From Arenimonas sp. (GTDB lineage Bacteria > Pseudomonadota > Gammaproteobacteria > Xanthomonadales > Xanthomonadaceae): DNA of 64,000 nucleotides. Under the pieces are notes generated by a model that was not told where the DNA came from, made no database searches, and saw nothing but the letters and a program-made list of their open reading frames with translations. The position numbers and the translations under genes are program-made. The stretch covers positions 1-64,000 of the forward strand of contig NZ_JALHQI010000004.1 of assembly GCF_022842045.1 (NCBI RefSeq), given 5' to 3'. Positions within the stretch are counted from its first letter, which is position 1. Each line of letters begins with the position of its first letter. This document shows positions 1 to 64,000 of the stretch, piece after piece.

Positions 1-132
1 GCCGCGCCCGGCCAGCCCTTCGCCGACGCGCTGCGCTTCGCCTGCGCCTTCGCCGCCCTGTCCACCGAACGCCCGGGCGCCGCGCTGGCGATGCCGGCGC
101 GGGCCGACGTCGCGACACGCTTCGGCGCCTGA
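1..132 (+). CDS. PfkB-family sugar kinase, C-terminal fragment
   Basis: The window opens inside a reading frame that ends with TGA at 130-132, so only the last 43 residues are visible. They read as the C-terminal helix region of a ribokinase/PfkB-type kinase: FADALRFACAFAALSTERPG followed by a short ALAMP segment matches the 'ALRFA.AAAALSVTRPGA..(S/A)MP' pattern that closes this fold. The catalytic Asp and the sugar- and ATP-binding motifs lie before the window, so the substrate (ribose, fructose, pseudouridine and so on) cannot be named. G/C third-position usage matches the neighbours, which supports a genuine coding frame. Confidence 0.6.
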   Translation, partial: AAPGQPFADALRFACAFAALSTERPGAALAMPARADVATRFGA

Positions 133-158
133 GACCGACGCCCGCAGCACGGGACGGC

Positions 159-164
159 TAGAAT
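159..164 (+). promoter_or_regulatory. -10-like element just before dusB (possible leaderless start)
   Basis: TAGAAT lies 8 nt before the dusB ATG with no Shine-Dalgarno sequence between them. If this hexamer is the -10 box, transcription would start at or next to the ATG, giving a leaderless mRNA. No convincing -35 box is visible. Similar arrangements precede thiS, thiG and the S1/P1 nuclease in this window. Confidence 0.4.
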
Positions 165-172
165 GCCGCCCC

Positions 173-1171
173 ATGCAGATCGGCCCCTACCGCATCGAAC
201 CGCGCGTGGTGCTGGCCCCGATGGCCGGCGTCACCGACAAGCCCTTCCGGATGCTGTGCAAGCGCCTGGGCGCGGGGCTGTGCGTGTCGGAGATGACCAT
301 CTCCGACCCGAAGTTCTGGCACACCAACAAGTCGCTGCACCGCATGGACCACGCCGGCGAGCCCGACCCGATCAGCGTTCAGATCGCCGGCACCGACCCG
401 GCGATGCTGGCCGAGGCCGCGCGCTACAACGTCGACCACGGCGCCCAGCTGATCGACATCAACATGGGCTGCCCCGCCAAGAAGGTGTGCAACACCTGGG
501 CCGGCTCGGCGCTGATGCGCGACGAACCGCTGGTGGCGCGCATCCTGTCAGCCGTGGTCGCCGCGGTGGACGTGCCGGTGACGCTGAAGATCCGCACCGG
601 CTGGGCCGCCGACCAGAAGAACGCGCTCACCATCGCGCGCATCGCCGAGGACAGCGGCATCGCCTCGCTGGCGGTGCACGGCCGCACCCGCGACCAGCAC
701 TACACCGGGCACGCCGAGTACGACACCATCGCCGCGGTGAAGGCCGCACTGCGCATCCCGGTGCTGGCCAACGGCGACATCGATTCACCGGAGAAAGCCG
801 CCTTCGTGCTGCGCCACACTGGCGCCGACGCGGTGATGATCGGCCGCGCCGCGCAGGGCCGGCCCTGGATATTCCGCGAAGTCGCGCACTACCTTGCCAC
901 CGGCGAGAAGCTGGCCGAGCCCTCGCTGCAGGAAGTGCGCGACGTGCTGCTGGGCCACCTCGCGCACCTGCACGCGTTCTATGGCGAGGTCGCGGGCGTG
1001 CGCATCGCGCGCAAGCACCTGGGCTGGTACGCGAAGGACCGCCCCGAGAACGCCGCCTTCCGCGCGGTGGTCAATCGCGCCGAAGATGCGGATGCGCAGC
1101 TGCGGCTGACGCGCGAATACTTCGACGCGCTGGTGGCGGGCGTGGCCTGGGACGCCGCGGCCGCGGCGTAA
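173..1171 (+). CDS. dusB: tRNA-dihydrouridine synthase B
   Basis: FMN-dependent enzyme that reduces specific uridines of tRNA to dihydrouridine using NADPH. The 332-residue length is normal for DusB. The N-terminal TIM barrel opens with VLAPMAGVTD, the FMN-loop signature of the family. The catalytic cysteine is C100 in NMGCPAKKV, followed by KIRTGW and the FMN-phosphate segment VLANGDI. The NMGCPAKKVC form favours DusB over DusA or DusC. The gene stands alone: the upstream kinase ends 40 nt earlier and the next gene starts 113 nt later. In many gammaproteobacteria dusB precedes fis; here it does not. Confidence 0.93.
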   Translation: MQIGPYRIEPRVVLAPMAGVTDKPFRMLCKRLGAGLCVSEMTISDPKFWHTNKSLHRMDHAGEPDPISVQIAGTDPAMLAEAARYNVDHGAQLIDINMGCPAKKVCNTWAGSALMRDEPLVARILSAVVAAVDVPVTLKIRTGWAADQKNALTIARIAEDSGIASLAVHGRTRDQHYTGHAEYDTIAAVKAALRIPVLANGDIDSPEKAAFVLRHTGADAVMIGRAAQGRPWIFREVAHYLATGEKLAEPSLQEVRDVLLGHLAHLHAFYGEVAGVRIARKHLGWYAKDRPENAAFRAVVNRAEDADAQLRLTREYFDALVAGVAWDAAAAA

Positions 1172-1284
1172 GGAATCTCCTGCGGTCCACCGGGCAAGGC
1201 CGGTCTTCGCGCCACGCTGCGTTCATAGGAAGGCGCACGATCGCGACGGGCGCATCCCCTGTTCGCCACCCCCGGAGCCTTCCC

Positions 1285-3129
1285 ATGACCCCGCACTCCC
1301 CCGTTGTTTCGCCGACGGCCAAACGGTCGTCCCTGCGGCGCCTGCTGTTCGCCGCCACGCTGTTCCTCGTCGCCAGCGCCCCCGCGCTGGCCGCGGACTG
1401 GGTCGCGCGCCACGGCCTCACGCCCGCGCAGTACCAATCCGCGTTTGAAGAATTCACCGGCAAGGGCTTCCGCCTGGTATCGGTGAGCGGCTATGACGGC
1501 GGCCGCGGCCAGGCCCGCTACGCCGCGGTCTGGAAGAAGCAGGCCGGCCCGGCCTGGGCCGCGCGCCACGGCATGAGCGCCGAGCAGTACCAGGCCGCAT
1601 TCAACAGCTTCAACCAGCAGGGCTACCGACTCACCTACGTCAACGGTTACGCGGTTGGCGACACCGCGCAGTACGCCGCCATCTGGACCAAGACCGGCGG
1701 CCCCGCCATGGCCGCGCGCCACGGCCTCACCGCGGCGCAGTACCAGGCCGCGGTGACCGAGCTTTCCGGCCAGGGCTACGCGCTCAAGCACGTCAGCGCC
1801 TACACCGTCGGCAACGCGCCGCGCTTCGCCGCGATCTTCGAGAAGGGCGGCCCGGCCTGGGTCGCGCGCCATGGCCTGACGTCGGCGCAGTACCAGGCGG
1901 CGTTCAACGAATTCACCCGCCAGGGCTACCGGCTGGGCGTGGCCAGCGGCTACCGCGACGGCGGCAGCGACCGCTACGCCGCGGTCTGGACCAAGACTGG
2001 CGGTCCGCAGTGGTCGGCCCGCCACGGCACGCCGGCGGCGCACTACCAGGCCGTCTTCGACAACCACCGCTACCAGTCGTGGGAACCGGACTACGTCGAG
2101 GCCTTCAATGGCGCCGACGGCGTGCGCTTCAACACGATCTGGCGCAACACCACCTTCTCCGCCAAGGACCTGAAGCTGATCGAGGACAAAGCCCGCGCCT
2201 ACATGCGCGCCAACGACATGCCGGGGCTCTCGATCGCGGTGATGCGCAACGACAAGCTCGTGTATGCAGCCGGCTTCGGCGTGGCCGACAAGGACAGCGG
2301 CATGCCGGTCAGCCCGATGCATCGCTTCCGCGTCGCCAGCGTGTCCAAGCCGATCACCCACGTGGCCATCGTCAACCTCGACAACACCACCTCGCTGGGC
2401 CTGAACGACCGCGTTTTCGGCGCCAACAGCATCCTGGGCGGCACCTACGCCACGCCGGCCTCCAACCCGGACATCGAGGACATCACGGTCGACCACCTGA
2501 TCCGCCACCGCGCCGGCTTCCGCCGCATCAACAGCAACGGCAACGGCAGCGACCCGATGTTCGCCTACACCGGCACCGACCACGACGGCCTGATCAACTG
2601 GGCGCTGGAGAACTACCCGCTCGGCTACACCCCCGGCACCACCCCCGCCGGCCTGACCGGCCAGGACATGTACTCGAACTTCGGCTACTGCCTGTTGGGC
2701 CGGGTGATCGAGGCGCGGTCGGGCAAGTCCTACGAGGCCTACGTGCGCGACGCCCTGCTCAAGCCCGCCGGCGCCGGCGATATCGTGATCGGCGGCGACA
2801 AGCTGGCCGACCGCAAGCCTGGCGAGGTGGTCTACTACGGCAGCGGCGCCTACTCCAGCGTCAAGCCGCAGCGCTTCGACTCGCACGGCGGCTGGATCGC
2901 GCGGCCGATGGACCTGCTGCGCTTCATGCGCCACACGCGCGGCATCCTGGCGCCGTACTACCACAACGGCGAAATGAGCGGCACGACCGCGACTTACGAC
3001 CAGCGTGCCGGCGGCTTCGGCCTGGTGGCCGTCAGCAATTCCAATAACGGCAGCACCGCGCAGATGAAGGCGATGATGGATTCGATCGCCGACGACGTGG
3101 ACAACTGGCCGGCGATCGATCTGTTCTGA
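1285..3129 (+). CDS. Secreted class C beta-lactamase-family serine hydrolase with five N-terminal tandem repeats
   Basis: A 614-residue exported protein. ATG at 1285 gives a signal peptide with cleavage around residue 36 (APALA). Longer upstream starts would run through dusB and are rejected. Residues ~38-290 hold five copies of a ~45-50-residue repeat, each opening with W-x-ARHG-x(5)-YQ and ending near YAA(V/I)W; this matches the bacterial tandem repeat domain BTRD1. Residues ~300-614 form a serine beta-lactamase-like hydrolase with S352-V-S-K355 (SxxK), Y463-S-N (YxN) and H534-G-G in place of KTG. Family members include D-aminopeptidases, esterases and polyglycine hydrolases. The repeats probably bind the substrate or cell surface; the substrate is not deducible. 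Confidence 0.85.
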   Translation: MTPHSPVVSPTAKRSSLRRLLFAATLFLVASAPALAADWVARHGLTPAQYQSAFEEFTGKGFRLVSVSGYDGGRGQARYAAVWKKQAGPAWAARHGMSAEQYQAAFNSFNQQGYRLTYVNGYAVGDTAQYAAIWTKTGGPAMAARHGLTAAQYQAAVTELSGQGYALKHVSAYTVGNAPRFAAIFEKGGPAWVARHGLTSAQYQAAFNEFTRQGYRLGVASGYRDGGSDRYAAVWTKTGGPQWSARHGTPAAHYQAVFDNHRYQSWEPDYVEAFNGADGVRFNTIWRNTTFSAKDLKLIEDKARAYMRANDMPGLSIAVMRNDKLVYAAGFGVADKDSGMPVSPMHRFRVASVSKPITHVAIVNLDNTTSLGLNDRVFGANSILGGTYATPASNPDIEDITVDHLIRHRAGFRRINSNGNGSDPMFAYTGTDHDGLINWALENYPLGYTPGTTPAGLTGQDMYSNFGYCLLGRVIEARSGKSYEAYVRDALLKPAGAGDIVIGGDKLADRKPGEVVYYGSGAYSSVKPQRFDSHGGWIARPMDLLRFMRHTRGILAPYYHNGEMSGTTATYDQRAGGFGLVAVSNSNNGSTAQMKAMMDSIADDVDNWPAIDLF

Positions 3130-3163
3130 CGCCGCACCGGCACGAAGCGCGCGGCCCCGGGGG

Positions 3164-4210
3164 CTAGCGCGCTGCCTGGGTCGCCGCCCCGTCCGCTTCG
3201 GGCGCGGGCGGCGCCTCCCAGATACGGTTCCACATCTGCGACAGCCTGCGGCTGGCTTCCCATGGCCAGCTGATCTGCTGCGGCGGGATTTCGCGCCAGC
3301 CCAGGCCTTCGCGCTCGGCCACCACGAAGCGGAAGGTGTAGTCGGGCTCGGCGCCCATGCGAAGGTCGCTGAGTACCAGCTGGCGATCGCGCACCTCGGC
3401 CTTCATGTAGCCATGGTTGAACCACTGGAGTCGCCGCACGGCCGCGTAGTCGCCGACGCGTGCGAGCGTCTGGGTGTCGGACGGATGCGCCCGGAACACC
3501 ATCGGCCCCGAATCCGCCACCAGCGAGCGCTCGCCTTCCAGGAAGCCCTCCGGCGTCATCACCACCACCCGCCACAGCAGCGTGTTGAACGGCATCGGCA
3601 CCGAGAATCGCGGCGCATCCTGCAGGCCCAGCGTCGCCAGCGTGCGTTCGGCCTGCCGATCCACCAGCCACTTCGCCGTGAGCGACCAGCCGATGTAGGA
3701 AGTGCTGAGCGCCAGCCCGACCACCAGCGCCCTGCGCGCCGCGTCACGCTCGCGCCAGGACCAGGCCAGCACGCAGGCCACCAGCAGCGGCAGGGTGTAC
3801 AGCGGGTCGATGATGAACAGGCTCGACCACATCGCCGGCGACACCGGCACCGGCCACCACAGCTGCGTGCCGTAAACGGTGAAGGCATCGAGCACCGGAT
3901 GCGTGACCAGGGCCAGTGCGATCGCCGCGAACCAGCGCCCGGGCGATTCGGCCACCCGCCCGCCCAGCGCGCGGAACCCGGCCCAGATCAAGAAGGCCAG
4001 CGGCAGCAGGACGAACAGCGAGTGCGAGGGCCCGCGGTGCCAGGTCATCATCGCCACCGGGTCCAGGTCCATCGGCAGCATCACGAAGCTGTCGAGGTCG
4101 GGCAGCGTGCCCAGCGCCGCACCAGCCAGCAGCGCGGCGCGGCGATGGCCGGCGGGGGCGACGGCGGCCGCAAGCGCGCCGCCGAGGACGATCTGCGAAA
4201 GGGAGTCCAT
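3164..4210 (-). CDS. YdjM-family inner-membrane metal-dependent hydrolase
   Basis: A 348-residue membrane protein of the YdjM (LexA-binding, membrane-bound metal-dependent hydrolase) family. The N-terminus has MDSLSQIVLGGALAAA, the LPDLDSF segment and TWHRGPSHSL, which carry the Asp/His residues conserved in the family. Several hydrophobic helices follow in roughly the first 180 residues. The C-terminal ~150 residues look soluble and exposed and are less conserved. E. coli YdjM is SOS-induced, but I see no clear LexA box here. The start ATG at 4210 is the first in the frame. Biochemical role unknown. It lies 131 nt downstream of the phosphoesterase gene on the same strand. Confidence 0.8.
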   Translation of the reverse strand: MDSLSQIVLGGALAAAVAPAGHRRAALLAGAALGTLPDLDSFVMLPMDLDPVAMMTWHRGPSHSLFVLLPLAFLIWAGFRALGGRVAESPGRWFAAIALALVTHPVLDAFTVYGTQLWWPVPVSPAMWSSLFIIDPLYTLPLLVACVLAWSWRERDAARRALVVGLALSTSYIGWSLTAKWLVDRQAERTLATLGLQDAPRFSVPMPFNTLLWRVVVMTPEGFLEGERSLVADSGPMVFRAHPSDTQTLARVGDYAAVRRLQWFNHGYMKAEVRDRQLVLSDLRMGAEPDYTFRFVVAEREGLGWREIPPQQISWPWEASRRLSQMWNRIWEAPPAPEADGAATQAAR

Positions 4211-4341
4211 GGCCGGATGCTAATCGACCGGCGAGTCGCCGTGGCGTGATGCGGCGATGACGGCCAGGCCCCGGGCGCCGATCCTTCGCGTGTTGGTTCC
4301 AGCGCCGCCTTGCCTTGGCGCCGATCGCTGCCGCGGGCCCG

Positions 4342-5151
4342 TCAGGCCGCCTGGGCCAAAGCCAGCCGCCGCGTCGGCGCGCGCGCCGGCAACCGCGCCA
4401 GCTCGGTGCCATCGTGGCGCAGCAGCACCAGGCTGCCGTCCGCATCTTCCGCCAGCGCCGTCAGGCTCTCGACCCAATCGCCGTCGTTGCCGTAGACCAG
4501 CCCGTCCACCTCGCGCAGCGCCGCGCGGTGGATGTGCCCGCACAGCACGCCGTCGAGGCCGCGCCGGCGGGCATCGTCCAGCCCCGCCTGCACGAAGCGG
4601 GCGATGTAGCGCTCGGCCGCCCCGCTCTGCCGCTTAAGGAAATCGGCCAGCGACCAGTAGCGCAGCCCGAACCGGCGCCGCGCCCGGTTGGTCACGCGGT
4701 TGCCGGCCAGGATGCGGTCGTAGAGCCAGTCGCCGAAGCGCTCCTGGAAGCCGCCGAAGTGGGTGACCGCGTCGTAGTCGTCGCCGTGCGTCACCAGCAG
4801 CCGGCGGCCGTCGGCCAGCTGGTGGATGGCGCGACGGCGTACCTGCATCGCCGGCAGCATCAGCCCGCAAAAACGGCGGATCGGGCGGTCGTGGTTGCCC
4901 GGCACGTAGATCAGTTCGGTGCCGGCGCGCGCCAGTTCGTGCAGCGCCTCCACCACCCGGTTCTGGTCGGCGCCCCAGGCGGCGCGGCGCTGGGCCATCC
5001 ACCACAGGTCCACGATGTCGCCCACCAGGTACAGGCGCCGCGTGCTCAGCCCGTCGAGGAAGGTCGCCAGCTCGGCCGCGTGGCAATTGCGCGAACCCAG
5101 GTGCACGTCGGAGAGGAAGACCGCGCGCTGCCGGCGCGTCGCGGCGGCCAT
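4342..5151 (-). CDS. LpxH-like metallophosphoesterase, coupled to the OlsF-like gene
   Basis: A 269-residue calcineurin-like phosphoesterase related to UDP-2,3-diacylglucosamine diphosphatase. Metal-site motifs appear in order: FLSDVHLGS, VGDIVDLWW, VPGNHD, THGDDYD and CGHIHRA. The start ATG at 5151 overlaps the upstream stop codon as TGATG, so the gene is translationally coupled to the acyltransferase gene before it; a longer in-frame ORF reaching into that gene is an artefact. The family name suggests lipid A synthesis, but coupling to an ornithine-lipid acyltransferase makes another lipid-headgroup pyrophosphatase or phosphatase role equally plausible. The canonical lpxH is expected elsewhere in the genome, so I do not assign that symbol. 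Confidence 0.82.
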   Translation of the reverse strand: MAAATRRQRAVFLSDVHLGSRNCHAAELATFLDGLSTRRLYLVGDIVDLWWMAQRRAAWGADQNRVVEALHELARAGTELIYVPGNHDRPIRRFCGLMLPAMQVRRRAIHQLADGRRLLVTHGDDYDAVTHFGGFQERFGDWLYDRILAGNRVTNRARRRFGLRYWSLADFLKRQSGAAERYIARFVQAGLDDARRRGLDGVLCGHIHRAALREVDGLVYGNDGDWVESLTALAEDADGSLVLLRHDGTELARLPARAPTRRLALAQAA

Positions 5152-6872
5152 CACGCCGCCTCGCCCGCCGCCAGCGCCGCGGGCACGGGGCCAAGGTAGC
5201 GCTCGCGCTTGCGCGGCCGGACCCGCGCCAGGTCCACCTCCACCAGCCCGTCCACCGCATTGTTGAAGGCCGGGTCCACGCCGAAGGCCAGGAAGCGCGC
5301 GCCGCCGGGCTCGCACAGTTCGGTGTATTGCTTGTAGAGCGTGGGCACCCGCGCGCCCAGCGCACCGAGGTTGGCCTTGAGCACGCGGAAGGCATCCTCG
5401 GCGCCCAGCTCGCCCCAGGCCGGCGGCGCGGCCAGGAAACGGAACGGCCGGTTCGCCACCACTTCGCCGCGGTGGCCGCCGAAGTAGCGGTCGTAGTAGG
5501 CCACCAGCTGCTCGCGCGCCGCGATCGGCAGCTCGGCGCTGATCGTCACCGGCCCGAACAGGTAGCGCACGCCGGGATGCGCGCGCAGGTAGGCGCCGAT
5601 GCCCAGCCACAGGTAGTCGAGGCTGCGCGTGCCCTGGTAGGCCGGCGCCACGAAGCTGCGGCCCAGCTCCATGCCCTGCGCCAGCCGCGGCAGCAGTTCG
5701 CACGGGTAGCGGAACAGGGACGCGGTGTAGAACCCCTCGCGGCCGCGCTCGGCCAGCACCTGCTCGCCGTGGGCGATGCGGTAGGCGCCGGCGATCTCCA
5801 GTGCCTCCGGGTCCCACAGCACCAGGTGGTCGTACCAGCTGTCGTAAGCGTCGAGGTCGAGCTTGCGGCCGGTGCCTTCGCCCGCCGCGCGGAAGGTCAG
5901 TTCGCGCAGGCGGCCGATCTCGCGCAGCAGCGGCGAGTCGGTGGCGAGGCGGCCGGCGTGGATGCGCTTGCCGTCGGGCGTGCTGCCCAGCAGCGGCAGC
6001 TTCGCCAGCTCCGCCACCAGCGACCGGCGGTTGACCGCGTGCACCAGCGGCTCGGGCCCTCGGGCGGCGGCCTCGCGGCGCGAGCCGATGGCATACAGGG
6101 CCTGCCGCACCGAGGCCAGCGCGTTCGCCGGCGGCTGGTCGTCCCTGATCTGCAGCGGCCGGCCAATGCGCAGCGCGATGCGGCTGCCGCGGCGGGCGAA
6201 CAGCTCGCGCGGCAACAGGGCCGTGCCCGCCGGCCTGAACAACGCCGATGCGCCGTAGAACAGCGCAGAATTGCGCGCCCCGATCCGCACCGGCAGCACC
6301 GGTGCCCCGCTCGCCTTCGCGAAATGCAGGAAGCCCTTGCGCCAGCGCCCGTCGCGCACGCCCTGCAGCCCCAGGCGCGAGACTTCGCCGGCCGGGAACA
6401 CGATCACGCATTCCTCCCGCGCCAGCGCCGCGTCCACCGCGGCCAGGCTGTCGGCGTCGGGCTTGCCGCCCAGGATGCGCAGCGGCAGCAGCAGGTCGCG
6501 CAGCGGCTCGACCGCGCCCAGGAAATCATTGGCCAGGATGCGCACGTCGCGGCGAATGCCCGTGACCAGGTGCAGCAGCGCCAGCGCGTCCAGCGCGCCC
6601 GACGGGTGGTTGGCGACGATCAGCAGTCGCCCGGCTTGCGGGATGCGCTCGCGCTCGACCTGGTCGACGGTGTAGCGGACCTGCAGGTGGTCCAGCGCCG
6701 CCTCGACGAAAGCGCGGCCGCGCAGGTGGGCGTTGTCGGCCAGGAAGCGTTCCGCTTCGTCCAGCCCGGACCACTTGCCCAGTCCCCGCACCAGCGGACG
6801 TGCCAGCTTGCCCGGCGGGCCCTCGAACCACTTCGGATAGCGTTCGGCCAGGCGACGCTCGAGCTCGATCAT
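5151..6872 (-). CDS. OlsF-like fusion of PlsC-type and OlsB-type acyltransferases
   Basis: A 573-residue two-domain protein. The N-terminal half (~1-280) is a lysophospholipid acyltransferase-type domain with VANHPSGALD (NHxxxxD) and VIFPAGEVSR (FPxGE). The C-terminal half (~300-560) is a GNAT-like hemolysin/OlsB domain with FYTASLFRYP, ELGRSFVAP and YLWLGIGAYL. This architecture matches OlsF, described in Serratia as performing both acylations of ornithine-lipid synthesis (N-acylation by the OlsB-like part, O-acylation by the PlsC-like part). It is the first gene of the minus-strand pair with the phosphoesterase and diverges from metK across ~197 bp. Product assignment is by domain layout; substrate identity is inference. 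Confidence 0.85.
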   Translation of the reverse strand: MIELERRLAERYPKWFEGPPGKLARPLVRGLGKWSGLDEAERFLADNAHLRGRAFVEAALDHLQVRYTVDQVERERIPQAGRLLIVANHPSGALDALALLHLVTGIRRDVRILANDFLGAVEPLRDLLLPLRILGGKPDADSLAAVDAALAREECVIVFPAGEVSRLGLQGVRDGRWRKGFLHFAKASGAPVLPVRIGARNSALFYGASALFRPAGTALLPRELFARRGSRIALRIGRPLQIRDDQPPANALASVRQALYAIGSRREAAARGPEPLVHAVNRRSLVAELAKLPLLGSTPDGKRIHAGRLATDSPLLREIGRLRELTFRAAGEGTGRKLDLDAYDSWYDHLVLWDPEALEIAGAYRIAHGEQVLAERGREGFYTASLFRYPCELLPRLAQGMELGRSFVAPAYQGTRSLDYLWLGIGAYLRAHPGVRYLFGPVTISAELPIAAREQLVAYYDRYFGGHRGEVVANRPFRFLAAPPAWGELGAEDAFRVLKANLGALGARVPTLYKQYTELCEPGGARFLAFGVDPAFNNAVDGLVEVDLARVRPRKRERYLGPVPAALAAGEAA

Positions 6873-7015
6873 GGGCAGCCCCCGTGCTTGCGACGGCGGC
6901 AGCTTGGCGCCCGCGCCTGACAGCCCGGTGAAACCTCGGCGTCAGCGGGGTGACAGCCGGCTTAACCGGGAGGCAACATGGCCGGGCGCAGGATGCACCC
7001 CGGGGCCCGGGCGTG

Positions 7016-7021
7016 TATCAT
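7016..7021 (+). promoter_or_regulatory. Putative -10 box of metK
   Basis: TATCAT lies 48 nt before the metK ATG within the ~197-bp gap between the OlsF-like gene and metK. It predicts a short leader of about 40 nt with AAGGGA as ribosome-binding site. The leader is too short for an aptamer, and I see no SAM-riboswitch motif. Confidence 0.4.
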
Positions 7022-7069
7022 GCCCGCCCCCACCCATCCTTTCATCTCAATCAAGGGATATAAGCGACG

Positions 7070-8308
<1,239 letters not shown>

Positions 8309-8318
8309 CCGCTTCGCT

Positions 8319-8342
8319 CCCTCTCCCGCTCGCGGGAGAGGG
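8319..8342. repeat. CCCTCTCCCG palindrome downstream of metK
   Basis: Perfect 10-bp inverted repeat (CCCTCTCCCG, loop CTCG, CGGGAGAGGG). This looks like the common 'CCCTCTCCC' intergenic palindrome of Pseudomonadota and precedes the metK terminator hairpin. Confidence 0.6.
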
Positions 8343-8358
8343 CCGGGGAGAGGGAAAC

Positions 8359-8384
8359 CGGGCCGCGAAAGCGGCCCGTCTTGC
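8359..8384 (+). terminator. Rho-independent terminator of metK
   Basis: Perfect 8-bp stem CGGGCCGC / GCGGCCCG closed by a GAAA tetraloop and followed by TCTT. It lies between metK and the convergent VOC gene and could serve both strands, although the downstream T-run is short. Confidence 0.65.
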
Positions 8385-8386
8385 AT

Positions 8387-8782
8387 TCACGCCATCGAAT
8401 GCAGCCCGATCACATTGCCCTCGGTGTCCCGCACCAGCGCGCAAAACCCATGCTCGCCGATGGGCATCTTCGCCTGCACCAGCGCACCGCCCGCGGCCAC
8501 GGCGCGCGCCGCCTGCACCCCGCAGTCCTCGCAGCCAAAGTAGACCAGCGTGCCGCCCGCGCCAGGGCTGAAGCCTTCCTGCTTCACCAGCATGCCGCCC
8601 GAGCCGTAGCCGGTCATGCCGTTCTCCCGATCCATCGGGAACATCCACATGTCCATCTCCATACCGGGAGTCGGCGAGGGCATGTGCCCGAGCCTGCAGT
8701 CGAACACCGCTTCGTAGAACGCCTTCGCACGCGCCATGTCGGCCACGTAGATTTCGAAATGCACCACCGGGTTGCTGCTCAT
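8387..8782 (-). CDS. VOC (glyoxalase/bleomycin-resistance-like) family protein
   Basis: A 131-residue single-domain vicinal-oxygen-chelate protein. The ATG at 8782 is chosen over the longer frame (to 8827) because AGGAGG stands six bases before it. The start VVHFEIYVADMARAKAFYEA is typical of the fold, followed by a central GTLVYFGCEDCGV and a final LVRDTEGNVIGLHS carrying a likely ligand-binding residue. Members act as glyoxalases, dioxygenases or antibiotic-binding proteins; nothing here selects a substrate. It converges on metK and is probably a lone gene. Confidence 0.82.
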   Translation of the reverse strand: MSSNPVVHFEIYVADMARAKAFYEAVFDCRLGHMPSPTPGMEMDMWMFPMDRENGMTGYGSGGMLVKQEGFSPGAGGTLVYFGCEDCGVQAARAVAAGGALVQAKMPIGEHGFCALVRDTEGNVIGLHSMA

Positions 8783-8836
8783 GGGCACCTCCTGGGGTAT
8801 GTCGCCAGTGCCGCGCCATTCTGGCATCTTGCCGGC

Positions 8837-9493
8837 ATGGTCGAAGCCCCGCGCCCCGACGCCCGCCGCCCCCTGGCCACCCGCGACGCCGGCTGGGCCC
8901 GGGGGCTGGCCGCCGCGCTGGCGCGGGCCCGGGTCAGCCCCGACCTCATCTCGGCCATCAGCATCCCGGTCGCCGTGGCCGGCGCCGCCGCCCTGCTCTG
9001 GCTGCCGGCGCCCTGGGGTCCGGTGCTGTGCGCCGTGGCCGTGCAGCTGCGCCTGCTGTGCAACCTGCTCGACGGCATGGTGGCGGTGGAAGGCGGGCTG
9101 GGCGGCCCGACCGGCCCGCTGTGGAACGAAGTCCCGGACCGGGTCGCCGATTCGCTCTTCATCGTTGCCCTGGGCATGGCCGCCGGCGAGCCCGTCCTGG
9201 GCTGGGCTGGCGCGCTGTTGGCGGCACTGACGGCCTACGTCCGCACCACGGGCGGTGCGCTGGGCTTCGCCCAGGACTTCAGCGGCGTGCAGTCGAAGCC
9301 GCGCCGCATGTTCGTCATGACGATCGGCTGCCTGGTGGCCGCGGCCGCGCCGGGGTGGGACGACGCCGCGCGGGCGCTGGACGTGGCGGCCTGGACGATC
9401 GCCGTGGGCTCGGCACTGACCTGCCTGACGCGGTTGCAGGGGCTGGCCCGCCAGCTGCGCGAACGCGCCGCGGCGACCCGGGATGGCGCCTGA
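8837..9493 (+). CDS. YnbA-like CDP-alcohol phosphatidyltransferase with altered signature
   Basis: A 218-residue integral membrane protein of the CDP-alcohol phosphatidyltransferase family, which joins a CDP-diacylglycerol-type donor to an alcohol. The normal signature DxxDGxxAR-x8-GxxxDxxxD is present in altered form: N76-LL-D79-G80-MV-A83-V84, then G93-PLW-N97-EVP-D101. Thus Asp1 and Asp3 are Asn and the Arg is Val. From memory, E. coli YnbA has the same two Asn changes, so this is a subfamily trait rather than decay. The stop overlaps the next ATG (TGATG), and a CdsA-like gene follows, recalling the ynbAB pair. The acceptor alcohol is unknown. Confidence 0.78.
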   Translation: MVEAPRPDARRPLATRDAGWARGLAAALARARVSPDLISAISIPVAVAGAAALLWLPAPWGPVLCAVAVQLRLLCNLLDGMVAVEGGLGGPTGPLWNEVPDRVADSLFIVALGMAAGEPVLGWAGALLAALTAYVRTTGGALGFAQDFSGVQSKPRRMFVMTIGCLVAAAAPGWDDAARALDVAAWTIAVGSALTCLTRLQGLARQLRERAAATRDGA

Positions 9494-10089
9494 TGCTGGG
9501 CACGCCGCTGATCCTGCTGCTGCGCGGCCTGGTGGGCGCGCGCTCGCATTGGGTCGGATGCCAGCCGCTCACCACCACCCGCATCTACTTCGCCAACCAC
9601 ACCAGCCACCTCGACACCCCGGTACTGTGGTCGGCGCTGCCGGGCTTCCTGCGCCGCCGGACCCGGCCCGTGGCCGCCAGGGATTACTGGGGCAAACCGG
9701 GGTTGCGAAAGTGGTTCGCCGACAGCACCTTCCGCGCCCTTCTGATCGACCGCGAGCGCGGCGATCCCGACAGCGACCCGCTGGCACCGCTCAGCGACGC
9801 GCTGAACCACGGCGATTCGCTGATCCTGTTTCCCGAAGGCACCCGCCGCGGCGATCGCCTGCCGGCGCCGTTCAAGAGTGGCCTTTACCACCTGGCGATG
9901 CGCCATCCCGAGGTGGAGCTGGTGCCGGTGTACCTGGAAAACCTCTACCGCAGCATGCCCAAGGGCGCCCATGTGCCCGTGCCGCTGACCTGCGCGGTGC
10001 GCTTCGGCGCGCCGCTCGCCCGGATGCCGGATGAAAACAAGGCCGCTTTCCTCGAGCGTGCGCGCAGCGCCGTGGTGGCCCTGGCATGA
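9493..10089 (+). CDS. PlsC-like 1-acylglycerol-3-phosphate acyltransferase family protein
   Basis: A 198-residue acyltransferase. The catalytic HxxxxD motif is in FANHTSHLDT and the acceptor-binding motif is FPEGTR. Only a short N-terminal hydrophobic segment precedes the catalytic box, so the protein is compact for the family. The start ATG overlaps the upstream TGA by one base, giving translational coupling. Its position between a CDP-alcohol phosphatidyltransferase and a CdsA-like gene implies that it makes or remodels the phosphatidic acid-type substrate of this operon. Housekeeping plsC is probably elsewhere, so I leave the symbol empty. Confidence 0.85.
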   Translation: MLGTPLILLLRGLVGARSHWVGCQPLTTTRIYFANHTSHLDTPVLWSALPGFLRRRTRPVAARDYWGKPGLRKWFADSTFRALLIDRERGDPDSDPLAPLSDALNHGDSLILFPEGTRRGDRLPAPFKSGLYHLAMRHPEVELVPVYLENLYRSMPKGAHVPVPLTCAVRFGAPLARMPDENKAAFLERARSAVVALA

Positions 10090-10114
10090 AGCCCCGCCCC
10101 TTCCGGACTAACGC

Positions 10115-11086
10115 ATGGACACGCTGACCGCCTGGTTCGACACACCGCTGCGCCAACTGTTCGGCGGCGTGCTGGCCTTGCTGGTGCTGGCCTCGTTGAT
10201 CGGCGGGGCGCTGGCCTTGCGCAGCCGGGGCAAGCCCAGCGCCACCATCACCAACCTCAACCAGCGCATCGCCGCCTGGTGGTGGATGGTGGGCGTGCTG
10301 GCGGCCTGCTTCTGGCTGGGCGCGGGCGCGACGGTGCTGCTGTTCGGCTTCGCCTCGCTGGTGGCGCTGCGCGAGTTCGTCACGCTCACGCCCACCCGCG
10401 CCGGCGACCACTGGTCGCTGGTGGCGGCGTTCTACCTGCTGCTGCCCATCCAGTACTGGCTGATCTGGACCGACTGGTACGGCCTGTTCGCGATCTTCCT
10501 GCCGGTGTACGGCATGTTGCTGCTGCCGGTGCTGGCCGCGTTCCAGGGCGATACCGAACACTTCCTGGAGCGCACGACCAAGGTGCAGTGGGGCGTGCTG
10601 ATCTGCGTGTATTTCATCAGCTACGCCCCGGCCCTGCTGCTGATCGAACTCGGCGACGCCAGCGGCCATGCCAACCTGATGCTGCTGTTCTACCTGCTGC
10701 TGGTGGTGCAGATCAGCGACGTGCTGCAGTACGTCTGCGGCAAGCTGTTCGGCCGCACCCCGCTGGCGCCGAAGGTAAGCCCCAGCAAGACCGTGGAAGG
10801 CCTTGGCGGCGGCGGCCTGCTGGCCGTGGGCGTCGGCACCGCGCTGTACTGGGCCACGCCCTTCACCCCATGGCAGGCCGCGGGCATGTCGGCGGTGATC
10901 GTGCTGGCCGGCTTCCTCGGCGGCCTGGCCCTTTCGGCGGTCAAGCGCAGCCTGGGCGCCAAGGACTGGGGCCAGATGATCGAAGGCCATGGCGGCATGC
11001 TCGACCGCCTGGATTCGGTGTGTTTCGCGGCCCCGGTGTTCTTCCACCTGTGCCGGTATTTCTTCCAGGTACCGGTGGCGGACTGA
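10115..11086 (+). CDS. CdsA-like phosphatidate cytidylyltransferase (YnbB-like)
   Basis: A 323-residue polytopic membrane enzyme that would form a CDP-diacylglycerol from CTP and phosphatidic acid. The family signature is complete near the C-terminus: [13 protein letters not shown] then [11 protein letters not shown], preceded by [13 protein letters not shown]. Eight or so hydrophobic helices are evident. It starts 25 nt after the acyltransferase and is the third gene of the operon. The housekeeping cdsA normally sits with uppS and dxr, so this is probably a paralogue specific to the operon. It ends 322 nt before ahcY. Confidence 0.88.
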
Positions 11087-11123
11087 CGGCACAGGCCCTT
11101 CTGCCGCCCGGCGGGCGCATGAT

Positions 11124-11141
11124 GCATCGCAATGGCGATGC
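11124..11141. other. Stem-loop downstream of the cdsA-like gene
   Basis: GCATCGC, loop AATG, GCGATGC: a perfect 7-bp hairpin 38 nt after the cdsA-like stop codon. It lacks a T-run, so it may be an RNA-stabilising or weak terminating structure. It lies upstream of the ahcY promoter candidate. Confidence 0.45.
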
Positions 11142-11183
11142 AAGGCCCCGGCCCGCATTCATCCCTCCATCGCGAACTGGCGA

Positions 11184-11189
11184 TACAAT
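11184..11189 (+). promoter_or_regulatory. Putative -10 box of ahcY
   Basis: TACAAT, the best -10 match in the 322-bp gap before ahcY. A start near 11196 would put the whole riboswitch in a leader of about 210 nt. The -35 region is poor. Confidence 0.45.
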
Positions 11190-11249
11190 GGCGCCCGGTC
11201 TGTGAAGACCCGCACCCCCGGCAGCCGCCCCGCGGCCCGCCGGACCCTC

Positions 11250-11331
11250 CGCCGAGGGGCGCTGCAAGCCCGGTCCGCCAAGCGCGGGCAAGGGATCAGG
11301 CTCGGCGTAGGCTCCGTACCAACCGCGCCCG
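11250..11331 (+). promoter_or_regulatory. S-adenosylhomocysteine (SAH) riboswitch
   Basis: The aptamer lies 78 nt before the ahcY start. Stem P1 is perfect: CGCCGAG (11250-11256) with CTCGGCG (11301-11307). Between the arms are the family's conserved core GAGGGGCGCTGCAA and the closing CAGGCTCGG. The pseudoknot is also present: GGGCGC (11257-11262) pairs with GCGCCC (11325-11330). From memory the published consensus has GAGCGC/GCGCTC-type partners here, so this would be a compensatory change. SAH riboswitches switch on ahcY when SAH accumulates. Identification rests on motif, pairing and the gene downstream. Confidence 0.9.
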
Positions 11332-11346
11332 TTAACTTGAGACGGA

Positions 11347-11371
11347 CATCGGGGCTGAAGCCCCTCCCACA
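11347..11371 (-). repeat. REP-like element (copy 1) in the ahcY leader
   Basis: On the minus strand it reads GTGGGAGGGGCTTCAGCCCC then GATG, with an internal GGGGCT/AGCCCC hairpin. It is the same element as the pair at 34148-34210, apart from paired changes in the stem. Here it sits between the riboswitch and the ahcY ribosome-binding site, flanked by GAGAC/GTCTC, so it could form part of the expression platform. Confidence 0.6.
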
Positions 11372-11408
11372 GGGGTCCCGGACGTCTCGAATACAACGGA
11401 GCTTTTCA

Positions 11409-12833
11409 ATGAACGCTGTCGTGAACCTCAAGAACGACTACAAGGTCGCCGACCTCTCCCTGGCCGACTGGGGCCGCAAGGAAATCGACATCGCCGAGCA
11501 GGAAATGCCGGGCCTGATGTCCATCCGCGAGAAGTACGCCGCCGCCAAGCCCCTCAAGGGCGTGCGCGTCACCGGCTCGCTGCACATGACCATCCAGACC
11601 GCCGTGCTGATCGAGACCCTGAAGGATCTCGGCGCCGACGTGCGCTGGGCGTCCTGCAACATCTTCTCGACCCAGGACCACGCCGCGGCGGCCATCGCCA
11701 AGTCGGGCACCCCGGTGTTCGCCTGGAAGGGCGAGACCCTGGAAGAGTACTGGGACTGCACCCTGGACGCGGTCACCTTCCCGGGCGGCAAGGGCCCGGA
11801 GCTGGTGGTCGACGACGGCGGCGACGTCACCCTGCTGATCCACAAGGGCTACGAGCTCGAGAAGGGCGACACCGCCTGGGTCAACTCGCCCTCGGGTTCG
11901 CATGAAGAGCAGGTGATCAAGGACCTGCTCAAGCGCGTCGCCAAGGAGCGCCCGGGCTTCTGGACCAACGTGGTGAAGGACTGGAAGGGCGTCTCGGAAG
12001 AGACCACCACCGGCGTGCACCGCCTCTACCAGATGCTGGAAGCCGGCAAGCTGCTGGTCCCGGCCATCAACGTCAATGACTCGGTCACCAAGTCCAAGTT
12101 CGACAACCTCTACGGCTGCCGCGAGTCGCTGGCCGACGGCCTCAAGCGCGCGATGGACGTGATGCTGGCCGGCAAGGTCGCGGTCGTCTGCGGCTACGGC
12201 GACGTCGGCAAGGGCTCGGCCCACTCGCTGCGCGCCTACGGCTGCCGCGTGGTGGTCACCGAGATCGACCCGATCAACGCCCTGCAGGCAGCGATGGAAG
12301 GCTTCGAGGTCAACACCGTCGAGAACACCCTGGGCCGCGGCGACATCTACGTCACCACCACCGGCAACAAGGACGTGCTGACGCTCGAGCACATGTCGCA
12401 GATGAAGGACCAGGCCATCGTTTGCAACATCGGCCACTTCGACAACGAGATCCAGGTCGATCGCCTGAACAACTCGGACGCGGTGCGCCTGAACATCAAG
12501 CCGCAGGTGGACAAGTACACCTTCAAGAACGGCAACGCGATCTTCCTGCTGGCCGAAGGCCGCCTGGTGAACCTGGGCTGCGCCACCGGCCACCCGTCGT
12601 TCGTGATGTCGAACTCCTTCGCCAACCAGACCCTGGCGCAGATCGACCTGTGGGCCAACAAGGACAGCTACGAGGCCAAGGTCTACATCCTGCCCAAGAA
12701 GCTGGACGAGGAAGTGGCCCGCCTGCACCTCGAGAAGATCGGCGTGAAGCTGACCACCCTGACCGACGACCAGGCCGCGTACCTGGGCGTCTCGAAGGAC
12801 GGCCCGTACAAGCCGGACCACTACCGCTACTGA
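11409..12833 (+). CDS. ahcY: Adenosylhomocysteinase
   Basis: Hydrolyses S-adenosylhomocysteine to adenosine and homocysteine, relieving product inhibition of methyltransferases. The 474-residue protein carries [17 protein letters not shown] at the substrate domain, [16 protein letters not shown], and the NAD-binding [10 protein letters not shown]. The C-terminus KPDHYRY is the typical tetramer-contact tail. The ATG at 11409 follows GGAG; the open frame extends further upstream through the riboswitch but is not coding there. Control by the SAH riboswitch is expected. metK lies upstream and metF downstream on the same strand. Confidence 0.97.
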
Positions 12834-12856
12834 TCCATCGCTACTGCTTCACAGGA

Positions 12857-12885
12857 ACGGGCGCCCTCGGGCGCCCGTTTCTTTT
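12857..12885 (+). terminator. Rho-independent terminator of ahcY
   Basis: ACGGGCGCCC and GGGCGCCCGT pair over up to 10 bp with a tiny loop, followed by TTCTTTT. It begins 24 nt after the ahcY stop codon. A strong, canonical terminator. Confidence 0.88.
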
Positions 12886-12907
12886 GGGCTTTTGGGGAGA
12901 CCGTTGT

Positions 12908-13061
12908 TCGAACGCGGATCAGATCGGATGGCCGCGGATAAGAGCGGATAAGAAGGGAAATCCATCTTTGTCAGTTCGCAGTGATCCACTGGCGCCGAGG
13001 GGTCCACTGAATTGGCTCGATCCGCTTTTGTCCGCGGCCATCCGCTCTGATCCGCGTTCGG
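12908..13061. repeat. 41-bp imperfect inverted repeat (GCGGAT-rich)
   Basis: Arms 12908-12948 and 13021-13061 match at 37 of 41 positions when one is reverse-complemented, around a 72-nt spacer. The arms are built from short GCGGAT / GCGGATCAGA / GCCGCGGA units. The element fills the gap between ahcY and the convergent DUF3228 gene. Related GCGGAT units occur at about 40309-40335. It looks like a small non-coding mobile or repeat element; no ORF lies inside. Confidence 0.75.
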
Positions 13062-13066
13062 ACACG

Positions 13067-13621
13067 TCACCTCCAGTTCGCGTGGGACGACCAGAAGGCC
13101 ACGCTGCGGCGGTAGCCGGCTCGGTCGAGGGGAACGCCCGAGCCGCCCTCTTCGACGCCGAGGGCATTGCGCATCATGGTGATGGGCACCATCGGGATCT
13201 CGTCGGGTTCCATCGTGTACAGGCAGCCAACGATGCCCCAGTCGGCGTCCACCGGCGCGCCCTCCTTCGCCATCTGCTCGCGGCTGTAGAGGATGGGCAC
13301 GAGGTAGTTGGCGACCGGTGGCTCCAGGCCTTCGAACCAGCGCACCAGCACCGGCAGCTCCTCGCGGGTGCGGGCCTCGTAGGCGCTGCGCAGCTGGTGG
13401 CGGTTGGCGTCGGTGATGGGGATCACCGAGCACCGGGTCGAAGTCCAGTTGCGGTGCACGTGCAGCCGGCAGAAGGGCGCGTAGCCGGGGATCACCCGCG
13501 CCGGCGCCTCGGCGTTGAGCCGCTCGACGAACTGCGCGGGGGTGATGTCCTGGATGGCCGTGCGGCGGCCGTCGGCCGGGAACAGGCGGGTGCGGGCAAA
13601 CTCGGTGAGGGCGATGGTCAT
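13067..13621 (-). CDS. DUF3228 family protein
   Basis: A 184-residue soluble protein of unknown function. The segments VHRNWTSTRCSV, ELPVLVRWFEGLEPP, LYSREQM, WGIVGCLY and PMVPITMMRNALGVEEGGSG match the pattern I associate with DUF3228, with long invariant blocks suggesting an enzyme. There is no signal peptide or membrane segment. It is transcribed away from metF, and the large palindrome lies between their starts. It converges on ahcY, with the 41-bp inverted repeat directly after its stop codon. No function can be assigned. Confidence 0.75.
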   Translation of the reverse strand: MTIALTEFARTRLFPADGRRTAIQDITPAQFVERLNAEAPARVIPGYAPFCRLHVHRNWTSTRCSVIPITDANRHQLRSAYEARTREELPVLVRWFEGLEPPVANYLVPILYSREQMAKEGAPVDADWGIVGCLYTMEPDEIPMVPITMMRNALGVEEGGSGVPLDRAGYRRSVAFWSSHANWR

Positions 13622-13637
13622 CCCCGAATTCTCGCAG

Positions 13638-13700
13638 CAACCGGCGAACCAAATGAATCAAATGAACCAGGTTCATTTGATTCATTTGATTCACCGGTTG
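13638..13700. promoter_or_regulatory. 31-bp palindrome with central MetR-type box, upstream of metF
   Basis: Arms 13638-13668 and 13670-13700 are complementary at 29 of 31 positions around a single base (13669). The sequence is AT-rich against a very GC-rich background and built of AAATGAATC-like units. Its centre, TGAACCAGGTTCA (13663-13675), is a perfect match to the MetR consensus TGAA-N5-TTCA. A candidate metF -10 box, TATAGT, is at 13724-13729, placing the box about 67 nt upstream of the predicted start, where MetR sites usually act. It may alternatively be a generic intergenic repeat. Confidence 0.6.
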
Positions 13701-13754
13701 TTCCTTTCATCCGGATGGAGCGATATAGTTCGGGCATCCGACCGAGGTGCCCCG

Positions 13755-14579
13755 ATGCCCCAGCTCAGCTTCGAGTTCTACCCGCCCAAGACCGAGGAGC
13801 AGCGCCTGCAGCTCGACCGCACGGTGGGCCGCCTCAAGAAGTACGCGCCGCGGTTCGGGTCGGTGACCTTCGGCGCCGGTGGCTCCACGCTGTCCTACAC
13901 CGGCGAAACGGTGCGGCGGCTGCGCGAGCACCACGGCCTCAACGGCGTGCCGCACCTGAGCTGCGTCGGCGGCACCCGCGATGAGATCCGCCAGCTGCTC
14001 GGCGAGTACCAGGCCCTGGGCTGCGACCGCATCGTCGCGCTGCGCGGCGACCTGCCTTCGGGCATGGCCCGGCCCGGCGACCTGCACTACGCCTCCGACC
14101 TGGTGCGCTTCATCCGCAGCGAGTTCGGCAGCCATTTCCACATCGAAGTGGGCTGCTACCCCGAGACCCACCCGCAGGCCGAGGACGCCCTGGCCGACCT
14201 GCGCCGCTTCAAGGAAAAGGTGGACGCCGGCGCCGACTCCGCGATCACCCAGTACTTCTTCAACGCCGACGCCTATTTCCGCTTCGTCGACGACATCCGC
14301 AAGGCCGGCATCGACATCCCGGTGGTCCCCGGCATCATGCCGATCTCCAACTTCACCCAGCTGCGCAGGTTCTCGGAGGCCTGCGGCGCCGAGATCCCGC
14401 GCTGGATCGGCAAGCGCATGCAGGCCCACGGCGACGACGTCGAGGCGATCCGCGAGTTCGCGGCCGACGTGGTGGCCGCGATGTGCCGGCGCCTCATCGA
14501 GGGCGGCGCGCCCGAGCTGCACTTCTACACCCTGAACCTGGCCAAGCCGACCGAGGCCGTGATCACGCGCTTGGGCTGA
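13755..14579 (+). CDS. metF: Methylenetetrahydrofolate reductase
   Basis: FAD enzyme reducing 5,10-methylene-THF to 5-methyl-THF, the methyl donor for methionine synthesis. The 274-residue length is that of bacterial MetF. Signatures: SFEFYPPK at the N-terminus, FGSVTFGAGGST, VALRGDLPSG, IEVGCYPETH, ITQYFFNADAYFRF and VPGIMPISNF. ATG at 13755 gives the standard N-terminus; the longer frame would cross the palindrome and is rejected. It completes the metK-ahcY-metF neighbourhood, and probable MetR control is indicated by the upstream TGAA-N5-TTCA box. Confidence 0.95.
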   Translation: MPQLSFEFYPPKTEEQRLQLDRTVGRLKKYAPRFGSVTFGAGGSTLSYTGETVRRLREHHGLNGVPHLSCVGGTRDEIRQLLGEYQALGCDRIVALRGDLPSGMARPGDLHYASDLVRFIRSEFGSHFHIEVGCYPETHPQAEDALADLRRFKEKVDAGADSAITQYFFNADAYFRFVDDIRKAGIDIPVVPGIMPISNFTQLRRFSEACGAEIPRWIGKRMQAHGDDVEAIREFAADVVAAMCRRLIEGGAPELHFYTLNLAKPTEAVITRLG

Positions 14580-14600
14580 GCTTCGCGCTAGGCTTCGGCC

Positions 14601-15191
14601 ATGCGCCGCCTGTTGCCCGCCTTGCTGTTCGCCCTCGCCCTGCCCGCGCCTGCCGCGGCCCAGGGCGTGAAGCGCTGCACTGACGCGCAAGGCAACACCG
14701 TGTTCACCGACCGCAGCTGCGCCAGCGTGGACGCCGTGCCCAAGGGCCAGCCCGCGCCGACGCCCGGCGCCTATGCCCCCGGCTTTGCACCCCGCGGCTG
14801 CGCCCGCACCGCCGAGGCCCTGCTGCAGGGCGTACGCACGGCGCTCGAGGCCCGCGACGTGAACCGCCTCGCCAGCTTCTACCACTGGCCCGGCACGAGC
14901 AGCGCCCGCGGCGTGATGGACGCCCTCGAGGAAATCGCGAACCGGCCCCTGGTCGCGGTGGAGCTGGCCTACCCGGCCAGACCGGCGCCCTTTGAGCCGC
15001 AGCGGGAGTTCGGCCCCGACGCTGCTCCGGAGGAGGAACCGGCGCCCGCCGCAGACCCGGGCCCCGCGCCTGCCGCCCCCCGCCCGATCGCCCTGGACGT
15101 GCAGCAAATGGCCGGCGACCGCGATGCCGGCAGCCGCAGCACCCGGTTCCAGCTGCACCGAAACGTCGGCTGCTGGTGGCTGTCGCTCTGA
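14601..15191 (+). CDS. Secreted DUF4124 domain protein
   Basis: A 196-residue exported protein. The signal peptide ends near ALPAPAAA (about residue 20), followed by a short DUF4124 segment, KRCTDAQGNTVFTDRSC, with two cysteines likely disulfide-bonded. The middle (~70-115) forms a helical region around CARTAEALLQGVRTAL, and a Pro/Ala/Glu-rich linker (~130-160) precedes a short C-terminal piece. DUF4124 proteins are numerous in Xanthomonadaceae and have no assigned function. It starts 21 nt after metF and may be co-transcribed with it. Confidence 0.75.
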   Translation: MRRLLPALLFALALPAPAAAQGVKRCTDAQGNTVFTDRSCASVDAVPKGQPAPTPGAYAPGFAPRGCARTAEALLQGVRTALEARDVNRLASFYHWPGTSSARGVMDALEEIANRPLVAVELAYPARPAPFEPQREFGPDAAPEEEPAPAADPGPAPAAPRPIALDVQQMAGDRDAGSRSTRFQLHRNVGCWWLSL

Positions 15192-15244
15192 CGCGGACCC
15201 GGGCCTGAACGGATAAACTGCGCGCCTTCCCGCAGGAGTCCGCC

Positions 15245-16162
15245 ATGGCGATGCAGTACCCCGAACACATCTGGCACAACGGCCGCATCAAGCCCTGGGC
15301 CGAGGCCACCGTGCACGTCATGGCGCACGGCCTGCACTACGGCTCGTCGGTGTTCGAGGGCATCCGCAGCTATGCCACGCCGAAAGGCCAGGCGATCTTC
15401 CGCCTCACCGATCACCTCAAGCGCCTGTACGCCTCGGCCAAGATCTACGACATGGCCATGCCCTACGACGTGCCCACGCTGGCCCAGGCTTGCCGCGACG
15501 TCATTACCGCGAACCAGCTCGAGCGCGCCTACCTGCGCCCGATCGCCTACCGCGGCCTCGGCGGTTTCGGCCTGTCGGCCGACACGCCCACCGACCTCGC
15601 CATCGCGGCCTGGCACATGGGCCCGTACCTGGGCCCCGACGTGCTGGAAGCCGGCATCGACGCCTGCGTCTCGAGCTGGCAGCGCTTCGCGCCCAACACC
15701 ATCCCCGCGGGTGCGAAGGCCGGCGGCAACTACCTCAGCGGCCAGCTGGTCGCGCGCGAGGCGCGCCGCCTCGGCTTCGGCGAGGGCATTGCGCTCGCCT
15801 CCACCGGCCTGCTCAGCGAAGGCGCCGGCGAGAACCTGTTCCTGGTGATGGACGGCGCCCTGCACACCACGCCGGTCAGCGCCGCCCTGCTCAATGGCAT
15901 CACCCGCAACACCATCATCACCCTGGCCAAGGCCCGCGGCATCGAGGTCATCGAGCGCGACATCCCGCGCGAATACCTCTACCTGTGCGACGAGCTATTC
16001 ATGTGCGGCACTGCCGCCGAGATCACCCCGATCCGCTCGGTGGACGGCCGCCAGGTCGGCACCGGCAAGCCGGGGCCGGTGACGCGCCGCGTGCAGGACC
16101 TGTATTTCGGGCTGTTCGATGGCCGCACGGCGGATGATCACGGTTGGCTGGAGTACGTTTGA
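15245..16162 (+). CDS. ilvE: Branched-chain-amino-acid aminotransferase
   Basis: PLP-dependent class IV aminotransferase carrying out the last step of valine, leucine and isoleucine synthesis. The 305 residues include HGLHYGSSVFEGIRSY, the PLP lysine K158 in PAGAKAGGNY, EGAGENLF and the final FMCGTAAEITPI. AGGAG stands before the ATG, and a -10-like TAAACT lies at 15214-15219. It converges on the sensor kinase gene, with a 30-bp inverted repeat between the two stop codons. Confidence 0.95.
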   Translation: MAMQYPEHIWHNGRIKPWAEATVHVMAHGLHYGSSVFEGIRSYATPKGQAIFRLTDHLKRLYASAKIYDMAMPYDVPTLAQACRDVITANQLERAYLRPIAYRGLGGFGLSADTPTDLAIAAWHMGPYLGPDVLEAGIDACVSSWQRFAPNTIPAGAKAGGNYLSGQLVAREARRLGFGEGIALASTGLLSEGAGENLFLVMDGALHTTPVSAALLNGITRNTIITLAKARGIEVIERDIPREYLYLCDELFMCGTAAEITPIRSVDGRQVGTGKPGPVTRRVQDLYFGLFDGRTADDHGWLEYV

Positions 16163-16197
16163 TTGCAGATTGGAATACGACCAAGAGCTAGGAGAGA

Positions 16198-16271
16198 GGA
16201 ACTAGTGAAGAGGAACTAGGAACCAGTGACAAGCCGCCCGTACTAGTTCCTAGTTCCTCTTCATTAGTTCC
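16198..16271. repeat. 30-bp inverted repeat between convergent genes
   Basis: Arms 16198-16227 and 16242-16271 match at 28 of 30 positions around a 14-nt loop. They are built from GGAACTAG units and are far more AT-rich than the surroundings. Both strands carry no long T-run, but such a stable stem between convergent stop codons probably ends or protects both transcripts. It resembles the metF palindrome in style but not in sequence. Confidence 0.75.
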
Positions 16272-16296
16272 TTTCTACTGCTTCCCGGCTCCGAGC

Positions 16297-17574
16297 TCAG
16301 CCTGCCACAAACCTCAACACCGCCACCGCGCCCTGCTCCGGCCGCGGGGCAATCGACACCTGCCAGTCGTAGAGTTCGCACAGGCGGCGGACGATGGAGA
16401 GGCCGATGCCGCCGCCCACCGTGCCGCCGGCGCCGGAGCCGCGGTAGCCGCGTTCGAACAGGCGCGCGGCGTCCTCCTCGCTCAGGCCCGGGCCGGTGTC
16501 CTCGATGCGCACCTGGTCGGCCTCGACGATGATGCGCACCTCGCCTTCGTTGGTGTACTTGCAGGCGTTGCCGATCAGGTTGCCCAGCGCCACCGACAGC
16601 ACCGCCTCGGGCGCCTCCACCGCCGCCCACGGGTCGCCCTCCACCACCACGTCCACCGGCTTGCCGCCCAGCTGCGTGCGGCTGGCCTCGGCCAGCTGTT
16701 CGCAGAGCCTGAGCAGCAGGGTGTGGCCGACGCCGCGCTCGTTGCGCGAGAGCAGCAGCAGCGCCGTGGTGAGGTCGGTGCTCTGCACCGCCGCGCGCTC
16801 GATCCGCTGCAGGCGCTGGCGGGTCTTCTCGGGCAGGTCGGGGTTGGCCAGCAGCAGCTCGGTGGCGCCGCGGATCACCGCCAGCGGCGTGCGCAGCTCG
16901 TGGCTGACGTCGGAGTTGAACTCGCGGTCGCGCTTGACCAGCGAGGTCATCTGCTCGGCGTAGTCGTCCAGCACCGCCGCCAGCTGCCCGACCTCGTCGT
17001 TGGCGAAGTGCGGCGCCAGCTTGTCGGGCCGCTCGCTGCCGGCCATGCCGCGCATGCGCCGCGCCAGTTCGGTCAGCGGACTGATCACGCGCGAGGAAGA
17101 CCAGAAGCCAATCACCAGCGACAGCAGCGAGAACAGGAACACCACGCCCACCAGCGCGTAGGACAGCTGCTGCTGGCTGGCCCGCTCCTGGGCGATGTCG
17201 TAGCGCAGGAAGAACCAGTACTCGGCCTCCTTCTTCACCGCCAGCTTGTAGGTTCGCGCGCGGCCGTTCGCGTCGCGGTCGGTGATCTCGTGCACGCCAT
17301 CGGGCAGGTCGCGCCAGTTGAAGGGCACGTTGCCGAAACGTCGGGCGCTGAACACGCTGCCGCTGATCTTCTCGAACGGGATGCCGCCGCTGCCCTCGGG
17401 GTCGTACTGCTCGGCGAAATCCTGCACGTTCTGGAACAGCGCCTCGCCGATCAGCTGGTCCTCGAGCCGTTCGCGCAGCAGCACCGTGGCCGCGGCAAAC
17501 AGCGCCGTCAGCCCGAAGCCGAACAGGAAGAAGGACAGGATGATCCGGCTGCGAAGCCTACGCCGGTAGCGCAT
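16297..17574 (-). CDS. Membrane sensor histidine kinase
   Basis: A 425-residue transmembrane kinase. TM1 spans ~10-32, a periplasmic sensor ~33-145 follows, then TM2 ~148-170 and HAMP ~172-225. The HisKA H-box is DVSHELRTPL with phospho-accepting H225. The HATPase domain has an N-box (NLIGNACKY), EDTGPGL and GGGIGLSIV. It lies 4 nt after the OmpR-type regulator and forms one operon with it. The sensor region has no named domain, so the signal is unknown. Plant-pathogen relatives have many such pairs, and I cannot identify which one this is. Confidence 0.9.
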   Translation of the reverse strand: MRYRRRLRSRIILSFFLFGFGLTALFAAATVLLRERLEDQLIGEALFQNVQDFAEQYDPEGSGGIPFEKISGSVFSARRFGNVPFNWRDLPDGVHEITDRDANGRARTYKLAVKKEAEYWFFLRYDIAQERASQQQLSYALVGVVFLFSLLSLVIGFWSSSRVISPLTELARRMRGMAGSERPDKLAPHFANDEVGQLAAVLDDYAEQMTSLVKRDREFNSDVSHELRTPLAVIRGATELLLANPDLPEKTRQRLQRIERAAVQSTDLTTALLLLSRNERGVGHTLLLRLCEQLAEASRTQLGGKPVDVVVEGDPWAAVEAPEAVLSVALGNLIGNACKYTNEGEVRIIVEADQVRIEDTGPGLSEEDAARLFERGYRGSGAGGTVGGGIGLSIVRRLCELYDWQVSIAPRPEQGAVAVLRFVAG

Positions 17575-17578
17575 GCGG

Positions 17579-18259
17579 TCAGCCTGCTTCGGGGTCGGCG
17601 ATCCGGTAGCCGATGCCGTGGCGCGTCTGCACCAGCGCCTTGTCGAAGGGTTTGTCCACCGCGGCGCGCAGGCCGTGGATGTGGACGCGCAGCGAGTCGC
17701 TGTCCGGCAGCTCCTCGCCCCAGACCCGGGTCTCGAGCTCCTGGCGCGTCACCACCGAAGGCGAGGCCTCCATCAGCGACTGCAGGATCTTGAGCGCCGT
17801 GGGGTTGAGCTGCAGCAGCTTGCCGCCGCGGCGCACCTCGAGCGTATCGAGGTTGTACTCGAGGTCGGCCACCTGCAGGACGCGCGGCTGCGCGGCCTTG
17901 CCGCGGCGGGCCAGCACGGCCAGGCGCGCCTCCACTTCCTGCAGCGCGAAGGGCTTGACCAGGTAGTCGTCGGCGCCGGAATCGAAGCCCTCGAGCTTGT
18001 TGTCGAGCGAATCGCGCGCGGTGAGCATCAGCACCGGCGTCTGCTTGCGGCCTTCCTGGCGCAGCTTGCGGCAGACCTCCAGGCCGTCCATGCCCGGCAG
18101 GTTCAGGTCGAGGACGATCGCGTCGAAGTCGTTGACCACGGCCAGGTGCAGGCCGGTCACGCCATCGGCGGCGTAGTCGACGGTGTGGCCGCGGTCCTCG
18201 AGGTAATCCCCCAGGTTCGCGGCGATGTCACGGTTGTCCTCGACCACCAGGATTCGCAT
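17579..18259 (-). CDS. OmpR-family response regulator
   Basis: A 226-residue regulator. The receiver domain (1-~118) has the acidic pair E7/D8, the phosphoacceptor D51 in IVLDLNLPGMDG, and the LVKPF lysine. The C-terminal winged-helix DNA-binding domain (~130-222) contains LNPTALKIL and a final TRHGIGYRIADP. It is the first gene of the pair with the kinase. Target genes cannot be inferred from position; the upstream gap holds a terminator from the opposite side. Confidence 0.92.
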   Translation of the reverse strand: MRILVVEDNRDIAANLGDYLEDRGHTVDYAADGVTGLHLAVVNDFDAIVLDLNLPGMDGLEVCRKLRQEGRKQTPVLMLTARDSLDNKLEGFDSGADDYLVKPFALQEVEARLAVLARRGKAAQPRVLQVADLEYNLDTLEVRRGGKLLQLNPTALKILQSLMEASPSVVTRQELETRVWGEELPDSDSLRVHIHGLRAAVDKPFDKALVQTRHGIGYRIADPEAG

Positions 18260-18353
18260 GCATTCACTTCTTCAAGGGCAGGCGGCCCTTATGCGCTCGA
18301 CGGGAGGGGCCGGGGTCGATTCTGCCAGACGCGCCGGGCATTCCAAATCGCGG

Positions 18354-18397
18354 AAAGAAAAAGGCCCGGGGACGCTCAGATGGCGCCAGCCCGGGCC
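18354..18397 (-). terminator. Terminator of the rimB-rimK transcript or of a small RNA
   Basis: On the minus strand the stem GGCCCGGG/CCCGGGCC (18390-18397 with 18363-18370) is followed by TTTTTCTTT. A textbook intrinsic terminator, but about 125 nt after the rimK stop, which is unusually far. Confidence 0.85.
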
Positions 18398-18520
18398 GAA
18401 AGGTTGCTACTGCCCCGATTGCCGTAATCCTTGGATGGTGCGTCTGACGAGGAGTTCCCAGCAGGCTTACCGGCCTCGCAAGGCTAGGCCGGTAGGCATT
18501 AAAGAGTCGTTAAATCCGGC
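18363..18520 (-). ncRNA. Candidate small RNA or structured 3' UTR after rimK
   Basis: The ~158 nt between the rimK stop and the strong terminator hold no ORF but contain a stable hairpin (TACCGGCCT...AGGCCGGTA) and then C/G-rich single-stranded stretches before the terminator stem. This is the layout of a 3'-UTR-derived or independent sRNA. I recognise no Rfam family in it. A weak AT-rich TTTAAC/TTTAAT region near 18500-18517 could be a promoter. Confidence 0.35.
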
Positions 18521-19453
18521 TCAGGCTTTGGTTAATTTTCGGCCCTTGGCCGGGGACTTCCGCGGGGCCTTGGGCCGGGGCCGGACCCCGGCGGCCACGA
18601 AATCGACGATCGCCCCCGCCACATCCACGCCCGTGGCGCCCTCGATGCCCTCCAAACCGGGGCTGGAGTTCACTTCCAGCACCAATGGACCCCTTTTCGA
18701 GCGCAGAAGATCCACGCCTGCAACGCCGAGCCCCATGACACGGGCCGCGCGCAGGGCGGTGGCGATCTCATCCTCGCTGAGCCTGACCGGGCTGGCCTTG
18801 CCGCCCCGGTGCAGGTTGGAGCGGAACTCGCCATCCCCCGCCTGGCGCCGCATGGCCGCCACCACCTGGTCGCCAACCACGAAGCAGCGCAGGTCGGCGC
18901 CCTTGGCCTCGGCGATGAACTCCTGCACCAGGAAATTCGCGTACAGCCCGCGGAAGGCCTCGACCACGCTGCGCGAAGCGGCGGCGTTTTCGGCCAGGAT
19001 CACGCCGGCGCCCTGGGTGCCTTCGTTGAGCTTGATCACGTGCGGCGGCTTGCCGAGCATGCCCAGCAGGTCGGTGGTGTCGTCGGGATTGTCGCCGAAC
19101 ACGGTGAGAGGCAGGCCCAGGCCTTCGCCGGCCAGCATCTGGTGGCAGCGCAGCTTGTCGCGCGCGCGCAGGATGGCGTCGGAGCCGTTGGGCGTGTAGG
19201 TGCCCATCAGCTCGAACTGGCGCAGCACCGCGCTGCCGTAGCGCGTCACCGAGGCGCCGATGCGCGGGATCACCGCGTCGATGCCGGTCAGCGGCTTGCC
19301 CTTGTAGCGCATCAGGAACTGGCCCGGCGCGATCTGCATGTAGCAGCGCAGCGGGTCGAGTACGCGCACGACGTGGCCACGCTGGCGGCCGGCGTCGACC
19401 AGGCGCTGGGTCGAGTAGAGCTTGGCGTTGCGGGAAAGGATGGCGAGTTTCAC
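18521..19453 (-). CDS. rimK: RimK-family ATP-grasp glutamate ligase
   Basis: A 310-residue ATP-grasp enzyme. RimK adds glutamates to the C-terminus of ribosomal protein S6 and also makes poly-alpha-glutamate. Start GTG at 19453 gives the standard MKLAILSRN; the open frame continues upstream only by overlapping the protease gene. Signatures: [38 protein letters not shown] and [17 protein letters not shown] overlaps the upstream TGA as GTGA. The order protease-rimK matches the rimB-rimK part of the Pseudomonas rimABK operon; no rimA-like gene is seen here. Confidence 0.9.
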
Positions 19454-19899
19454 GGCGGGATCAAGCCTTCGGGCGGGTTGCCCTGCAGGAAGGAGCTGGC
19501 CGGGTCGACCAGGAAGCGGCCGGCCAGCGCGGTGCGCCCCAGCAGCATGGGGAAGAGCATGTTCCGGCGATGTGTCAGGTTCACTTCCGCCTCCCACTCC
19601 AGCCCCGCCATGCGCAGCCGGGTGAGGATGAACGGCCGCTCGGTGACGTGGCCGCCCGAGTCGGTGACGCGGCGGCGGTCGATCACCCGGGCCTGCGCCG
19701 GCTGCGGCGCCTGGCCCGGCACGCCGGCGTCTAGCAGGAAGCGCACGTGCTCGGCGCCGTCGCGGTGGAAGGTTTCCTGGTCGAGCACGTGCAGGGCCGA
19801 GGAGCGCGCACCGGTGTCGACCTTGGCGCGCACCGCAACGATGCCGAGATCGGGCAGCGACAGCCACTCACGCCAGCCCAGGGGGACGGGGTGCGGCAT
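19450..19899 (-). CDS. rimB: RimB-like retropepsin-type (ATP-dependent zinc protease family) protein
   Basis: A 149-residue protein of the Zn_protease family, which is structurally retropepsin-like. [11 protein letters not shown] is followed by [13 protein letters not shown] with the aspartic-protease-like DTGA motif, then [15 protein letters not shown]. In Pseudomonas, RimB works with RimK to control glutamylation of ribosomal protein S6. The 4-nt GTGA overlap with rimK shows tight coupling. The 'zinc protease' label is historical; proteolysis has to be treated as unproven. Confidence 0.8.
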
Positions 19900-19945
19900 G
19901 TGTCCTCCAGGGGGCTCGGGAAGCCGGGGTGGCGCGGGGCCGGGA

Positions 19946-20019
19946 TGGAGCGGGTGAAGGGAATCGAACCCTCGTCAGTTGCTTGGGAAGCAACAGCTCT
20001 ACCATTGAGCTACACCCGC
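19946..20019 (-). tRNA. tRNA-Gly (anticodon CCC)
   Basis: The minus strand folds as a complete cloverleaf. Acceptor GCGGGTG pairs with CACCCGC, the D arm is GCTCAATGGTAGAGC, and the anticodon stem GTTGC/GCAAC holds loop TTCCCAA, giving anticodon CCC (reads GGG). The T arm contains GGTTCGATTCC, the discriminator is U and the 3' CCA is encoded (19946-19948). It resembles E. coli glyU. Confidence 0.96.
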
Positions 20020-20064
20020 GTCTGGCGGCGATTATGGCGACCGCCGCGGGCGCCCGCAACGCGA

Positions 20065-20070
20065 TAAAAT
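20065..20070 (+). promoter_or_regulatory. -10-like element 7 nt before thiS
   Basis: TAAAAT (GATAAAAT in context) ends 7 nt before the thiS ATG with no Shine-Dalgarno sequence, so the transcript would begin at or next to the start codon. Confidence 0.45.
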
Positions 20071-20077
20071 CCGGGCC

Positions 20078-20278
20078 ATGCAAATCCAGCTCAATGGCCA
20101 GCCCCGCGGCATCGAAGCGGGCACCACCCTCGCCGCCCTGCTCGACGCCGCCGGTTATGCCGGCCGCAAGGTCGCGGTCGAGGTCAACCTCGACGTCGTG
20201 CCGCGCAGCCAGCACGCCAGCCACGTGCTGGCCGACGGCGACCGGGTGGAGATCATCCACGCCATCGGCGGCGGCTAG
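20078..20278 (+). CDS. thiS: Thiamine biosynthesis sulfur-carrier protein ThiS
   Basis: A 66-residue ubiquitin-like sulfur carrier ending in the obligatory Gly-Gly (IHAIGGG). Its C-terminal thiocarboxylate delivers sulfur to the thiazole ring assembled by ThiG. The N-terminal MQIQLNGQ and internal ADGDRVEI are typical. thiG follows 82 nt downstream, with its own promoter-like sequence between. The adenylating partner ThiF/MoeB and ThiO/ThiH are not in the window. Confidence 0.93.
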   Translation: MQIQLNGQPRGIEAGTTLAALLDAAGYAGRKVAVEVNLDVVPRSQHASHVLADGDRVEIIHAIGGG

Positions 20279-20325
20279 TCCCTCCTACAGGCGTCTCCCA
20301 CGGTGAATGCGGGATTAAGAAAGGG

Positions 20326-20354
20326 TTAACGCGGACCCGCAATCGGGCCATAAT
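20326..20354 (+). promoter_or_regulatory. Putative promoter of thiG
   Basis: TTAACG (20326-20331) and CATAAT (20349-20354) are spaced by 17 nt. The -10 ends 6 nt before the thiG ATG, so the mRNA would be leaderless; no ribosome-binding site is visible. Confidence 0.45.
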
Positions 20355-20360
20355 CCGGGC

Positions 20361-21164
20361 ATGAATCGCCCCGAATCCCCGTCCCCCGCCGATCCGCTGG
20401 TGATCGCCGGCAAGACCTACCGCTCGCGCCTGCTCACCGGCACCGGCAAGTTCGCCGACTTCGAGCAGACCCGCCTGGCCACCGAGGCCGCCGGCGCCGA
20501 GATCGTCACCGTCGCCATCCGCCGCAGCAACATCGGCCAGGACCCGGGCGCGCCGAACCTGCTCGACGTGCTGCCGCCCGACCGCTACACCCTGCTGCCC
20601 AACACCGCCGGCTGCTACACCGCCGACGATGCCGTGCGCACCTGCCGCTTGGCGCGCGAGCTGCTCGACGGCCACCGCCTGGTGAAGCTCGAGGTACTCG
20701 GCGACCCGCGCACGCTCTACCCGGACGTGGTGCAGACGATCAAGGCGGCCGAGGTCCTGGTCGCCGAGGGTTTCGAGGTGATGGTCTACACCTCCGACGA
20801 CCCGATCATCGCCAAGCGCCTCGAGGAAATCGGCTGCGTGGCGGTGATGCCGCTGGCCGCACCGATCGGCTCGGGCCTGGGCGTGCAGAACCGCTGGTCC
20901 ATCCTCGAGATCGTCGAGAACGCGAAGGTGCCCGTGCTGGTGGACGCCGGCGTCGGCACCGCGTCGGACGCGGCGATCGCGATGGAGCTGGGCTGCGACG
21001 GCGTGCTGATGAACACCGCGATCGCCGGCGCGCGCGACCCGGTCCTGATGGCCAGCGCCATGCGCAAGGCGGTCGAGGCCGGCCGCGAGGCCTTCCTGGC
21101 CGGCCGCATCCCGAAGAAGCGCAACGCCAACGCCTCCTCGCCGCTCGACGGCCACTTCCTCTGA
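20361..21164 (+). CDS. thiG: Thiazole synthase
   Basis: A 267-residue TIM-barrel enzyme that builds the thiazole phosphate of thiamine from 1-deoxyxylulose 5-phosphate, dehydroglycine and ThiS-thiocarboxylate. Signatures: [35 protein letters not shown], the Schiff-base lysine region [21 protein letters not shown] and [13 protein letters not shown]. thiS is upstream and trmB begins 13 nt downstream, so thiG and trmB are probably one transcript. Confidence 0.96.
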
Positions 21165-21177
21165 GGGCGGCGGCGGG

Positions 21178-21885
21178 ATGAGCGACAGCCCCGACCAAGC
21201 CGACGCCGCGTCCCGGCACCGCCCGATCCGCAGCTTCGTGCTGCGCCAGGGCCGCCAGACCGAAGCGCAGAAGCGGGCCTTCGACCTGCACTGGCCGGCA
21301 CTGGGCCTGCCCTACCGCGGCGAGCCGCGCGACTACGACCCGGCGTTTGGCCGCCGCGCCCCGCGCGTGGTCGAAATCGGGTTTGGCAATGGCGAACAGC
21401 TGCTGTTCGCCGCCGCCCGCGAAGCCGACCGCGACTTCATCGGCATCGAGGTACACGGCCCGGGCGTCGGCCGCCTGCTCAACGCCGCCGCGGCCGAAAA
21501 CCTGCGCAACCTGCGCGTGTACCAGCACGACGCGGTCGAAGTGCTGCGCGACGAGGTTGCCCCGGCCTCGCTGGACGAGGTGCGCATTTACTTCCCGGAC
21601 CCCTGGCACAAGAAGCGGCACCACAAACGGCGGCTGGTGCAGCCGGAGTTCGTGGGCCTGATCTGCGATCGCCTGCGCCCCGGTGGCCTGCTGCACCTGG
21701 CCACCGACTGGGAGAACTACGCCGAGCACATGTGGGACGTGCTCGACGCCGAGCCGCGCCTGCGCAACCGCGCCGGCCCGCGCGGCACCGCGCCGCGGCC
21801 CGAATGGCGGCGGCAAACGCACTTCGAGACCCGCGGCCTGAAACTCGGCCACGGCGTCTGGGACCTGCTGTACGACCGGACCTAG
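21178..21885 (+). CDS. trmB: tRNA (guanine-N7-)-methyltransferase
   Basis: SAM-dependent enzyme forming m7G46 in the tRNA variable loop. The 235-residue protein has the motif [24 protein letters not shown], and the family hallmark [19 protein letters not shown] at 21178, 13 nt after thiG, has GGCGGG as a weak ribosome-binding site. The thiG-trmB linkage is common in beta- and gammaproteobacteria. Confidence 0.95.
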
Positions 21886-21901
21886 GGGCGAACGCACGCG
21901 C

Positions 21902-23740
21902 ATGGAGACCGGCCTCACCCTCACCCGCGACATGATGCTCGTGCTGGGGCTGGTCGGCTTCACGATCACCATGTTCATGATCGAGCGCATCCGCGCCGAC
22001 GCAACCGCGCTGGTGGTGCTGGTGACCCTGGGCCTGACCGGGCTGGTGCCGGCCAACCAGCTGTTCAACGGCTTCTCGGGCAACGCGGTGATCAGCGTGA
22101 TCGCCACCATGATCCTGGGCGCGGGCCTGGACCGCACCGGCGCGCTGAACCGGCTGGCGGTGTGGCTGCTGCGCGTGTCCAAGGGCATGGAGGAGCGGCT
22201 GATCTTCCTGACCTCGGCCATGGCCGGCGTGATCTCGGGCTTCATGCAGAACCCGTCGGTGATGGCGCTGTTCCTGCCGGTCGCCTCGCGCGTGTCCAGC
22301 CGCTCGGGCATCAGCCTCTCGCGCCTGCTGCTGCCGGTTGGCGCCGCCATCGTGATGGGCGGCGGCCTCACCATGATCGGCAGCTCGCCGCTGATGCTGC
22401 TCAACGACCTGCTGGTGGCCGCCAACCGCAACCTGCCCTCGGGCGCCGCCACGCTCGAGCCGCTGCCGATGTTCGGGCCGCTGCCGGTAGGCGTGGCGCT
22501 GCTGCTGGTGGGCCTGGCGTACTTCCGCTGGCGCGGGCCGCGCACGCTGGGCAAGGGCGAGGACAAGGGCGTCGCGCCCAGCCGCACGCAGAGCTATTTC
22601 GCCAGCGCCTACGGCATCGAGGGCGACGTGTTCGAACTCAGCGTCACCGCCGAAAGCCCGCTGGTCGGCATGTCGGTCGGCGAAGCCGAGGCACAGCGCG
22701 ACGCGCCCCTGCTGCTGGCGCTGCTCAGCGGCAACGAATCGCGGCTGGCGCCGCCGGCCGACCAGATGATCTGGGTCGGCAGCGTGCTGGGCGTGATGGG
22801 CCCGCGCGAGGCGATCCAGGACTATGCGCAGAAGAACCTGCTGCGCATGTCGGCGCGCCTGCGCAACTTCGCCGACCTGTTCAACCCCAGCCGTTCGGGC
22901 ATTTCCGAGGCGGTGATCCCGCCCACCTCGTCCTTCCTCGGCAAGACCCAGGCCCAGCTGCAGCTGCGCAAGCGCTTCGGCATCAGCCTGCTGGCGATCA
23001 ACCGCGAGAACCAGGTCTGGCGCGAGGACATCCGGCGCATGCCGCTCAAGGCCGGCGACATGCTGGTATTCCATAGCATCTGGACCGACCTGGCGCAGGC
23101 CAGCGAGAGCCGCGACTTCGTGGTCGTCACCGACTACCCCAAGGGCGAGCAGCGGCCGCAGAAATTCTGGTGGGCGCTGGGCGTGTTCGTCGGCGCCATG
23201 ACGCTGGCGCTGACCACGCTGGTGCCCGTGCCGATCGCGCTGATGACCGGCGCCGCCGCGATGATGCTGGCCGGCGTGCTGAACATGGACGAAGCCTATT
23301 CGGCGGTGAGCTGGAAGACCGTGTTCCTGATGGCCTGCCTGATCCCGCTGGGCTGGGCAATGGACTCCACCGGCGCCGCGAGCTGGGTGGCCCAGGTGAT
23401 CCTCGACCGCATCGGGCCGGACGTGCCGGTGTGGGTGCTGGAGGCCGCGGTCGGGCTGCTGGCCACCGCCTTCACCCTGGTGATCGGCAACGTCGGCGCC
23501 ACCGTGGTGATGGTGCCGATGGCGATCAACATCGCCCTGGCGGTGGGCGGCAACCCGGTCGCGTTCGCGCTGGTGGTGGCGCTGTCGGCGTCGAACAATT
23601 TCCTGAGCGTGTCCAACCCGGTGCTGGCGATGGTGACCGGCCCGGCCGGCTATCGCCCGCGCGACTTGTGGCGCATCGGCGCGCCGCTGACCCTGGTCTA
23701 CCTGGCTGTCGTGCTGCTGGTGATCAACCTGATGTTCTAG
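21902..23740 (+). CDS. SLC13/DASS-family permease with RCK_C (TrkA-C) domains
   Basis: A 612-residue inner-membrane transporter of the divalent anion:sodium symporter type. Helices fill ~8-200 and ~420-612, with the paired SNT-like motifs typical of the fold (SGFMQNPSVMALFLPVAS and SASNNFLSVSNPVLAM). The cytoplasmic middle (~230-400) carries two TrkA-C/RCK_C-like domains (SPLVGMSVGEA and SSFLGKTQAQLQLRKRFG). Such members transport sulfate, citrate or other dicarboxylates, and the RCK domains bind a regulatory ligand. The substrate cannot be read from sequence. It starts 16 nt after trmB. Confidence 0.85.
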   Translation: METGLTLTRDMMLVLGLVGFTITMFMIERIRADATALVVLVTLGLTGLVPANQLFNGFSGNAVISVIATMILGAGLDRTGALNRLAVWLLRVSKGMEERLIFLTSAMAGVISGFMQNPSVMALFLPVASRVSSRSGISLSRLLLPVGAAIVMGGGLTMIGSSPLMLLNDLLVAANRNLPSGAATLEPLPMFGPLPVGVALLLVGLAYFRWRGPRTLGKGEDKGVAPSRTQSYFASAYGIEGDVFELSVTAESPLVGMSVGEAEAQRDAPLLLALLSGNESRLAPPADQMIWVGSVLGVMGPREAIQDYAQKNLLRMSARLRNFADLFNPSRSGISEAVIPPTSSFLGKTQAQLQLRKRFGISLLAINRENQVWREDIRRMPLKAGDMLVFHSIWTDLAQASESRDFVVVTDYPKGEQRPQKFWWALGVFVGAMTLALTTLVPVPIALMTGAAAMMLAGVLNMDEAYSAVSWKTVFLMACLIPLGWAMDSTGAASWVAQVILDRIGPDVPVWVLEAAVGLLATAFTLVIGNVGATVVMVPMAINIALAVGGNPVAFALVVALSASNNFLSVSNPVLAMVTGPAGYRPRDLWRIGAPLTLVYLAVVLLVINLMF

Positions 23741-24072
23741 GCCGCGTCCACGGTTACCGCGACGGCGACCAGGGACGCGCCCTTGCACGGGCCGGCGACG
23801 CACTCGCCGCGCTCCATCTCGAAGCTGGCGCCGTGCGCGGCGCAAACCAGGCGGCCCTGGTCCACCAGGAAGCGACCCGGCGCCCAGTCCAGGCGACGGC
23901 CGGCGTGCGGGCAAACGTTGAGCCAGGCCTTCAGGACGTCGCCGTGGCGGCGCAGCACCAGCGACTGCGGCTCGCCGTCGATCTCGACCTCGGTTTCCGA
24001 CAGCCCCTCGGGCGGCAGCGCGGGCAGCCGGATTAACGAACCGCTTACACTTTTCACATCCGCCCTCGCCAT
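23737..24072 (-). CDS. Rieske [2Fe-2S] ferredoxin-like protein
   Basis: A 111-residue small Rieske protein. The cluster ligands are the pairs C-P-H in NVCPHAGRRLDW and C-x2-H in LVCAAHGASFEM, separated by about 20 residues. There is no signal peptide, so it is cytoplasmic, probably the electron carrier of an unlinked oxygenase or a NirD-like subunit. It converges on the SLC13 permease, with the two stop codons overlapping by four bases. No oxygenase gene is nearby, so its partner is unknown. Confidence 0.85.
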   Translation of the reverse strand: MARADVKSVSGSLIRLPALPPEGLSETEVEIDGEPQSLVLRRHGDVLKAWLNVCPHAGRRLDWAPGRFLVDQGRLVCAAHGASFEMERGECVAGPCKGASLVAVAVTVDAA

Positions 24073-24104
24073 ACTTCGCCTCCCAGCATTCTGCCACGCC
24101 CCCT

Positions 24105-24371
24105 ATGCTCTTCCGCGCCCAGCGATTCTTCAGCTACTGCCCCAGCAAGCCCCGCAGCCCGCTGCTCAAGCTGCTGGTGGGCGTGCTCGGCCTGGCCCTG
24201 CTGCTGGTGCTGGTCGCCGTCGGGCTGGTGGTGGGCCTGGGCATGCTGCTGTTCGCGGCCGTGCGCCGCCTGATGCGCCCCACGGCCGCCAAGGCCCGCG
24301 CCGAGTCCGGCGTGATCGAGGGCGAGTTCGTCGAAGTCCGCAAGACCGGCACGCCGCTCGGCCTGCGCTGA
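24105..24371 (+). CDS. Small membrane protein of unknown function
   Basis: An 88-residue protein with one long hydrophobic stretch (~20-52, LLKLLVGVLGLALLLVLVAV onward) that may form one or two helices, followed by a basic, then acidic, cytoplasmic tail (VIEGEFVEV). It diverges from the Rieske gene across only 32 nt and precedes the FAH-family gene by 80 nt. Codon use matches its neighbours. I do not recognise the family. Confidence 0.6.
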   Translation: MLFRAQRFFSYCPSKPRSPLLKLLVGVLGLALLLVLVAVGLVVGLGMLLFAAVRRLMRPTAAKARAESGVIEGEFVEVRKTGTPLGLR

Positions 24372-24451
24372 ATCCCCGGAATCCGGACCGCCTTCCCGGT
24401 CCGCACACGCGTCGCGAAGTTAGACTTGGCCGGTCCTTCCGGAGCCGCGCC

Positions 24452-25144
24452 ATGACCGCCACCGTGATCCCCGTTCCCGCCCCGACCACGCTGCCCGTGC
24501 GCGGCAGCGACGCCGTGTTCCCGGTGCGCCGCATCTACTGCGTGGGCCGCAACTTCGCCGACCACGCCAAGGAAATGGGCGCGACGGTGGACCGGGGCAA
24601 CCCGGTGTTCTTCATGAAGCCCGGCGATGCCGTCGTTGCCGGCGGCGGCCGCGTGCCCTACCCGCCCGGCACCCGCGAGCTGCACCACGAGGTCGAGCTG
24701 GTGGTGGCGCTGGGCCGCGACGCCGACGGCGAAACCAGCGTGGCCGACGCGCCGGCGCTGGTGTTCGGCTACGGCGTCGGCCTCGACCTGACGCGCCGCG
24801 ACCTGCAGGCGAACGCCAAGGCCAAGGGCCTGCCCTGGGACACCGCCAAGGGCTTCGACCACTCCGCGCCCGCCAGCGAACTGGTGCCGGTGGCGGCGGC
24901 TGGCGACGTGTTCGCGCGCACGCTGTCGCTGCGGGTCAACGGCGCGCTGCGGCAGCAGGCGCCGCTCGACACCATGGTCTTCACGGTGGCCGAAGTGCTG
25001 CACGAACTCTCCAGGCTTTACGCGCTCAAGGCCGGCGACCTGGTCTTCATGGGCACGCCGGCGGGGGTGGCCGCGCTGGTGCCGGGTGACCATTTCCGCG
25101 CCGAGGTCGAAGGCCTGCTGGTGCTCGAGGGCGATATCGCCTGA
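24452..25144 (+). CDS. Fumarylacetoacetate hydrolase (FAH)-family protein
   Basis: A 230-residue FAH-fold enzyme. [16 protein letters not shown] begins the domain, then [10 protein letters not shown], the metal ligands in [11 protein letters not shown] (E-x-E), [23 protein letters not shown] and [10 protein letters not shown]. The size and spacing resemble fumarylpyruvate hydrolase and acylpyruvase/oxaloacetate decarboxylase (FAHD1-like) proteins rather than tyrosine-pathway FAH. ATG at 24452 with GGAGC upstream is chosen; the longer frame is not coding. Single gene ahead of mscL. Confidence 0.88.
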
Positions 25145-25206
25145 GCGGCGCGTCCGGTGTAGATTCCGGGGGCGGCAACGCCATCCATCGAACGGGGAGA
25201 GAACGC

Positions 25207-25620
25207 ATGGGCATGGTTTCGGAGTTCAAGGAATTCGCGATGCGCGGCAACGTGGTCGACCTCGCCGTGGGCGTGGTGATCGGCGCCGCCTTCGGCAAGA
25301 TCGTCGCCTCGCTGGTCAACGACATCATCATGCCGGCCATCGGTTACGTGGTCGGCGGCGTCAACTTCAGCGACCTGGCCTACGAGCTCAAGCCGGCCAG
25401 CGTGGACGCCGCCGGCGCCGAAGTGGCGGCGGTGCTGATCAAGTACGGCGCCTTCATCCAGACCATCGTCGATTTCCTGATCATCGCCGTCGCGATCTTC
25501 GTGGCGGTGAAGGTCATCAACTCGCTCAAGCGCAAGGAGGAAGCGGCGCCCGCGGCGCCGGCCGAGCCCAGCGCCGAGGTCAAGCTGCTCACCGAGATCC
25601 GCGACGCGCTCAAGCGCTGA
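25207..25620 (+). CDS. mscL: Large-conductance mechanosensitive channel
   Basis: A 137-residue MscL, which opens under membrane tension to release solutes on hypo-osmotic shock. The N-terminal helix [20 protein letters not shown] leads into TM1, and [19 protein letters not shown] is the family's strongest signature. TM2 is around 72-97, followed by a charged cytoplasmic helix ending [19 protein letters not shown] is the ribosome-binding site. The ATG two codons downstream (25213) is an equally possible start. Confidence 0.96.
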
Positions 25621-25637
25621 GCCTCGTTCCAACCCCC

Positions 25638-25665
25638 GACGCCGGCCCCCGTGGCCGGCGTCTTG
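25638..25665 (+). terminator. Probable terminator of mscL
   Basis: Perfect 10-bp stem GACGCCGGCC / GGCCGGCGTC with a 5-nt loop, followed by a short TTG. The T-run is weak, so termination may be partial before the next gene. Confidence 0.6.
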
Positions 25666-25681
25666 CTGACGGAGACACCGA

Positions 25682-27097
25682 ATGCGCCTTGCCAAGACCC
25701 TGCTAGCCTGCGCCCTGCTCGCCGGCCCCGCCCTCGCCAGCGACGCCACCGGGCTCGATGCGGGTGACCTCGCCGTGGCCGAGTCGCTTCGTGAGAAAGC
25801 GCTGGCCGGCAGCACCGCCTGGTCGGTGGTCGAATCCTTGACCACCGAAGTCGGCCCGCGCCTGGCCGGCACCGAGGCCGACGCCCGCGGCGTGCGCTGG
25901 GCCGAGGCGAAGTTCAAGGCCATGGGTTTTGACAAGGTTTACCTCGAGCCCGTGACCTTCCCCGTCTGGCTGCGCCACCGCGAGCGCGCCGAGGTGCTGG
26001 CGCCGTTCCCGCAGCCGCTGGTGATCACCGCGCTCGGCGGCAGCGTCGGCACCGGCGACGCGCCGGTGGATGCGGAGGTGGTGGAGTTCGCCACGCTCGA
26101 CGCGCTCAAGGCCGCGCCCGAGGGCAGCCTGGCCGGCAAGATCGCCTTCATCTCCAACCGCATGGTCCGCTTCAAGGACGGTCGCGGCTACGGGCCGGCG
26201 GTGGGCGCGCGCAGCAATGGCGCAGTCGAAGCGGCGCGAAAGGGCGCCGTGGCCATCGTGATCCGCTCGATCGGCACCAGCAACGACCGCTTCGCCCACA
26301 CCGGCACCATGCGCTACGTGGCCGACGTTCCTCGCATCCCCGCGGCCGCGCTGTCGAACCCCGACGCCGACCTGCTGGTGAACATGCTGCGCCGCGGCCA
26401 GCCGGTGAGCCTGCGCCTGGACATCTCGGCCGAAACCCGCGAGGCCTACACCTCGCACAACGTCATCGGCGAGATCACCGGGCGCGAGCTGCCGGGCGAA
26501 GTGGTGACGATCGGCGGCCACCTCGACTCGTGGGACCAGGGCACGGGCGCCATCGACGACGGCGCCGGCGTCGGCATCACGATGGCCGCCGGCGCGCTGA
26601 TCGGCGAACTGCCGCAGGCCCCGCGCCGCACCATCCGCGTCATCGCCTACGCCAACGAGGAGCAGGGCCTGTACGGCGGCAAGGCTTACGCCGACGCGCG
26701 CGAGGCCGCGGGCGAGATCGATGCGCACCAGCTCAGCGCAGAAAGCGACTTCGGCGCAGGCCGGGTCTATGCGCTGCGCGCGGGCGTGGACCCGGCCGCA
26801 TGGCCGGTGATCGAGAAGATCGGCGAAGTGCTGGCGCCGCTGGGCGTGGCCACCGAGGCCGGCATTGGCGGCCCGGGCCCGGACGTCGGCCCGATCGTGG
26901 CCAAGGGCGCCACCTGGGCGCAGCTGGCCCAGGACGGCACCGACTACTTCGACTACCACCACACCCCGAACGACACCCTCGACAAGATCGACCCGAAAGC
27001 CCTGGACCAGCAGGTTGCGGCGTACGCCGTCCTGGCTTACCTGGCGGCGGAAACCACCGTCGACTTCGGCCGCGTCCCGGTGAAAACCGCGCCGTGA
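25682..27097 (+). CDS. Exported M28-family zinc aminopeptidase with PA domain
   Basis: A 471-residue secreted or periplasmic peptidase. The signal peptide ends near GPALA (about residue 20). A PA (protease-associated) insertion covers ~130-250. The M28 zinc-site residues appear in order: H in IGGHLDSW, D in GAIDDGAG, E-E in ANEEQGLYGG, D in SAESDFG, and H in DYHHTPND. The family releases N-terminal amino acids (carboxypeptidase Q/PSMA-like architecture). GGAG precedes the ATG. Confidence 0.92.
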   Translation: MRLAKTLLACALLAGPALASDATGLDAGDLAVAESLREKALAGSTAWSVVESLTTEVGPRLAGTEADARGVRWAEAKFKAMGFDKVYLEPVTFPVWLRHRERAEVLAPFPQPLVITALGGSVGTGDAPVDAEVVEFATLDALKAAPEGSLAGKIAFISNRMVRFKDGRGYGPAVGARSNGAVEAARKGAVAIVIRSIGTSNDRFAHTGTMRYVADVPRIPAAALSNPDADLLVNMLRRGQPVSLRLDISAETREAYTSHNVIGEITGRELPGEVVTIGGHLDSWDQGTGAIDDGAGVGITMAAGALIGELPQAPRRTIRVIAYANEEQGLYGGKAYADAREAAGEIDAHQLSAESDFGAGRVYALRAGVDPAAWPVIEKIGEVLAPLGVATEAGIGGPGPDVGPIVAKGATWAQLAQDGTDYFDYHHTPNDTLDKIDPKALDQQVAAYAVLAYLAAETTVDFGRVPVKTAP

Positions 27098-27135
27098 GTT
27101 CTTGCCACGGATGAAGACAAAGGCCGGCCCGCTGC

Positions 27136-28365
27136 CTAGTCGAGCAGCGGGGTGGCGAGGACGCGGGAGGGACGGCCGAGGAGTTTCTCGGTTTGTTCGC
27201 GGAGGTCTTCGCGGGAGACTTCGCGCAGGGGCAGCAGGACCTGCACGAGGTCGTCGAGGTCGCGCTTGCCGCGGGTGGCCTGGCGGATCTCGGCGTCAAG
27301 TTCCCGGAACAGCTGCACCGCGCGCGCGGTGCGCGGGCCGTGCGAGCGGTTGGACGAGAGCGACTTGATGCCGCGGCCGTGGTTGGCCATCCAGTCGTGG
27401 GCCTTGTCGGCACGCGCCTCGCTGAGCAGGCCGGCGCGGCGCAGCAGCTCGATCGAGTAGAACTCGGCCAGGCCCTCAGCGATCCAGTCATCGTCCTCGG
27501 CGCCGCGGATGCGGGTGATGACGTGCGTGAGCTCGTGGGTCAGCGTGCTGGTGCCGTTCTCGCTGATCAGCGGCCGATCGGCGTGCAGGAACAGCGAGCG
27601 CGGGCCCGACAGGCCGCCACGCCACATCGGGTCGCCGGCGCTGACGATCAGCAGCTTGCGCGGCACCTCGCCGAAAGCGCGCTTGAATTCCGGCACCAGT
27701 GAGTTGAAGAAGGCCAGCATGTCGTTGCGGCGGATCACGTCGCCCTTCGGGCCGGCCACGCTGATTTCGGTGCCCTCGATCACTTCGCGGCGGGTGCCGA
27801 CCGCGCCGGCGATGATCCAGCCCGTGGGGCGGTCGAAATTGCGCTCCGGGTTCACGATCACGAAGGATTTGCCGTTGTTCGCCCGCAGGAAGGGCGTGTC
27901 CACGTTGCTCCAGCCCTTGGGCAGGATGAAGCGCAGCCGGGCGCGCGAATCGGCACCCTTGGTGGCGCTGACCGCCGCGCGCGGGATCAGGTCGTCGCCG
28001 CGAACGATCACCCAGTCCTCGGTGATGCGGGCGTCATAGCCGCCGCCACGGCGCTGGTTGTCGATGCGGTAGCGGAAGCGCAGGCGAGAGGCCTTGTCGC
28101 GCTCGGGCACCCAGGTCACGGTGTCGCCCTTGCGGGTGATCCCGCCGTCACCGCGCACGTTGGTGTAGCGCGACTCGGGCATGTGCAGGCGCAGGCGACG
28201 CGCCGAGCCCTTGCCCGGGGTAATGCGGATGGTCACCGCCGCTTCGCCCGCCGCGGGCAGGAACTGCACGGTGTAGTCGACGTTGTACTCCAGCGCGGCC
28301 GCCGCGACGGGCGCGGCGGCGACGGACAGGAGCAGGGACAGCAGCAGTATCAGACGAATTTTCAT
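27136..28365 (-). CDS. Exported HExxH metallopeptidase-like protein
   Basis: A 409-residue protein with a signal peptide (MKIRLILLLSLLLSVAAAP, cleavage near AAA at ~25). ATG at 28365 is chosen because it gives a clean signal sequence; a longer frame exists. Zinc motif H277-E-L-T-H281 is followed about 18 residues later by EGLAEFYS, where Glu is the third ligand, which is the gluzincin pattern. The upstream domain is beta-rich (VNYDYTVQFLPA type) and may be M61-like, but overall similarity to a named peptidase family is weak. Substrate unknown. It converges on the M28 peptidase. Confidence 0.75.
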   Translation of the reverse strand: MKIRLILLLSLLLSVAAAPVAAAALEYNVDYTVQFLPAAGEAAVTIRITPGKGSARRLRLHMPESRYTNVRGDGGITRKGDTVTWVPERDKASRLRFRYRIDNQRRGGGYDARITEDWVIVRGDDLIPRAAVSATKGADSRARLRFILPKGWSNVDTPFLRANNGKSFVIVNPERNFDRPTGWIIAGAVGTRREVIEGTEISVAGPKGDVIRRNDMLAFFNSLVPEFKRAFGEVPRKLLIVSAGDPMWRGGLSGPRSLFLHADRPLISENGTSTLTHELTHVITRIRGAEDDDWIAEGLAEFYSIELLRRAGLLSEARADKAHDWMANHGRGIKSLSSNRSHGPRTARAVQLFRELDAEIRQATRGKRDLDDLVQVLLPLREVSREDLREQTEKLLGRPSRVLATPLLD

Positions 28366-28402
28366 GCGCGGCAGTATGCCAAGAGCTTGATGAACCAAGG
28401 AT

Positions 28403-29410
28403 TCATCCGGCCCGGTGCTGGCGCCACCATTCGCCCAGGAAGACCGCGGTGGCCGCGGCGACGTTGAGGCTTTCGACGGCACCGCTGCCGGGGATGCCCA
28501 GGCGCAGCGCCGCGGCCTGGGCCAGCGCGGGATCGAGGCCGGTCTGTTCGGCGCCCATCACCAGCAGCAGGCGGCCGGGCAGCGCGGTGGCGTAGAGCGA
28601 CTGGCCGCCACGCACCACGGTCGCCACCGCCTGGAATCCGGCCGAGGCCAGCTGGGCCAGGCTGTTGTCGCTGCGTCCCAGGCGCACCAGCGGCACCTGC
28701 TCGGCGCCGCCTTCGGCCACGCGCGCGGCGGCGCCGGACAGCGCCAGTGCACCGTCCTTGGGCAGCAGCAGGCCCGCGGCGCCAAAGTGCGCGGCCGAGC
28801 GCAGGATGGCGCCGAGGTTGTGCGGGTTGCCGACGCCATCAAGCCAGATCGCCAGCTGCGGGCCGGGCGGCAGCATGCGCAACCACTCCGACAGGTTCTG
28901 CTCGGGCGCCGGCACCGCGCCGAACACGACGCCCTCGTGGTGCTCGCTGCCGGAGAGCTTGCGCAGGTCCTCGTCGCCGACGACGGTGTAGCCGAGGCGA
29001 TGCTGTACACAGTGCGCCAGCACCGCCTTCAACGCCGGGATGCGGGACTCGAGCAGCCACACCTTGCGCAGGTCGCCCGGCCGCCGCGCGAACATCGCCA
29101 GGCAGGCATTGAAGCCATGGATCCGCTGCTCCCGCGGCGGCCGCGGCCCCGCGACGCTCCCGCGCAGCAACTCGGCATCGGCCTCGTCCCGCGCCAATTC
29201 CTGCGCCGACGGCGGACGCCGCGAACCGCCTGCATGCACCGCCGCTCGCCGACCGGAACCCGCATCCACGGCTGGCCGGCGCGCTCCCGCGTCTGGTGCA
29301 GCCGGACCCGGCGCCTGCCGATCACGCTCCCGCTCGCGTTTGTCCCGCGGCTTCCCCGCCGGCGGCCCACGATAAGGAGATTCACCCTGCGGCGGCTTAC
29401 GGTCAGTCAT
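28403..29410 (-). CDS. SpoU/TrmH-family RNA 2'-O-methyltransferase
   Basis: A 335-residue protein. The first ~90 residues are a disordered, Arg/Pro/Gly-rich tail. Residues ~90-170 form the substrate-binding domain (IHGFNACLAMFA). The SPOUT domain follows with motif 1 LDGVGNPHNLGAILRSAAHFG (abbreviated; key residues N, N and R), motif 2 VMGAEQTGLDP and motif 3 IPGSGAVESLNVAAA, which form the trefoil SAM knot. It resembles TrmH/RlmB but with an extra basic tail, so the target RNA position is uncertain. Its upstream region is the 87-bp repeat pair. Confidence 0.87.
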   Translation of the reverse strand: MTDRKPPQGESPYRGPPAGKPRDKRERERDRQAPGPAAPDAGARRPAVDAGSGRRAAVHAGGSRRPPSAQELARDEADAELLRGSVAGPRPPREQRIHGFNACLAMFARRPGDLRKVWLLESRIPALKAVLAHCVQHRLGYTVVGDEDLRKLSGSEHHEGVVFGAVPAPEQNLSEWLRMLPPGPQLAIWLDGVGNPHNLGAILRSAAHFGAAGLLLPKDGALALSGAAARVAEGGAEQVPLVRLGRSDNSLAQLASAGFQAVATVVRGGQSLYATALPGRLLLVMGAEQTGLDPALAQAAALRLGIPGSGAVESLNVAAATAVFLGEWWRQHRAG

Positions 29411-29480
29411 AGGCTTCGCCCCACCGAGCTGGCAGCAGAAATAAGAAGCCGCCAGTCTACCGGAAGCCCGTAGAAGGAAG

Positions 29481-29567
29481 CCCCCTTGGTAAGGGGGCGC
29501 GCCGAAGGCGCAGGGATCGGAAGCAACGCGACTCGGGGCCCAAGATTCGGAACCGAATCTTGGGGAT
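29481..29567. repeat. 87-bp structured direct repeat, copy 1
   Basis: Identical over 87 bp to the copy at 29593-29679 (period 112 bp). It contains three internal palindromes: CCCCCTTGGTAAGGGGG, GCGCGCCGAAGGCGC and the perfect CCCAAGATTCGG/CCGAATCTTGGG. A variable hairpin closes the unit: TTTC...GAAA after copy 1, GTCC...GGAC after copy 2. The ORFs predicted in it are artefacts of the repeat. Confidence 0.85.
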
Positions 29568-29592
29568 TTCAGGGCGTCAGCCCGAAATCAGT

Positions 29593-29679
29593 CCCCCTTG
29601 GTAAGGGGGCGCGCCGAAGGCGCAGGGATCGGAAGCAACGCGACTCGGGGCCCAAGATTCGGAACCGAATCTTGGGGAT
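29593..29679. repeat. 87-bp structured direct repeat, copy 2
   Basis: Second identical copy, ending 21 nt before the stop codon of the RND pump gene. Both copies lie in the 290-nt gap between the RND operon (its 3' side) and the start of the SpoU methyltransferase on the minus strand, so they can form the 3' UTR of the pump mRNA and the leader of the methyltransferase. No other gene is visible in this gap. Confidence 0.85.
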
Positions 29680-29700
29680 GTCCAGGCGTAAGCCGGGACA

Positions 29701-32700
29701 TCAGGCATGGCCACCCACGGCGGGCGTCTCGGACTCGAGCTCCTCGAGCTTCCGCGCCACCGCCTCCGGCGACCGCGTGTACGGCGCCAGCAGCGCATAG
29801 AACGCCGGCACCACGAACAGCGACAGCGCGGTCGAGAACGCCACGCCCGAGATGATCACGATGCCGATGGTGGCGCGGCTGGCCGAGCCCGGACCGGCGG
29901 CCACGACCAGCGGCACCGCGCCCATGATGGTTGCGATCGAGGTCATCAGGATCGGCCGCATGCGCACGGCCGCCGACTCCACGATGGCGTTGCGGATGGC
30001 CATGCCCTCGTCGCGCAGCTGGTTGGCGAACTCGACGATCAGGATGCCGTTCTTCGCCGCCAGCCCGACCAGCATCACGATGCCGATCTGGCTGAAGAGA
30101 TTGAGCGAACTGCCGAACAGCCACAGGCCGATCAGCGCGCCCAGCACCGCCAGCGGCACCGTCAGCATGATCACCAGCGGATGCAGGAAGCTTTCGAACT
30201 GCGCGGCCAGCACCAGGTACACCACCAGCAGCGCCATAGCCAGCGTGAACAGCACCGCGCTGCCGGCGGTCTGGTACTCGCGCGATTCTCCCTTGTAGTC
30301 GATCTGGGCGCGCTCGGGCAGCTCCTCGTCGATCACCTGCTGCACCCAGGCCAGCGCTTCGCCCAGCGTGTAGTCCGGCGCCAGGCCGGCCGAGAGGGTG
30401 ATCGCGCGCAGGCGGTTGAACCGGTTGAACTGGCCCGGCTCCGCCAGTTCGGTCAGCGTGACCAGGTTGGCGAGCGGGATCAGTTCGCCCGAAGTGGACG
30501 AACGCACGTACAGGTTGGCCAGGTCGCTCGGGGAGCCGCGGTCCTCCTGCTGGGCCTGCAGGATCACGTCGTACTCCTCGCCATCCTCGACGTAGGTGGT
30601 GACGCGGCGCGAGCCCATCATCGTCTCGAGCGTGCGGCCAACCTCCTGCACCGACACGCCGAGGTCGGCCGCGCGGGCGCGGTCGATCTCCACGCGCAGC
30701 TGCGGCCGGGTTTCCTTGTAGTCGGAGTCGGCGCTGAACAGGCGCGGGTTCTCCTCCATGCGCGCCAGCACGCGGTCGCGCCACTCCGCCAACTCGGCGT
30801 AGTCCGGGCCGCCCAGCACGATCTGCAGCGGCTGGCCGCCGGAACGGACCAGGCCCGAGCGCACCTGCGGACGCGCGATAACGCCCGGCAGCGAGGCCAT
30901 GTCGGCGCGGATTTTCTCGACCAGCTCGGCGGTACCGGTGTCGCGCTCGTTCCATGGCTTGAGCAGGGCGATCACCTGGCCGGTGTGCATGTCGCCGCCC
31001 GGGCCGAAGCCGCCCGGCACGCGGGTGTTGGCGCGGTCGATCGGCTGGCCCTCGCCGACGTACTTGAACAGCCGCTCCTCGACCTGCTGCATCTGCTTGA
31101 CGGTGTAGTCGTAACCCGCGCCCTCGGGGCCGACCACCGAGATGAAGAAGGCGCCGCGGTCCTCGGGCGGCGTCAGCTCGACCGGGATCAGCTGCACCAT
31201 GAACCAGGACAGGCCGAGCGACCCCAGCAGCGCACCGCCCATCAGCAGCGGCCGGCCCACGGTGCGCTCGACCGCGCGGCGGTAGCCGCGACCCAGCGAC
31301 TCGAGGTGGCCCTGCACCCACTTGTTCAGGCCGCGCGGCGCCTCGTGCGCGCGGATCAGCTTCGAGCACATCATCGGCGTCAGCGTCAGCGCCACGAAGG
31401 CCGAGATCAGCACGGCCGCCGCCATCGCCACCGACAGTTCGCGGAACAGCCGGCCGGCGTTGCCCTCGATGAAGCCCACCGGCAGGAAAACCGCCGCCAG
31501 CACCGCCGTGGTCGCGATCACCGCGAACGCCACCTGCGCCGTGCCGCGGCGCGCGGCCACCAGCGGCGGCTCGCCCAGGTCGGCGCGGCGCTGCACGTTC
31601 TCCAGCACCACGATGGCATCGTCGACCACCAGGCCGATGGAAAGCACCAGGGCCAGCAGCGTCAGCAGGTTGATGGTGAAGCCGAAGGCCCAGAGCGCGA
31701 TGAACACGGTCATCAGGCAGATTGGCACCGTTACCGCCGGGATCAGCGCGGCGCGCACGCTGCCGAGGAACAGGTAGATCACGATCAGCACCAGGATCAC
31801 CGCCTCGAACAGGGTCCAATAGACCCGGTCCACGGCGGCGTCGATGAAGATGGTGCTGTCGAAGGCGACGAAGATGTCGGTACCCTGCGGCAAGGTGTCC
31901 TGGATCGCCGGCAGCGCTTCCTTCACCGCGCGCGCCACGTCGAGGCTGTTGGCGGTGGAGGTCTTGACCACGCCCAGGCCGATGTTGGGCTGGCCGTTGC
32001 CGCGGAAATAGGCGCGGCGCTCCGAGGAAGCCCGCTCGACCTTGGCCACGTCGGCCAGCCGCACCAGGTAGCCGTCGTCGCCCTTGGCCAGGGTCAGCTG
32101 GGCGAAGTCCTCGGCCTCGGCGTAGTTGCGCATCACGCGCAGGGTGAAGTCGCGGTCCTGCGACTCGATGCTGCCCGCAGGAAGCTCGACGTTCTCGCGC
32201 CGCAGCGCGTTCTCGACGTCGTTGACGGTGAGCCCGCGGGCGGCCAGCGCCTCGCGGTCGAGCCAGACGCGCATCGAGTAGCGCTGCTGGCCACCGACCC
32301 GGACCTGGGCCACGCCGTCGATGCTCGACAGGCGGTCGACCACGTAGCGCTCGGCGTAGTCGCTCAGCGCCAGCGTGTCCATGTTCGACGAGTTCATGTT
32401 CAGCCAGAGGATGACCTCGGCGTCGGACTCGACCTTCTCGATCTCCGGCGGGTCGGCCTCGGGCGGCATGCGGTCGCCGATGCGGCTGATGGCGTCGCGC
32501 ACGTCGTTGGCGGCGGCCTCGATGTCGCGCGACAGCGAGAACTCCAGCGTCACCTGCGCCTGGCCGTTGCGGCTGCGCGACTCCACCGTCTCGATGCCCT
32601 CGATGCCGGCCACCGCGTCCTCGAGGATCTGCGTGATGCGGGTTTCCACCACCGCCGCCGAAGCGCCGGGGTAGGACACCTCCACCGACACGATCGGCGG

Positions 32701-32823
32701 GTCGATATTGGGCAGTTCGCGCAGGGTCAGGCGGGTGAAGGCGATCACGCCCAACACCACCAGCAGCAGGCTCATGACGGTCGCGAAGACCGGGCGCTTG
32801 ATCGAAACGTCGGAGAGGACCAT
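29701..32823 (-). CDS. RND efflux pump, HAE1-type permease
   Basis: A 1040-residue inner-membrane proton/drug antiporter of the AcrB type. Twelve helices are arranged in two halves. The proton-relay residues are present: D401-D402 in TM4 (LVVDDAIVVLEN) and K924 in TM10 (LAAKNGILIVEF). The N-terminal SIKRPVFATVMSLLL is typical. It follows its adaptor gene by 19 nt on the minus strand. No TolC-like outer-membrane gene is adjacent, so it probably uses a shared channel. The multidrug function is inferred from the family. Confidence 0.92.
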   Translation of the reverse strand: MVLSDVSIKRPVFATVMSLLLVVLGVIAFTRLTLRELPNIDPPIVSVEVSYPGASAAVVETRITQILEDAVAGIEGIETVESRSRNGQAQVTLEFSLSRDIEAAANDVRDAISRIGDRMPPEADPPEIEKVESDAEVILWLNMNSSNMDTLALSDYAERYVVDRLSSIDGVAQVRVGGQQRYSMRVWLDREALAARGLTVNDVENALRRENVELPAGSIESQDRDFTLRVMRNYAEAEDFAQLTLAKGDDGYLVRLADVAKVERASSERRAYFRGNGQPNIGLGVVKTSTANSLDVARAVKEALPAIQDTLPQGTDIFVAFDSTIFIDAAVDRVYWTLFEAVILVLIVIYLFLGSVRAALIPAVTVPICLMTVFIALWAFGFTINLLTLLALVLSIGLVVDDAIVVLENVQRRADLGEPPLVAARRGTAQVAFAVIATTAVLAAVFLPVGFIEGNAGRLFRELSVAMAAAVLISAFVALTLTPMMCSKLIRAHEAPRGLNKWVQGHLESLGRGYRRAVERTVGRPLLMGGALLGSLGLSWFMVQLIPVELTPPEDRGAFFISVVGPEGAGYDYTVKQMQQVEERLFKYVGEGQPIDRANTRVPGGFGPGGDMHTGQVIALLKPWNERDTGTAELVEKIRADMASLPGVIARPQVRSGLVRSGGQPLQIVLGGPDYAELAEWRDRVLARMEENPRLFSADSDYKETRPQLRVEIDRARAADLGVSVQEVGRTLETMMGSRRVTTYVEDGEEYDVILQAQQEDRGSPSDLANLYVRSSTSGELIPLANLVTLTELAEPGQFNRFNRLRAITLSAGLAPDYTLGEALAWVQQVIDEELPERAQIDYKGESREYQTAGSAVLFTLAMALLVVYLVLAAQFESFLHPLVIMLTVPLAVLGALIGLWLFGSSLNLFSQIGIVMLVGLAAKNGILIVEFANQLRDEGMAIRNAIVESAAVRMRPILMTSIATIMGAVPLVVAAGPGSASRATIGIVIISGVAFSTALSLFVVPAFYALLAPYTRSPEAVARKLEELESETPAVGGHA

Positions 32824-32842
32824 GGGATACCTCGGAGCGCCG

Positions 32843-33916
32843 TCAGGCGGCCTTGTCGTCGGTGTCGGTGGTGGCCGGGGCCGGGGCGGTCACCTCGCTG
32901 ACGCGGGCGCCGTCGCGCAGCTTGACCACGCCGTCCACCACGATCCGGTCGCCGGCCGAGAGGCCCTCGACGACCTCCACTTCGCCGCGTCGGCGCTGGC
33001 CCAGGGTCACGTAGACCTGCTCGACGCTGCCGTCGTCCTTCATGCGGAACACGTGCGCGCGCTGCGCCACCTGGATCACGGCGATCTCCGGGATCACCAG
33101 CGCCTCGCGCTCGGGGCGGAACAGGCGCACGCTGAGCAGCATGCCCGGGCGCAGCTGGCGGTCCGGGTTGGGCAGCTCGGCGCGCACGGTGACGGCACGG
33201 GTGACCGGGTCGACGCGCGAGTCGACCGTGGTGACCACGCCGGTGAACTCACGGTCGGGCCACGCGGCGCTGGCGGCGGTGATGACCTGGCCATTGGCCA
33301 CAGCCGACAGGAAGGCCTCGGGCACGGCGAAGTCGAGCTTGACCACCGAGACGTCGTCGAGGCTGGCGATGGCCGTACCCGGCGTGACCAGGGTGCCGGG
33401 GCTGACCTGGCGGAAGCCCAGCACGCCGGCGAAGGGTGCGGTGATCACGCGGTCGGAAAGCCGGGCACGGGTGGCGTCGAGCCGGGCCCGCGAGGCCTCC
33501 ATCGCGGCACGCTGGGTGTCGAGCTGGCCGGCGGGGATGAGCTTCTGCGCGGCCAGCTGCTGCTGGCGCTGGTACTGCTGCTGCGCCTCGCGGTAGGCCG
33601 CGGCGGCCTCGGCCAGGCCGGCCACCTCGACGCGGCCGGACAGATCCACCAGCACGTCGCCGGCTTCGACCAGGGCGCCATCCTCGAAGTTCACCTTGAC
33701 CACGGTCTCGGTGACCTTGGCGGTGAGCATCACCGACTCGTTGGCGCGCGCGGTACCCAGCGCCTCGAGGGTGTCGGACCAGGGCTGCCTGGCCACGGTG
33801 GTGGCGGTGACGGTCGCCGCCGGCGGGCCCGAGGGCGCGGCCTGCTCGGCATCGCAGCCGGCCAGGGCGAGCGCGGCGGCGAGCAGGGCGAACGGGAGTC
33901 GCGGGAACGGCTTCAT
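32843..33916 (-). CDS. RND efflux periplasmic adaptor (membrane fusion lipoprotein)
   Basis: A 357-residue MFP. The signal peptide ends in the lipobox LAGC (C ~21), so it is a lipoprotein anchored to the inner membrane. Order: beta-barrel strands, lipoyl-like half (VKVNFEDGALVEAGDVLVDL), a coiled-coil hairpin (~95-160, Q/A-rich), second lipoyl half (ITAPFAGVLGFRQVSPG) and C-terminal membrane-proximal domain. ATG at 33916 is chosen for the clean lipoprotein signal; the frame continues upstream. It is the first gene of the pump operon. No regulator is adjacent. Confidence 0.92.
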   Translation of the reverse strand: MKPFPRLPFALLAAALALAGCDAEQAAPSGPPAATVTATTVARQPWSDTLEALGTARANESVMLTAKVTETVVKVNFEDGALVEAGDVLVDLSGRVEVAGLAEAAAAYREAQQQYQRQQQLAAQKLIPAGQLDTQRAAMEASRARLDATRARLSDRVITAPFAGVLGFRQVSPGTLVTPGTAIASLDDVSVVKLDFAVPEAFLSAVANGQVITAASAAWPDREFTGVVTTVDSRVDPVTRAVTVRAELPNPDRQLRPGMLLSVRLFRPEREALVIPEIAVIQVAQRAHVFRMKDDGSVEQVYVTLGQRRRGEVEVVEGLSAGDRIVVDGVVKLRDGARVSEVTAPAPATTDTDDKAA

Positions 33917-34144
33917 CGGGCGGGATTCCTTGGTCTGGCGGGCGCCGCGCGGTGGGCGGGGCGCCGGGAACGGGGTGCAGTCTGGACCCGGCCGCAACGC
34001 GAAAGTTCAGCGCACGGGCGGGGGCACGAACCGGCTGCGAGTTTACGGTCGGGGCGTCACGGGGGCGCGAACGGGGGGCATCCGTCGACAAACGCACGAC
34101 GGCACGATGCGTTGACGCCCCCGGAACAACCGGCCCCCAAAACA

Positions 34145-34213
34145 CCCGTGGGAGGGACGTCAGTCCCGATGCCTTCCGGTGGAATGCATCGGGACCGACG
34201 TCCCTCCCACGGG
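34145..34213. repeat. REP-like inverted pair (copies 2 and 3)
   Basis: Arms 34145-34172 and 34186-34213 pair at 27 of 28 positions around a 13-nt loop. Each arm contains GTGGGAGGGACGTC-AG/GG-TCCCGATG with its own inner hairpin, giving a nested cruciform. The element lies in the 331-nt gap downstream of fba and upstream of the RND adaptor gene. It probably stabilises or terminates the fba mRNA. The rest of this gap (33917-34144) shows nothing recognisable apart from the likely adaptor promoter region. Confidence 0.75.
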
Positions 34214-34247
34214 ATGTGGACGGCGGGCCCGGGGCCCGCCAACGGGC

Positions 34248-35258
34248 TCAGGCGCCCTTGGTCCACTTGCCCAGCGCGGCCAGGCCGTTGGCCTTGGCGC
34301 GGGCATAGACGGTCTGCTGCGCGGCGGCAAGGTTGCCGACCAGGTCCTTCGACCACAGCTGCAGCGCGGCCGACTGCATGGCGCGGCCGTAGCTGAAGCT
34401 CAGCGGCCAGGGCTTGGCACCCAGCCGGTTCATGGCGTCGAGGTGGGCGGTGGCGTCGTCGTCGCTCTGGCCGCCCGACAGGAACACGATGCCCGGCAGG
34501 GTCGCCGGCACGGCCGACTTCAGGCAGCGCAGGGTCATCTCGGCGACGTCCTCGACGCTGGCCTGCTCCGGGCAGTCCTTGCCGGAGACGACCATCGAGG
34601 CCTTCAGGATGGTGCCCTCGAGCATGATGTTGTGCTCGTACAGCGCGCCGAACAGCGAGCGCAGGGTCACTTCGGTGATCTCGTAGCAGGTGTCGATGTC
34701 GTGCTCGCCGTCCATCAGCACTTCCGGCTCCACCATCGGCACGATGCCGGCTTCCTGGCAGAGCGCGGCGTAGCGGGCCAGGGCGTGGCAGTTGGCCTCG
34801 ATGCAGGTGCCCGACGGCGCGTCCTCGCCGATGGTGATCACGGCGCGCCACTTGGCGAACTTGGCGCCCAGCTTGGCGTATTCCTTCAGGCGGTCGCGCA
34901 GGCCGTCCAGGCCTTCGGTGACCAGCTCGCCCGGGAAGCCCGCCAGCGGCTTGGCGCCCAGGTCGACCTTGATGCCCGGCAGGATGCCGTTGTCCATCAT
35001 GACCTTGGTGAAGGGCACGCCGGCCTTGGTGCTCTGGCGCAGGGTCTCGTCGTACAGGATGGCGCCCGAGATGTAGTCACCCAGCTTCGGGGTGGTCAGC
35101 AGCATCTCGCGGTAGGCGCGACGGTTCTCTTCCGTGCACTCGATGCCGACGCCGTCGAACCGCTTCTTGATGGTGGCGGTGGACTCATCGATGGCGATGA
35201 TGCCCTTGCCCGGGGCCACCATGGCCTGGGCGATTTCGGCGAGTTGGTCGATGCTCAT
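34248..35258 (-). CDS. fba: Fructose-bisphosphate aldolase, class I
   Basis: A 336-residue class I (Schiff-base) aldolase that splits fructose 1,6-bisphosphate. It resembles animal-type class I enzymes: KGIIAIDESTATIKKRF, KWRAVITIGEDAPS, VEPEVLMDGEHD, the catalytic lysine in LEGTILKASMV, and FLSGGQSDDDATAHLDAMN. Most bacteria rely on class II enzymes; class I aldolase is typical of Xanthomonadaceae. It is the last gene of the gap-pgk-HAD-pyk-fba series on the minus strand, 60 nt after pyk. I use fba as a generic symbol. Confidence 0.92.
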   Translation of the reverse strand: MSIDQLAEIAQAMVAPGKGIIAIDESTATIKKRFDGVGIECTEENRRAYREMLLTTPKLGDYISGAILYDETLRQSTKAGVPFTKVMMDNGILPGIKVDLGAKPLAGFPGELVTEGLDGLRDRLKEYAKLGAKFAKWRAVITIGEDAPSGTCIEANCHALARYAALCQEAGIVPMVEPEVLMDGEHDIDTCYEITEVTLRSLFGALYEHNIMLEGTILKASMVVSGKDCPEQASVEDVAEMTLRCLKSAVPATLPGIVFLSGGQSDDDATAHLDAMNRLGAKPWPLSFSYGRAMQSAALQLWSKDLVGNLAAAQQTVYARAKANGLAALGKWTKGA

Positions 35259-35318
35259 GGACGGGTTCCCGGGGGTTGGCTGAGAGGGGCCGCATTATAG
35301 CCCAACCGGGAACCTGCC

Positions 35319-36785
35319 TCAGAGCTCGCCGAGGCCTTCGGCGGTGCCGTTGGGGCCGACCTTGAGCAGGCGCAGGGTGTTGGTGGCGCCGTGGAGTTCC
35401 ATGTGGTCGCCGCTGGTGATGATCACCCGGTCGTCCTCGGCCAGCAGGCCGGCCTGGAACAGCTGGCGGATGGCGCCGCGCGCGGCCTCGCGGGTGGCCA
35501 GGCCGGTGCTGTCGAAGTTCACCGGGAAGACATCGCGAATCATCGCCATGCGCCGGCGCGCGCCGTCGTGGCGGGACAGGCCGTAGATCGGCACCGACGA
35601 GCGGAAGCGCGACAGGTAGCGGGCGGTGCCGCCGGACTCGGTCAGGGCGATGATCGCGCGCACCTGGATGTGTTCGGCCAGGAACATGCTGGCCATGGCG
35701 ATGGCCTGGTCGGCGGCCTGCAGGTTGCGCGGCGCCTTCTCGAAATCGGTGTCGTGGTCGAACTGGCGCTCGGCGCCCAGGCAGATGCGCACCATCGCCT
35801 CGACCGCCTTGACCGGGTAGTTGCCCGAGGCGGTCTCGGCCGAGAGCATCACCGCGTCGGTGCCGTCGATGACCGAATTGGCCACGTCCAGCACCTCGGC
35901 CCGGGTCGGGATGGGGTTGTCCACCATCGACTGCAGCATCTGCGTCGCCGTGATCACCACCCGGTTGTGCTCGAGCGCGGTCTTGATGATTTTCTTTTGC
36001 AGGCCCGGCAGTTCGGCGTCGCCGATCTCGACGCCCAGGTCGCCGCGGGCCACCATCACCACGTCCGAGGCGATGGTGATCTCGACCAGGTTCTCGATGG
36101 CTTCGGCGCGCTCGATCTTCGCCACCAGGAAGGCGTCGCTGCCGGCGGCGCGGGCCAGGGCGCGCGCCTCGTCCATGTCGGCGGCCGAACGGCAGAAGGA
36201 CACGGCCAGGAAATCGACGCCGAGCTTGGCCGCGATCTCGATGTGCTCCTTGTCCTGGTCGGTGAGCGCCCCCAGCGACAGGCCGCCGCCGAGGCGGTTG
36301 AGGCCCTTGCGGTTCGACAGCACGCCGTCGGTGAGCACGCGGGTATGGATGTTCGCGCCCTCGACCGCGGTGACCTCGACCGCCATCAGGCCGTCGTCGA
36401 GCAGCAGCGTGTCACCCGGGTGGACGTCGTGGACCAGGCCCAGGTAGCTGACGCCGACCTGGCGGGCATCGCCCGGCGGCGCGTCGGCGCGGCAGACCAG
36501 GGTGAAGTCCTGGCCGGCCTTGAGCAGCACCTTGTCCTCTTCGAACTTCTCGATGCGGATCTTCGGGCCCTGCAGGTCGGCCAGGATGCCGACCTCGCGG
36601 CCAGCGCGCGCCGCGGCCTCGCGCACCGCGGCGACGCGGGCGGCGTGGTGGGCCGGCGTGCCGTGCGAGAAATTGAGTCGCACCACGTTGACGCCGGCGC
36701 GCACCAGCTCGTCGAGCACGCCGGGGGCGTCGGTGGCGGGGCCGAGGGTGGCGAGGATCTTGGTGCGGCGCAGGGCGTGGCTCAT
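35319..36785 (-). CDS. pyk: Pyruvate kinase
   Basis: Converts phosphoenolpyruvate and ADP to pyruvate and ATP. 488 residues. Signatures: TKILATLGPATD, VRLNFSHGTPAHH, DLQGPKIRIEKF, LLDDGLMAVEV, VAKIERAEAIENL, VMVARGDLGVEIG, and the allosteric domain with IALTESGGTARYLSRFR. The start ATG at 36785 is the first codon of the frame. It lies 78 nt after the HAD gene, same strand, within the glycolytic cluster. Confidence 0.96.
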   Translation of the reverse strand: MSHALRRTKILATLGPATDAPGVLDELVRAGVNVVRLNFSHGTPAHHAARVAAVREAAARAGREVGILADLQGPKIRIEKFEEDKVLLKAGQDFTLVCRADAPPGDARQVGVSYLGLVHDVHPGDTLLLDDGLMAVEVTAVEGANIHTRVLTDGVLSNRKGLNRLGGGLSLGALTDQDKEHIEIAAKLGVDFLAVSFCRSAADMDEARALARAAGSDAFLVAKIERAEAIENLVEITIASDVVMVARGDLGVEIGDAELPGLQKKIIKTALEHNRVVITATQMLQSMVDNPIPTRAEVLDVANSVIDGTDAVMLSAETASGNYPVKAVEAMVRICLGAERQFDHDTDFEKAPRNLQAADQAIAMASMFLAEHIQVRAIIALTESGGTARYLSRFRSSVPIYGLSRHDGARRRMAMIRDVFPVNFDSTGLATREAARGAIRQLFQAGLLAEDDRVIITSGDHMELHGATNTLRLLKVGPNGTAEGLGEL

Positions 36786-36863
36786 GGGTTTCGCGGAAAT
36801 CGTTGGGCTATCGGTGCCACGCTAGCACACCGGCGTGACCACGCTGCACGACCCGGGCGCGGC

Positions 36864-37502
36864 TCAGGCGCGGAACAGCCCCGGCAGTTCCGCGGGCGTC
36901 GCCACCAACCGCGTGGCGCCGGCGCGGCGCAGCTCGGCTTCGCCGCCGAAGCCCCAGAGCACGCCCACCGAGTCCATGCCGTGGTGCCTGGCGCCGTCGA
37001 TGTCCATGTGCCGGTCGCCGATCATCCACGCGCCCTCGGGCGACAGGGCCAGCCGCTGCAGCGCTTCCGCGATCAGCTCGGGCTTGTGGCTAAGGCGACC
37101 GCAGTGCGTCGCGCCGATCACGTCCTCGAAGGCGTGGCCGAACGGCAGGTGGTTGATGATCTTGCGCGCATGCGGCTCGTTCTTGGCGGTGACCACGGCC
37201 AGCCGGTGGCCGGCCGCGGACAGCGCCAGCACGGCCTCGCCAATGCCTTCGTAGAGGTCGTGCTCGGCCCAGCCGTGGGTCTCGAAACGGTCGCGGTAGT
37301 GCTGCACGGCCGCCTCGGTGCGGGCCGCGTCGTTCAGCAGTGGCCCGAAGCTGTCGCGCAGCGGCGGGCCGATCCAGCGGCGCAGCGCCGCGTCGTCGGG
37401 CACCGGTTCGCCCAGCTGCTGCAGCGCGTGCGCGACGCAGCGGGTGATGCCGACCGCGGAGTCGATCAGGGTGCCGTCGAGATCGAAGAAGATCGTCGCC
37501 AT
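36864..37502 (-). CDS. HAD-superfamily phosphatase, phosphoglycolate-phosphatase-like
   Basis: A 212-residue HAD subfamily IA enzyme. Motif I is FFDLDGTLIDSA with nucleophile Asp and acid/base Asp, motif II is VVTAKNEPHA, motif III lysine is in LSHKPELI, and motif IV is MIGDRHMDIDGA. The start ATG at 37502 overlaps the pgk stop (TGATG), giving coupling. Its position between pgk and pyk fits a housekeeping 'metabolite repair' phosphatase, for example for phosphoglycolate or 4-phosphoerythronate produced by side reactions. That role is inference from context. Confidence 0.88.
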   Translation of the reverse strand: MATIFFDLDGTLIDSAVGITRCVAHALQQLGEPVPDDAALRRWIGPPLRDSFGPLLNDAARTEAAVQHYRDRFETHGWAEHDLYEGIGEAVLALSAAGHRLAVVTAKNEPHARKIINHLPFGHAFEDVIGATHCGRLSHKPELIAEALQRLALSPEGAWMIGDRHMDIDGARHHGMDSVGVLWGFGGEAELRRAGATRLVATPAELPGLFRA

Positions 37503-38677
37503 CAGCCCGCGCGCGCCTTCAGCGCCGCGACCGCCGGCAGCTCCTTGCCTTCGCAGAACTCGAGGAAGGCGCCGCCGCCGGTGGAGATGTAGCTGATGCC
37601 GGCCTCGACGCCGTACTTGTCGACCGCGGCCAGGGTGTCGCCGCCGCCGGCGATCGAGAACGCGGCGGAGTCGGCGATGGCGCGGGCCAGGGTCTCGGTG
37701 CCCTTGCCGAAGGCGTCGAACTCGAACACGCCGACCGGGCCGTTCCAGATCACGCTGCCGGCCTTCCGGATCATGCCGGCATAGCGCGCGGCGGTTTCGG
37801 GGCCGATGTCGAGGATCATGTCGTCCGGGCCGACCTCGGAGACCGGCTTCACCGTGGCGGGCGCGTCGGCGGCGAAGGCCGGTGCGACCACCACGTCGGT
37901 CGGCACCGGGATGTCGGCGCCGCGGGCCTTGGCGTCGGCCATGATCTGGCGCGCAGTGTCGAGCAGGTCGGCCTCGCACAGCGACTTGCCCACCGGGTGG
38001 CCCATCGCGGCGATGAAGGTGTTGGCGATGCCGCCGCCGACGATCAGCTGGTCCACCTTCGACACCAGGTTCGAGAGCAGCTCGAGCTTGGTGCTGACCT
38101 TCGAGCCGGCGACGATCGCGATCAGCGGGCGCGCCGGCGCCAACAGGGCCTTGGCCAGCGCGTCGAGTTCGGCCATCAGCAGCGGGCCGCCGCAGGCGAC
38201 CTTGGCGAAGCGGATGGCACCGTGGGTGGAGGCCTGGGCGCGGTGGGCGGTGCCGAAGGCGTCCATGACGTAGACGTCGCAGAGCGCGGCGTACTTCTTC
38301 GACAGCGCTTCGTCGTCGGACTTCTCGCCGACGTTCATGCGGCAGTTCTCGAGCAGCACCAGCTGGCCGGGCTGCACCTGCACGCCGTCCACCCAGTCCT
38401 TCACCAGCGGCACGTCGCGGCCCAGCAGCTCGCCCAGGCGGGCGGCGACCGGCGCCAGCGAATCCTCCTGCGTCCACACGCCCTCCTTGGGACGGCCCAG
38501 GTGCGAGGTGACCATCACCGCGGCGCCCTTCTCCAGCGCCAGCCGGATCGTCGGCAGGGCGGCGGTGATGCGCTGTTCGGAGGTGATCACGCCGTCCTTG
38601 ACCGGCACGTTGAGGTCTTCGCGGATCAGCACGCGCTTGCCGGCCAGGTCGAGGTCGGCCATGCGAAGGAGGGTCAT
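37502..38677 (-). CDS. pgk: Phosphoglycerate kinase
   Basis: Transfers phosphate from 1,3-bisphosphoglycerate to ADP. 391 residues. Signatures: [69 protein letters not shown] and the C-terminal [11 protein letters not shown]. Start ATG at 38677 has AGGAGGG-like context just after; five further codons downstream there is another Met, but the first gives the usual N-terminus. It is coupled to the HAD gene downstream. gap lies upstream beyond an oppositely oriented gene pair. Confidence 0.95.
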
Positions 38678-38765
38678 GGGTGGCTCCGGGAACGGGGAAG
38701 ACCGGCATTTTCCCCCGCCCGGCGCACCCGGGGCAAACCCGGCGGCGGCCGTGGGAGAATGCGGC

Positions 38766-39326
38766 ATGCCCGACCTGTCCCCGCCCCTGCCCGTCCTGGA
38801 AAGCGAGCGCCTGCGCCTGCGGCCGATGCGCGCCGGCGACGTGGACGACGTGTTCGCGCTCTACAGCTCGCCCGAAGTCACCCGCTTCTGGAGCTTCGCG
38901 GCCTGGACCGAGCGCGCCCAGGCCGAGGCCTGGCTGGCCGAGCGCATTCCCTGGGGACCCCCCTCGGTGTACGGCTGGGCCGTGGCCGACCGCCGCGACG
39001 ACCGGTTCATCGGCACGGCCTCGCTGTTCGCGCTGGCCGGGCCGATGCACCGGGCGGAACTGGGCTACTCGCTGCTGCCCTCCCGGCAGGGCCAGGGCCT
39101 GGCCAGCGAAGCGGTGCGGCTGGCGCTGGCGCACGCCTTCGACGTACTCGGGCTGGAGCGCATCGAGGCCGACGTGGATCCGCGCAACCTGGCCTCCTGC
39201 CGGCTGCTCGAGAAGCTGGGTTTCCAGCGCGAGGGCGTGCTGCGAAATCGCTGGCGCGTGGGCGGCGAGTTCTCCGACTCGGTGATCTTCGGCCTGCTGC
39301 GGCACGAATACGTGGGCGCCGCATGA
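38766..39326 (+). CDS. GNAT (RimJ/RimL-like) N-acetyltransferase
   Basis: A 186-residue acetyltransferase. [19 protein letters not shown] opens the domain, followed by [20 protein letters not shown] (acetyl-CoA pyrophosphate loop QGQGLA) and [18 protein letters not shown]. These are RimJ/RimL-type features; the substrate could be a ribosomal protein, antibiotic or small amine. The TGA overlaps the next ATG by four bases (ATGA), coupling it to the Sua5 gene. It diverges from pgk. Confidence 0.85.
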
Positions 39327-40288
39327 GCACGCTGGAACAGGCTCTGGCTGCCCTGCGCGCCGGCGAAGCGATCGGGCTGCCGACGGAGACCGTCTACGGC
39401 CTCGCCGCCGACGCCTCGCGACCCGAGGCGGTGCGCAGGATCTTCGCGCTCAAGGGCCGGCCCGCCGACCATCCGCTGATCGTGCACGTGGCCGGCGCGG
39501 AGCAGCTCGATGACTGGGCGCTCGACATTCCCGCGGCGGCGCGTGCACTGGCCGCGCGCTTCTGGCCCGGGCCGCTGACCCTGATCCTGCGCAAGCAGCC
39601 GCAGGTGCCCGACGAAGTCACCGGCGGCCAGGCCACGGTCGGCCTGCGCTGCCCCGCGCATCCGCTGGCGCTGGCGCTGCTGCGCGCCTTCGGTGGCGGC
39701 CTCGCGGCGCCGTCGGCCAACCGCTTCGGCCGCATCAGCCCGACCACCGCCGCGCACGTGCGCGAGGAGTTCGGCGGTGCCGTGCCGGTCGTGCTCGACG
39801 GCGGCGAATGCGAGGTCGGCATCGAAAGCACCATCCTTGATTTGTCCGGCGCGACGCCGCGCATCCTGCGCCCCGGCCGGATTTCGCAGGCGGAGCTGGA
39901 GTCCGTGGCCGGCCCGGTCGAAGCCGGTGCCGACGCGCACAGCCCGCGCGCCTCGGGCACGCTTGAAGCCCACTACGCGCCGCGCACGCCGCTGCTGATG
40001 CTGGCGCGCGCCGCGCTGACGTCCGAAGCGACGGAACAGCAGGCGCTGGGAAAGCGCGTGGCGGTGCTGGCGCGCGGCACGCTGCCGGCCGGCGTCGAAG
40101 GACTCGCCCTGCCCGCCGACGCACTGGGCTACGCCCACGGCCTCTACGCCGGCCTGCGCGAGCTGGACGCCCGCGGCGTCAACCTGCTGCTGGCCGAGCG
40201 CCCGCCCGAGGGCGAAGCCTGGCTGGCCGTGCACGACCGCCTGCGCCGCTCGGCCGCCGGCGCCGGGCTCGCCGATGACGCACCTTGA
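39323..40288 (+). CDS. L-threonylcarbamoyladenylate synthase (Sua5/YciO/YrdC family)
   Basis: Makes threonylcarbamoyl-AMP for the t6A37 modification of ANN-decoding tRNAs. 321 residues, so this is the long Sua5 form. The YrdC domain (~5-190) has GLPTETVYGLAADA, IFALKGRPADHPLIVH, RFWPGPLTLIL, VGLRCPAHPLALALL and PSANRFGRISPTTA. The C-terminal Sua5 domain (~205-320) begins after SPRASGTLEAHYAPRTPL. ATG at 39323 overlaps the GNAT stop. Xanthomonadaceae often also carry a short TsaC; I cannot tell whether this is the only copy. Confidence 0.92.
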   Translation: MSTLEQALAALRAGEAIGLPTETVYGLAADASRPEAVRRIFALKGRPADHPLIVHVAGAEQLDDWALDIPAAARALAARFWPGPLTLILRKQPQVPDEVTGGQATVGLRCPAHPLALALLRAFGGGLAAPSANRFGRISPTTAAHVREEFGGAVPVVLDGGECEVGIESTILDLSGATPRILRPGRISQAELESVAGPVEAGADAHSPRASGTLEAHYAPRTPLLMLARAALTSEATEQQALGKRVAVLARGTLPAGVEGLALPADALGYAHGLYAGLRELDARGVNLLLAERPPEGEAWLAVHDRLRRSAAGAGLADDAP

Positions 40289-40381
40289 AGCAACCGCTTC
40301 TTTGACGCGGATTCACGCGGATAACCGCGGATAGTCCAAGCAATTGGAGTGGATTTCCGCCCGACCGCGATGCCCGCCATG

Positions 40382-40409
40382 AAAAAGCCCCGGCGCGGGG
40401 CCGGGGCTT
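40382..40409 (-). terminator. Rho-independent terminator of gap
   Basis: On the minus strand: AAGCCCCGG, 7-nt loop, CCGGGGCTT, then TTTTT. It ends 23 nt after the gap stop codon. The adjacent ~40309-40335 stretch has several GCGGAT units related to the 41-bp inverted repeat near 12.9-13.1 kb. Confidence 0.88.
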
Positions 40410-40432
40410 CGGGGTGACGCGATGTCGCGGGA

Positions 40433-41446
40433 TTACTTGGCGGCCATCAGCGCCAGGGTGGTGTCGAGCATGCGGTTCGAGAAGCCCCACTCGTTGTCGT
40501 ACCACGAGCAGACCTTCACCAGCGTGCCGCCCATGACCTGGGTCAGGGTGCTGTCGTAGACCGAGCTGTGCGGGTCGTGGTTGAAGTCGATCGACACCAG
40601 CGGCTTGGTGTTGAAGCCGAGGATGCCCTTGAGGCGTCCGTCGCTGGCTTCCTTGATCACGGCGTCGATTTCTTCCTTCGTGGTGCTGCGCGCGGCCACG
40701 TACGACAGGTCGACCACCGAGACGTTGATGGTCGGCACGCGCATCGAGAAGCCGGTGAGCTTGCCGTTGAGTTCCGGCAGCACCAGGCCGACCGCGGCGG
40801 CGGCGCCGGTCTTGGTCGGGATCTGCGACTGGGTGGCCGAGCGGGCGCGGCGCAGGTCGCTGTGGAAGACGTCGGTGAGCACCTGGTCGTTGGTGTAGGC
40901 GTGGATGGTGGTCATCAGGCCGTGCACCATGCCGATCTTCTCGTGCAGCACCATGGCCAGCGGCGCCAGGCAGTTGGTGGTGCAGGAGGCGTTCGAGATG
41001 ACGGTGTCGGCGGCCTTCAGGCTGCCGTGGTTGACGCCGAAGACGATGGTGTTGTCCACGTCGCTGCCGCCCGGGGCGGAGATGATCACTTTCTTGGCGC
41101 CGGCCGCGAGGTGCGCCGAGGCCTTGGCCTTCGAGGTGAACAGGCCGGTGCACTCGAGCACCACGTCCACGCCCAGCGCGCCCCAGGGCAGCTTGGACGG
41201 GTCGCGCTCGGCGCACACCTTGATGCGGTCGCCGTTGACGATCAGGTCGCCGCCATCCACCGATACCGTGCCCGGGAACTTGCCGTGGGCGGTGTCGTAC
41301 TGGGTCAGGTGCGCATTGGTCTCGGCATCGCCCAGGTCGTTGATGGCCACGATGGTGATTTCGTGGTTGCGCTTGGCTTCGTACAGCGCGCGCAGGATGT
41401 TGCGGCCGATGCGGCCGTAGCCATTGATGGCGACCTTGATGGACAT
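40433..41446 (-). CDS. gap: Glyceraldehyde-3-phosphate dehydrogenase, type I
   Basis: NAD-dependent oxidation and phosphorylation of glyceraldehyde 3-phosphate. 337 residues. The N-terminal [15 protein letters not shown] binds NAD, the catalytic cysteine is in [13 protein letters not shown], and the usual [14 protein letters not shown] closes the protein. ATG at 41446 is preceded by GGAGC; the longer frame is rejected. It is transcriptionally separated from pgk by the GNAT-Sua5 pair on the other strand and has its own terminator, so it is not in one operon with pgk. Confidence 0.96.
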
Positions 41447-41537
41447 GGGGGCTCCTGGTGCCGGCGACGGGCCGGGGGTGGGTGGAAAGCCCGGCATTTT
41501 AGCAACCCCGGGCGCCCGGCACGACCCGGCGGGCGAT

Positions 41538-41551
41538 TTGACCCACCTCAA
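41538..41551 (+). promoter_or_regulatory. FNR/CRP-family-like box upstream of ompW
   Basis: TTGACCCACCTCAA conserves both TTGA...TCAA half-sites of the FNR/Anr consensus (TTGA-N6-TCAA). It sits about 57-70 nt before the ompW ATG. With TAGGAC (41571-41576) as -10, the box would be centred near -39, close to the -41.5 of class II FNR sites. It could also serve the divergent gap promoter. ompW is a known FNR target in E. coli. Confidence 0.5.
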
Positions 41552-41607
41552 ATGCCACCGCCGCCCCCGGTAGGACACTGGCGCCAGTTCCCCACTGGAG
41601 TAGTCCC

Positions 41608-42231
41608 ATGCGCCTTTCCACCCGTTTCGCCCCGCTGGCCGCCCTGGCGGCCCTGGCCCTCGCCCCCGCCGCCATGGCCCAGGAGGCCGGCGACTGGACC
41701 TTCTCGGTCGGCGTCCATGGGGTCGACCCGGCCTCCGACAACGGCACGCTGGCCGGCGGCGCCCTGGCCACCGACGTCGGCAGCGACTGGCGCCCGACGA
41801 TCACCGCCGAGTACTTCTTCAGCCCGCGCCTGGGCCTGGAAGTCCTGGCCTCCCTGCCCTTCGAGCACGACATCCGGCTCAACGGCGCCTCCTCCGGCTC
41901 CACCAAGCACCTGCCGCCGACCGTGACCTTGCAGTACCACTTCGAAGGCAGCCAGCGGATCAAGCCCTTCATTGGCGCCGGCCTGAACTACACGCTCTTC
42001 TTCGAGGAAGAAACCCGTGGCCCGCTGGCGGGCACGGAGCTGGAACTCGACGACTCGCTGGGCCTTGCCGCCCACGCCGGCGTCGACTTCGCCATCGGCA
42101 AGGCCAAGTGGCTGCGCGTGGATGCCCGCTGGATCGACATCGACGCCGACGTGAAGGTCAACGGCGCCGACGTCGGCACCGTGGACATCGACCCGGTGGT
42201 GTACGGCGCCGCCTTCGTCTGGGCTTTCTGA
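41608..42231 (+). CDS. ompW: OmpW-family outer-membrane protein
   Basis: A 207-residue eight-stranded beta-barrel porin. The signal peptide ends at APAAMA (about residue 24). Alternating amphipathic strands, [20 protein letters not shown], and the final aromatic residue in GAAFVWAF (Phe C-terminus, recognised by the BAM complex) are all typical of OmpW. OmpW responds to oxygen supply and stress and moves small hydrophobic molecules. TGGAG lies before the ATG, and an FNR-like box lies upstream. Confidence 0.92.
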
Positions 42232-42266
42232 GCCCGTCGTGATAGCCGGACTCATCGCCGCTGGCG

Positions 42267-42272
42267 TAAAGT
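42267..42272 (+). promoter_or_regulatory. -10-like element just before the S1/P1 nuclease gene
   Basis: TAAAGT lies 8 nt before the ATG and no ribosome-binding site is visible, as for dusB and thiS. Consistent with a leaderless start. Confidence 0.35.
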
Positions 42273-42280
42273 CGGCGGCC

Positions 42281-43108
42281 ATGAAGAGAACCTTTTCCGC
42301 CCTCATCCTCCTGGCGCTTTGCGGCCAGGCCCTGGCCTGGAGCAAGCAGGGCCACCAGCTGGTCGGCGAGCTGGCGGAGCGTGAGCTCTCGCCGGCCGCG
42401 CTGGCCGAGGTCCGCCGCCTGCTGGAAGGCGAACCCAACCCCACCCTGGCCGGCGTTTCGGTCTGGGCCGACGAGATCCGCGCCGAAAGCCGCACCACCG
42501 GCAACCCGCTGGGCGAACTCAGCAGCCGCTGGCACTACGTCAACTTCCCCGGCGAAGGCTGCGATTACCAGCCGGCGCGCGACTGCCCCGGAGGCAATTG
42601 CGTCATCGGTGCCATCAACGCCCAGGCCGCGATCCTGGCCGACCGCAGCCGCAGCGACGAGGACCGGCGCAACGCGCTCAAGTTCGTCGTGCACTTCGTG
42701 GGCGATGCGCACCAGCCGATGCACGCCGGGTTCGCGCACGACCGCGGCGGCAACAACTTCCAGGTCAACTACCGCGGCAAGGCGCGGCCCGAAGGCCAGG
42801 GCACCAACCTGCACGGCGTCTGGGATTACTGGATCCTGCAGAGCGCCGGGCTGGACAACGCCGGCTACGTCGAGAAGCTGCTGAGGTCGCCGGTGCCGGC
42901 CGACCCGGCCATCGACGCGCTGAATCCCGCACTGGCCTGGACGCTGGAATCCTGCCGCCTGATCGCCAGCGAACAGGCTTACCCGCCCAAGCGCCGCCGC
43001 AACCTCGGCGACGCCTACCTCGACAAGCACCGCCCCACCGCCGAGCGCCGCATCCGCCAGGCCGGCGACCGCCTGGCCCGGTTGATCAACGACGCGCTCG
43101 CCCCCTGA
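42281..43108 (+). CDS. Exported S1/P1-family nuclease
   Basis: A 275-residue zinc-dependent nuclease acting on single-stranded nucleic acids or 3'-nucleotides. The signal peptide ends at GQALA, which makes Trp the first mature residue (WSKQGH). In S1/P1 nucleases the N-terminal Trp and the His five residues later are zinc ligands, so the cleavage site is well supported. Other ligands: D in VWADEIR, H in RWHYVNF, HFVGDAHQPMH, and H/D in LHGVWD. The start ATG is 42281. It probably serves phosphate or nucleotide scavenging. Confidence 0.92.
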   Translation: MKRTFSALILLALCGQALAWSKQGHQLVGELAERELSPAALAEVRRLLEGEPNPTLAGVSVWADEIRAESRTTGNPLGELSSRWHYVNFPGEGCDYQPARDCPGGNCVIGAINAQAAILADRSRSDEDRRNALKFVVHFVGDAHQPMHAGFAHDRGGNNFQVNYRGKARPEGQGTNLHGVWDYWILQSAGLDNAGYVEKLLRSPVPADPAIDALNPALAWTLESCRLIASEQAYPPKRRRNLGDAYLDKHRPTAERRIRQAGDRLARLINDALAP

Positions 43109-43130
43109 AGTGCACGAGGAGCCGCCAGGC

Positions 43131-45065
43131 ATGCACCGCCCGCTCCCACTCGATTCACTGGACGCAAGCGTCGACGCGCTGTTCGCGGCGACCGGCCCGT
43201 CGCTGGTGCTCGCGGCGCCGCTGGGCCTGGGCAAGCCGCATCGGCTCCTCAACGCGATCACGCGGCGCGTGGCCGCCGACCCGTCGCTGTCGCTGCAGCT
43301 GCTGACCGCGCTTTCACTGACGCCACCGTCCGCCGGCCAGGGGCTGCAGAAGCGCTTCCTCGCGCCGTTCCTGTCGCGGCACTTCGGCGAAGGCTTCCCG
43401 GCGCTCGACTATGCGCTGGCCATGCGCCGCGATGCGCTGCCGCCGAACGTGGTGGTCGAGGAGTTCTACATGCAGTCCGGCGCCCTGCTCGGCTCGCGCC
43501 AGGCGCAGCGGCACTACACCAGCCTCAACTACACCCACGTGGCGCGCGCCGTGGCCGAGCGCGGCGCCAACGCCGTCGTGCAGAAGGTCGCCCGCGAGCC
43601 CGGCGGCACGCGGCTGAGCCTGAGCTGCAACCCCGACCTCACCTTCGACCTGCTCGACGAGACCGCGCGGCTGGGCAAGCCACGGCCCTTCATGGTGGCC
43701 GAGGTGGACCCGAACCTGCCCTGGATGGACGGCCCCTGCGCGGTGCAAGCGCACTTCTTCGACGCCGTGGTCGACCTGCCCGGCCCGGCGCCCAGGCTGT
43801 TCGCGCTGGTGCGCGAACCGGTCGGCGACGCCGACTACGCCATCGGCCTTTACGCCAGCGCGCTGGTGCGCGACGGCGGCACGCTGCAAATCGGCATCGG
43901 CTCGCTGTCGGATGCGCTCTGCCACGCGCTGGTGCTGCGCCACACGCGCAACGCCGACTACCTGGCCGCGCTCGAGGCGCTGTCGCCCGGGCTGGCCGCT
44001 TCGGCGCTGGTGCGCAGCACCGGCGGCACCGAACCCTTCAAGCTCGGCCTGTACGGCGCCAGCGAAATGGTGAATGACGGCTTCCGCCGCCTGGCCGAGG
44101 CCGGCGTGCTGTCGCGCCGGGTGCTGGACGAGACCGCGGCCATGGCGCGCATCAACCGCGGCCAGGCCACGCCCCACGACCTCGAGCGCCTGGACACCGA
44201 AGGCCGCTACCTCGACGGCGCCTTCTACCTCGGCTCGCACGCGCTCTATGACTGGCTGCGCGGGCTGTCGCCGGAACAGGCGCGCGGCATAGGCATGACC
44301 CGCGTCTCGCACATCAACGAGCTCTACGGCAACAACGAGGCGCTCGAGCGCGAGCAGCGCCGCGACGCACGCTTCTTCAACACCTGCATGATGATGACTG
44401 CGCTCGGCGCGGCGGTGTCCGACGGCCTGGCCGATGGCCGCGTGGTCTCCGGCGTCGGCGGCCAGTACAACTTCGTCGCGATGGCGCACGCCCTGCACGA
44501 TGCGCGCTCGGTGCTGATGCTGCGCGCCACCCGCGGCACCGCCGGCAACGTCGTCTGGAACTACGGTCACACCACCATCCCCCGCCACCTGCGCGACCTC
44601 GCCATCACCGAGTACGGCATCGCCGACCTGCGCGGCCGCAACGACGAGGACTGCATCCGCGCGATGCTGGCGATCACCGATGCCGCCCACCAGGCGGCGC
44701 TGGCCGGCGCGGCGCTGAAGGCAGGCAAGCTGGGCGAAGGCCGCGCACTGGTCGTCCCCGGGAACAACGCCGCCGCGCTGTCGCGCCGGCTGGCGCCGCT
44801 GCGCCGCGCGGGCGTGCTGCCGGATTACCCCATGGGCAGCGACTTCACCGAGGTCGAACAGCGGCTGGTGCGGGCGCTGGCCTGGCTCAAGCCGCGCGCC
44901 ACCGGCCTGGCGAAACTGCGCCTGCTGGGCCAGGCGCTGGCGGGCGGCGCCGCGACCGACGCCGAAGCCATGGCGCGCATGGGCCTGGACCGACCACGCG
45001 GCCTGTCGGAACGAATCGAGGCGCGCGTGCTCGCGCTGGCGCTTCGCCGCACCGCCGGCGACTGA
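43131..45065 (+). CDS. Acetyl-CoA hydrolase/CoA-transferase family protein
   Basis: A 644-residue protein with two CoA-transferase halves. The C-terminal ~200 residues match the acetyl-CoA hydrolase C-terminal domain (ITEYGIADLRGRND). The catalytic glutamate is probably E312 in GASEMVNDGF, preceded by LQIGIGSLSDALCHAL. ATG at 43131 with AGGAG nine bases upstream is preferred to the GTG at 43110. At 644 residues it is longer than typical Cat1/AarC proteins (~500-550), so an extra N-terminal region is present. It may hydrolyse or transfer CoA among short acids such as acetate and succinate. Confidence 0.8.
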   Translation: MHRPLPLDSLDASVDALFAATGPSLVLAAPLGLGKPHRLLNAITRRVAADPSLSLQLLTALSLTPPSAGQGLQKRFLAPFLSRHFGEGFPALDYALAMRRDALPPNVVVEEFYMQSGALLGSRQAQRHYTSLNYTHVARAVAERGANAVVQKVAREPGGTRLSLSCNPDLTFDLLDETARLGKPRPFMVAEVDPNLPWMDGPCAVQAHFFDAVVDLPGPAPRLFALVREPVGDADYAIGLYASALVRDGGTLQIGIGSLSDALCHALVLRHTRNADYLAALEALSPGLAASALVRSTGGTEPFKLGLYGASEMVNDGFRRLAEAGVLSRRVLDETAAMARINRGQATPHDLERLDTEGRYLDGAFYLGSHALYDWLRGLSPEQARGIGMTRVSHINELYGNNEALEREQRRDARFFNTCMMMTALGAAVSDGLADGRVVSGVGGQYNFVAMAHALHDARSVLMLRATRGTAGNVVWNYGHTTIPRHLRDLAITEYGIADLRGRNDEDCIRAMLAITDAAHQAALAGAALKAGKLGEGRALVVPGNNAAALSRRLAPLRRAGVLPDYPMGSDFTEVEQRLVRALAWLKPRATGLAKLRLLGQALAGGAATDAEAMARMGLDRPRGLSERIEARVLALALRRTAGD

Positions 45066-45078
45066 AGGCCACGCTCCG

Positions 45079-45100
45079 GCGCCGGGACGGGTCCCGGCGC
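45079..45100 (+). terminator. Hairpin after the CoA-transferase gene
   Basis: Perfect 9-bp stem GCGCCGGGA/TCCCGGCGC with loop CGGG, 13 nt after the stop codon. No T-run follows, so it may only partly terminate. Confidence 0.45.
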
Positions 45101-45178
45101 GGCGGCCGCAGACGCCGCCGGACCCTTCGCGGCATGACCGCATTAGACTGACCGCCAGCCGATCCAGGAGCCGCCGCC

Positions 45179-46045
45179 ATGCCCGCGCCCGACGTCCAGC
45201 CCTTTTTCCACGAGGAAAGCAGCACCTGGTCCTACCTGGTCATCGACCCGTCCACGAACGAAGCGGCGGTGGTCGACCCGGTGCTCGACTTCGACCCCAA
45301 GTCCGGCCGCACCTCGACCACCTCGGCGGAAGCCCTGCTGGCCGCGATCGCCGAGCGCGGCGCCACGGTCCGCTGGATCCTCGAGACCCATGCCCACGCC
45401 GACCACCTCAGCGCCGGCCACTGGCTCAAGCAAGAGCTGCCCGAGGCGCGCCTCGGCATCGGCCAGGGCATCCGCAAGGTGCAGAAGGCCTTCCGTCCGG
45501 TCTTCAACCTGGGCGAGCACTTCCCGGTGGACGGCTCGCAGTTCGACCATCTGTTCGCCGACGACGAGCGCTTCGCCATCGGCGTACTCGAGGCCCGGGT
45601 GATCCCGGTGCCGGGCCACACCAGCGATTCGGTGGCCTACCTGGTGTGCGATGCGCTGTTCACCGGCGACTCGCTGTTCATGCCCGACGGCGGCACCGCC
45701 CGCTGCGACTTCCCCGGCGGCGACGCCGCCACGCTGTACCAGTCCATCCAGCGCCTGTTCGAACTGCCTGGCGACACCCGCGTCTTCGTCTGCCATGACT
45801 ACGGCCCCGGCGGCCGCGAGGTGCGCTGCGAAACCACCATCGCCGAGCAGAAGCGCGCCAACATCCACGTGCGGGAAGGCACCAGCGAAGCCCAGTACGT
45901 GAAGATGCGCACCGAGCGCGACGCTACCCTGGCGATGCCGACCCTGATCCTGCCCGCGGTGCAGGTGAACATCCGCGCCGGCGCCCTGCCCGAGCCGGAA
46001 GGCAACGGCGTGCGCTACCTCAAGCTGCCGATCGACGCGCTGTAG
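45179..46045 (+). CDS. ETHE1/Blh-like metallo-beta-lactamase-fold hydrolase (probable persulfide dioxygenase)
   Basis: A 288-residue MBL-fold protein. The metal motif is LETHAHADHLS (HxHxDH), with further ligands in VPGHTSDS, FTGDSLF and VCHDYGPGG. This pattern matches Blh/persulfide dioxygenases of the ETHE1 type, which oxidise glutathione persulfide to sulfite, rather than glyoxalase II. AGGAG precedes the ATG, and a TTAGACT-like -10 lies upstream. Its neighbours (TrxC, rhodanese, DUF2892 and a BigR-like repressor) support a sulfane-sulfur role. It converges on trxC, with a 63-nt gap. Confidence 0.82.
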   Translation: MPAPDVQPFFHEESSTWSYLVIDPSTNEAAVVDPVLDFDPKSGRTSTTSAEALLAAIAERGATVRWILETHAHADHLSAGHWLKQELPEARLGIGQGIRKVQKAFRPVFNLGEHFPVDGSQFDHLFADDERFAIGVLEARVIPVPGHTSDSVAYLVCDALFTGDSLFMPDGGTARCDFPGGDAATLYQSIQRLFELPGDTRVFVCHDYGPGGREVRCETTIAEQKRANIHVREGTSEAQYVKMRTERDATLAMPTLILPAVQVNIRAGALPEPEGNGVRYLKLPIDAL

Positions 46046-46108
46046 GCGCGGGCTGGCGCCGACGCGCGTCGCCGCCAAGCGGGCCCCGACCGGGGCCTGC
46101 AGGGATGT

Positions 46109-46549
46109 TCAGCCGCCCAGCTGTTGCCGGGTCCAGCGCACGATGCCGTTGGCGTCCAGGGCGCCGGACTGGCGCGCGATCTCGCGGCCACTCCGGAACA
46201 GCACCAGGGTGGGGATGCTTCGGATGTTGTAGCGCTGGCCCAGCGTGGGCTGGGCCTGGGTGTCGACCTTGGCCAGCCGCACCTGCGGCTCGAGCACGCC
46301 GGCAGCGCGCTCGAAGTGCGGCGCCATCATCTGGCAGGGTCCGCACCACGGCGCCCAGAAGTCCACCAGCAGCGGCAGTTCGCTGCGGTCGGCGTGCGCG
46401 TCGAACCCGTCCACGCCCAGCGTGACCGGGTGCCCGGTGAACAGCGGCTGGTGGCAGTGGCCGCACTGCGGCGCGGCCGCGAGGCGGTCGCCGGGCACGC
46501 GGCTCCGGCCGTGGCAGTGCGGGCAGGCAATCACCAGGGGTTCGTTCAT
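46109..46549 (-). CDS. trxC: Thioredoxin 2 (zinc-binding thioredoxin)
   Basis: A 146-residue thioredoxin with an N-terminal zinc ribbon: C9-x2-C12 and C29-x2-C32. The redox centre is W68-C69-G-P-C72 in the thioredoxin fold. TrxC is the stress-induced cytoplasmic thioredoxin. The ATG overlaps the RND gene's stop (ATGA, four bases), so trxC is the last gene of the DUF2892-adaptor-pump operon. That links thiol reduction to the pump and is unusual. Confidence 0.94.
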   Translation of the reverse strand: MNEPLVIACPHCHGRSRVPGDRLAAAPQCGHCHQPLFTGHPVTLGVDGFDAHADRSELPLLVDFWAPWCGPCQMMAPHFERAAGVLEPQVRLAKVDTQAQPTLGQRYNIRSIPTLVLFRSGREIARQSGALDANGIVRWTRQQLGG

Positions 46550-49500
46550 GCGGTGCCTCCCTGCCGGCGCGCGCGGGCGCTGAGCAGCACGAAGTAAAGC
46601 AAGGGGATCACGACCAGCGTGAGCAGGGTCGAGACCAGGATGCCGAAGATCAGCGCGATCGCCAGGCCGTTGAAGATCGGATCGTCGAGGATGAAGAAAG
46701 CGCCCGCCATCGCCGCCAGGCCGGTCAGCGCGATCGGCTGCGCACGCACGGCGCAGGCCTCGATCACGGCGTCGGCCGGCGGCTGGCCCTCGGCGATCGA
46801 CTGGTTGATGAAATCCACCAGCAGGATCGAGTTGCGCACGATGATGCCGGCCAGCGCGATCATGCCGATCATGCTGGTGGCGGTGAACTGCGCGCCCAGC
46901 AGCGCGTGGCCCGGCATCACGCCGATGACGGTCAGCGGGATCGGCGCCATGATCACCAGCGGGACCAGGTAGTCACGGAACTGCGCCACCACCAGCAGGT
47001 AGATCAGCAGCAGGCCGACCGAATAGGCCAGGCCCATGTCGCGGAAGGTCTCGTAGGTGATTTGCCACTCGCCGTCCCACTTGATGGCGAAGCCCAAACC
47101 CGAGTCCGGCGCCGACAGGAAGCGCTGCTCGACCGGCGTGCCGGCCAGCGGCGCGTCGTCGACCTGGCCGACCAGGTCGAACATGCCGTACAGCGGGCTG
47201 TCGAGCTCGCCGGCCTCGTCGCCGGTGACGTAGACCACCGGCAGCAGGTCCTTGTGGTGGATCATCGGCTCCCAGGGCAGGCGGACGACTTGCACCAGCT
47301 CGGACAGCGGCACCAACCGGCCGTCGCCGGCACGCACGCGGACGGTGAGCAGCTGGTCCAGGCTGGCCTGGTCCCCTGCGGGCAGGCGCAGGCGCACCGG
47401 CACGGCGTACTTCGATGCGCCGTCGCGCAGGTACGTGGCATCGCGGCCGGAAACACCCAGCTGCAGTGCCTGGGCGATCGCGGCCTGGCTCACGCCCAGC
47501 TTCGCGGCCAGCCCGCGGTCGATGATCGCCAGCTCGCGCGGCGCCTCGGCCTCCAGCGAGCTGTCCACGTCGACGATGCCTTCGGTCGCGGCGAAGCGCG
47601 CCTGCAGGTCGCGGGCAATGGCACGGGCGCGGGCGGCATCGGGGCCGTAGACCTCGGCGACCAGCGGCGACATCACCGGCGGGCCCGGCGGCACTTCCAC
47701 CACTTTCACTGAAGCGCCGTAGCCTGCGCCGATGGCCGCCAGCGCCGGGCGCACCGCGCGGGCGATCTCGTGGCTCTGGCGGTCACGCGCGTGCTTGTCG
47801 ACCAGGTTCACCTGCAGGTCGCCGACGTTGGCGCCGGCGCGCAGGTAGTACTGGCGCACCAGGCCGTTGAAGTTCACCGGGCCGGAAGTACCGGCGTAGC
47901 CCTGCATGTCCAGCACTTCGGGCACGGTCGAGAGTTCCTGCGCCAGCTCAAGCAGCAGCGCATTGGTGCGCTCGAGCAGTGTGCCCTCGGGCAGGTCGAC
48001 CACGACCTGGAACTCGGACTTGTTGTCGAAGGGCAGCATCTTGAGCACCACCAGCTGCACCACCGCCAGGCCGGCGGCGGCGACCACGGCGGCGCCGATG
48101 CCGAGGAAGAGCAGCTGGCGCCGGCGCGGGCCCTGCCGGGCCTGCAGGAAGGGACGCAGCACCCGCTCGAACAGGCGGCGCAGGCGGTCGGACAGCCCTT
48201 GCTTCGGCCTGTCCTCGCCCACCGCATGGTCGTCGTGGCCGTGGCGCGTGAGCAGCTTGAGCGACAGCCACGGCGTCACCGTCAACGCGATCGCCAGCGA
48301 CAACAGCATGCCGACCGAGGCGTTGATGGGAATCGGCCGCATGTACGGGCCCATCAGGCCCGACACGAAGGCCATCGGCAGCAGCGCTGCGATGACGGTG
48401 AACGTGGCCAGGATGGTCGGGCTGCCGACTTCGTCGACCGCCGGCGGGATCGCCTCGCGCAGGGTCTTGCCGCCCAGGCGCATGTGGCGGTGGATGTTCT
48501 CGACGATCACGATGGCGTCGTCGACCAGGATGCCGATGGAGAAGATCAGCGCGAACAGCGACACCCGGTTGATGGTGAAACCCATCGCCCAGGACGCGAA
48601 CAGGGTCAACGCCAGGGTCAGGACGACGGCGCTGCCGACCACGATGGCCTCGCGCCAGCCGAGTGCGAACAGCACCAGCAGCACCACCGACAGCGTCGCG
48701 AACACCAGCTTCTGGATCAGCTTCATCGCCTTGTCGTTGGCGGTGTAGCCGTAGTCGCGGGTGAGGCTGACGTTGACGCCCTCGGGGATGTGGGTGGTCT
48801 TGAGGCCCTGCAGCCGGTCGCTGATGGCGCGGGTGATGTCGACCGCGTTCGCGCCGGGCTTCTTGGCCACCGCGATGGTGACCGCGGGCGCGACGCCGCC
48901 GGCCGGGCGCGCCTTGCCTTCGGGCGCGGTGTACCAGGCGTATTGCGTCGGCAGGTCGGCGCCACGGCGGATGTCGGCGACGTCCGCGAGATACAGCGGG
49001 CGGCCGCCCGCCAGGCCGATCACCAGCTCCGAGACCTGCTGGGCATCAGCGAGGTATTGCCCCGCGGTGAGCGGCAGCACCTGGCCGGCCGCCACGCGGT
49101 CACCGGCCTGGGTGACGGTGTTGGCGGCCGCCAGCGCGCCGGCCAGGTCGTCCACGGTCATGCCGTGCGAGGCCAGCCGGGTCGCATCGAGTTCGACCAC
49201 CACGGCGCGCTCGGGTGCGCCGATCGTGTAGACATCGCGGGTGCCGGGCACGCGCTTGATCTCGGCTTCCAGCGAATGCGCGACCTCGGCCAACTCGGTG
49301 GCGCCGCGGGCGGGGTCGTCGGTCCAGAGCGTCAGCGCCATCACCGGCACGTCGTCGATGCCCATCGGCCGCACCAGCGCCTGGCCGACGCCGAGGCCCG
49401 GCGGCGCCCAGTCGGCGTTGGAATAGACCTGGTTGTACAGCCGCACCAGCGCCTCCTGGCGCGGCACGCCCACCGCGAACTCGACCGTGATCAGGGCCGA

Positions 49501-49785
49501 GCCCGCGCGGCTGGTGGAATAGACGTGCTTGACGCCCTCGATCTCGGACAGCGCCTGTTCCAGCGGATAGCTGACCAGGTTCTCGACGTCCTCGGCCGGC
49601 GCGCCCGGGAAGGGCACGATCACGTTGGCCATGGTCACGTCGATCTGCGGCTCTTCCTCGCGCGGCGTGATCATCGTCGCGAACAAGCCCAGCAGCAGGC
49701 CCGCGATCGCCAGCACCGGCGTCAGCGGGTTGGCCTGGAAGGCGCGGGCGAGGCGCCCCGAGAGGCCGAAGCGCGGCTCAGCCAT
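46546..49785 (-). CDS. RND transporter with Arg in place of the TM10 relay Lys
   Basis: A 1079-residue RND permease. The TM4 relay pair is intact (D422-D423 in LVDDAIVIVEN), but the TM10 lysine of AcrB-type pumps is an arginine, R984 in LAGIIVRNSILLVDF. The sequence is distant from the HAE1 pump in this window and belongs to a group I recall beside rhodanese/DUF2892 genes. Overlaps the adaptor gene by 8 nt and trxC by 4 nt. Function is unproven; the context points to export of a sulfur compound or a thiol conjugate. Confidence 0.88.
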   Translation of the reverse strand: MAEPRFGLSGRLARAFQANPLTPVLAIAGLLLGLFATMITPREEEPQIDVTMANVIVPFPGAPAEDVENLVSYPLEQALSEIEGVKHVYSTSRAGSALITVEFAVGVPRQEALVRLYNQVYSNADWAPPGLGVGQALVRPMGIDDVPVMALTLWTDDPARGATELAEVAHSLEAEIKRVPGTRDVYTIGAPERAVVVELDATRLASHGMTVDDLAGALAAANTVTQAGDRVAAGQVLPLTAGQYLADAQQVSELVIGLAGGRPLYLADVADIRRGADLPTQYAWYTAPEGKARPAGGVAPAVTIAVAKKPGANAVDITRAISDRLQGLKTTHIPEGVNVSLTRDYGYTANDKAMKLIQKLVFATLSVVLLVLFALGWREAIVVGSAVVLTLALTLFASWAMGFTINRVSLFALIFSIGILVDDAIVIVENIHRHMRLGGKTLREAIPPAVDEVGSPTILATFTVIAALLPMAFVSGLMGPYMRPIPINASVGMLLSLAIALTVTPWLSLKLLTRHGHDDHAVGEDRPKQGLSDRLRRLFERVLRPFLQARQGPRRRQLLFLGIGAAVVAAAGLAVVQLVVLKMLPFDNKSEFQVVVDLPEGTLLERTNALLLELAQELSTVPEVLDMQGYAGTSGPVNFNGLVRQYYLRAGANVGDLQVNLVDKHARDRQSHEIARAVRPALAAIGAGYGASVKVVEVPPGPPVMSPLVAEVYGPDAARARAIARDLQARFAATEGIVDVDSSLEAEAPRELAIIDRGLAAKLGVSQAAIAQALQLGVSGRDATYLRDGASKYAVPVRLRLPAGDQASLDQLLTVRVRAGDGRLVPLSELVQVVRLPWEPMIHHKDLLPVVYVTGDEAGELDSPLYGMFDLVGQVDDAPLAGTPVEQRFLSAPDSGLGFAIKWDGEWQITYETFRDMGLAYSVGLLLIYLLVVAQFRDYLVPLVIMAPIPLTVIGVMPGHALLGAQFTATSMIGMIALAGIIVRNSILLVDFINQSIAEGQPPADAVIEACAVRAQPIALTGLAAMAGAFFILDDPIFNGLAIALIFGILVSTLLTLVVIPLLYFVLLSARARRQGGTA

Positions 49786-50848
49786 CGTCGCGCACTCCCG
49801 CCGCGGCCAGGTGGGCCAGCGCCGCCACCGGGTCGGCGGCGATGCGGTCGCCGTCGGCCAGGCCGGCCAGCACCTCGACCGCGTCGCCCTCGGCGCGGCC
49901 CAGGCGCACCTGGCGCAGCGCCACGCGGTTGCGTGCGTCCACCACGTACACCGCGGTCACTTCGCTGCGCGTGACCAGAGCCGAGCGCGGCACCCAGAGA
50001 TGTCGCGCCTCGCCGGTCTTGAACGCAGTCTTGACGGTCATGCCCGGCTGCAGGCCGGTGTCGGCCTCGGGCAGTTCGACCCGGACCTTGAAGCTGTGGG
50101 TCGCCGGATCGGCGTAGGGGAAAACGACGACGCGATCGGCTTCGATGCGGCGACCATCGGGCAGCAGCACCGCGGCGGCGCCGTGCTTGCGGATGGCGGC
50201 GATGTCGCTCTGCGGCACTTCCACGTTGATCCGCAGGCGATCCAGCGACAGGCCCGATACCAGCGGCTGGCCCGGCCGCACCGCTTCGCCGACCTCGACG
50301 TGGCGCTGGGTCAGGATGCCGGCATACGGCGCCCGGATGACGGTGTAGTCGACCTGCTCGCCCGCCTCGCTGACGCCGGCACGGGCGGCTTCGAGCGCGG
50401 CACGCGCGGCATCACGGCGCGCGCGGGCCTGGTCGAGCGAGGCGCGGGCCAGCAGCTGCCTGGCCACCAGCGCTTCGGTGCGCCTGAAGTCGGCCTCGGC
50501 CTCGGCCGCCGCCGCCTGCGCCGCGTTCACCGCCGCGGAGGCGCGCCGCTGCGCCGACACCTGTTCGACGTCGGTGAAGCGAACCACGACCTGCCCCGCT
50601 TCGACGTAGTCGTTCACGTCGAACGGCAGCTCCAGCACGCGGCCGGCGGTCTGCGCCGACAGCGTGGCCTGGTTCACGGCCTCCACCACGCCGTCCCAGC
50701 GCCGTTCGCGCGCGCTGTCGCGGGCCTCGACCACCACGGTGTCGAAGGACACCGGCCTGGCATCGCCAGGGGCGACGGGCTCCGCGCCGCAGCCCGCGAG
50801 GGCTACGGCGACGAGCATGGCGAGGGACAGTGGGCGCAGGCGGGTCAT
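49778..50848 (-). CDS. RND periplasmic adaptor lipoprotein
   Basis: A 356-residue membrane fusion protein with a signal ending in the lipobox LAGC (C ~20). Lipoyl-like half (LPFDVNDYVEAGQVVVRFTD), an Ala/Arg-rich coiled-coil hairpin (~95-155), second lipoyl half (IRAPYAGILTQRHVEVGEAV), then a beta-barrel and a membrane-proximal domain. It starts 9 nt after the DUF2892 gene and overlaps the pump by 8 nt. No outer-membrane channel gene is present. It is the pump's dedicated adaptor. Confidence 0.9.
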   Translation of the reverse strand: MTRLRPLSLAMLVAVALAGCGAEPVAPGDARPVSFDTVVVEARDSARERRWDGVVEAVNQATLSAQTAGRVLELPFDVNDYVEAGQVVVRFTDVEQVSAQRRASAAVNAAQAAAAEAEADFRRTEALVARQLLARASLDQARARRDAARAALEAARAGVSEAGEQVDYTVIRAPYAGILTQRHVEVGEAVRPGQPLVSGLSLDRLRINVEVPQSDIAAIRKHGAAAVLLPDGRRIEADRVVVFPYADPATHSFKVRVELPEADTGLQPGMTVKTAFKTGEARHLWVPRSALVTRSEVTAVYVVDARNRVALRQVRLGRAEGDAVEVLAGLADGDRIAADPVAALAHLAAAGVRDDG

Positions 50849-50857
50849 CGCGTCAGC

Positions 50858-51061
50858 TCACTTGAAGGCACAGCCGGACTTCACGCCCAGCTTGCCGAAC
50901 AGCATCGCCGCCGGGCAGAAGCCGGTGAAGGCCGCCTGCACCAGGTTCACGCCGACGAAAGCGGTGAGCAGCAGCCACAGCGGGCTGAAGAAATAGGCAA
51001 GCGTGACGCTGGCGAGGATCATCACGCCGGCGAAGGCCATCACGGCACGGTCGATGTTCAT
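50858..51061 (-). CDS. DUF2892 (YgaP-like transmembrane) protein
   Basis: A 67-residue membrane protein. The start MNIDRAVMAFAGVMILASVT and the C-terminal half VNLVQAAFTGFCPAAM are the DUF2892 signature, the same module as the membrane domain of the rhodanese YgaP. The FCPA cysteine and the later C65 are typical. In many bacteria it accompanies rhodanese and BigR/SqrR-type operons. First gene of the operon driven by the strong promoter at 51158-51186. Confidence 0.9.
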   Translation of the reverse strand: MNIDRAVMAFAGVMILASVTLAYFFSPLWLLLTAFVGVNLVQAAFTGFCPAAMLFGKLGVKSGCAFK

Positions 51062-51157
51062 GGGGTTCTCCTGGGGGTTGGGTTGGACGGGGAACGGCGG
51101 CCCTGGTCGACCACGGTGCTACCGTGGCCTGCAGCCGGGGATCGACCGGCTGTGCGT

Positions 51158-51186
51158 ATATTAGGTTCGTCTTAATTAGTTTTCAA
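51158..51186 (-). promoter_or_regulatory. Sigma-70 promoter of the DUF2892-pump-trxC operon
   Basis: On the minus strand, -35 TTGAAA (51181-51186) and -10 TAATAT (51158-51163) are separated by exactly 17 nt. It is the only strongly AT-rich segment in the 160-bp divergent gap. The AT-rich patch also overlaps the upstream region of the rhodanese-regulator operon (its CATAAT at 51188-51193). It is therefore the natural binding place for the ArsR repressor. Confidence 0.7.
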
Positions 51187-51221
51187 GCATAATGCGCCCA
51201 TCCCCACCGAGGCTCCCTGAC

Positions 51222-51611
51222 ATGCGTCAAACCCTCCAGCAGCTCCTGGCCGAAGCCAGGTCCCGTATCCGGGAGATCAACGCCGATGAACTGCGCGCCC
51301 TGCAGGCCCGCGGCGTGCCGGTCGTGGACGTGCGCGAGCCGGCCGAATACGCGGCCGGCCGCATTCCCGGCGCCAGCAACATCCCGCGCGGCGTGCTCGA
51401 ATTCGAGGTCGACGGCCACCCGGCCGTGAACTGCGCGCGCGACCCGGCCCTGGGCCATCGTGACCAGCCCATCGTCGTCTACTGCCGCAGCGGCGGCCGC
51501 TCGGCCCTCGCGGCCGAGGCGCTGCAGCGCCTGGGCTTCGCCGAACCGCTGTCGCTGGCCGGTGGCTACCTGGCCTGGACCGAGGGCGGCGGCGCGGTGG
51601 AGGGCGCATGA
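51222..51611 (+). CDS. Single-domain rhodanese
   Basis: A 129-residue sulfurtransferase domain. The active-site Cys is C88 in VVYCRSGGRSALAA, with the usual VVDVREPAEYAAGRIPGASN. ATG at 51222 with GAGG upstream is preferred over the in-frame ATG at 51192, because the latter overlaps the CATAAT -10 element. Moves sulfane sulfur through an enzyme persulfide. Its TGA overlaps the regulator gene (ATGA). Confidence 0.92.
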   Translation: MRQTLQQLLAEARSRIREINADELRALQARGVPVVDVREPAEYAAGRIPGASNIPRGVLEFEVDGHPAVNCARDPALGHRDQPIVVYCRSGGRSALAAEALQRLGFAEPLSLAGGYLAWTEGGGAVEGA

Positions 51612-51943
51612 GCCCGGCCCGCACCCTCGCGGCCAACGCCGGCCGGCAGATGCAGGCCCAGGCCGAGGCAGCGTCGGAACTGCTCAAGGCCATGGCCAAC
51701 CCGCAGCGCCTGCGGGTGCTGTGCCTGTTGATCGAGCGGGAGATGTCGGTGGGCGAGATCAACGCCCTGGTCGACCTGAGCCAGTCGGCGCTGTCGCAGC
51801 ACCTGGCGGTGCTGCGCGAGAAGAACCTGGTCAGCACGCGGCGCGAGGCCCAGACCGTGTACTACGCGGTCAGCGACGGCCTGGTGCACGACATCATCGA
51901 GACCCTGCACGCCGCCTTCTGCTCGCCCGGCCGGACCGGCTGA
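51608..51943 (+). CDS. ArsR-family regulator with BigR/SqrR-type cysteine pair
   Basis: A 111-residue winged-helix repressor. Recognition helix SQSALSQHLAVLREKNLV. C39 (LRVLCLLIE, in alpha2) and C105 (HAAFC, last helix) lie at the positions of the two cysteines that form a tetrasulfide in BigR and SqrR when persulfide is present. Metal-site motifs of classical ArsR/SmtB (ELCVCDL) are missing. It is therefore probably a persulfide sensor. The gene is coupled to rhodanese and diverges from the pump operon, so autoregulation at the shared promoter region is likely. Confidence 0.85.
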   Translation: MSPARTLAANAGRQMQAQAEAASELLKAMANPQRLRVLCLLIEREMSVGEINALVDLSQSALSQHLAVLREKNLVSTRREAQTVYYAVSDGLVHDIIETLHAAFCSPGRTG

Positions 51944-51964
51944 ACCGGCCCGCCGGGCGCGCGG

Positions 51965-53965
51965 TCAGAGCGCCTTGGCGGCATCGACCACGGCCTCGAC
52001 GGTGATGCCGAAGTGCGCGTAAAGGTGGTCGGCCGGCGCCGAGGCGCCGAAGCTGTCGATGCCGACCACCTTGCCGTCCAGGCCCACGTACTTGTGCCAG
52101 AATCCGGTGACGCCGGCTTCGACCGCGACGCGCTTGCGGCACCACGACGGCAGCACCGCCTCGCGCCACTCCAGCGGCTGGCGGTCGAAGACCTCGGTGC
52201 TGGGCATGGACACCACGCGCGCCTTGATGCCGTCGCTGGCCAGGCGGCGCATGGCCTCCATCGCCAGCTCGACCTCGGAACCGGTCGCGACCAGCAGCAC
52301 GTCGAAGCGCGCCTCGCCCGGATCGGACAGCACGTAGCCACCCCGGGCGATGTCGGCGACCTGCTGCGCCGTGCGCGGCTGGTGCGCCAGGTTCTGGCGG
52401 CTGAAGACCAGGCAGCTGGGGCCGTCGGTGCGCGCGATGGCCGCCCGCCAGGACACCGCCGACTCGACCGCGTCGCAGGGGCGCCAGACGTCGTTGTTCG
52501 GGATGTAGCGCAGTGAGGCCAGGTGCTCGACCGGCTGGTGGGTGGGGCCGTCCTCGCCCAGGCCGATCGAGTCGTGGGTGAACACGTGGATCGTGCGGGT
52601 CGGGATCAGCGCCGACATGCGCAGCGCATTGCGCGAGTAGTCGGAGAAGACCAGGAAGGTGGCGTCGTAGGGCAGGAAGCCGCCGTGCAGGGCCAGGCCA
52701 TTGCTGATCGCGCTCATGCCGAACTCGCGAACGCCGTAGTGCACGTAGTTGGCGTTGGCGTCGTCGGACGTCACCGACTTGCTGCCCTTCCACAGCGTGA
52801 GGTTGGAATGGGCGAGGTCGGCGGAACCGCCGATCAGCTCCGGCAGCAGCGGCGCGAAGGCTTCGATCGCCATCTGCGAGGCCTTGCGCGAGGCCACGAC
52901 CGGGCCGTCGAGCTGCAGCTTGTCGATATAGGCCCGGGCGGCGGCGTCGAAGCCTTCCGGCAGCTCGCCGCGCGAACGCCGCACCAACTCGGCGGCCAGG
53001 TCGGGGTAGGCCTTGGCGTACGCGTCGAACAGACGGTTCCACTGCTCCTCGCGCACCAGGCCGGTGTTGCCGGCGCGCCAGCCGTCGGCGATGGCCTGCG
53101 GGATCTCGAAGGGCGCGTGCGGCCAGCCGAGCGCGGCGCGGGTCGCGGCCACCTCGTCCTTGCCCAGCGGGGCGCCGTGGCTCGATTCCTTGCCGGCCTT
53201 GCCGGGCGAGCCGAAGCCGATCGTGGTGCGGCAGCAGATCAGGGTCGGCTTGCCGGTCTCGGCCTGCGCGGTCTTGATGGCCTGGGTGATCTCGACCGGG
53301 TCGTGGCCATCCACCTTGCGGATCACCTGCCAGCCGTAGGCCTCGAAGCGCGCCGCGGTGTCGTCGGTGAACCAGCCCGAGGTGTCGCCGTCGATCGAGA
53401 TGCGGTTGTCGTCCCAGAACGCGATCAGCTTGCCCAGGCCCCAGGTGCCGGCCAGGGACGCGGCCTCGTGCGACACGCCCTCCATCAGGCAGCCGTCGCC
53501 CAGGAAGACCCAGGTGTGGTGGTCGACGATGTCGAACTCGGGGCGGTTGTAGCGCTGCGCCAGCAGCTTCTCGGCCAGCGCCATGCCCACGGCATTGGCC
53601 AGGCCCTGCCCCAGCGGCCCAGTGGTGGTCTCGACGCCGGGCGTATGGCCGTACTCGGGGTGGCCGGCGGTCTTGCTGTGCAGTTGGCGGAAGCGCTTGA
53701 GCTGCTCGATCGGCAGGTCGTAGCCGCTCAGGTGCAGCAGCGCGTAGATCAGCATCGAGCCGTGGCCGTTGGACAGCACGAAGCGGTCTCGGTTGAACCA
53801 CTTCGGGTTGCCGGGGCTATGGCTCAGGAAGTCGTTCCAGAGCACCTCGGCGATATCGGCCATGCCCATCGGCATCCCGGGATGGCCCGACTTGGCGGCC
53901 TCCACGGCGTCGATGGCCAGGAAGCGGATGGCGTTGGCGAGCTCGCGGCGGGAGGGCGTGGTCAT
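51965..53965 (-). CDS. tkt: Transketolase
   Basis: Thiamine-diphosphate enzyme of the pentose phosphate pathway, transferring two-carbon units. 666 residues. Signatures: [35 protein letters not shown], ThDP-binding LGDGCLMEG with [10 protein letters not shown], and the C-terminal transketolase domain. The convergent ArsR gene ends 22 nt from its stop codon. The 98 nt upstream (53966-54063) hold no visible feature. Confidence 0.96.
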
Positions 53966-54063
53966 CGGGGCGTCCAGATCGGGGCCCGGGGCCGGGCCGA
54001 CGGGGCGCTATTGTCGCCGACCCGGCGGCCCGTGTCTCCGTTGCGCCGGGCCGGCCGTGGATG

Positions 54064-55353
54064 CTACGCCGGGCCGGCAGCGCCCTCGCCGGCTGTCTCC
54101 ACCGGCTCGCTGCGGCCGATGACCACCGAACCGACCATGTCGCCGCCGATGTTCACCACGGTGCGGCACATGTCCAGCAGGCGGTCCACGCCCAGGATCA
54201 GGCCGATGCCCTCGGGCGGGATGCCGAACATCGCCAGGATCATCGCGATCACGGGCAGCGAGCCACCGGGCACGCCGGCGGCGCCGACGCCGCCCAGGAT
54301 GCACATCACCAGCACCAGCGCCTGCTGGAAGATGTTCAGTTCAACCCCGAAGAACTGGGCCAGGAAAAGCACCGTGATGCCCTCGAACAGGGCCGTGCCG
54401 TTCATGTTGGCGGTCGCGCCCAGCGTGCACACGAAACGGGCCACGCGCCGGGGCACGCCCAGCGCCTCCTCGGTCACCTTCAGCGTGGTCGGCAGGGTGG
54501 CGCTGGAGGACGAGGTGGAAAAGGCCGTCAGCAGGGCCGGCTGGGCGTTGCGGAAGAACACCAGCGGCGACATGCCGCCAAACACCCGAAGCAGGATCGG
54601 GAACACCACGAAGAAGTGGATGCCCAACGCCAGCAGCACGGTGCCGACGAAGCGCGCCAGCTGCACCAGCACGTCGAAGCCCAGCTTGGACGTAATCGAG
54701 AACAGCAGCGCCGCCACCGCATAGGGTGCCAGCTGGATCACCCAATCGATCAGCTTCAGGCAGATGTCGTAGACGCCCTGGGTGGCGGCCACGAAGGCGC
54801 GGGTGCCGTCGCTGCGGATGACGGTGGCGGCGATGCCGAACATCAGGGCGAAGAACATCACCGCGATCAGGTCGCCGTTGGCGGCCGCCTGCACCGGGTT
54901 GCGCGGGACGATGTTGAGCAGCACGTCGATGCCGGAAACGGCTTCGCGGCCGGCGGCGATCTGCGAGGCCCGCTCGCTGGTCTGCGCCATCAGTTCCTGC
55001 GCCAGCTCGGGCGGGATGCCGCGGCCCGGCTGGATCACGTTCACCGTGACCATGCCGATCACCACCGCGATCGTGGTGACCGCGAGGATCCACACCAGCG
55101 TCTTGCCGCCGATGCGTCCCAGCGACCTCGGATCGCCGATCTCGACCACGCCCAGCACCAGGGCCGAGAAGACCAGCGGGATCACCAGCATGAACAGCAG
55201 CCGCAGGAACAGCTGGCCCACCGGGTCGGCGACGTACTTCACCAGCGCCTCGAGCCAGGCGGCCTCGGCGAACATCAGGTTGGCAACCAGGCCGAGGCAG
55301 ACGCCGACGACGAAACCAATGAGCATGCGGGTGTGCAGCGGCAGCGACGGCAT
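54064..55353 (-). CDS. Dicarboxylate/amino acid:cation symporter (DAACS)
   Basis: A 429-residue inner-membrane symporter of the GltP/DctA family. ATG at 55353 with GGAGGA six bases upstream is preferred to the TTG at 55359. Family signatures: FSTSSSSATLPTTLKV (re-entrant hairpin 1), NMNGTALFEGITVLFLAQ, and GAAGVPGGSLPVIAMIL (hairpin 2), plus 8 helices. Substrate could be glutamate, aspartate or C4-dicarboxylates. It lies 30 nt upstream of the EAL gene's stop codon, the two probably being transcribed separately. Confidence 0.9.
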   Translation of the reverse strand: MPSLPLHTRMLIGFVVGVCLGLVANLMFAEAAWLEALVKYVADPVGQLFLRLLFMLVIPLVFSALVLGVVEIGDPRSLGRIGGKTLVWILAVTTIAVVIGMVTVNVIQPGRGIPPELAQELMAQTSERASQIAAGREAVSGIDVLLNIVPRNPVQAAANGDLIAVMFFALMFGIAATVIRSDGTRAFVAATQGVYDICLKLIDWVIQLAPYAVAALLFSITSKLGFDVLVQLARFVGTVLLALGIHFFVVFPILLRVFGGMSPLVFFRNAQPALLTAFSTSSSSATLPTTLKVTEEALGVPRRVARFVCTLGATANMNGTALFEGITVLFLAQFFGVELNIFQQALVLVMCILGGVGAAGVPGGSLPVIAMILAMFGIPPEGIGLILGVDRLLDMCRTVVNIGGDMVGSVVIGRSEPVETAGEGAAGPA

Positions 55354-55383
55354 CGGCAATCCTCCGGCGGGTACCCCGGAAGC

Positions 55384-56559
55384 TTACACCAGGCCAGCCG
55401 GATCCCAGGGCCGTGACAGCAGCTGCGCCAGCGTCTGCGGGCGTCCCACGAGGTAGCCTTGCGCGTAGCGGCAGCCCAGCCGGCGCAAGGCCTCGAGCTG
55501 CGCCGGCGTCTCGATGCCCTCGACCACGATTTCGGCACCCAGGGCACGACCCAGCAGCACCGCGCTCTCCACGATCGCCATGGCCCGCGGCGAGTCGAGC
55601 ATGTCGTGCGAGAACGACTGGTCCACCTTGATCGTGTCGAAGGGCAGCCGGTGCAGGTGGCACAAGTTGGAATAGCCGGTCCCGAAGTCATCCAGCGCCA
55701 CCCGGATGCCGTGGCGATGGCAGAGCTCGATCAGGCCCGCGGCCGGTCCGTAGTCGAGCACGCCGCTTTCGGTGATCTCGAGTTTCAGGCTGCCGCGCGG
55801 CAGGCCGGCGGCATCGACGCGGGCGACGATGCGCTCGATCAGGCCGGGATGCGCCAGCTGGCGCGCGGACACGTTCACCGCCACGAACGGGGATGGGTCG
55901 GCACCGGCGTCCACCAGGCGCGCGATAGCCAGGCAGGCGGTGTCGATCACGTACTCGCCGACCGGCACGATCAGCGAGGTCTCCTCGGCCAGCGCGACGA
56001 ATTCCGCCGCCGATATCGGGCCGCGTTCGGGGTGGTCCCAGCGGACCAGGGCTTCGTAGCCGGCGATTCGACCCAGCGGCACGTCCAGCAGGGGTTGGAA
56101 GCCCAGTTCGAGCTGTCCCTCGGCCAGTGCCTCGCGGAGCTGGGCCTCCAGGCGGATGCGGCTGATGCCAAGGCGTTCGGAGGCCGAGAGCGCGTCAGGT
56201 GCGGACTGCTTTCCCTGCAGCGCGGCAAGGGCGCCTCGGTAGCGCTTCAACTGGCCTTCGAGCAGCGAGCGGATGATGGGGTCCGTGGCGGCAAGCCGTT
56301 CGGCGATCTGGTGCCGATCGATGGCGAACAGCACGCACTCGTCGAGCGCCCGGGCCGTGGCCGTGCGCGGGGACTCGTCGATCACCGCCATCTCGCCAAC
56401 CAGTTCACCGGGCCCCAGCACGCTCAGGATGACGTCGCGGCCGCGCTGGCGAGTCCGCACCTCGATCTCGCCAGATTCGATCAGGAAGGCCGTCCCCGGG
56501 TCCTCGCCCTCCCGGAACAGCACCTCGCCGCGGGCAAGGCGGATCCTAAGCTTGGTCAT
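55384..56559 (-). CDS. cNMP-binding/EAL-domain c-di-GMP phosphodiesterase
   Basis: A 391-residue two-domain protein. Residues ~1-120 form a cyclic-nucleotide-binding domain (EGEDPGTAFLIESGEIEV, GELVGEMAVI, SPRTATARA as phosphate cassette). Residues ~145-385 form an EAL domain with all catalytic elements: EALVRW, NVSARQ, EITESG, DDFGTGYSNL, KVDQSF, EGIET and QGYLVGRP. Both divalent-metal sites are therefore intact and c-di-GMP hydrolysis is expected. No GGDEF domain is present. It lies directly downstream of the pil operon's terminator on the same strand. Confidence 0.92.
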   Translation of the reverse strand: MTKLRIRLARGEVLFREGEDPGTAFLIESGEIEVRTRQRGRDVILSVLGPGELVGEMAVIDESPRTATARALDECVLFAIDRHQIAERLAATDPIIRSLLEGQLKRYRGALAALQGKQSAPDALSASERLGISRIRLEAQLREALAEGQLELGFQPLLDVPLGRIAGYEALVRWDHPERGPISAAEFVALAEETSLIVPVGEYVIDTACLAIARLVDAGADPSPFVAVNVSARQLAHPGLIERIVARVDAAGLPRGSLKLEITESGVLDYGPAAGLIELCHRHGIRVALDDFGTGYSNLCHLHRLPFDTIKVDQSFSHDMLDSPRAMAIVESAVLLGRALGAEIVVEGIETPAQLEALRRLGCRYAQGYLVGRPQTLAQLLSRPWDPAGLV

Positions 56560-56586
56560 TCACTGTTTCCCATGGCCATGCCCTGC

Positions 56587-56618
56587 AAAACGAAACAGGG
56601 CCGCTTTCGCGGCCCTGT
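56587..56618 (-). terminator. Rho-independent terminator of the pilMNOPQ operon
   Basis: On the minus strand, the 10-bp stem ACAGGGCCGC/GCGGCCCTGT is capped by GAAA and followed by TTTCGTTTT. It is 24 nt after the pilQ stop codon, and the EAL gene begins at 56559 beyond it. Confidence 0.88.
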
Positions 56619-56642
56619 CCGTATTGCTTGGCGAGTCGGTGA

Positions 56643-58799
56643 TCAGCGGCCGCGCGACACCGGCAGGATGCGCGGGGTCACGAAGATCAGCAGTTCGGCC
56701 TTGTCGCTGCTCTTGGACTTGTTCTTGAACAGGTTGCCAAGGACCGGCAGGTCGCCCAGGAAGGGCACCTTGCGCAGGTCTTCGCGCGAGCTGAACTCGT
56801 ACACGCCGCCGACCACGACCGTCTGGCCGTTGTCGATCAACACCGCGGTGCTGACTTCGCGCTTGGAAATCTGCGGCACGAAGCCACCGGCCGGGTTGAC
56901 GATCAGCTCATCCACCTGGTCCTTCTTCACCATCAGGTTCAGGTAGACGCGGCCGTCCTGGGTGATGGTCGGGGTGACCTTGAGCTCAAGCAGCACTTCC
57001 TTGAACTCGACGGTCGCCGTGGCCACCGCGCCCGGCGTGGTGGCCGGCTGGATGGTCAGGTAACCGACTTCGTCGCCCTGGCGGATGACCGCTTCGCGCT
57101 GGTTGGCGGTGATGACGCGCGGGTTGGACACGACTTCGCCGCGGCCCTCTTCCTCGAGTGCGGACAGCTCGAGGTCGAGCGAGATGTCACTGCGAAGGAT
57201 GCTGAGGTTCAGCAGGCCGGCGGGGGTGGACACCGGCAGGCCGACCAGGAAGCCGGAGTCGGTGGTCGTTTCGCCTGCGGCAGCACCGGCCGGCAGCGTG
57301 CCGACACGGTCCTGCACGCCGAAGATCACGCCCAGCTCGCGGGCGAACACTTCGGAAGCGACGACGATCCGGGCCTCGATCAGCACCTGGTCGACCGGGC
57401 GGTCGAGGGTGGCGAGCAGGGTGCGGATCTCCTCGATCTTCTTGGCGGTGTCGATCAGCAGCAGGGTGTTGGTGCGGTTGTCGAAGCTGACGCTGCCGCG
57501 CGCCGACAGGAAGCCGCGATTGGCCTGGTTACCACCGGAGGAGGTGCCGCCGGAACTGCTGCTCTTGCTGTCCTCGGTCAGCAGTCGCGCGATTTCCTCG
57601 GCATTGCCGTAGTTCACCGGGATGTATTCGGTGACCAGCTCTTCGCGCTCTTCGTTGGCGATGCGGGCGTCCGCCTTGGCCTTCTCGAAGTCGGCGATTT
57701 CCTTCTGCGGAGCGACCCAGACCACATTGCCGTCACGGCGCTGGTCGAGCTGCTTGGCGCGAAGGACGATGTCCATCGCCTGGTCCCAGGGCACGTTGAT
57801 CAGACGCAGGGTCACGTTGCCCGAGACCGTATCGGAGGCGACGATGTTCAGGCCCGACTCTTCGGCGATCAGCTGCAGCACGGTGCGAACCGGCACGTCC
57901 TGGAAGTTGAACGTCACCGGGCGGCCCGCGTAGCGCTGCGGCGCCGACGGACCGGCCACGGCACCCGCGGCGCGGGCCGGGGTGGCGGCGGCGATGACCG
58001 AACCGCGCTTGGGCGCGATCTCGATCACGTACTCGTTGCCGGTCTGGTAGGCCATCGACTCATAGGCGCCGTTGGTGTTGATCACCAGGCGCGTGCTGCC
58101 AGCGTTGGCGTTCGGCTCCAGGCTCTGCACCGGGGTGGCGAAGTCGGTCACGTCCAGGCGCCGGCGAAGGTTCTCCGGGATGCTGGCGTTGGCGACGTCG
58201 ACCACGACGCGGTTGCCCTCGTTGCGCATGTCGGCGGTGGCGCCGTCGCCGTTGAATCGAAGCACCACGCGGCCGGCGCCGTTGTCGCCGCGACGGAAGT
58301 CGATGTTGGCGACCTCGATGTCGGAGGCGACGCGCTTGGTCGGGTCGTTGACGCCGGCAAGGGCGTTGCTCTGCTGGGCGCCGGCGTCCACCGTGAGGAC
58401 CAGCAGGTTGCCGGCGCTGCGGGTGGTGTAGGCGGCGGGGCGGAACAGATCGACCACCACCCGGGTGCGGCCGTCGGCTTCCACCGCGGAGACCGCGGAG
58501 GTGGCGCCACTGCCGATCACCACGCGGCGCTGGGTCATGCCGTTGGTCGTGTCGGGGAGATCCACGGCGATGCGCGGCGGAGTATCCGTCGTGAACGCCT
58601 GGACGTCACCCACCGGCTCTGCGAACTGCAGGGTGATGTCGACCTTGCCCCCGGGGGCCGATGCGTAACGGACGTCCTGGAGGACATTCGCCGCCATGGC
58701 CGACAGCGACGTCGTCAGGCCGACGGCGAGCGCTCCCATGGCCAGCAACCAAGCGCGCTTGGTGCCCATCCCCTCGCCGATCGTTTTATTCGCGGTCAT
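56643..58799 (-). CDS. pilQ: Type IV pilus secretin PilQ
   Basis: A 718-residue outer-membrane secretin through which the pilus leaves. ATG at 58799, preceded by GGGGGAA, is preferred to the upstream TTG. The signal peptide ends near SAMAA (~30). Two AMIN domains (~35-280), the STN/N0 domain (~300-370, FQDVPVRTVLQLI), N1 (~390-480) and the secretin domain (~520-718) with VVSNPRVITAN and VPFLGDLPVLGNLF follow. Last gene of pilMNOPQ, 15 nt after pilP. A Ser/Gly-rich stretch at ~435-450 is a flexible linker. Confidence 0.95.
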   Translation of the reverse strand: MTANKTIGEGMGTKRAWLLAMGALAVGLTTSLSAMAANVLQDVRYASAPGGKVDITLQFAEPVGDVQAFTTDTPPRIAVDLPDTTNGMTQRRVVIGSGATSAVSAVEADGRTRVVVDLFRPAAYTTRSAGNLLVLTVDAGAQQSNALAGVNDPTKRVASDIEVANIDFRRGDNGAGRVVLRFNGDGATADMRNEGNRVVVDVANASIPENLRRRLDVTDFATPVQSLEPNANAGSTRLVINTNGAYESMAYQTGNEYVIEIAPKRGSVIAAATPARAAGAVAGPSAPQRYAGRPVTFNFQDVPVRTVLQLIAEESGLNIVASDTVSGNVTLRLINVPWDQAMDIVLRAKQLDQRRDGNVVWVAPQKEIADFEKAKADARIANEEREELVTEYIPVNYGNAEEIARLLTEDSKSSSSGGTSSGGNQANRGFLSARGSVSFDNRTNTLLLIDTAKKIEEIRTLLATLDRPVDQVLIEARIVVASEVFARELGVIFGVQDRVGTLPAGAAAGETTTDSGFLVGLPVSTPAGLLNLSILRSDISLDLELSALEEEGRGEVVSNPRVITANQREAVIRQGDEVGYLTIQPATTPGAVATATVEFKEVLLELKVTPTITQDGRVYLNLMVKKDQVDELIVNPAGGFVPQISKREVSTAVLIDNGQTVVVGGVYEFSSREDLRKVPFLGDLPVLGNLFKNKSKSSDKAELLIFVTPRILPVSRGR

Positions 58800-58814
58800 C
58801 GTGCATTCCCCCAA

Positions 58815-59339
58815 TCAATTGTCTTCAAGGGCGATTTTGGCTTGACGCTCAAGCCAACCGCCGGCCCCATCAGGTACGAGTTCGACCATCTCAATTCGGT
58901 CCTCGAAGACCGCCGTGATGCGACCATCGCTGAGTCCCATGTAGTTGCCCGGGCGGACCCGGTAGGTAACGCGGTCCGGCCCCATCACCAGGCCAATCAC
59001 CGATTCGCCGGCGCCGATCGTGCCCACCATGTCCAGGCTGTCGAGCGGGAAGGCCTCGAGGACCTCCTTGCGGCGGTTCGGGTCAGGGCGCAGGCCATTC
59101 TCGCCGTCCTGGTCGGCGCTAGGCTGGCTGAACGGGTCGCGAAGGTTCTGCGCGGCGTACTCGAAGGTCTCGAACTGCTTCATCACCGGGAGCGGATCCA
59201 GCGGTGGCGCCGGGCGCGCCTTGACCTCGGCCACCCAGGCCTCGAGGTCGCGGCTGCCGCGGGTGCAGGCGGGAAGGGAAACCACGATCGCGGCCAGCAG
59301 CAGGCCGGTGGCGATCTTGCGGAAGTTCGGAGCAGCCAT
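58815..59339 (-). CDS. pilP: Type IV pilus assembly lipoprotein PilP
   Basis: A 174-residue lipoprotein with lipobox LPAC (C25). It anchors in the inner membrane and connects PilN/PilO to the PilQ N0 domain. RDLEAWVAEVKARPAPPLDPLP and the beta-domain segments VLEAFPLDSLDMVGTI and YRVRPGNYMGLSDGRIT are typical. The ATG overlaps pilO's stop codon by one base. Confidence 0.93.
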   Translation of the reverse strand: MAAPNFRKIATGLLLAAIVVSLPACTRGSRDLEAWVAEVKARPAPPLDPLPVMKQFETFEYAAQNLRDPFSQPSADQDGENGLRPDPNRRKEVLEAFPLDSLDMVGTIGAGESVIGLVMGPDRVTYRVRPGNYMGLSDGRITAVFEDRIEMVELVPDGAGGWLERQAKIALEDN

Positions 59340-59977
59340 TACTTCACCTCCCCGGTGGAACCCGCGCCCGCAGCGGCTTCCTCATCCTCGTCCAGGTAAC
59401 GGTAGGTCTTGACCGTGCCCTCCAGGACCAAGGTGGTGTCACCCTCGCCGCGCGGCTTCAGCTGGATGTCGTGCATGGTCATGATGACCACGCGCGGCAG
59501 CGAGGCCACGCCGCTGACGAAGGCGCCGAACTGGTGGTAGGTACCCACCATGCGCAGCGAAATCGGCTTCTCGGCGTAGAACTCGAGCTGCGTCTCGGCA
59601 CCCGGCTGGAAAAGCTCGTTGTTGATGCCGCTGGCCAGCGCCGTCTGCGACACGTCGACGATCAGGTCGGGCATCTCGTTCTTGCTGGGCAGCTGGCGCA
59701 ACATCTGCTGCAACATGACTTCCATCTGCGCGAGCTGCTGCTTGAGCGGCTCGAGGTTGGCGGCGCGGCCCTGCTTGCCCTGGAACTCTTCGCGCAGGGT
59801 CAGTTCGGTGCCTTCCTCGGTCTGCAGCGTCAGTCGCTGGTTGCTGACCTTGAAGTACCAGACCAGGCCGACGATCAGGACGATCAGCAGGACACAGGCG
59901 CCGACCTTGACCTGCAACGGCCAGGCGCCCGAGTTGTTGAAATCCAGGTTGCGGAGGTCGACTTTCTTGCTGCTCAC
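59339..59977 (-). CDS. pilO: Type IV pilus inner-membrane protein PilO
   Basis: A 212-residue bitopic protein, start GTG at 59977 overlapping pilN's TGA (GTGA). The N-terminal KKVDLRNLDFNN is followed by one helix (~22-43), a coiled coil (~50-95) and a ferredoxin-like periplasmic domain. PilO pairs with PilN in the alignment complex. The C-terminus is acidic (DEDEEAAAG). Confidence 0.92.
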   Translation of the reverse strand: MSSKKVDLRNLDFNNSGAWPLQVKVGACVLLIVLIVGLVWYFKVSNQRLTLQTEEGTELTLREEFQGKQGRAANLEPLKQQLAQMEVMLQQMLRQLPSKNEMPDLIVDVSQTALASGINNELFQPGAETQLEFYAEKPISLRMVGTYHQFGAFVSGVASLPRVVIMTMHDIQLKPRGEGDTTLVLEGTVKTYRYLDEDEEAAAGAGSTGEVK

Positions 59978-60581
59978 GGTGCACCTCCGGCGGCGGCCGG
60001 CGCCGGGGCGGCCGCGGGCGCGGCTTCCTCTTCCACGGCGCTGGGATTCTTCAGGGTGACCTTGAGCGAGAACATGTTGGGCAAGCCTTTGTCGTCGCCC
60101 TTGGCCTCGATGATGCTCAGGTCCGGGCTGGCCATCCAGCCGGAGGCCTCCAGGTTGCGCATGTACGAGCTGACGCGTGCGTTGGACTGCGCGCGACCCT
60201 CGAGGGTCAGGGACTGGCCGTTCTGCTTGATCGAGTTCAGGCGCACGCCCTCGGGAATGGTCCGCACCAGTTCATCGAACAGGTGCACCATCTGCGACCG
60301 GCTGGCCTGCAGCTGCTCGATGACCTGCTTGCGGGCGAGCAGGTTGGCCTTCTTCTTGTCGAGCTCCTCGATCTCCGTGATCTGCTGGTCCACCAGGACG
60401 ATCTGGTCGCGCAGGTACTGGTTTCGATTCTGCTGACCCTGGATCTGGCCGTTGTAGTACATGACGATGAGCAGGCTGATGGCAACGGCGACGACCGCCG
60501 CGAGGCCGAGCATGCTGACGAATTCCTTCTGGCGCAGCTTGCGCCGCTCTGCGCGCCAGGGAAGCAGGTTGATTCTGGCCA

Positions 60582-60582
<1 letters not shown>
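59974..60582 (-). CDS. pilN: Type IV pilus inner-membrane protein PilN
   Basis: A 202-residue bitopic protein. The conserved MARINLLPWR at the N-terminus is the cytoplasmic peptide that docks into PilM. One helix (~22-43), a coiled coil and a periplasmic domain follow. The ATG overlaps the pilM stop by one base (TAATG), and its own stop overlaps pilO. The C-terminal Ala/Pro tail is low-complexity. Confidence 0.93.
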
Positions 60583-61664
<1,082 letters not shown>

Positions 61665-61704
61665 TTACAAGCGATAGGTGCGCCGTTACATTAAATAACG
61701 AAAA

Positions 61705-61720
61705 ATTGCCAAATGGCAAT
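61705..61720. promoter_or_regulatory. Palindrome between pilM and mrcA
   Basis: ATTGCCAAATGGCAAT is a perfect 7-bp inverted repeat around AA. It lies in the 244-bp divergent gap, next to a pilM promoter-like TTGCCA-N18-TTTAAT. The second half of this region is GC-rich and holds the mrcA -10 TATACT at 61839-61844. The palindrome is a plausible operator for either direction. The rest of the gap shows nothing else. Confidence 0.45.
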
Positions 61721-61884
61721 GCCCCCCCGTTTTTGGACGTCGGGACCCCTGTTCAGCTTGCTTTGCGCTCCCCTTCCTAGACGCATTCAGGTTCGGAAAC
61801 CGGCCTCCCCCAAGGCGGCTCCCGTCCATGCCTCGTTCTATACTCCCTGCCCCACGTCGATGTAAACCTCGGGAGAGGCCCTGG

Positions 61885-64000
61885 ATGGCCCGTTTTCTTC
61901 GCCTGCTGCGTCGGTTGCTTTACTTTTTCGCCGGCCTCGCCCTGCTGGGCATCCTGACCCTCGGGGTCCTCTACTGGCTCATCGCCCCCCGCCTGCCGGA
62001 CGTGCAGGAGCTGCGCAACGTGCAGCTCCAGGTGCCCCTGAGCATCTATACCCGCGACGGCCAGCTGATCGCCCTGATCGGCGAGACCCGGCGCTTCCCG
62101 GTGGACATCGACGAGGTCCCGCTGCCGGTCAAGCAGGCCTTCATCGCGATCGAGGACGCGCGTTTCTACGAGCACCCGGGCATCGACTGGCGCGGCATCT
62201 CGCGCGCGGTCTGGCTTCTGGCGACCACCAGCGACCAGCGCGTCCCCGGCGGCAGCACCATCACCCAGCAGGTCGCCCGGCAGTTCTTCCTGAGCGCGGA
62301 GTATTCCTACTCCCGCAAGCTCACCGAGATCTTCCTGGCGCTGAAGATGGAGCGGGAGCTGTCCAAGGACGAGATCCTCGAGCTCTACCTCAACAAGAGC
62401 TTCTTCGGGAACCGCGCCTATGGCGTCGCCGCAGCGGCGGACTACTACTACGGCAAGTCGCTCGACGAACTGACCCTGGCGCAGGCGGCCACCCTGGCCT
62501 CGATCCCCAAGTTCCCGTCCAGCGGCAACCCGATCATCAACCCGGACCGCGCCCTGGTGCGCCGCAATTACGTGCTGCTGCGCATGCGCGAGGAAGGGAT
62601 GATCACCGTGGAGCAGGAGCGTGCCGCGCAGGCGGCGCCGATGGACGCCAGCCCGCATGAGCCCAAGGTCGAAGTCGAGGCGCCCTACGTCGCCGAGATG
62701 GTGCGCGCCGAGATGGAGCAGCGCTACGGTGCCGAGGCCACCACCAGCGGCCTGAGCGTATACACCACGCTCGACGGCGCGCACCAGGCCGCCGCCGCGC
62801 AGTCGGTGCAGGCGGGCCTGCTGGAGTACGACCGCCGCCACGGCTACCGCGGCCCCGAGGCCCAGCTGGAGCTGGCCGAGGGCGAGGACGATACGGCGCT
62901 GCGCCAGCGTCTGCGCCAGTATCCGTCGCTGGGCGGGTTGCGGGCGGGCATCGTCACTGGTTTCGAGGGCGAGGCCGCCCGCCTGTTCGTGGCGGGCGCC
63001 GAGCCGGTGCTGCTCGACGCCAAGGCCACGCGCTGGGCCGGCAAGCCGCCGCGGCAGCTGCTCAAGCGCGGCGACGTGGTGCGCTACGCGGCGCTGCCGG
63101 TGGCGACGCCGGCCAAGCCCGCGGCCGATGCCGACGCGCCGCCGGCGGCGCCGGAATGGGTGCTGGCCCAGGTGCCGATCGCGCAGGCCGCCCTGGTGTC
63201 GCTGCAGCCGGAGGACGGCGCCATCCGCGCCCTGGTCGGCGGCTTCAGCTTCGGCCTGAACAAGTTCAACCGCGCCACCCAGGCCCAGCGCCTGCCGGGC
63301 TCGAGCTTCAAGCCGTTTGTCTACGCGGCGGCGTTCGAGCGGGGCTTCTCGCCGGCCAGCATCGTGCTCGACGCGCCGGTGGTCTTCCGCGACCGCGCCG
63401 GCAACGTCTGGCGCCCGCAGAACGACGCCGGCAACTTCGCCGGCCCGATGCGCCTGCGCGAGGCACTCGTGCAGTCGCGCAACCTCGTGTCGGTGCGGTT
63501 GCTCGACGCCATCGGCGTGGACTTCGCCAGCCGCTACATCACCCAGTTTGGCTTCAGCCAGGAAAGCCTGCCGCCGAACCTGTCGATGTCGCTGGGCACC
63601 TCCTCGCTGACGCCGCTGTCGATCGCGCGCGGCTACGCGGTGTTCTCCAACGGGGGCTATCGAATCGACCCCTGGTTCATCGACAAGGTGCTCGACCGCA
63701 ACGGCCAGGTGCTGAGCCAGGCCAGCCCGGCGCGCGCCTGCCGCGGCTGCCCGGGCCGGGCCGCCGGCGAGACCCGCGCCACGACCGTGGTGGACGGCTT
63801 CGATTTCGGCAGCGCGCCGGCTCCCGTGGCCGCGCCCGAGGCCCCGGCGGCCACCGAGCCTGTGCCCGAGGGCGAGCTCGTGCTGGCGCCGCGCGCGATC
63901 GACGAGCGCACCGCGTTCCTGGTCCGCTCGCTGATGAAGGACGTGGTCAAGCGCGGCACCGCCACCGCCGCGCGCGTGCTCGAGCGCGAGGACATCGGCG
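61885..64000 (+). CDS. mrcA: Penicillin-binding protein 1A, partial (runs off the window)
   Basis: The first 705 residues of a class A PBP that polymerises and cross-links peptidoglycan. One N-terminal helix (~8-32). The GT51 domain (~50-230) has [11 protein letters not shown] with catalytic E90, [16 protein letters not shown] and [16 protein letters not shown]. An OB-like insert spans ~290-420. The transpeptidase domain shows S473-S-F-K476 and S531-R-N533. The KTG box should follow directly after the last visible residues (EDIG). GGGAG precedes the ATG at 61885. Confidence 0.95.

Follow-up and report, generated by a model that had tools for sequence, protein, structure and literature searches.

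An RND efflux pump in a putative sulfane-sulfur stress locus of Arenimonas sp.

Two-cysteine ArsR repressors of the SqrR, BigR, SoxR, sHdrR, YgaV and HlyU type have SQR, PDO and rhodanese genes as neighbours (PMC12423496). H2S and polysulfide inactivate BigR by way of its cysteine pair, and the bigR operon of Xylella and Agrobacterium combines this two-cysteine repressor with a two-domain Blh protein, which oxidises persulfide, and a TauE-related transporter (PMC5823870). In E. coli, ygaVP pairs an ArsR protein with a rhodanese and a YgaP-type membrane domain (PMC9774250). RND pumps are named among the likely targets of two-cysteine ArsR proteins in a single sentence (PMC12423496), and in Azospira suillum PS the operon Dsui_3440-3443 encodes an unknown protein, an efflux pump, SQR and an adaptor (PMC5358917). 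The Azospira operon was highly expressed under H2S-oxidising conditions and was picked out by Bar-seq, the sign of the effect not being given in the passages concerned, and deletion of the whole operon left the rate of H2S oxidation unchanged (PMC5358917).

The locus described here lies in a 64,000-nt stretch of Arenimonas sp. DNA, referred to as the window. It shares a two-cysteine repressor, a persulfide-oxidising type of enzyme and a transporter with the bigR operon, but has a separate single-domain dioxygenase and a full RND pump in place of Blh and the TauE-related protein. Like ygaVP, it has an ArsR gene next to a rhodanese and a YgaP-type membrane domain; unlike in ygaVP, the latter two are separate genes, and a pump operon is added. 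The likeness to the Azospira operon is one of operon composition, RND pump and adaptor being in one operon in both, whereas the Azospira operon contains SQR and has a different gene order. The first-pass annotation of the window knew of no characterised system of this composition, which was nearly right; the exceptions are the one printed sentence on RND pumps (PMC12423496) and the Azospira SQR-pump operon with its H2S induction, fitness and deletion data (PMC5358917).

Gene content and putative operator

Seven adjacent genes (45179-51943) had been proposed, and their place and orientation were confirmed from coordinates and profile matches. The MBL gene (45179..46045, plus strand) converges on the pump operon and encodes a putative stand-alone persulfide dioxygenase of the ETHE1/SDO family. 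Its product matched Lactamase_B, carries the metal-ligand motif HAHADH plus a later H/D/H as read in the translation, and had its best PDB matches, over nearly the full length, in 9g8t (377 bits) and 4ysk (332 bits), the latter being presumably PDO2 of P. putida. The protein had been called ETHE1/Blh-like; the persulfide-dioxygenase part of this label stood, but Blh was dropped because only positions 141-423 of the 423 in the Blh model were matched (384 bits, cut-off 625), that is, the dioxygenase half, the sulfurtransferase half being missing.

The pump operon is on the minus strand. Its trxC gene (46109..46549; NF008229, 132.5 bits, cut-off 125; Zn_ribbon_Thio2) encodes a zinc-ribbon thioredoxin 2 and overlaps by 4 nt the gene of a 1079-aa RND permease of a distinct subfamily (46546..49785; ACR_tran, PF00873, 507 bits, cut-off 28). 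The permease gene in turn overlaps by 8 nt that of an RND periplasmic adaptor, a membrane fusion lipoprotein (49778..50848; TIGR01730, 217 bits, cut-off 95; lipobox LAGC). Upstream of the adaptor is the gene of a DUF2892 or YgaP-like membrane protein (50858..51061; PF11127, which takes its name from YgaP, 49 bits, cut-off 25), whose Cys49 was invariant in all 93 of the 93 aligned pump-associated copies.

Divergent from the pump operon are the genes of a single-domain rhodanese (51192..51611, plus strand; PF00581, 77 bits; active-site loop CRSGGR) and, with a 4-nt overlap, of an ArsR-family repressor (51608..51943, plus strand; HTH_5). The rhodanese has an alternative start at a later ATG, at 51222. 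The two cysteines claimed for the ArsR protein, C39 and C105, were confirmed at the BigR/SqrR/HlyU positions (42 and 108 in BigR), with the region of the second aligned to HlyU; both were also found in 83 of 87 ArsR proteins adjoining the pumps, which supports a local two-cysteine regulator. Its closest solved relative was HlyU, the PDB matches also including YgaV and BigR. It was not filed as BigR itself because the cut-off of the BigR equivalog NF040642 was missed (89.4 bits, cut-off 155), and it passed the metalloregulator subfamily model (94.5 bits, cut-off 55).

A putative operator, WWWAG-N6-CTAAW (51160..51175, minus strand), lies between the divergent operons. The motif was found in 51 of 58 related intergenic regions between divergent operons (2 of 60 were dropped), against a mean of 0.1 in shuffles, having been derived from those same regions, which include sets from one genome or from near-identical ones. 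It was near locus-specific: the 64-kb window contains it once, the expectation being 0.02 matches, and each of two other genomes has one match, at the pump locus.

Conservation of the pump neighbourhood

A search of 151 genomes from the order gave an orthologous set of 34 pumps with at least 69% identity, that of the window included. SQR, dioxygenase, rhodanese or DUF2892 genes were found within 5 kb of 34/34 orthologous pumps and of 1/40 control RNDs in the same genomes (Fisher p = 2.5e-20, relatedness being ignored), the controls having been hand-picked and spread over 25 genomes and the match list; the control figure rose to 4/40 once ArsR was also counted. This co-localisation supports both the single sulfur theme proposed for the seven genes and the pump as a real member of the module. 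ArsR was divergent at 33/34 orthologous loci and DUF2892 was upstream within the pump operon at 32/34, and the window locus conforms to the order of divergent two-cysteine ArsR, then DUF2892, adaptor and RND.

The composition of the module had to be corrected. SQR is the usual first gene of the pump operon in relatives, and exceeded 500 bits within it at 21/34 orthologous loci. It was missing from the window locus, which lacks the SQR-first arrangement (SQR-DUF2892-adaptor-RND) of its relatives, and had no match in the window's genome at E 0.001 with a query that matched 104 of 369 genomes; it was present at both other same-genus loci. Conversely, the MBL and TrxC genes were optional among orthologous loci (10/34 and 9/34, respectively). 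The pump itself was patchy: of the 25 drawn genomes that belong to the family, 8 carried it, and it was absent at E<=1e-200 from one of four same-genus genomes.

Relatives also showed other gene orders: Thiobacillus has ArsR-adaptor-RND-DUF2892-rhodanese-TrxC, Uliginosibacterium (L201) and an uncultured relative (L210) have adaptor-SQR-RND-DUF2892, and L106 has rhodanese-RND-adaptor-ArsR with PDO. The Azospira order, reversed, equals that of L201 and L210, provided that its unknown protein is DUF2892 (PMC5358917). Plasmid homologues (36-57% identity; 20 of 48 records, 17 genera, Sphingomonas left out) came from Paracoccus denitrificans PD1222, Azospirillum brasilense Sp7, Novosphingobium, Methylocella, Aeromonas and cyanobacteria, among others, and all 20 loci were re-scored by HMM because annotation was incomplete (2/20 loci unannotated). 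The sulfur partnership was found in other gene orders at 13/20 of these loci; at least one sulfur-module gene was present at 15/20 and none at 5/20. On a Rhizobium binae plasmid, ArsR was divergent from SQR-DUF2892-adaptor-RND. In Paracoccus denitrificans PD1222, the RND, adaptor and DUF2892 genes are PDEN_RS23380, PDEN_RS23385 and PDEN_RS23390, respectively.

Relatives at 53-65% identity were mostly lone adaptor-RND pairs, with sulfur neighbours at 2/32 loci of the order draw and 6/40 of the class draw, the latter loci being hand-picked from 103 genomes and mostly on longer contigs. Beyond the adaptor, no gene cluster was shared by more than 5 of 39 order-draw loci at or below 64% identity, so that these gave no hint of a second function. 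Among the 80 named loci, 32 had no sulfur-module gene. The neighbourhoods of pump homologues, which the first-pass annotation proposed to check for a prevalence of metal- or drug-resistance genes, favoured the sulfur theme for the orthologues and the plasmid loci and spoke neither way at 53-65% identity. At the genome level, SQR was found in 55/103 genomes with the pump among the matches listed (at least 53% identity) and in 49/266 without it (odds ratio 5.1), and in 30/43 genomes with listed relatives of about 44% identity; little weight is given to this co-occurrence because the lists were hand-typed, the pump list stopped short of its weakest matches and relatedness was uncontrolled.

The pump and what it may export

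In the aligned pump family, the AcrB columns D407, D408, R971 and T978 were invariant and the K940 column was occupied by R; we take these residues to form the proton relay of AcrB. Identity to AcrB was 20-25% (nine family rows aligned). The window pump has TPREEEPQ near its start and R984 at the position of the AcrB TM10 lysine; its best solved relative was MdtB (233 bits), and none of the other RND proteins matched over full length in its genome was more than 31% identical to it. With AcrB and MdtB it shares the RND superfamily (PF00873) and the four invariant columns, but it differs from them in the TM10 arginine, in its few cysteines, in its sulfur-gene neighbourhood and in scoring below threshold with all the NCBIfam models of RND subfamilies that it matched. 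The best of these was the multidrug permease model NF033617 (450 bits, cut-off 1250), followed by NF000282 (384 bits, cut-off 1250) and TIGR00915 (311 bits, cut-off 940); the pump was filed as RND superfamily only, because these multidrug cut-offs were missed. The HME (CusA/CzcA) model TIGR00914 was not reached either (241 bits, cut-off 701), which disfavours a metal pump, the multidrug models being missed too but scoring higher.

The pump had 0-1 Cys in 33/34 orthologues, against a control median of 3 to 4. A first count used profile-matched spans, long enough in 31/40 controls and 69/71 sister loci, and included one mis-framed control with 88 Cys; the repeat used whole stop-to-stop frames (37/40 controls), which can inflate the controls. 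The pump tree was built with four controls as outgroup, excluding the other 36 as well as any row that contained two or more stops or fell short of 900 aa. In the relatives of about 44% identity with long open frames, a fused sulfur domain was ruled out on L102-L104, the extra part being a Lys/Ala-rich C-terminal tail.

Taken together, the locus is probably a sulfane-sulfur (persulfide/polysulfide) stress module, locally repressed and with its own efflux pump, and we give this reading a probability of roughly 0.6. By analogy with the described regulators, the two-cysteine ArsR would sit on the operator between rhodanese-arsR and DUF2892-adaptor-RND-trxC and keep both operons off; a build-up of persulfide or polysulfide would bridge C39 and C105, release the repressor and allow both operons to be expressed. 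Rhodanese would then move sulfane sulfur, the dioxygenase would convert persulfide to sulfite, and TrxC would reduce persulfides and polysulfides, these activities again being assigned by analogy. More conjecturally, the RND permease and its adaptor, together with a TolC-type channel whose gene lies elsewhere, might expel excess sulfane sulfur or its product, and DUF2892 might be its membrane partner.

To our knowledge, no transporter has been named for the export of SQR-made zero-valent sulfur from bacteria, and a targeted literature search for one returned no title on the subject. A tentative and rather doubtful extension is that export of zero-valent sulfur, whether as polysulfide, organic persulfide or S8, is the dedicated task of the RND subfamily; rhodanese or SQR would load sulfane sulfur onto the invariant cysteine of DUF2892, a small membrane partner, which would pass it to the cysteine-poor pump.

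Unlikely to a similar degree is that the regulation is the same and the pump removes what sulfide damages or forms, such as metal-sulfide complexes, oxidised lipids or toxic organics, rather than sulfane sulfur. The multidrug permease model as best, though sub-threshold, match of the pump agrees with this, as does the two- to threefold increase in AcrAB, MdtABC and EmrAB transcripts in E. coli overproducing H2S (PMC11481527); in Azospira, H2S oxidation also raised the expression of three more RND transporters, an induction that was interpreted there as export of metal sulfides (PMC5358917). A general stress pump, however, would not need such company: this single RND subfamily is found again and again with rhodanese, DUF2892 and SQR, in more than one gene order, and 39/40 other RNDs of the same genomes are not.

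RND pump substrates are mainly amphiphilic or periplasmic, which counts against export of sulfite or thiosulfate from the dioxygenase and the rhodanese, and the dioxygenase adjoined only 10 of the 34 orthologous pumps whereas SQR was found with 21. TauE-type exporters do hold that place in the FisR operon of A. baumannii (PMC7315123) and in the bigR operon (PMC5823870), which leaves sulfite or thiosulfate a slim chance as the substrate.

It is highly improbable that the locus is a metal or metalloid resistance island, with ArsR as metal sensor and the RND protein as metal exporter. The ArsR family name, the metalloregulator model passed by the repressor, and a CDF transporter with a metal-sensing repressor about 2-5 kb beyond the pump on one plasmid (L281) would fit such an island, but the HME score, the resemblance of the repressor to HlyU, YgaV and BigR with its persulfide cysteine pair, and the recurrence of sulfur rather than metal genes beside orthologous pumps argue against it. 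No more credible is a drug pump of the usual kind that lies between sulfur genes by accident: the family has many stand-alone adaptor-RND pairs, and TetR-linked copies without sulfur genes occur on Shinella and Sphingopyxis plasmids, but chance would be expected to produce neither the contrast with the controls nor an association that reappears, differently ordered, in several proteobacterial classes and in cyanobacteria.

Implications for sulfur-handling bacteria

The first-pass annotation, as a whole, was partly supported, and the probable sulfane-sulfur stress module now comes with a specific RND subfamily, with a coupling to sulfur genes that recurs in distant bacteria, and with a putative operator. 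Paracoccus denitrificans PD1222 and Azospirillum brasilense Sp7 are named strains that carry the pump type. The Azospira operon, published but set aside (PMC5358917), gains a conserved context. As a warning for annotation, the label of efflux RND permease may hide a role of such pumps in sulfur stress, and the present pump offers a candidate route, open to experiment, by which reactive sulfur could leave the cell. If it were a dedicated exporter, the module would be the sulfur exit route of SQR-bearing proteobacteria and cyanobacteria.

Layout of the locus and identity of its proteins

Gene calls and profile searches placed seven genes at 45179-51943 of the window, with the convergent and divergent arrangement that the first-pass annotation had described: a DUF2892-adaptor-RND-trxC operon on the reverse strand (adaptor, 49778-50848; RND permease, hereafter the pump, 46546-49785), an MBL gene convergent to it and a rhodanese-arsR pair divergent from it, both on the forward strand. 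Overlaps were 8 nt for adaptor/RND, and 4 nt for RND/trxC and for rhodanese/arsR. An acetyl-CoA hydrolase/transferase-like gene (43110-45065, +) and a transketolase gene (51965-53965) flanked the locus; the former encoded 651 aa, of which Pfam recognised the C-terminal domain only, and its homologue also adjoined the locus in a relative (L038). Elsewhere in the window, an SAH riboswitch (11248-11337, +) scored 45.6 bits, over the Rfam gathering score, and a second RND permease (29785-32781, -), about 31% identical to the pump, served as control-locus probe.

The MBL protein matched the Blh model at positions 141-423 only, the dioxygenase half (384 bits; cut-off 625), and aligned nearly full length with the single-domain MBL structures 9g8t and 4ysk (PDB comparison). 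From the initial ETHE1/Blh-like description, the dioxygenase type was retained and the Blh label rejected; judged by sequence, the protein is a putative stand-alone persulfide dioxygenase. The two BigR/SqrR cysteines claimed for ArsR were present in the window translation (C39 and C105), and its score was below the BigR cut-off (89 vs. 155 bits); its PDB matches ranked HlyU first, then NolR, an ArsR-family entry, YgaV and BigR. TrxC scored above the cut-off of its NCBIfam model.

Sulfur genes around pump homologues

Of 151 genomes sampled evenly across the order Xanthomonadales, 71 had a match to the pump (E ≤ 1e-200; 73 matches, the window's included). The surroundings of the other 72 matches (no more than about 19 kb each, and less where a contig ended) were scored with locus-family profiles; SQR (sulfide:quinone reductase), dioxygenase, rhodanese and DUF2892 counted as sulfur genes if they lay 5 kb or less from the pump. 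The association of pump and sulfur genes put forward earlier held in the orthologous clade (at least 69% identity, window included), with a sulfur gene in 34/34 loci vs. 1/40 controls (40 other RND pumps, 25 of the same genomes, probed with the window's second RND and hand-picked), where it was a 30-bit rhodanese match 4.9 kb off; counting ArsR too gave 4/40 controls, the three extra being weak ArsR matches (47-51 bits). Among the 34 orthologous loci, ArsR was divergent in 33, DUF2892 lay within the pump operon in 32 and SQR (>500 bits) in 21; dioxygenase (10) and TrxC (9) were optional members, and rhodanese and OsmC were each near 12. A sulfur gene was present at 2/32 loci of family members with 53-64% identity in the order draw, at 6/40 loci fetched from the 103 of 369 class-wide genomes with a pump at ≥53% identity, and at 2/7 loci of relatives with 39-45% identity. 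Sulfur coupling is therefore a property of particular clades and not of the whole family.

Within Xanthomonadaceae, the pump was present in 8/25 genomes of the order draw. Two of three other same-genus genomes carried it (87% and 83% identity) and the third had no match at E ≤ 1e-200; the closest named relative among the matches listed was from an Arenimonas MAG (L150, 85%).

In 21/34 orthologous loci, SQR was encoded between arsR and the genes of the pump; a representative scored 520 bits to 3sz0, the A. ferrooxidans enzyme. SQR was present in both same-genus genomes with the pump (L038, L039), and was found neither at the window's locus nor, at E 0.001, in its 95% complete genome, very distant SQR types being outside the query's reach; loss in the window's lineage is the simplest reading. 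The same query matched 104/369 class genomes (E ≤ 1e-80), 55/103 with the pump vs. 49/266 without, a count that ignores relatedness. A weaker SQR-family gene (about 330-380 bits) lay downstream of the pump in mostly Luteimonas/Thermomonas-like relatives (L153, L156, L159, L160, L172, L175, L060, L065).

For the 80 best-scoring loci in named genomes, out of at least 584 confirmed pump matches, at least one of ArsR, SQR, DUF2892, rhodanese and dioxygenase lay within 5 kb in 48, at least two in 42 and none in 32. The FastTree phylogeny, for which a long-branch warning was raised, placed the window in a clade of 60 rows; distinct from this was a clade of 13 rows, mostly from betaproteobacteria, with DUF2892 downstream of the pump. 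Gene order was ArsR-adaptor-RND-DUF2892-rhodanese-TrxC in Thiobacillus, adaptor-SQR-RND-DUF2892 in L201 and L210 (dioxygenase also in L210), and rhodanese-RND-adaptor-ArsR at two loci of about 40% identity (L106 and L107; dioxygenase also in L106). Parsimony counted 19 neighbour changes for ArsR, 25 for SQR and 9 for DUF2892, high counts which indicate that partners were gained and lost repeatedly; solo adaptor-RND copies included those of Thioalkalivibrio, Thiothrix and Thiohalophilus. DUF302 genes recurred in or beside the pump operon (L055, L056, L059, L062, L064, L066, L157, L163, L166, L179), mainly in Rhodanobacter-like relatives, several of these loci also with OsmC/Ohr-like genes.

Pump homologues (about 36-57% identity) occurred on 48 plasmid records. 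In 20 plasmid loci from 17 genera, HMM re-scoring over 6 kb either side found at least two of the same five genes in 13, at least one in 15 and none in 5 (Alloyangia, two Shinella, Flammeovirga, Sphingopyxis). The order ArsR | SQR-DUF2892-adaptor-RND was retained on a Rhizobium binae plasmid and also in R. rhizogenes, where one additional gene separated SQR from ArsR. YeeE, DUF6691 and a TIGR01244 sulfur transferase were additional members in Paracoccus denitrificans PD1222; Azospirillum brasilense Sp7 combined TrxC, SQR, DUF2892, pump, rhodanese and ArsR; and Rhizorhabdus and Novosphingobium loci included a TolC-family channel. Cyanobacterial ArsR matches were weak (26-46 bits), their two-Cys type not being clear. 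Cytochrome bd genes lay near the plasmid pumps of Rhizorhabdus, Methylocella and Pseudanabaena galeata (L282, L283, L289).

ArsR cysteines and a putative operator

Both cysteines were present in 83/87 ArsR proteins within 5 kb of pumps (loci L000, L038-L229), as scored with a profile from orthologous loci that favours such ArsR. The remaining four were different ArsR proteins (L212, L219, L222, L229), which suggests recruitment of a different regulator; in these Burkholderiales loci the pump adjoined an ArsR without the first cysteine. BigR is inactivated by H2S and polysulfide via Cys42/Cys108 (PMC5823870).

The motif WWWAG-N6-CTAAW was found in 51/58 divergent intergenic regions, a count that is not independent, the motif having been derived from these regions and some being from the same or a near-identical genome; dinucleotide shuffles gave a mean of 0.1 and random same-locus pieces 5/580. 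The window had one match (51160-51175, between the divergent operons; 0.02 expected), and its genome four vs. two for the reversed pattern. Matches numbered exactly one, at this locus, in genomes G075 and G136 (reversed pattern, 16 and 8), two in G116 and four in G101, one of them at the locus in each (reversed pattern, 7 and 15), and zero genome-wide in G091, whose locus is without ArsR (reversed pattern, 10). The MBL gene had no such site. This distribution is consistent with a local repressor with few targets, for which the motif would be the operator.

The pump and the case for sulfur export

The pump scored above the Pfam ACR_tran cut-off and under that of every NCBIfam RND model matched, multidrug and metal alike. 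In nine family rows aligned with AcrB, D407, D408, R971 and T978 were kept, and arginine replaced the TM10 lysine (9/9, and 15/15 in a separate alignment); in AcrB, all five belong to the proton relay. Pumps were cysteine-poor, with 0-1 Cys in 33/34 orthologues and 0 in 63/69 sister members; control RNDs of the same genomes had a median of 3 Cys over the profile-matched span (31/40 loci, one mis-framed) and 4 on whole frames (37/40 loci). The DUF2892 cysteine was invariant in 93/93 aligned copies, all pump-associated.

One sentence of PMC12423496 states that two-Cys ArsR regulators seem to target, in addition, genes of membrane proteins such as RND pumps, for which movement of sulfur compounds is demonstrated or probable; its section 2.1 holds no pump study. 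Among the literature matches listed (titles and abstract openings; subscription papers and preprints lie outside them), none dealt with sulfane-sulfur export by an RND pump. PMC5358917 reports that, in Azospira suillum PS under H2S, Bar-seq and RNA-seq singled out an operon of an unknown protein, an efflux pump, SQR and an RND adaptor, whose deletion did not alter how fast H2S was oxidised (0.49 vs. 0.50 mM/h). Induction of about 10-fold was seen for a separate DUF2892 gene, and deleting that gene slightly delayed onset; the authors suggested metal-sulfide export. Upregulation extended to three further RND transporters (PMC5358917), which shifts the balance slightly from a sulfane-sulfur module toward a general stress response, in which the pump removes what sulfide damages or forms.

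In the orthologous clade, support was good for the regulatory and genomic side of the sulfur-module idea. The window ArsR may sense persulfide, the operon may be induced, and DUF2892 may have a role in the module; the pump would be its exporter, with sulfane sulfur or a product of it as candidate substrate and outward transport as the predicted direction. With a probability of about 0.58, somewhat better than even, the locus is a sulfane-sulfur stress module with its own efflux pump.
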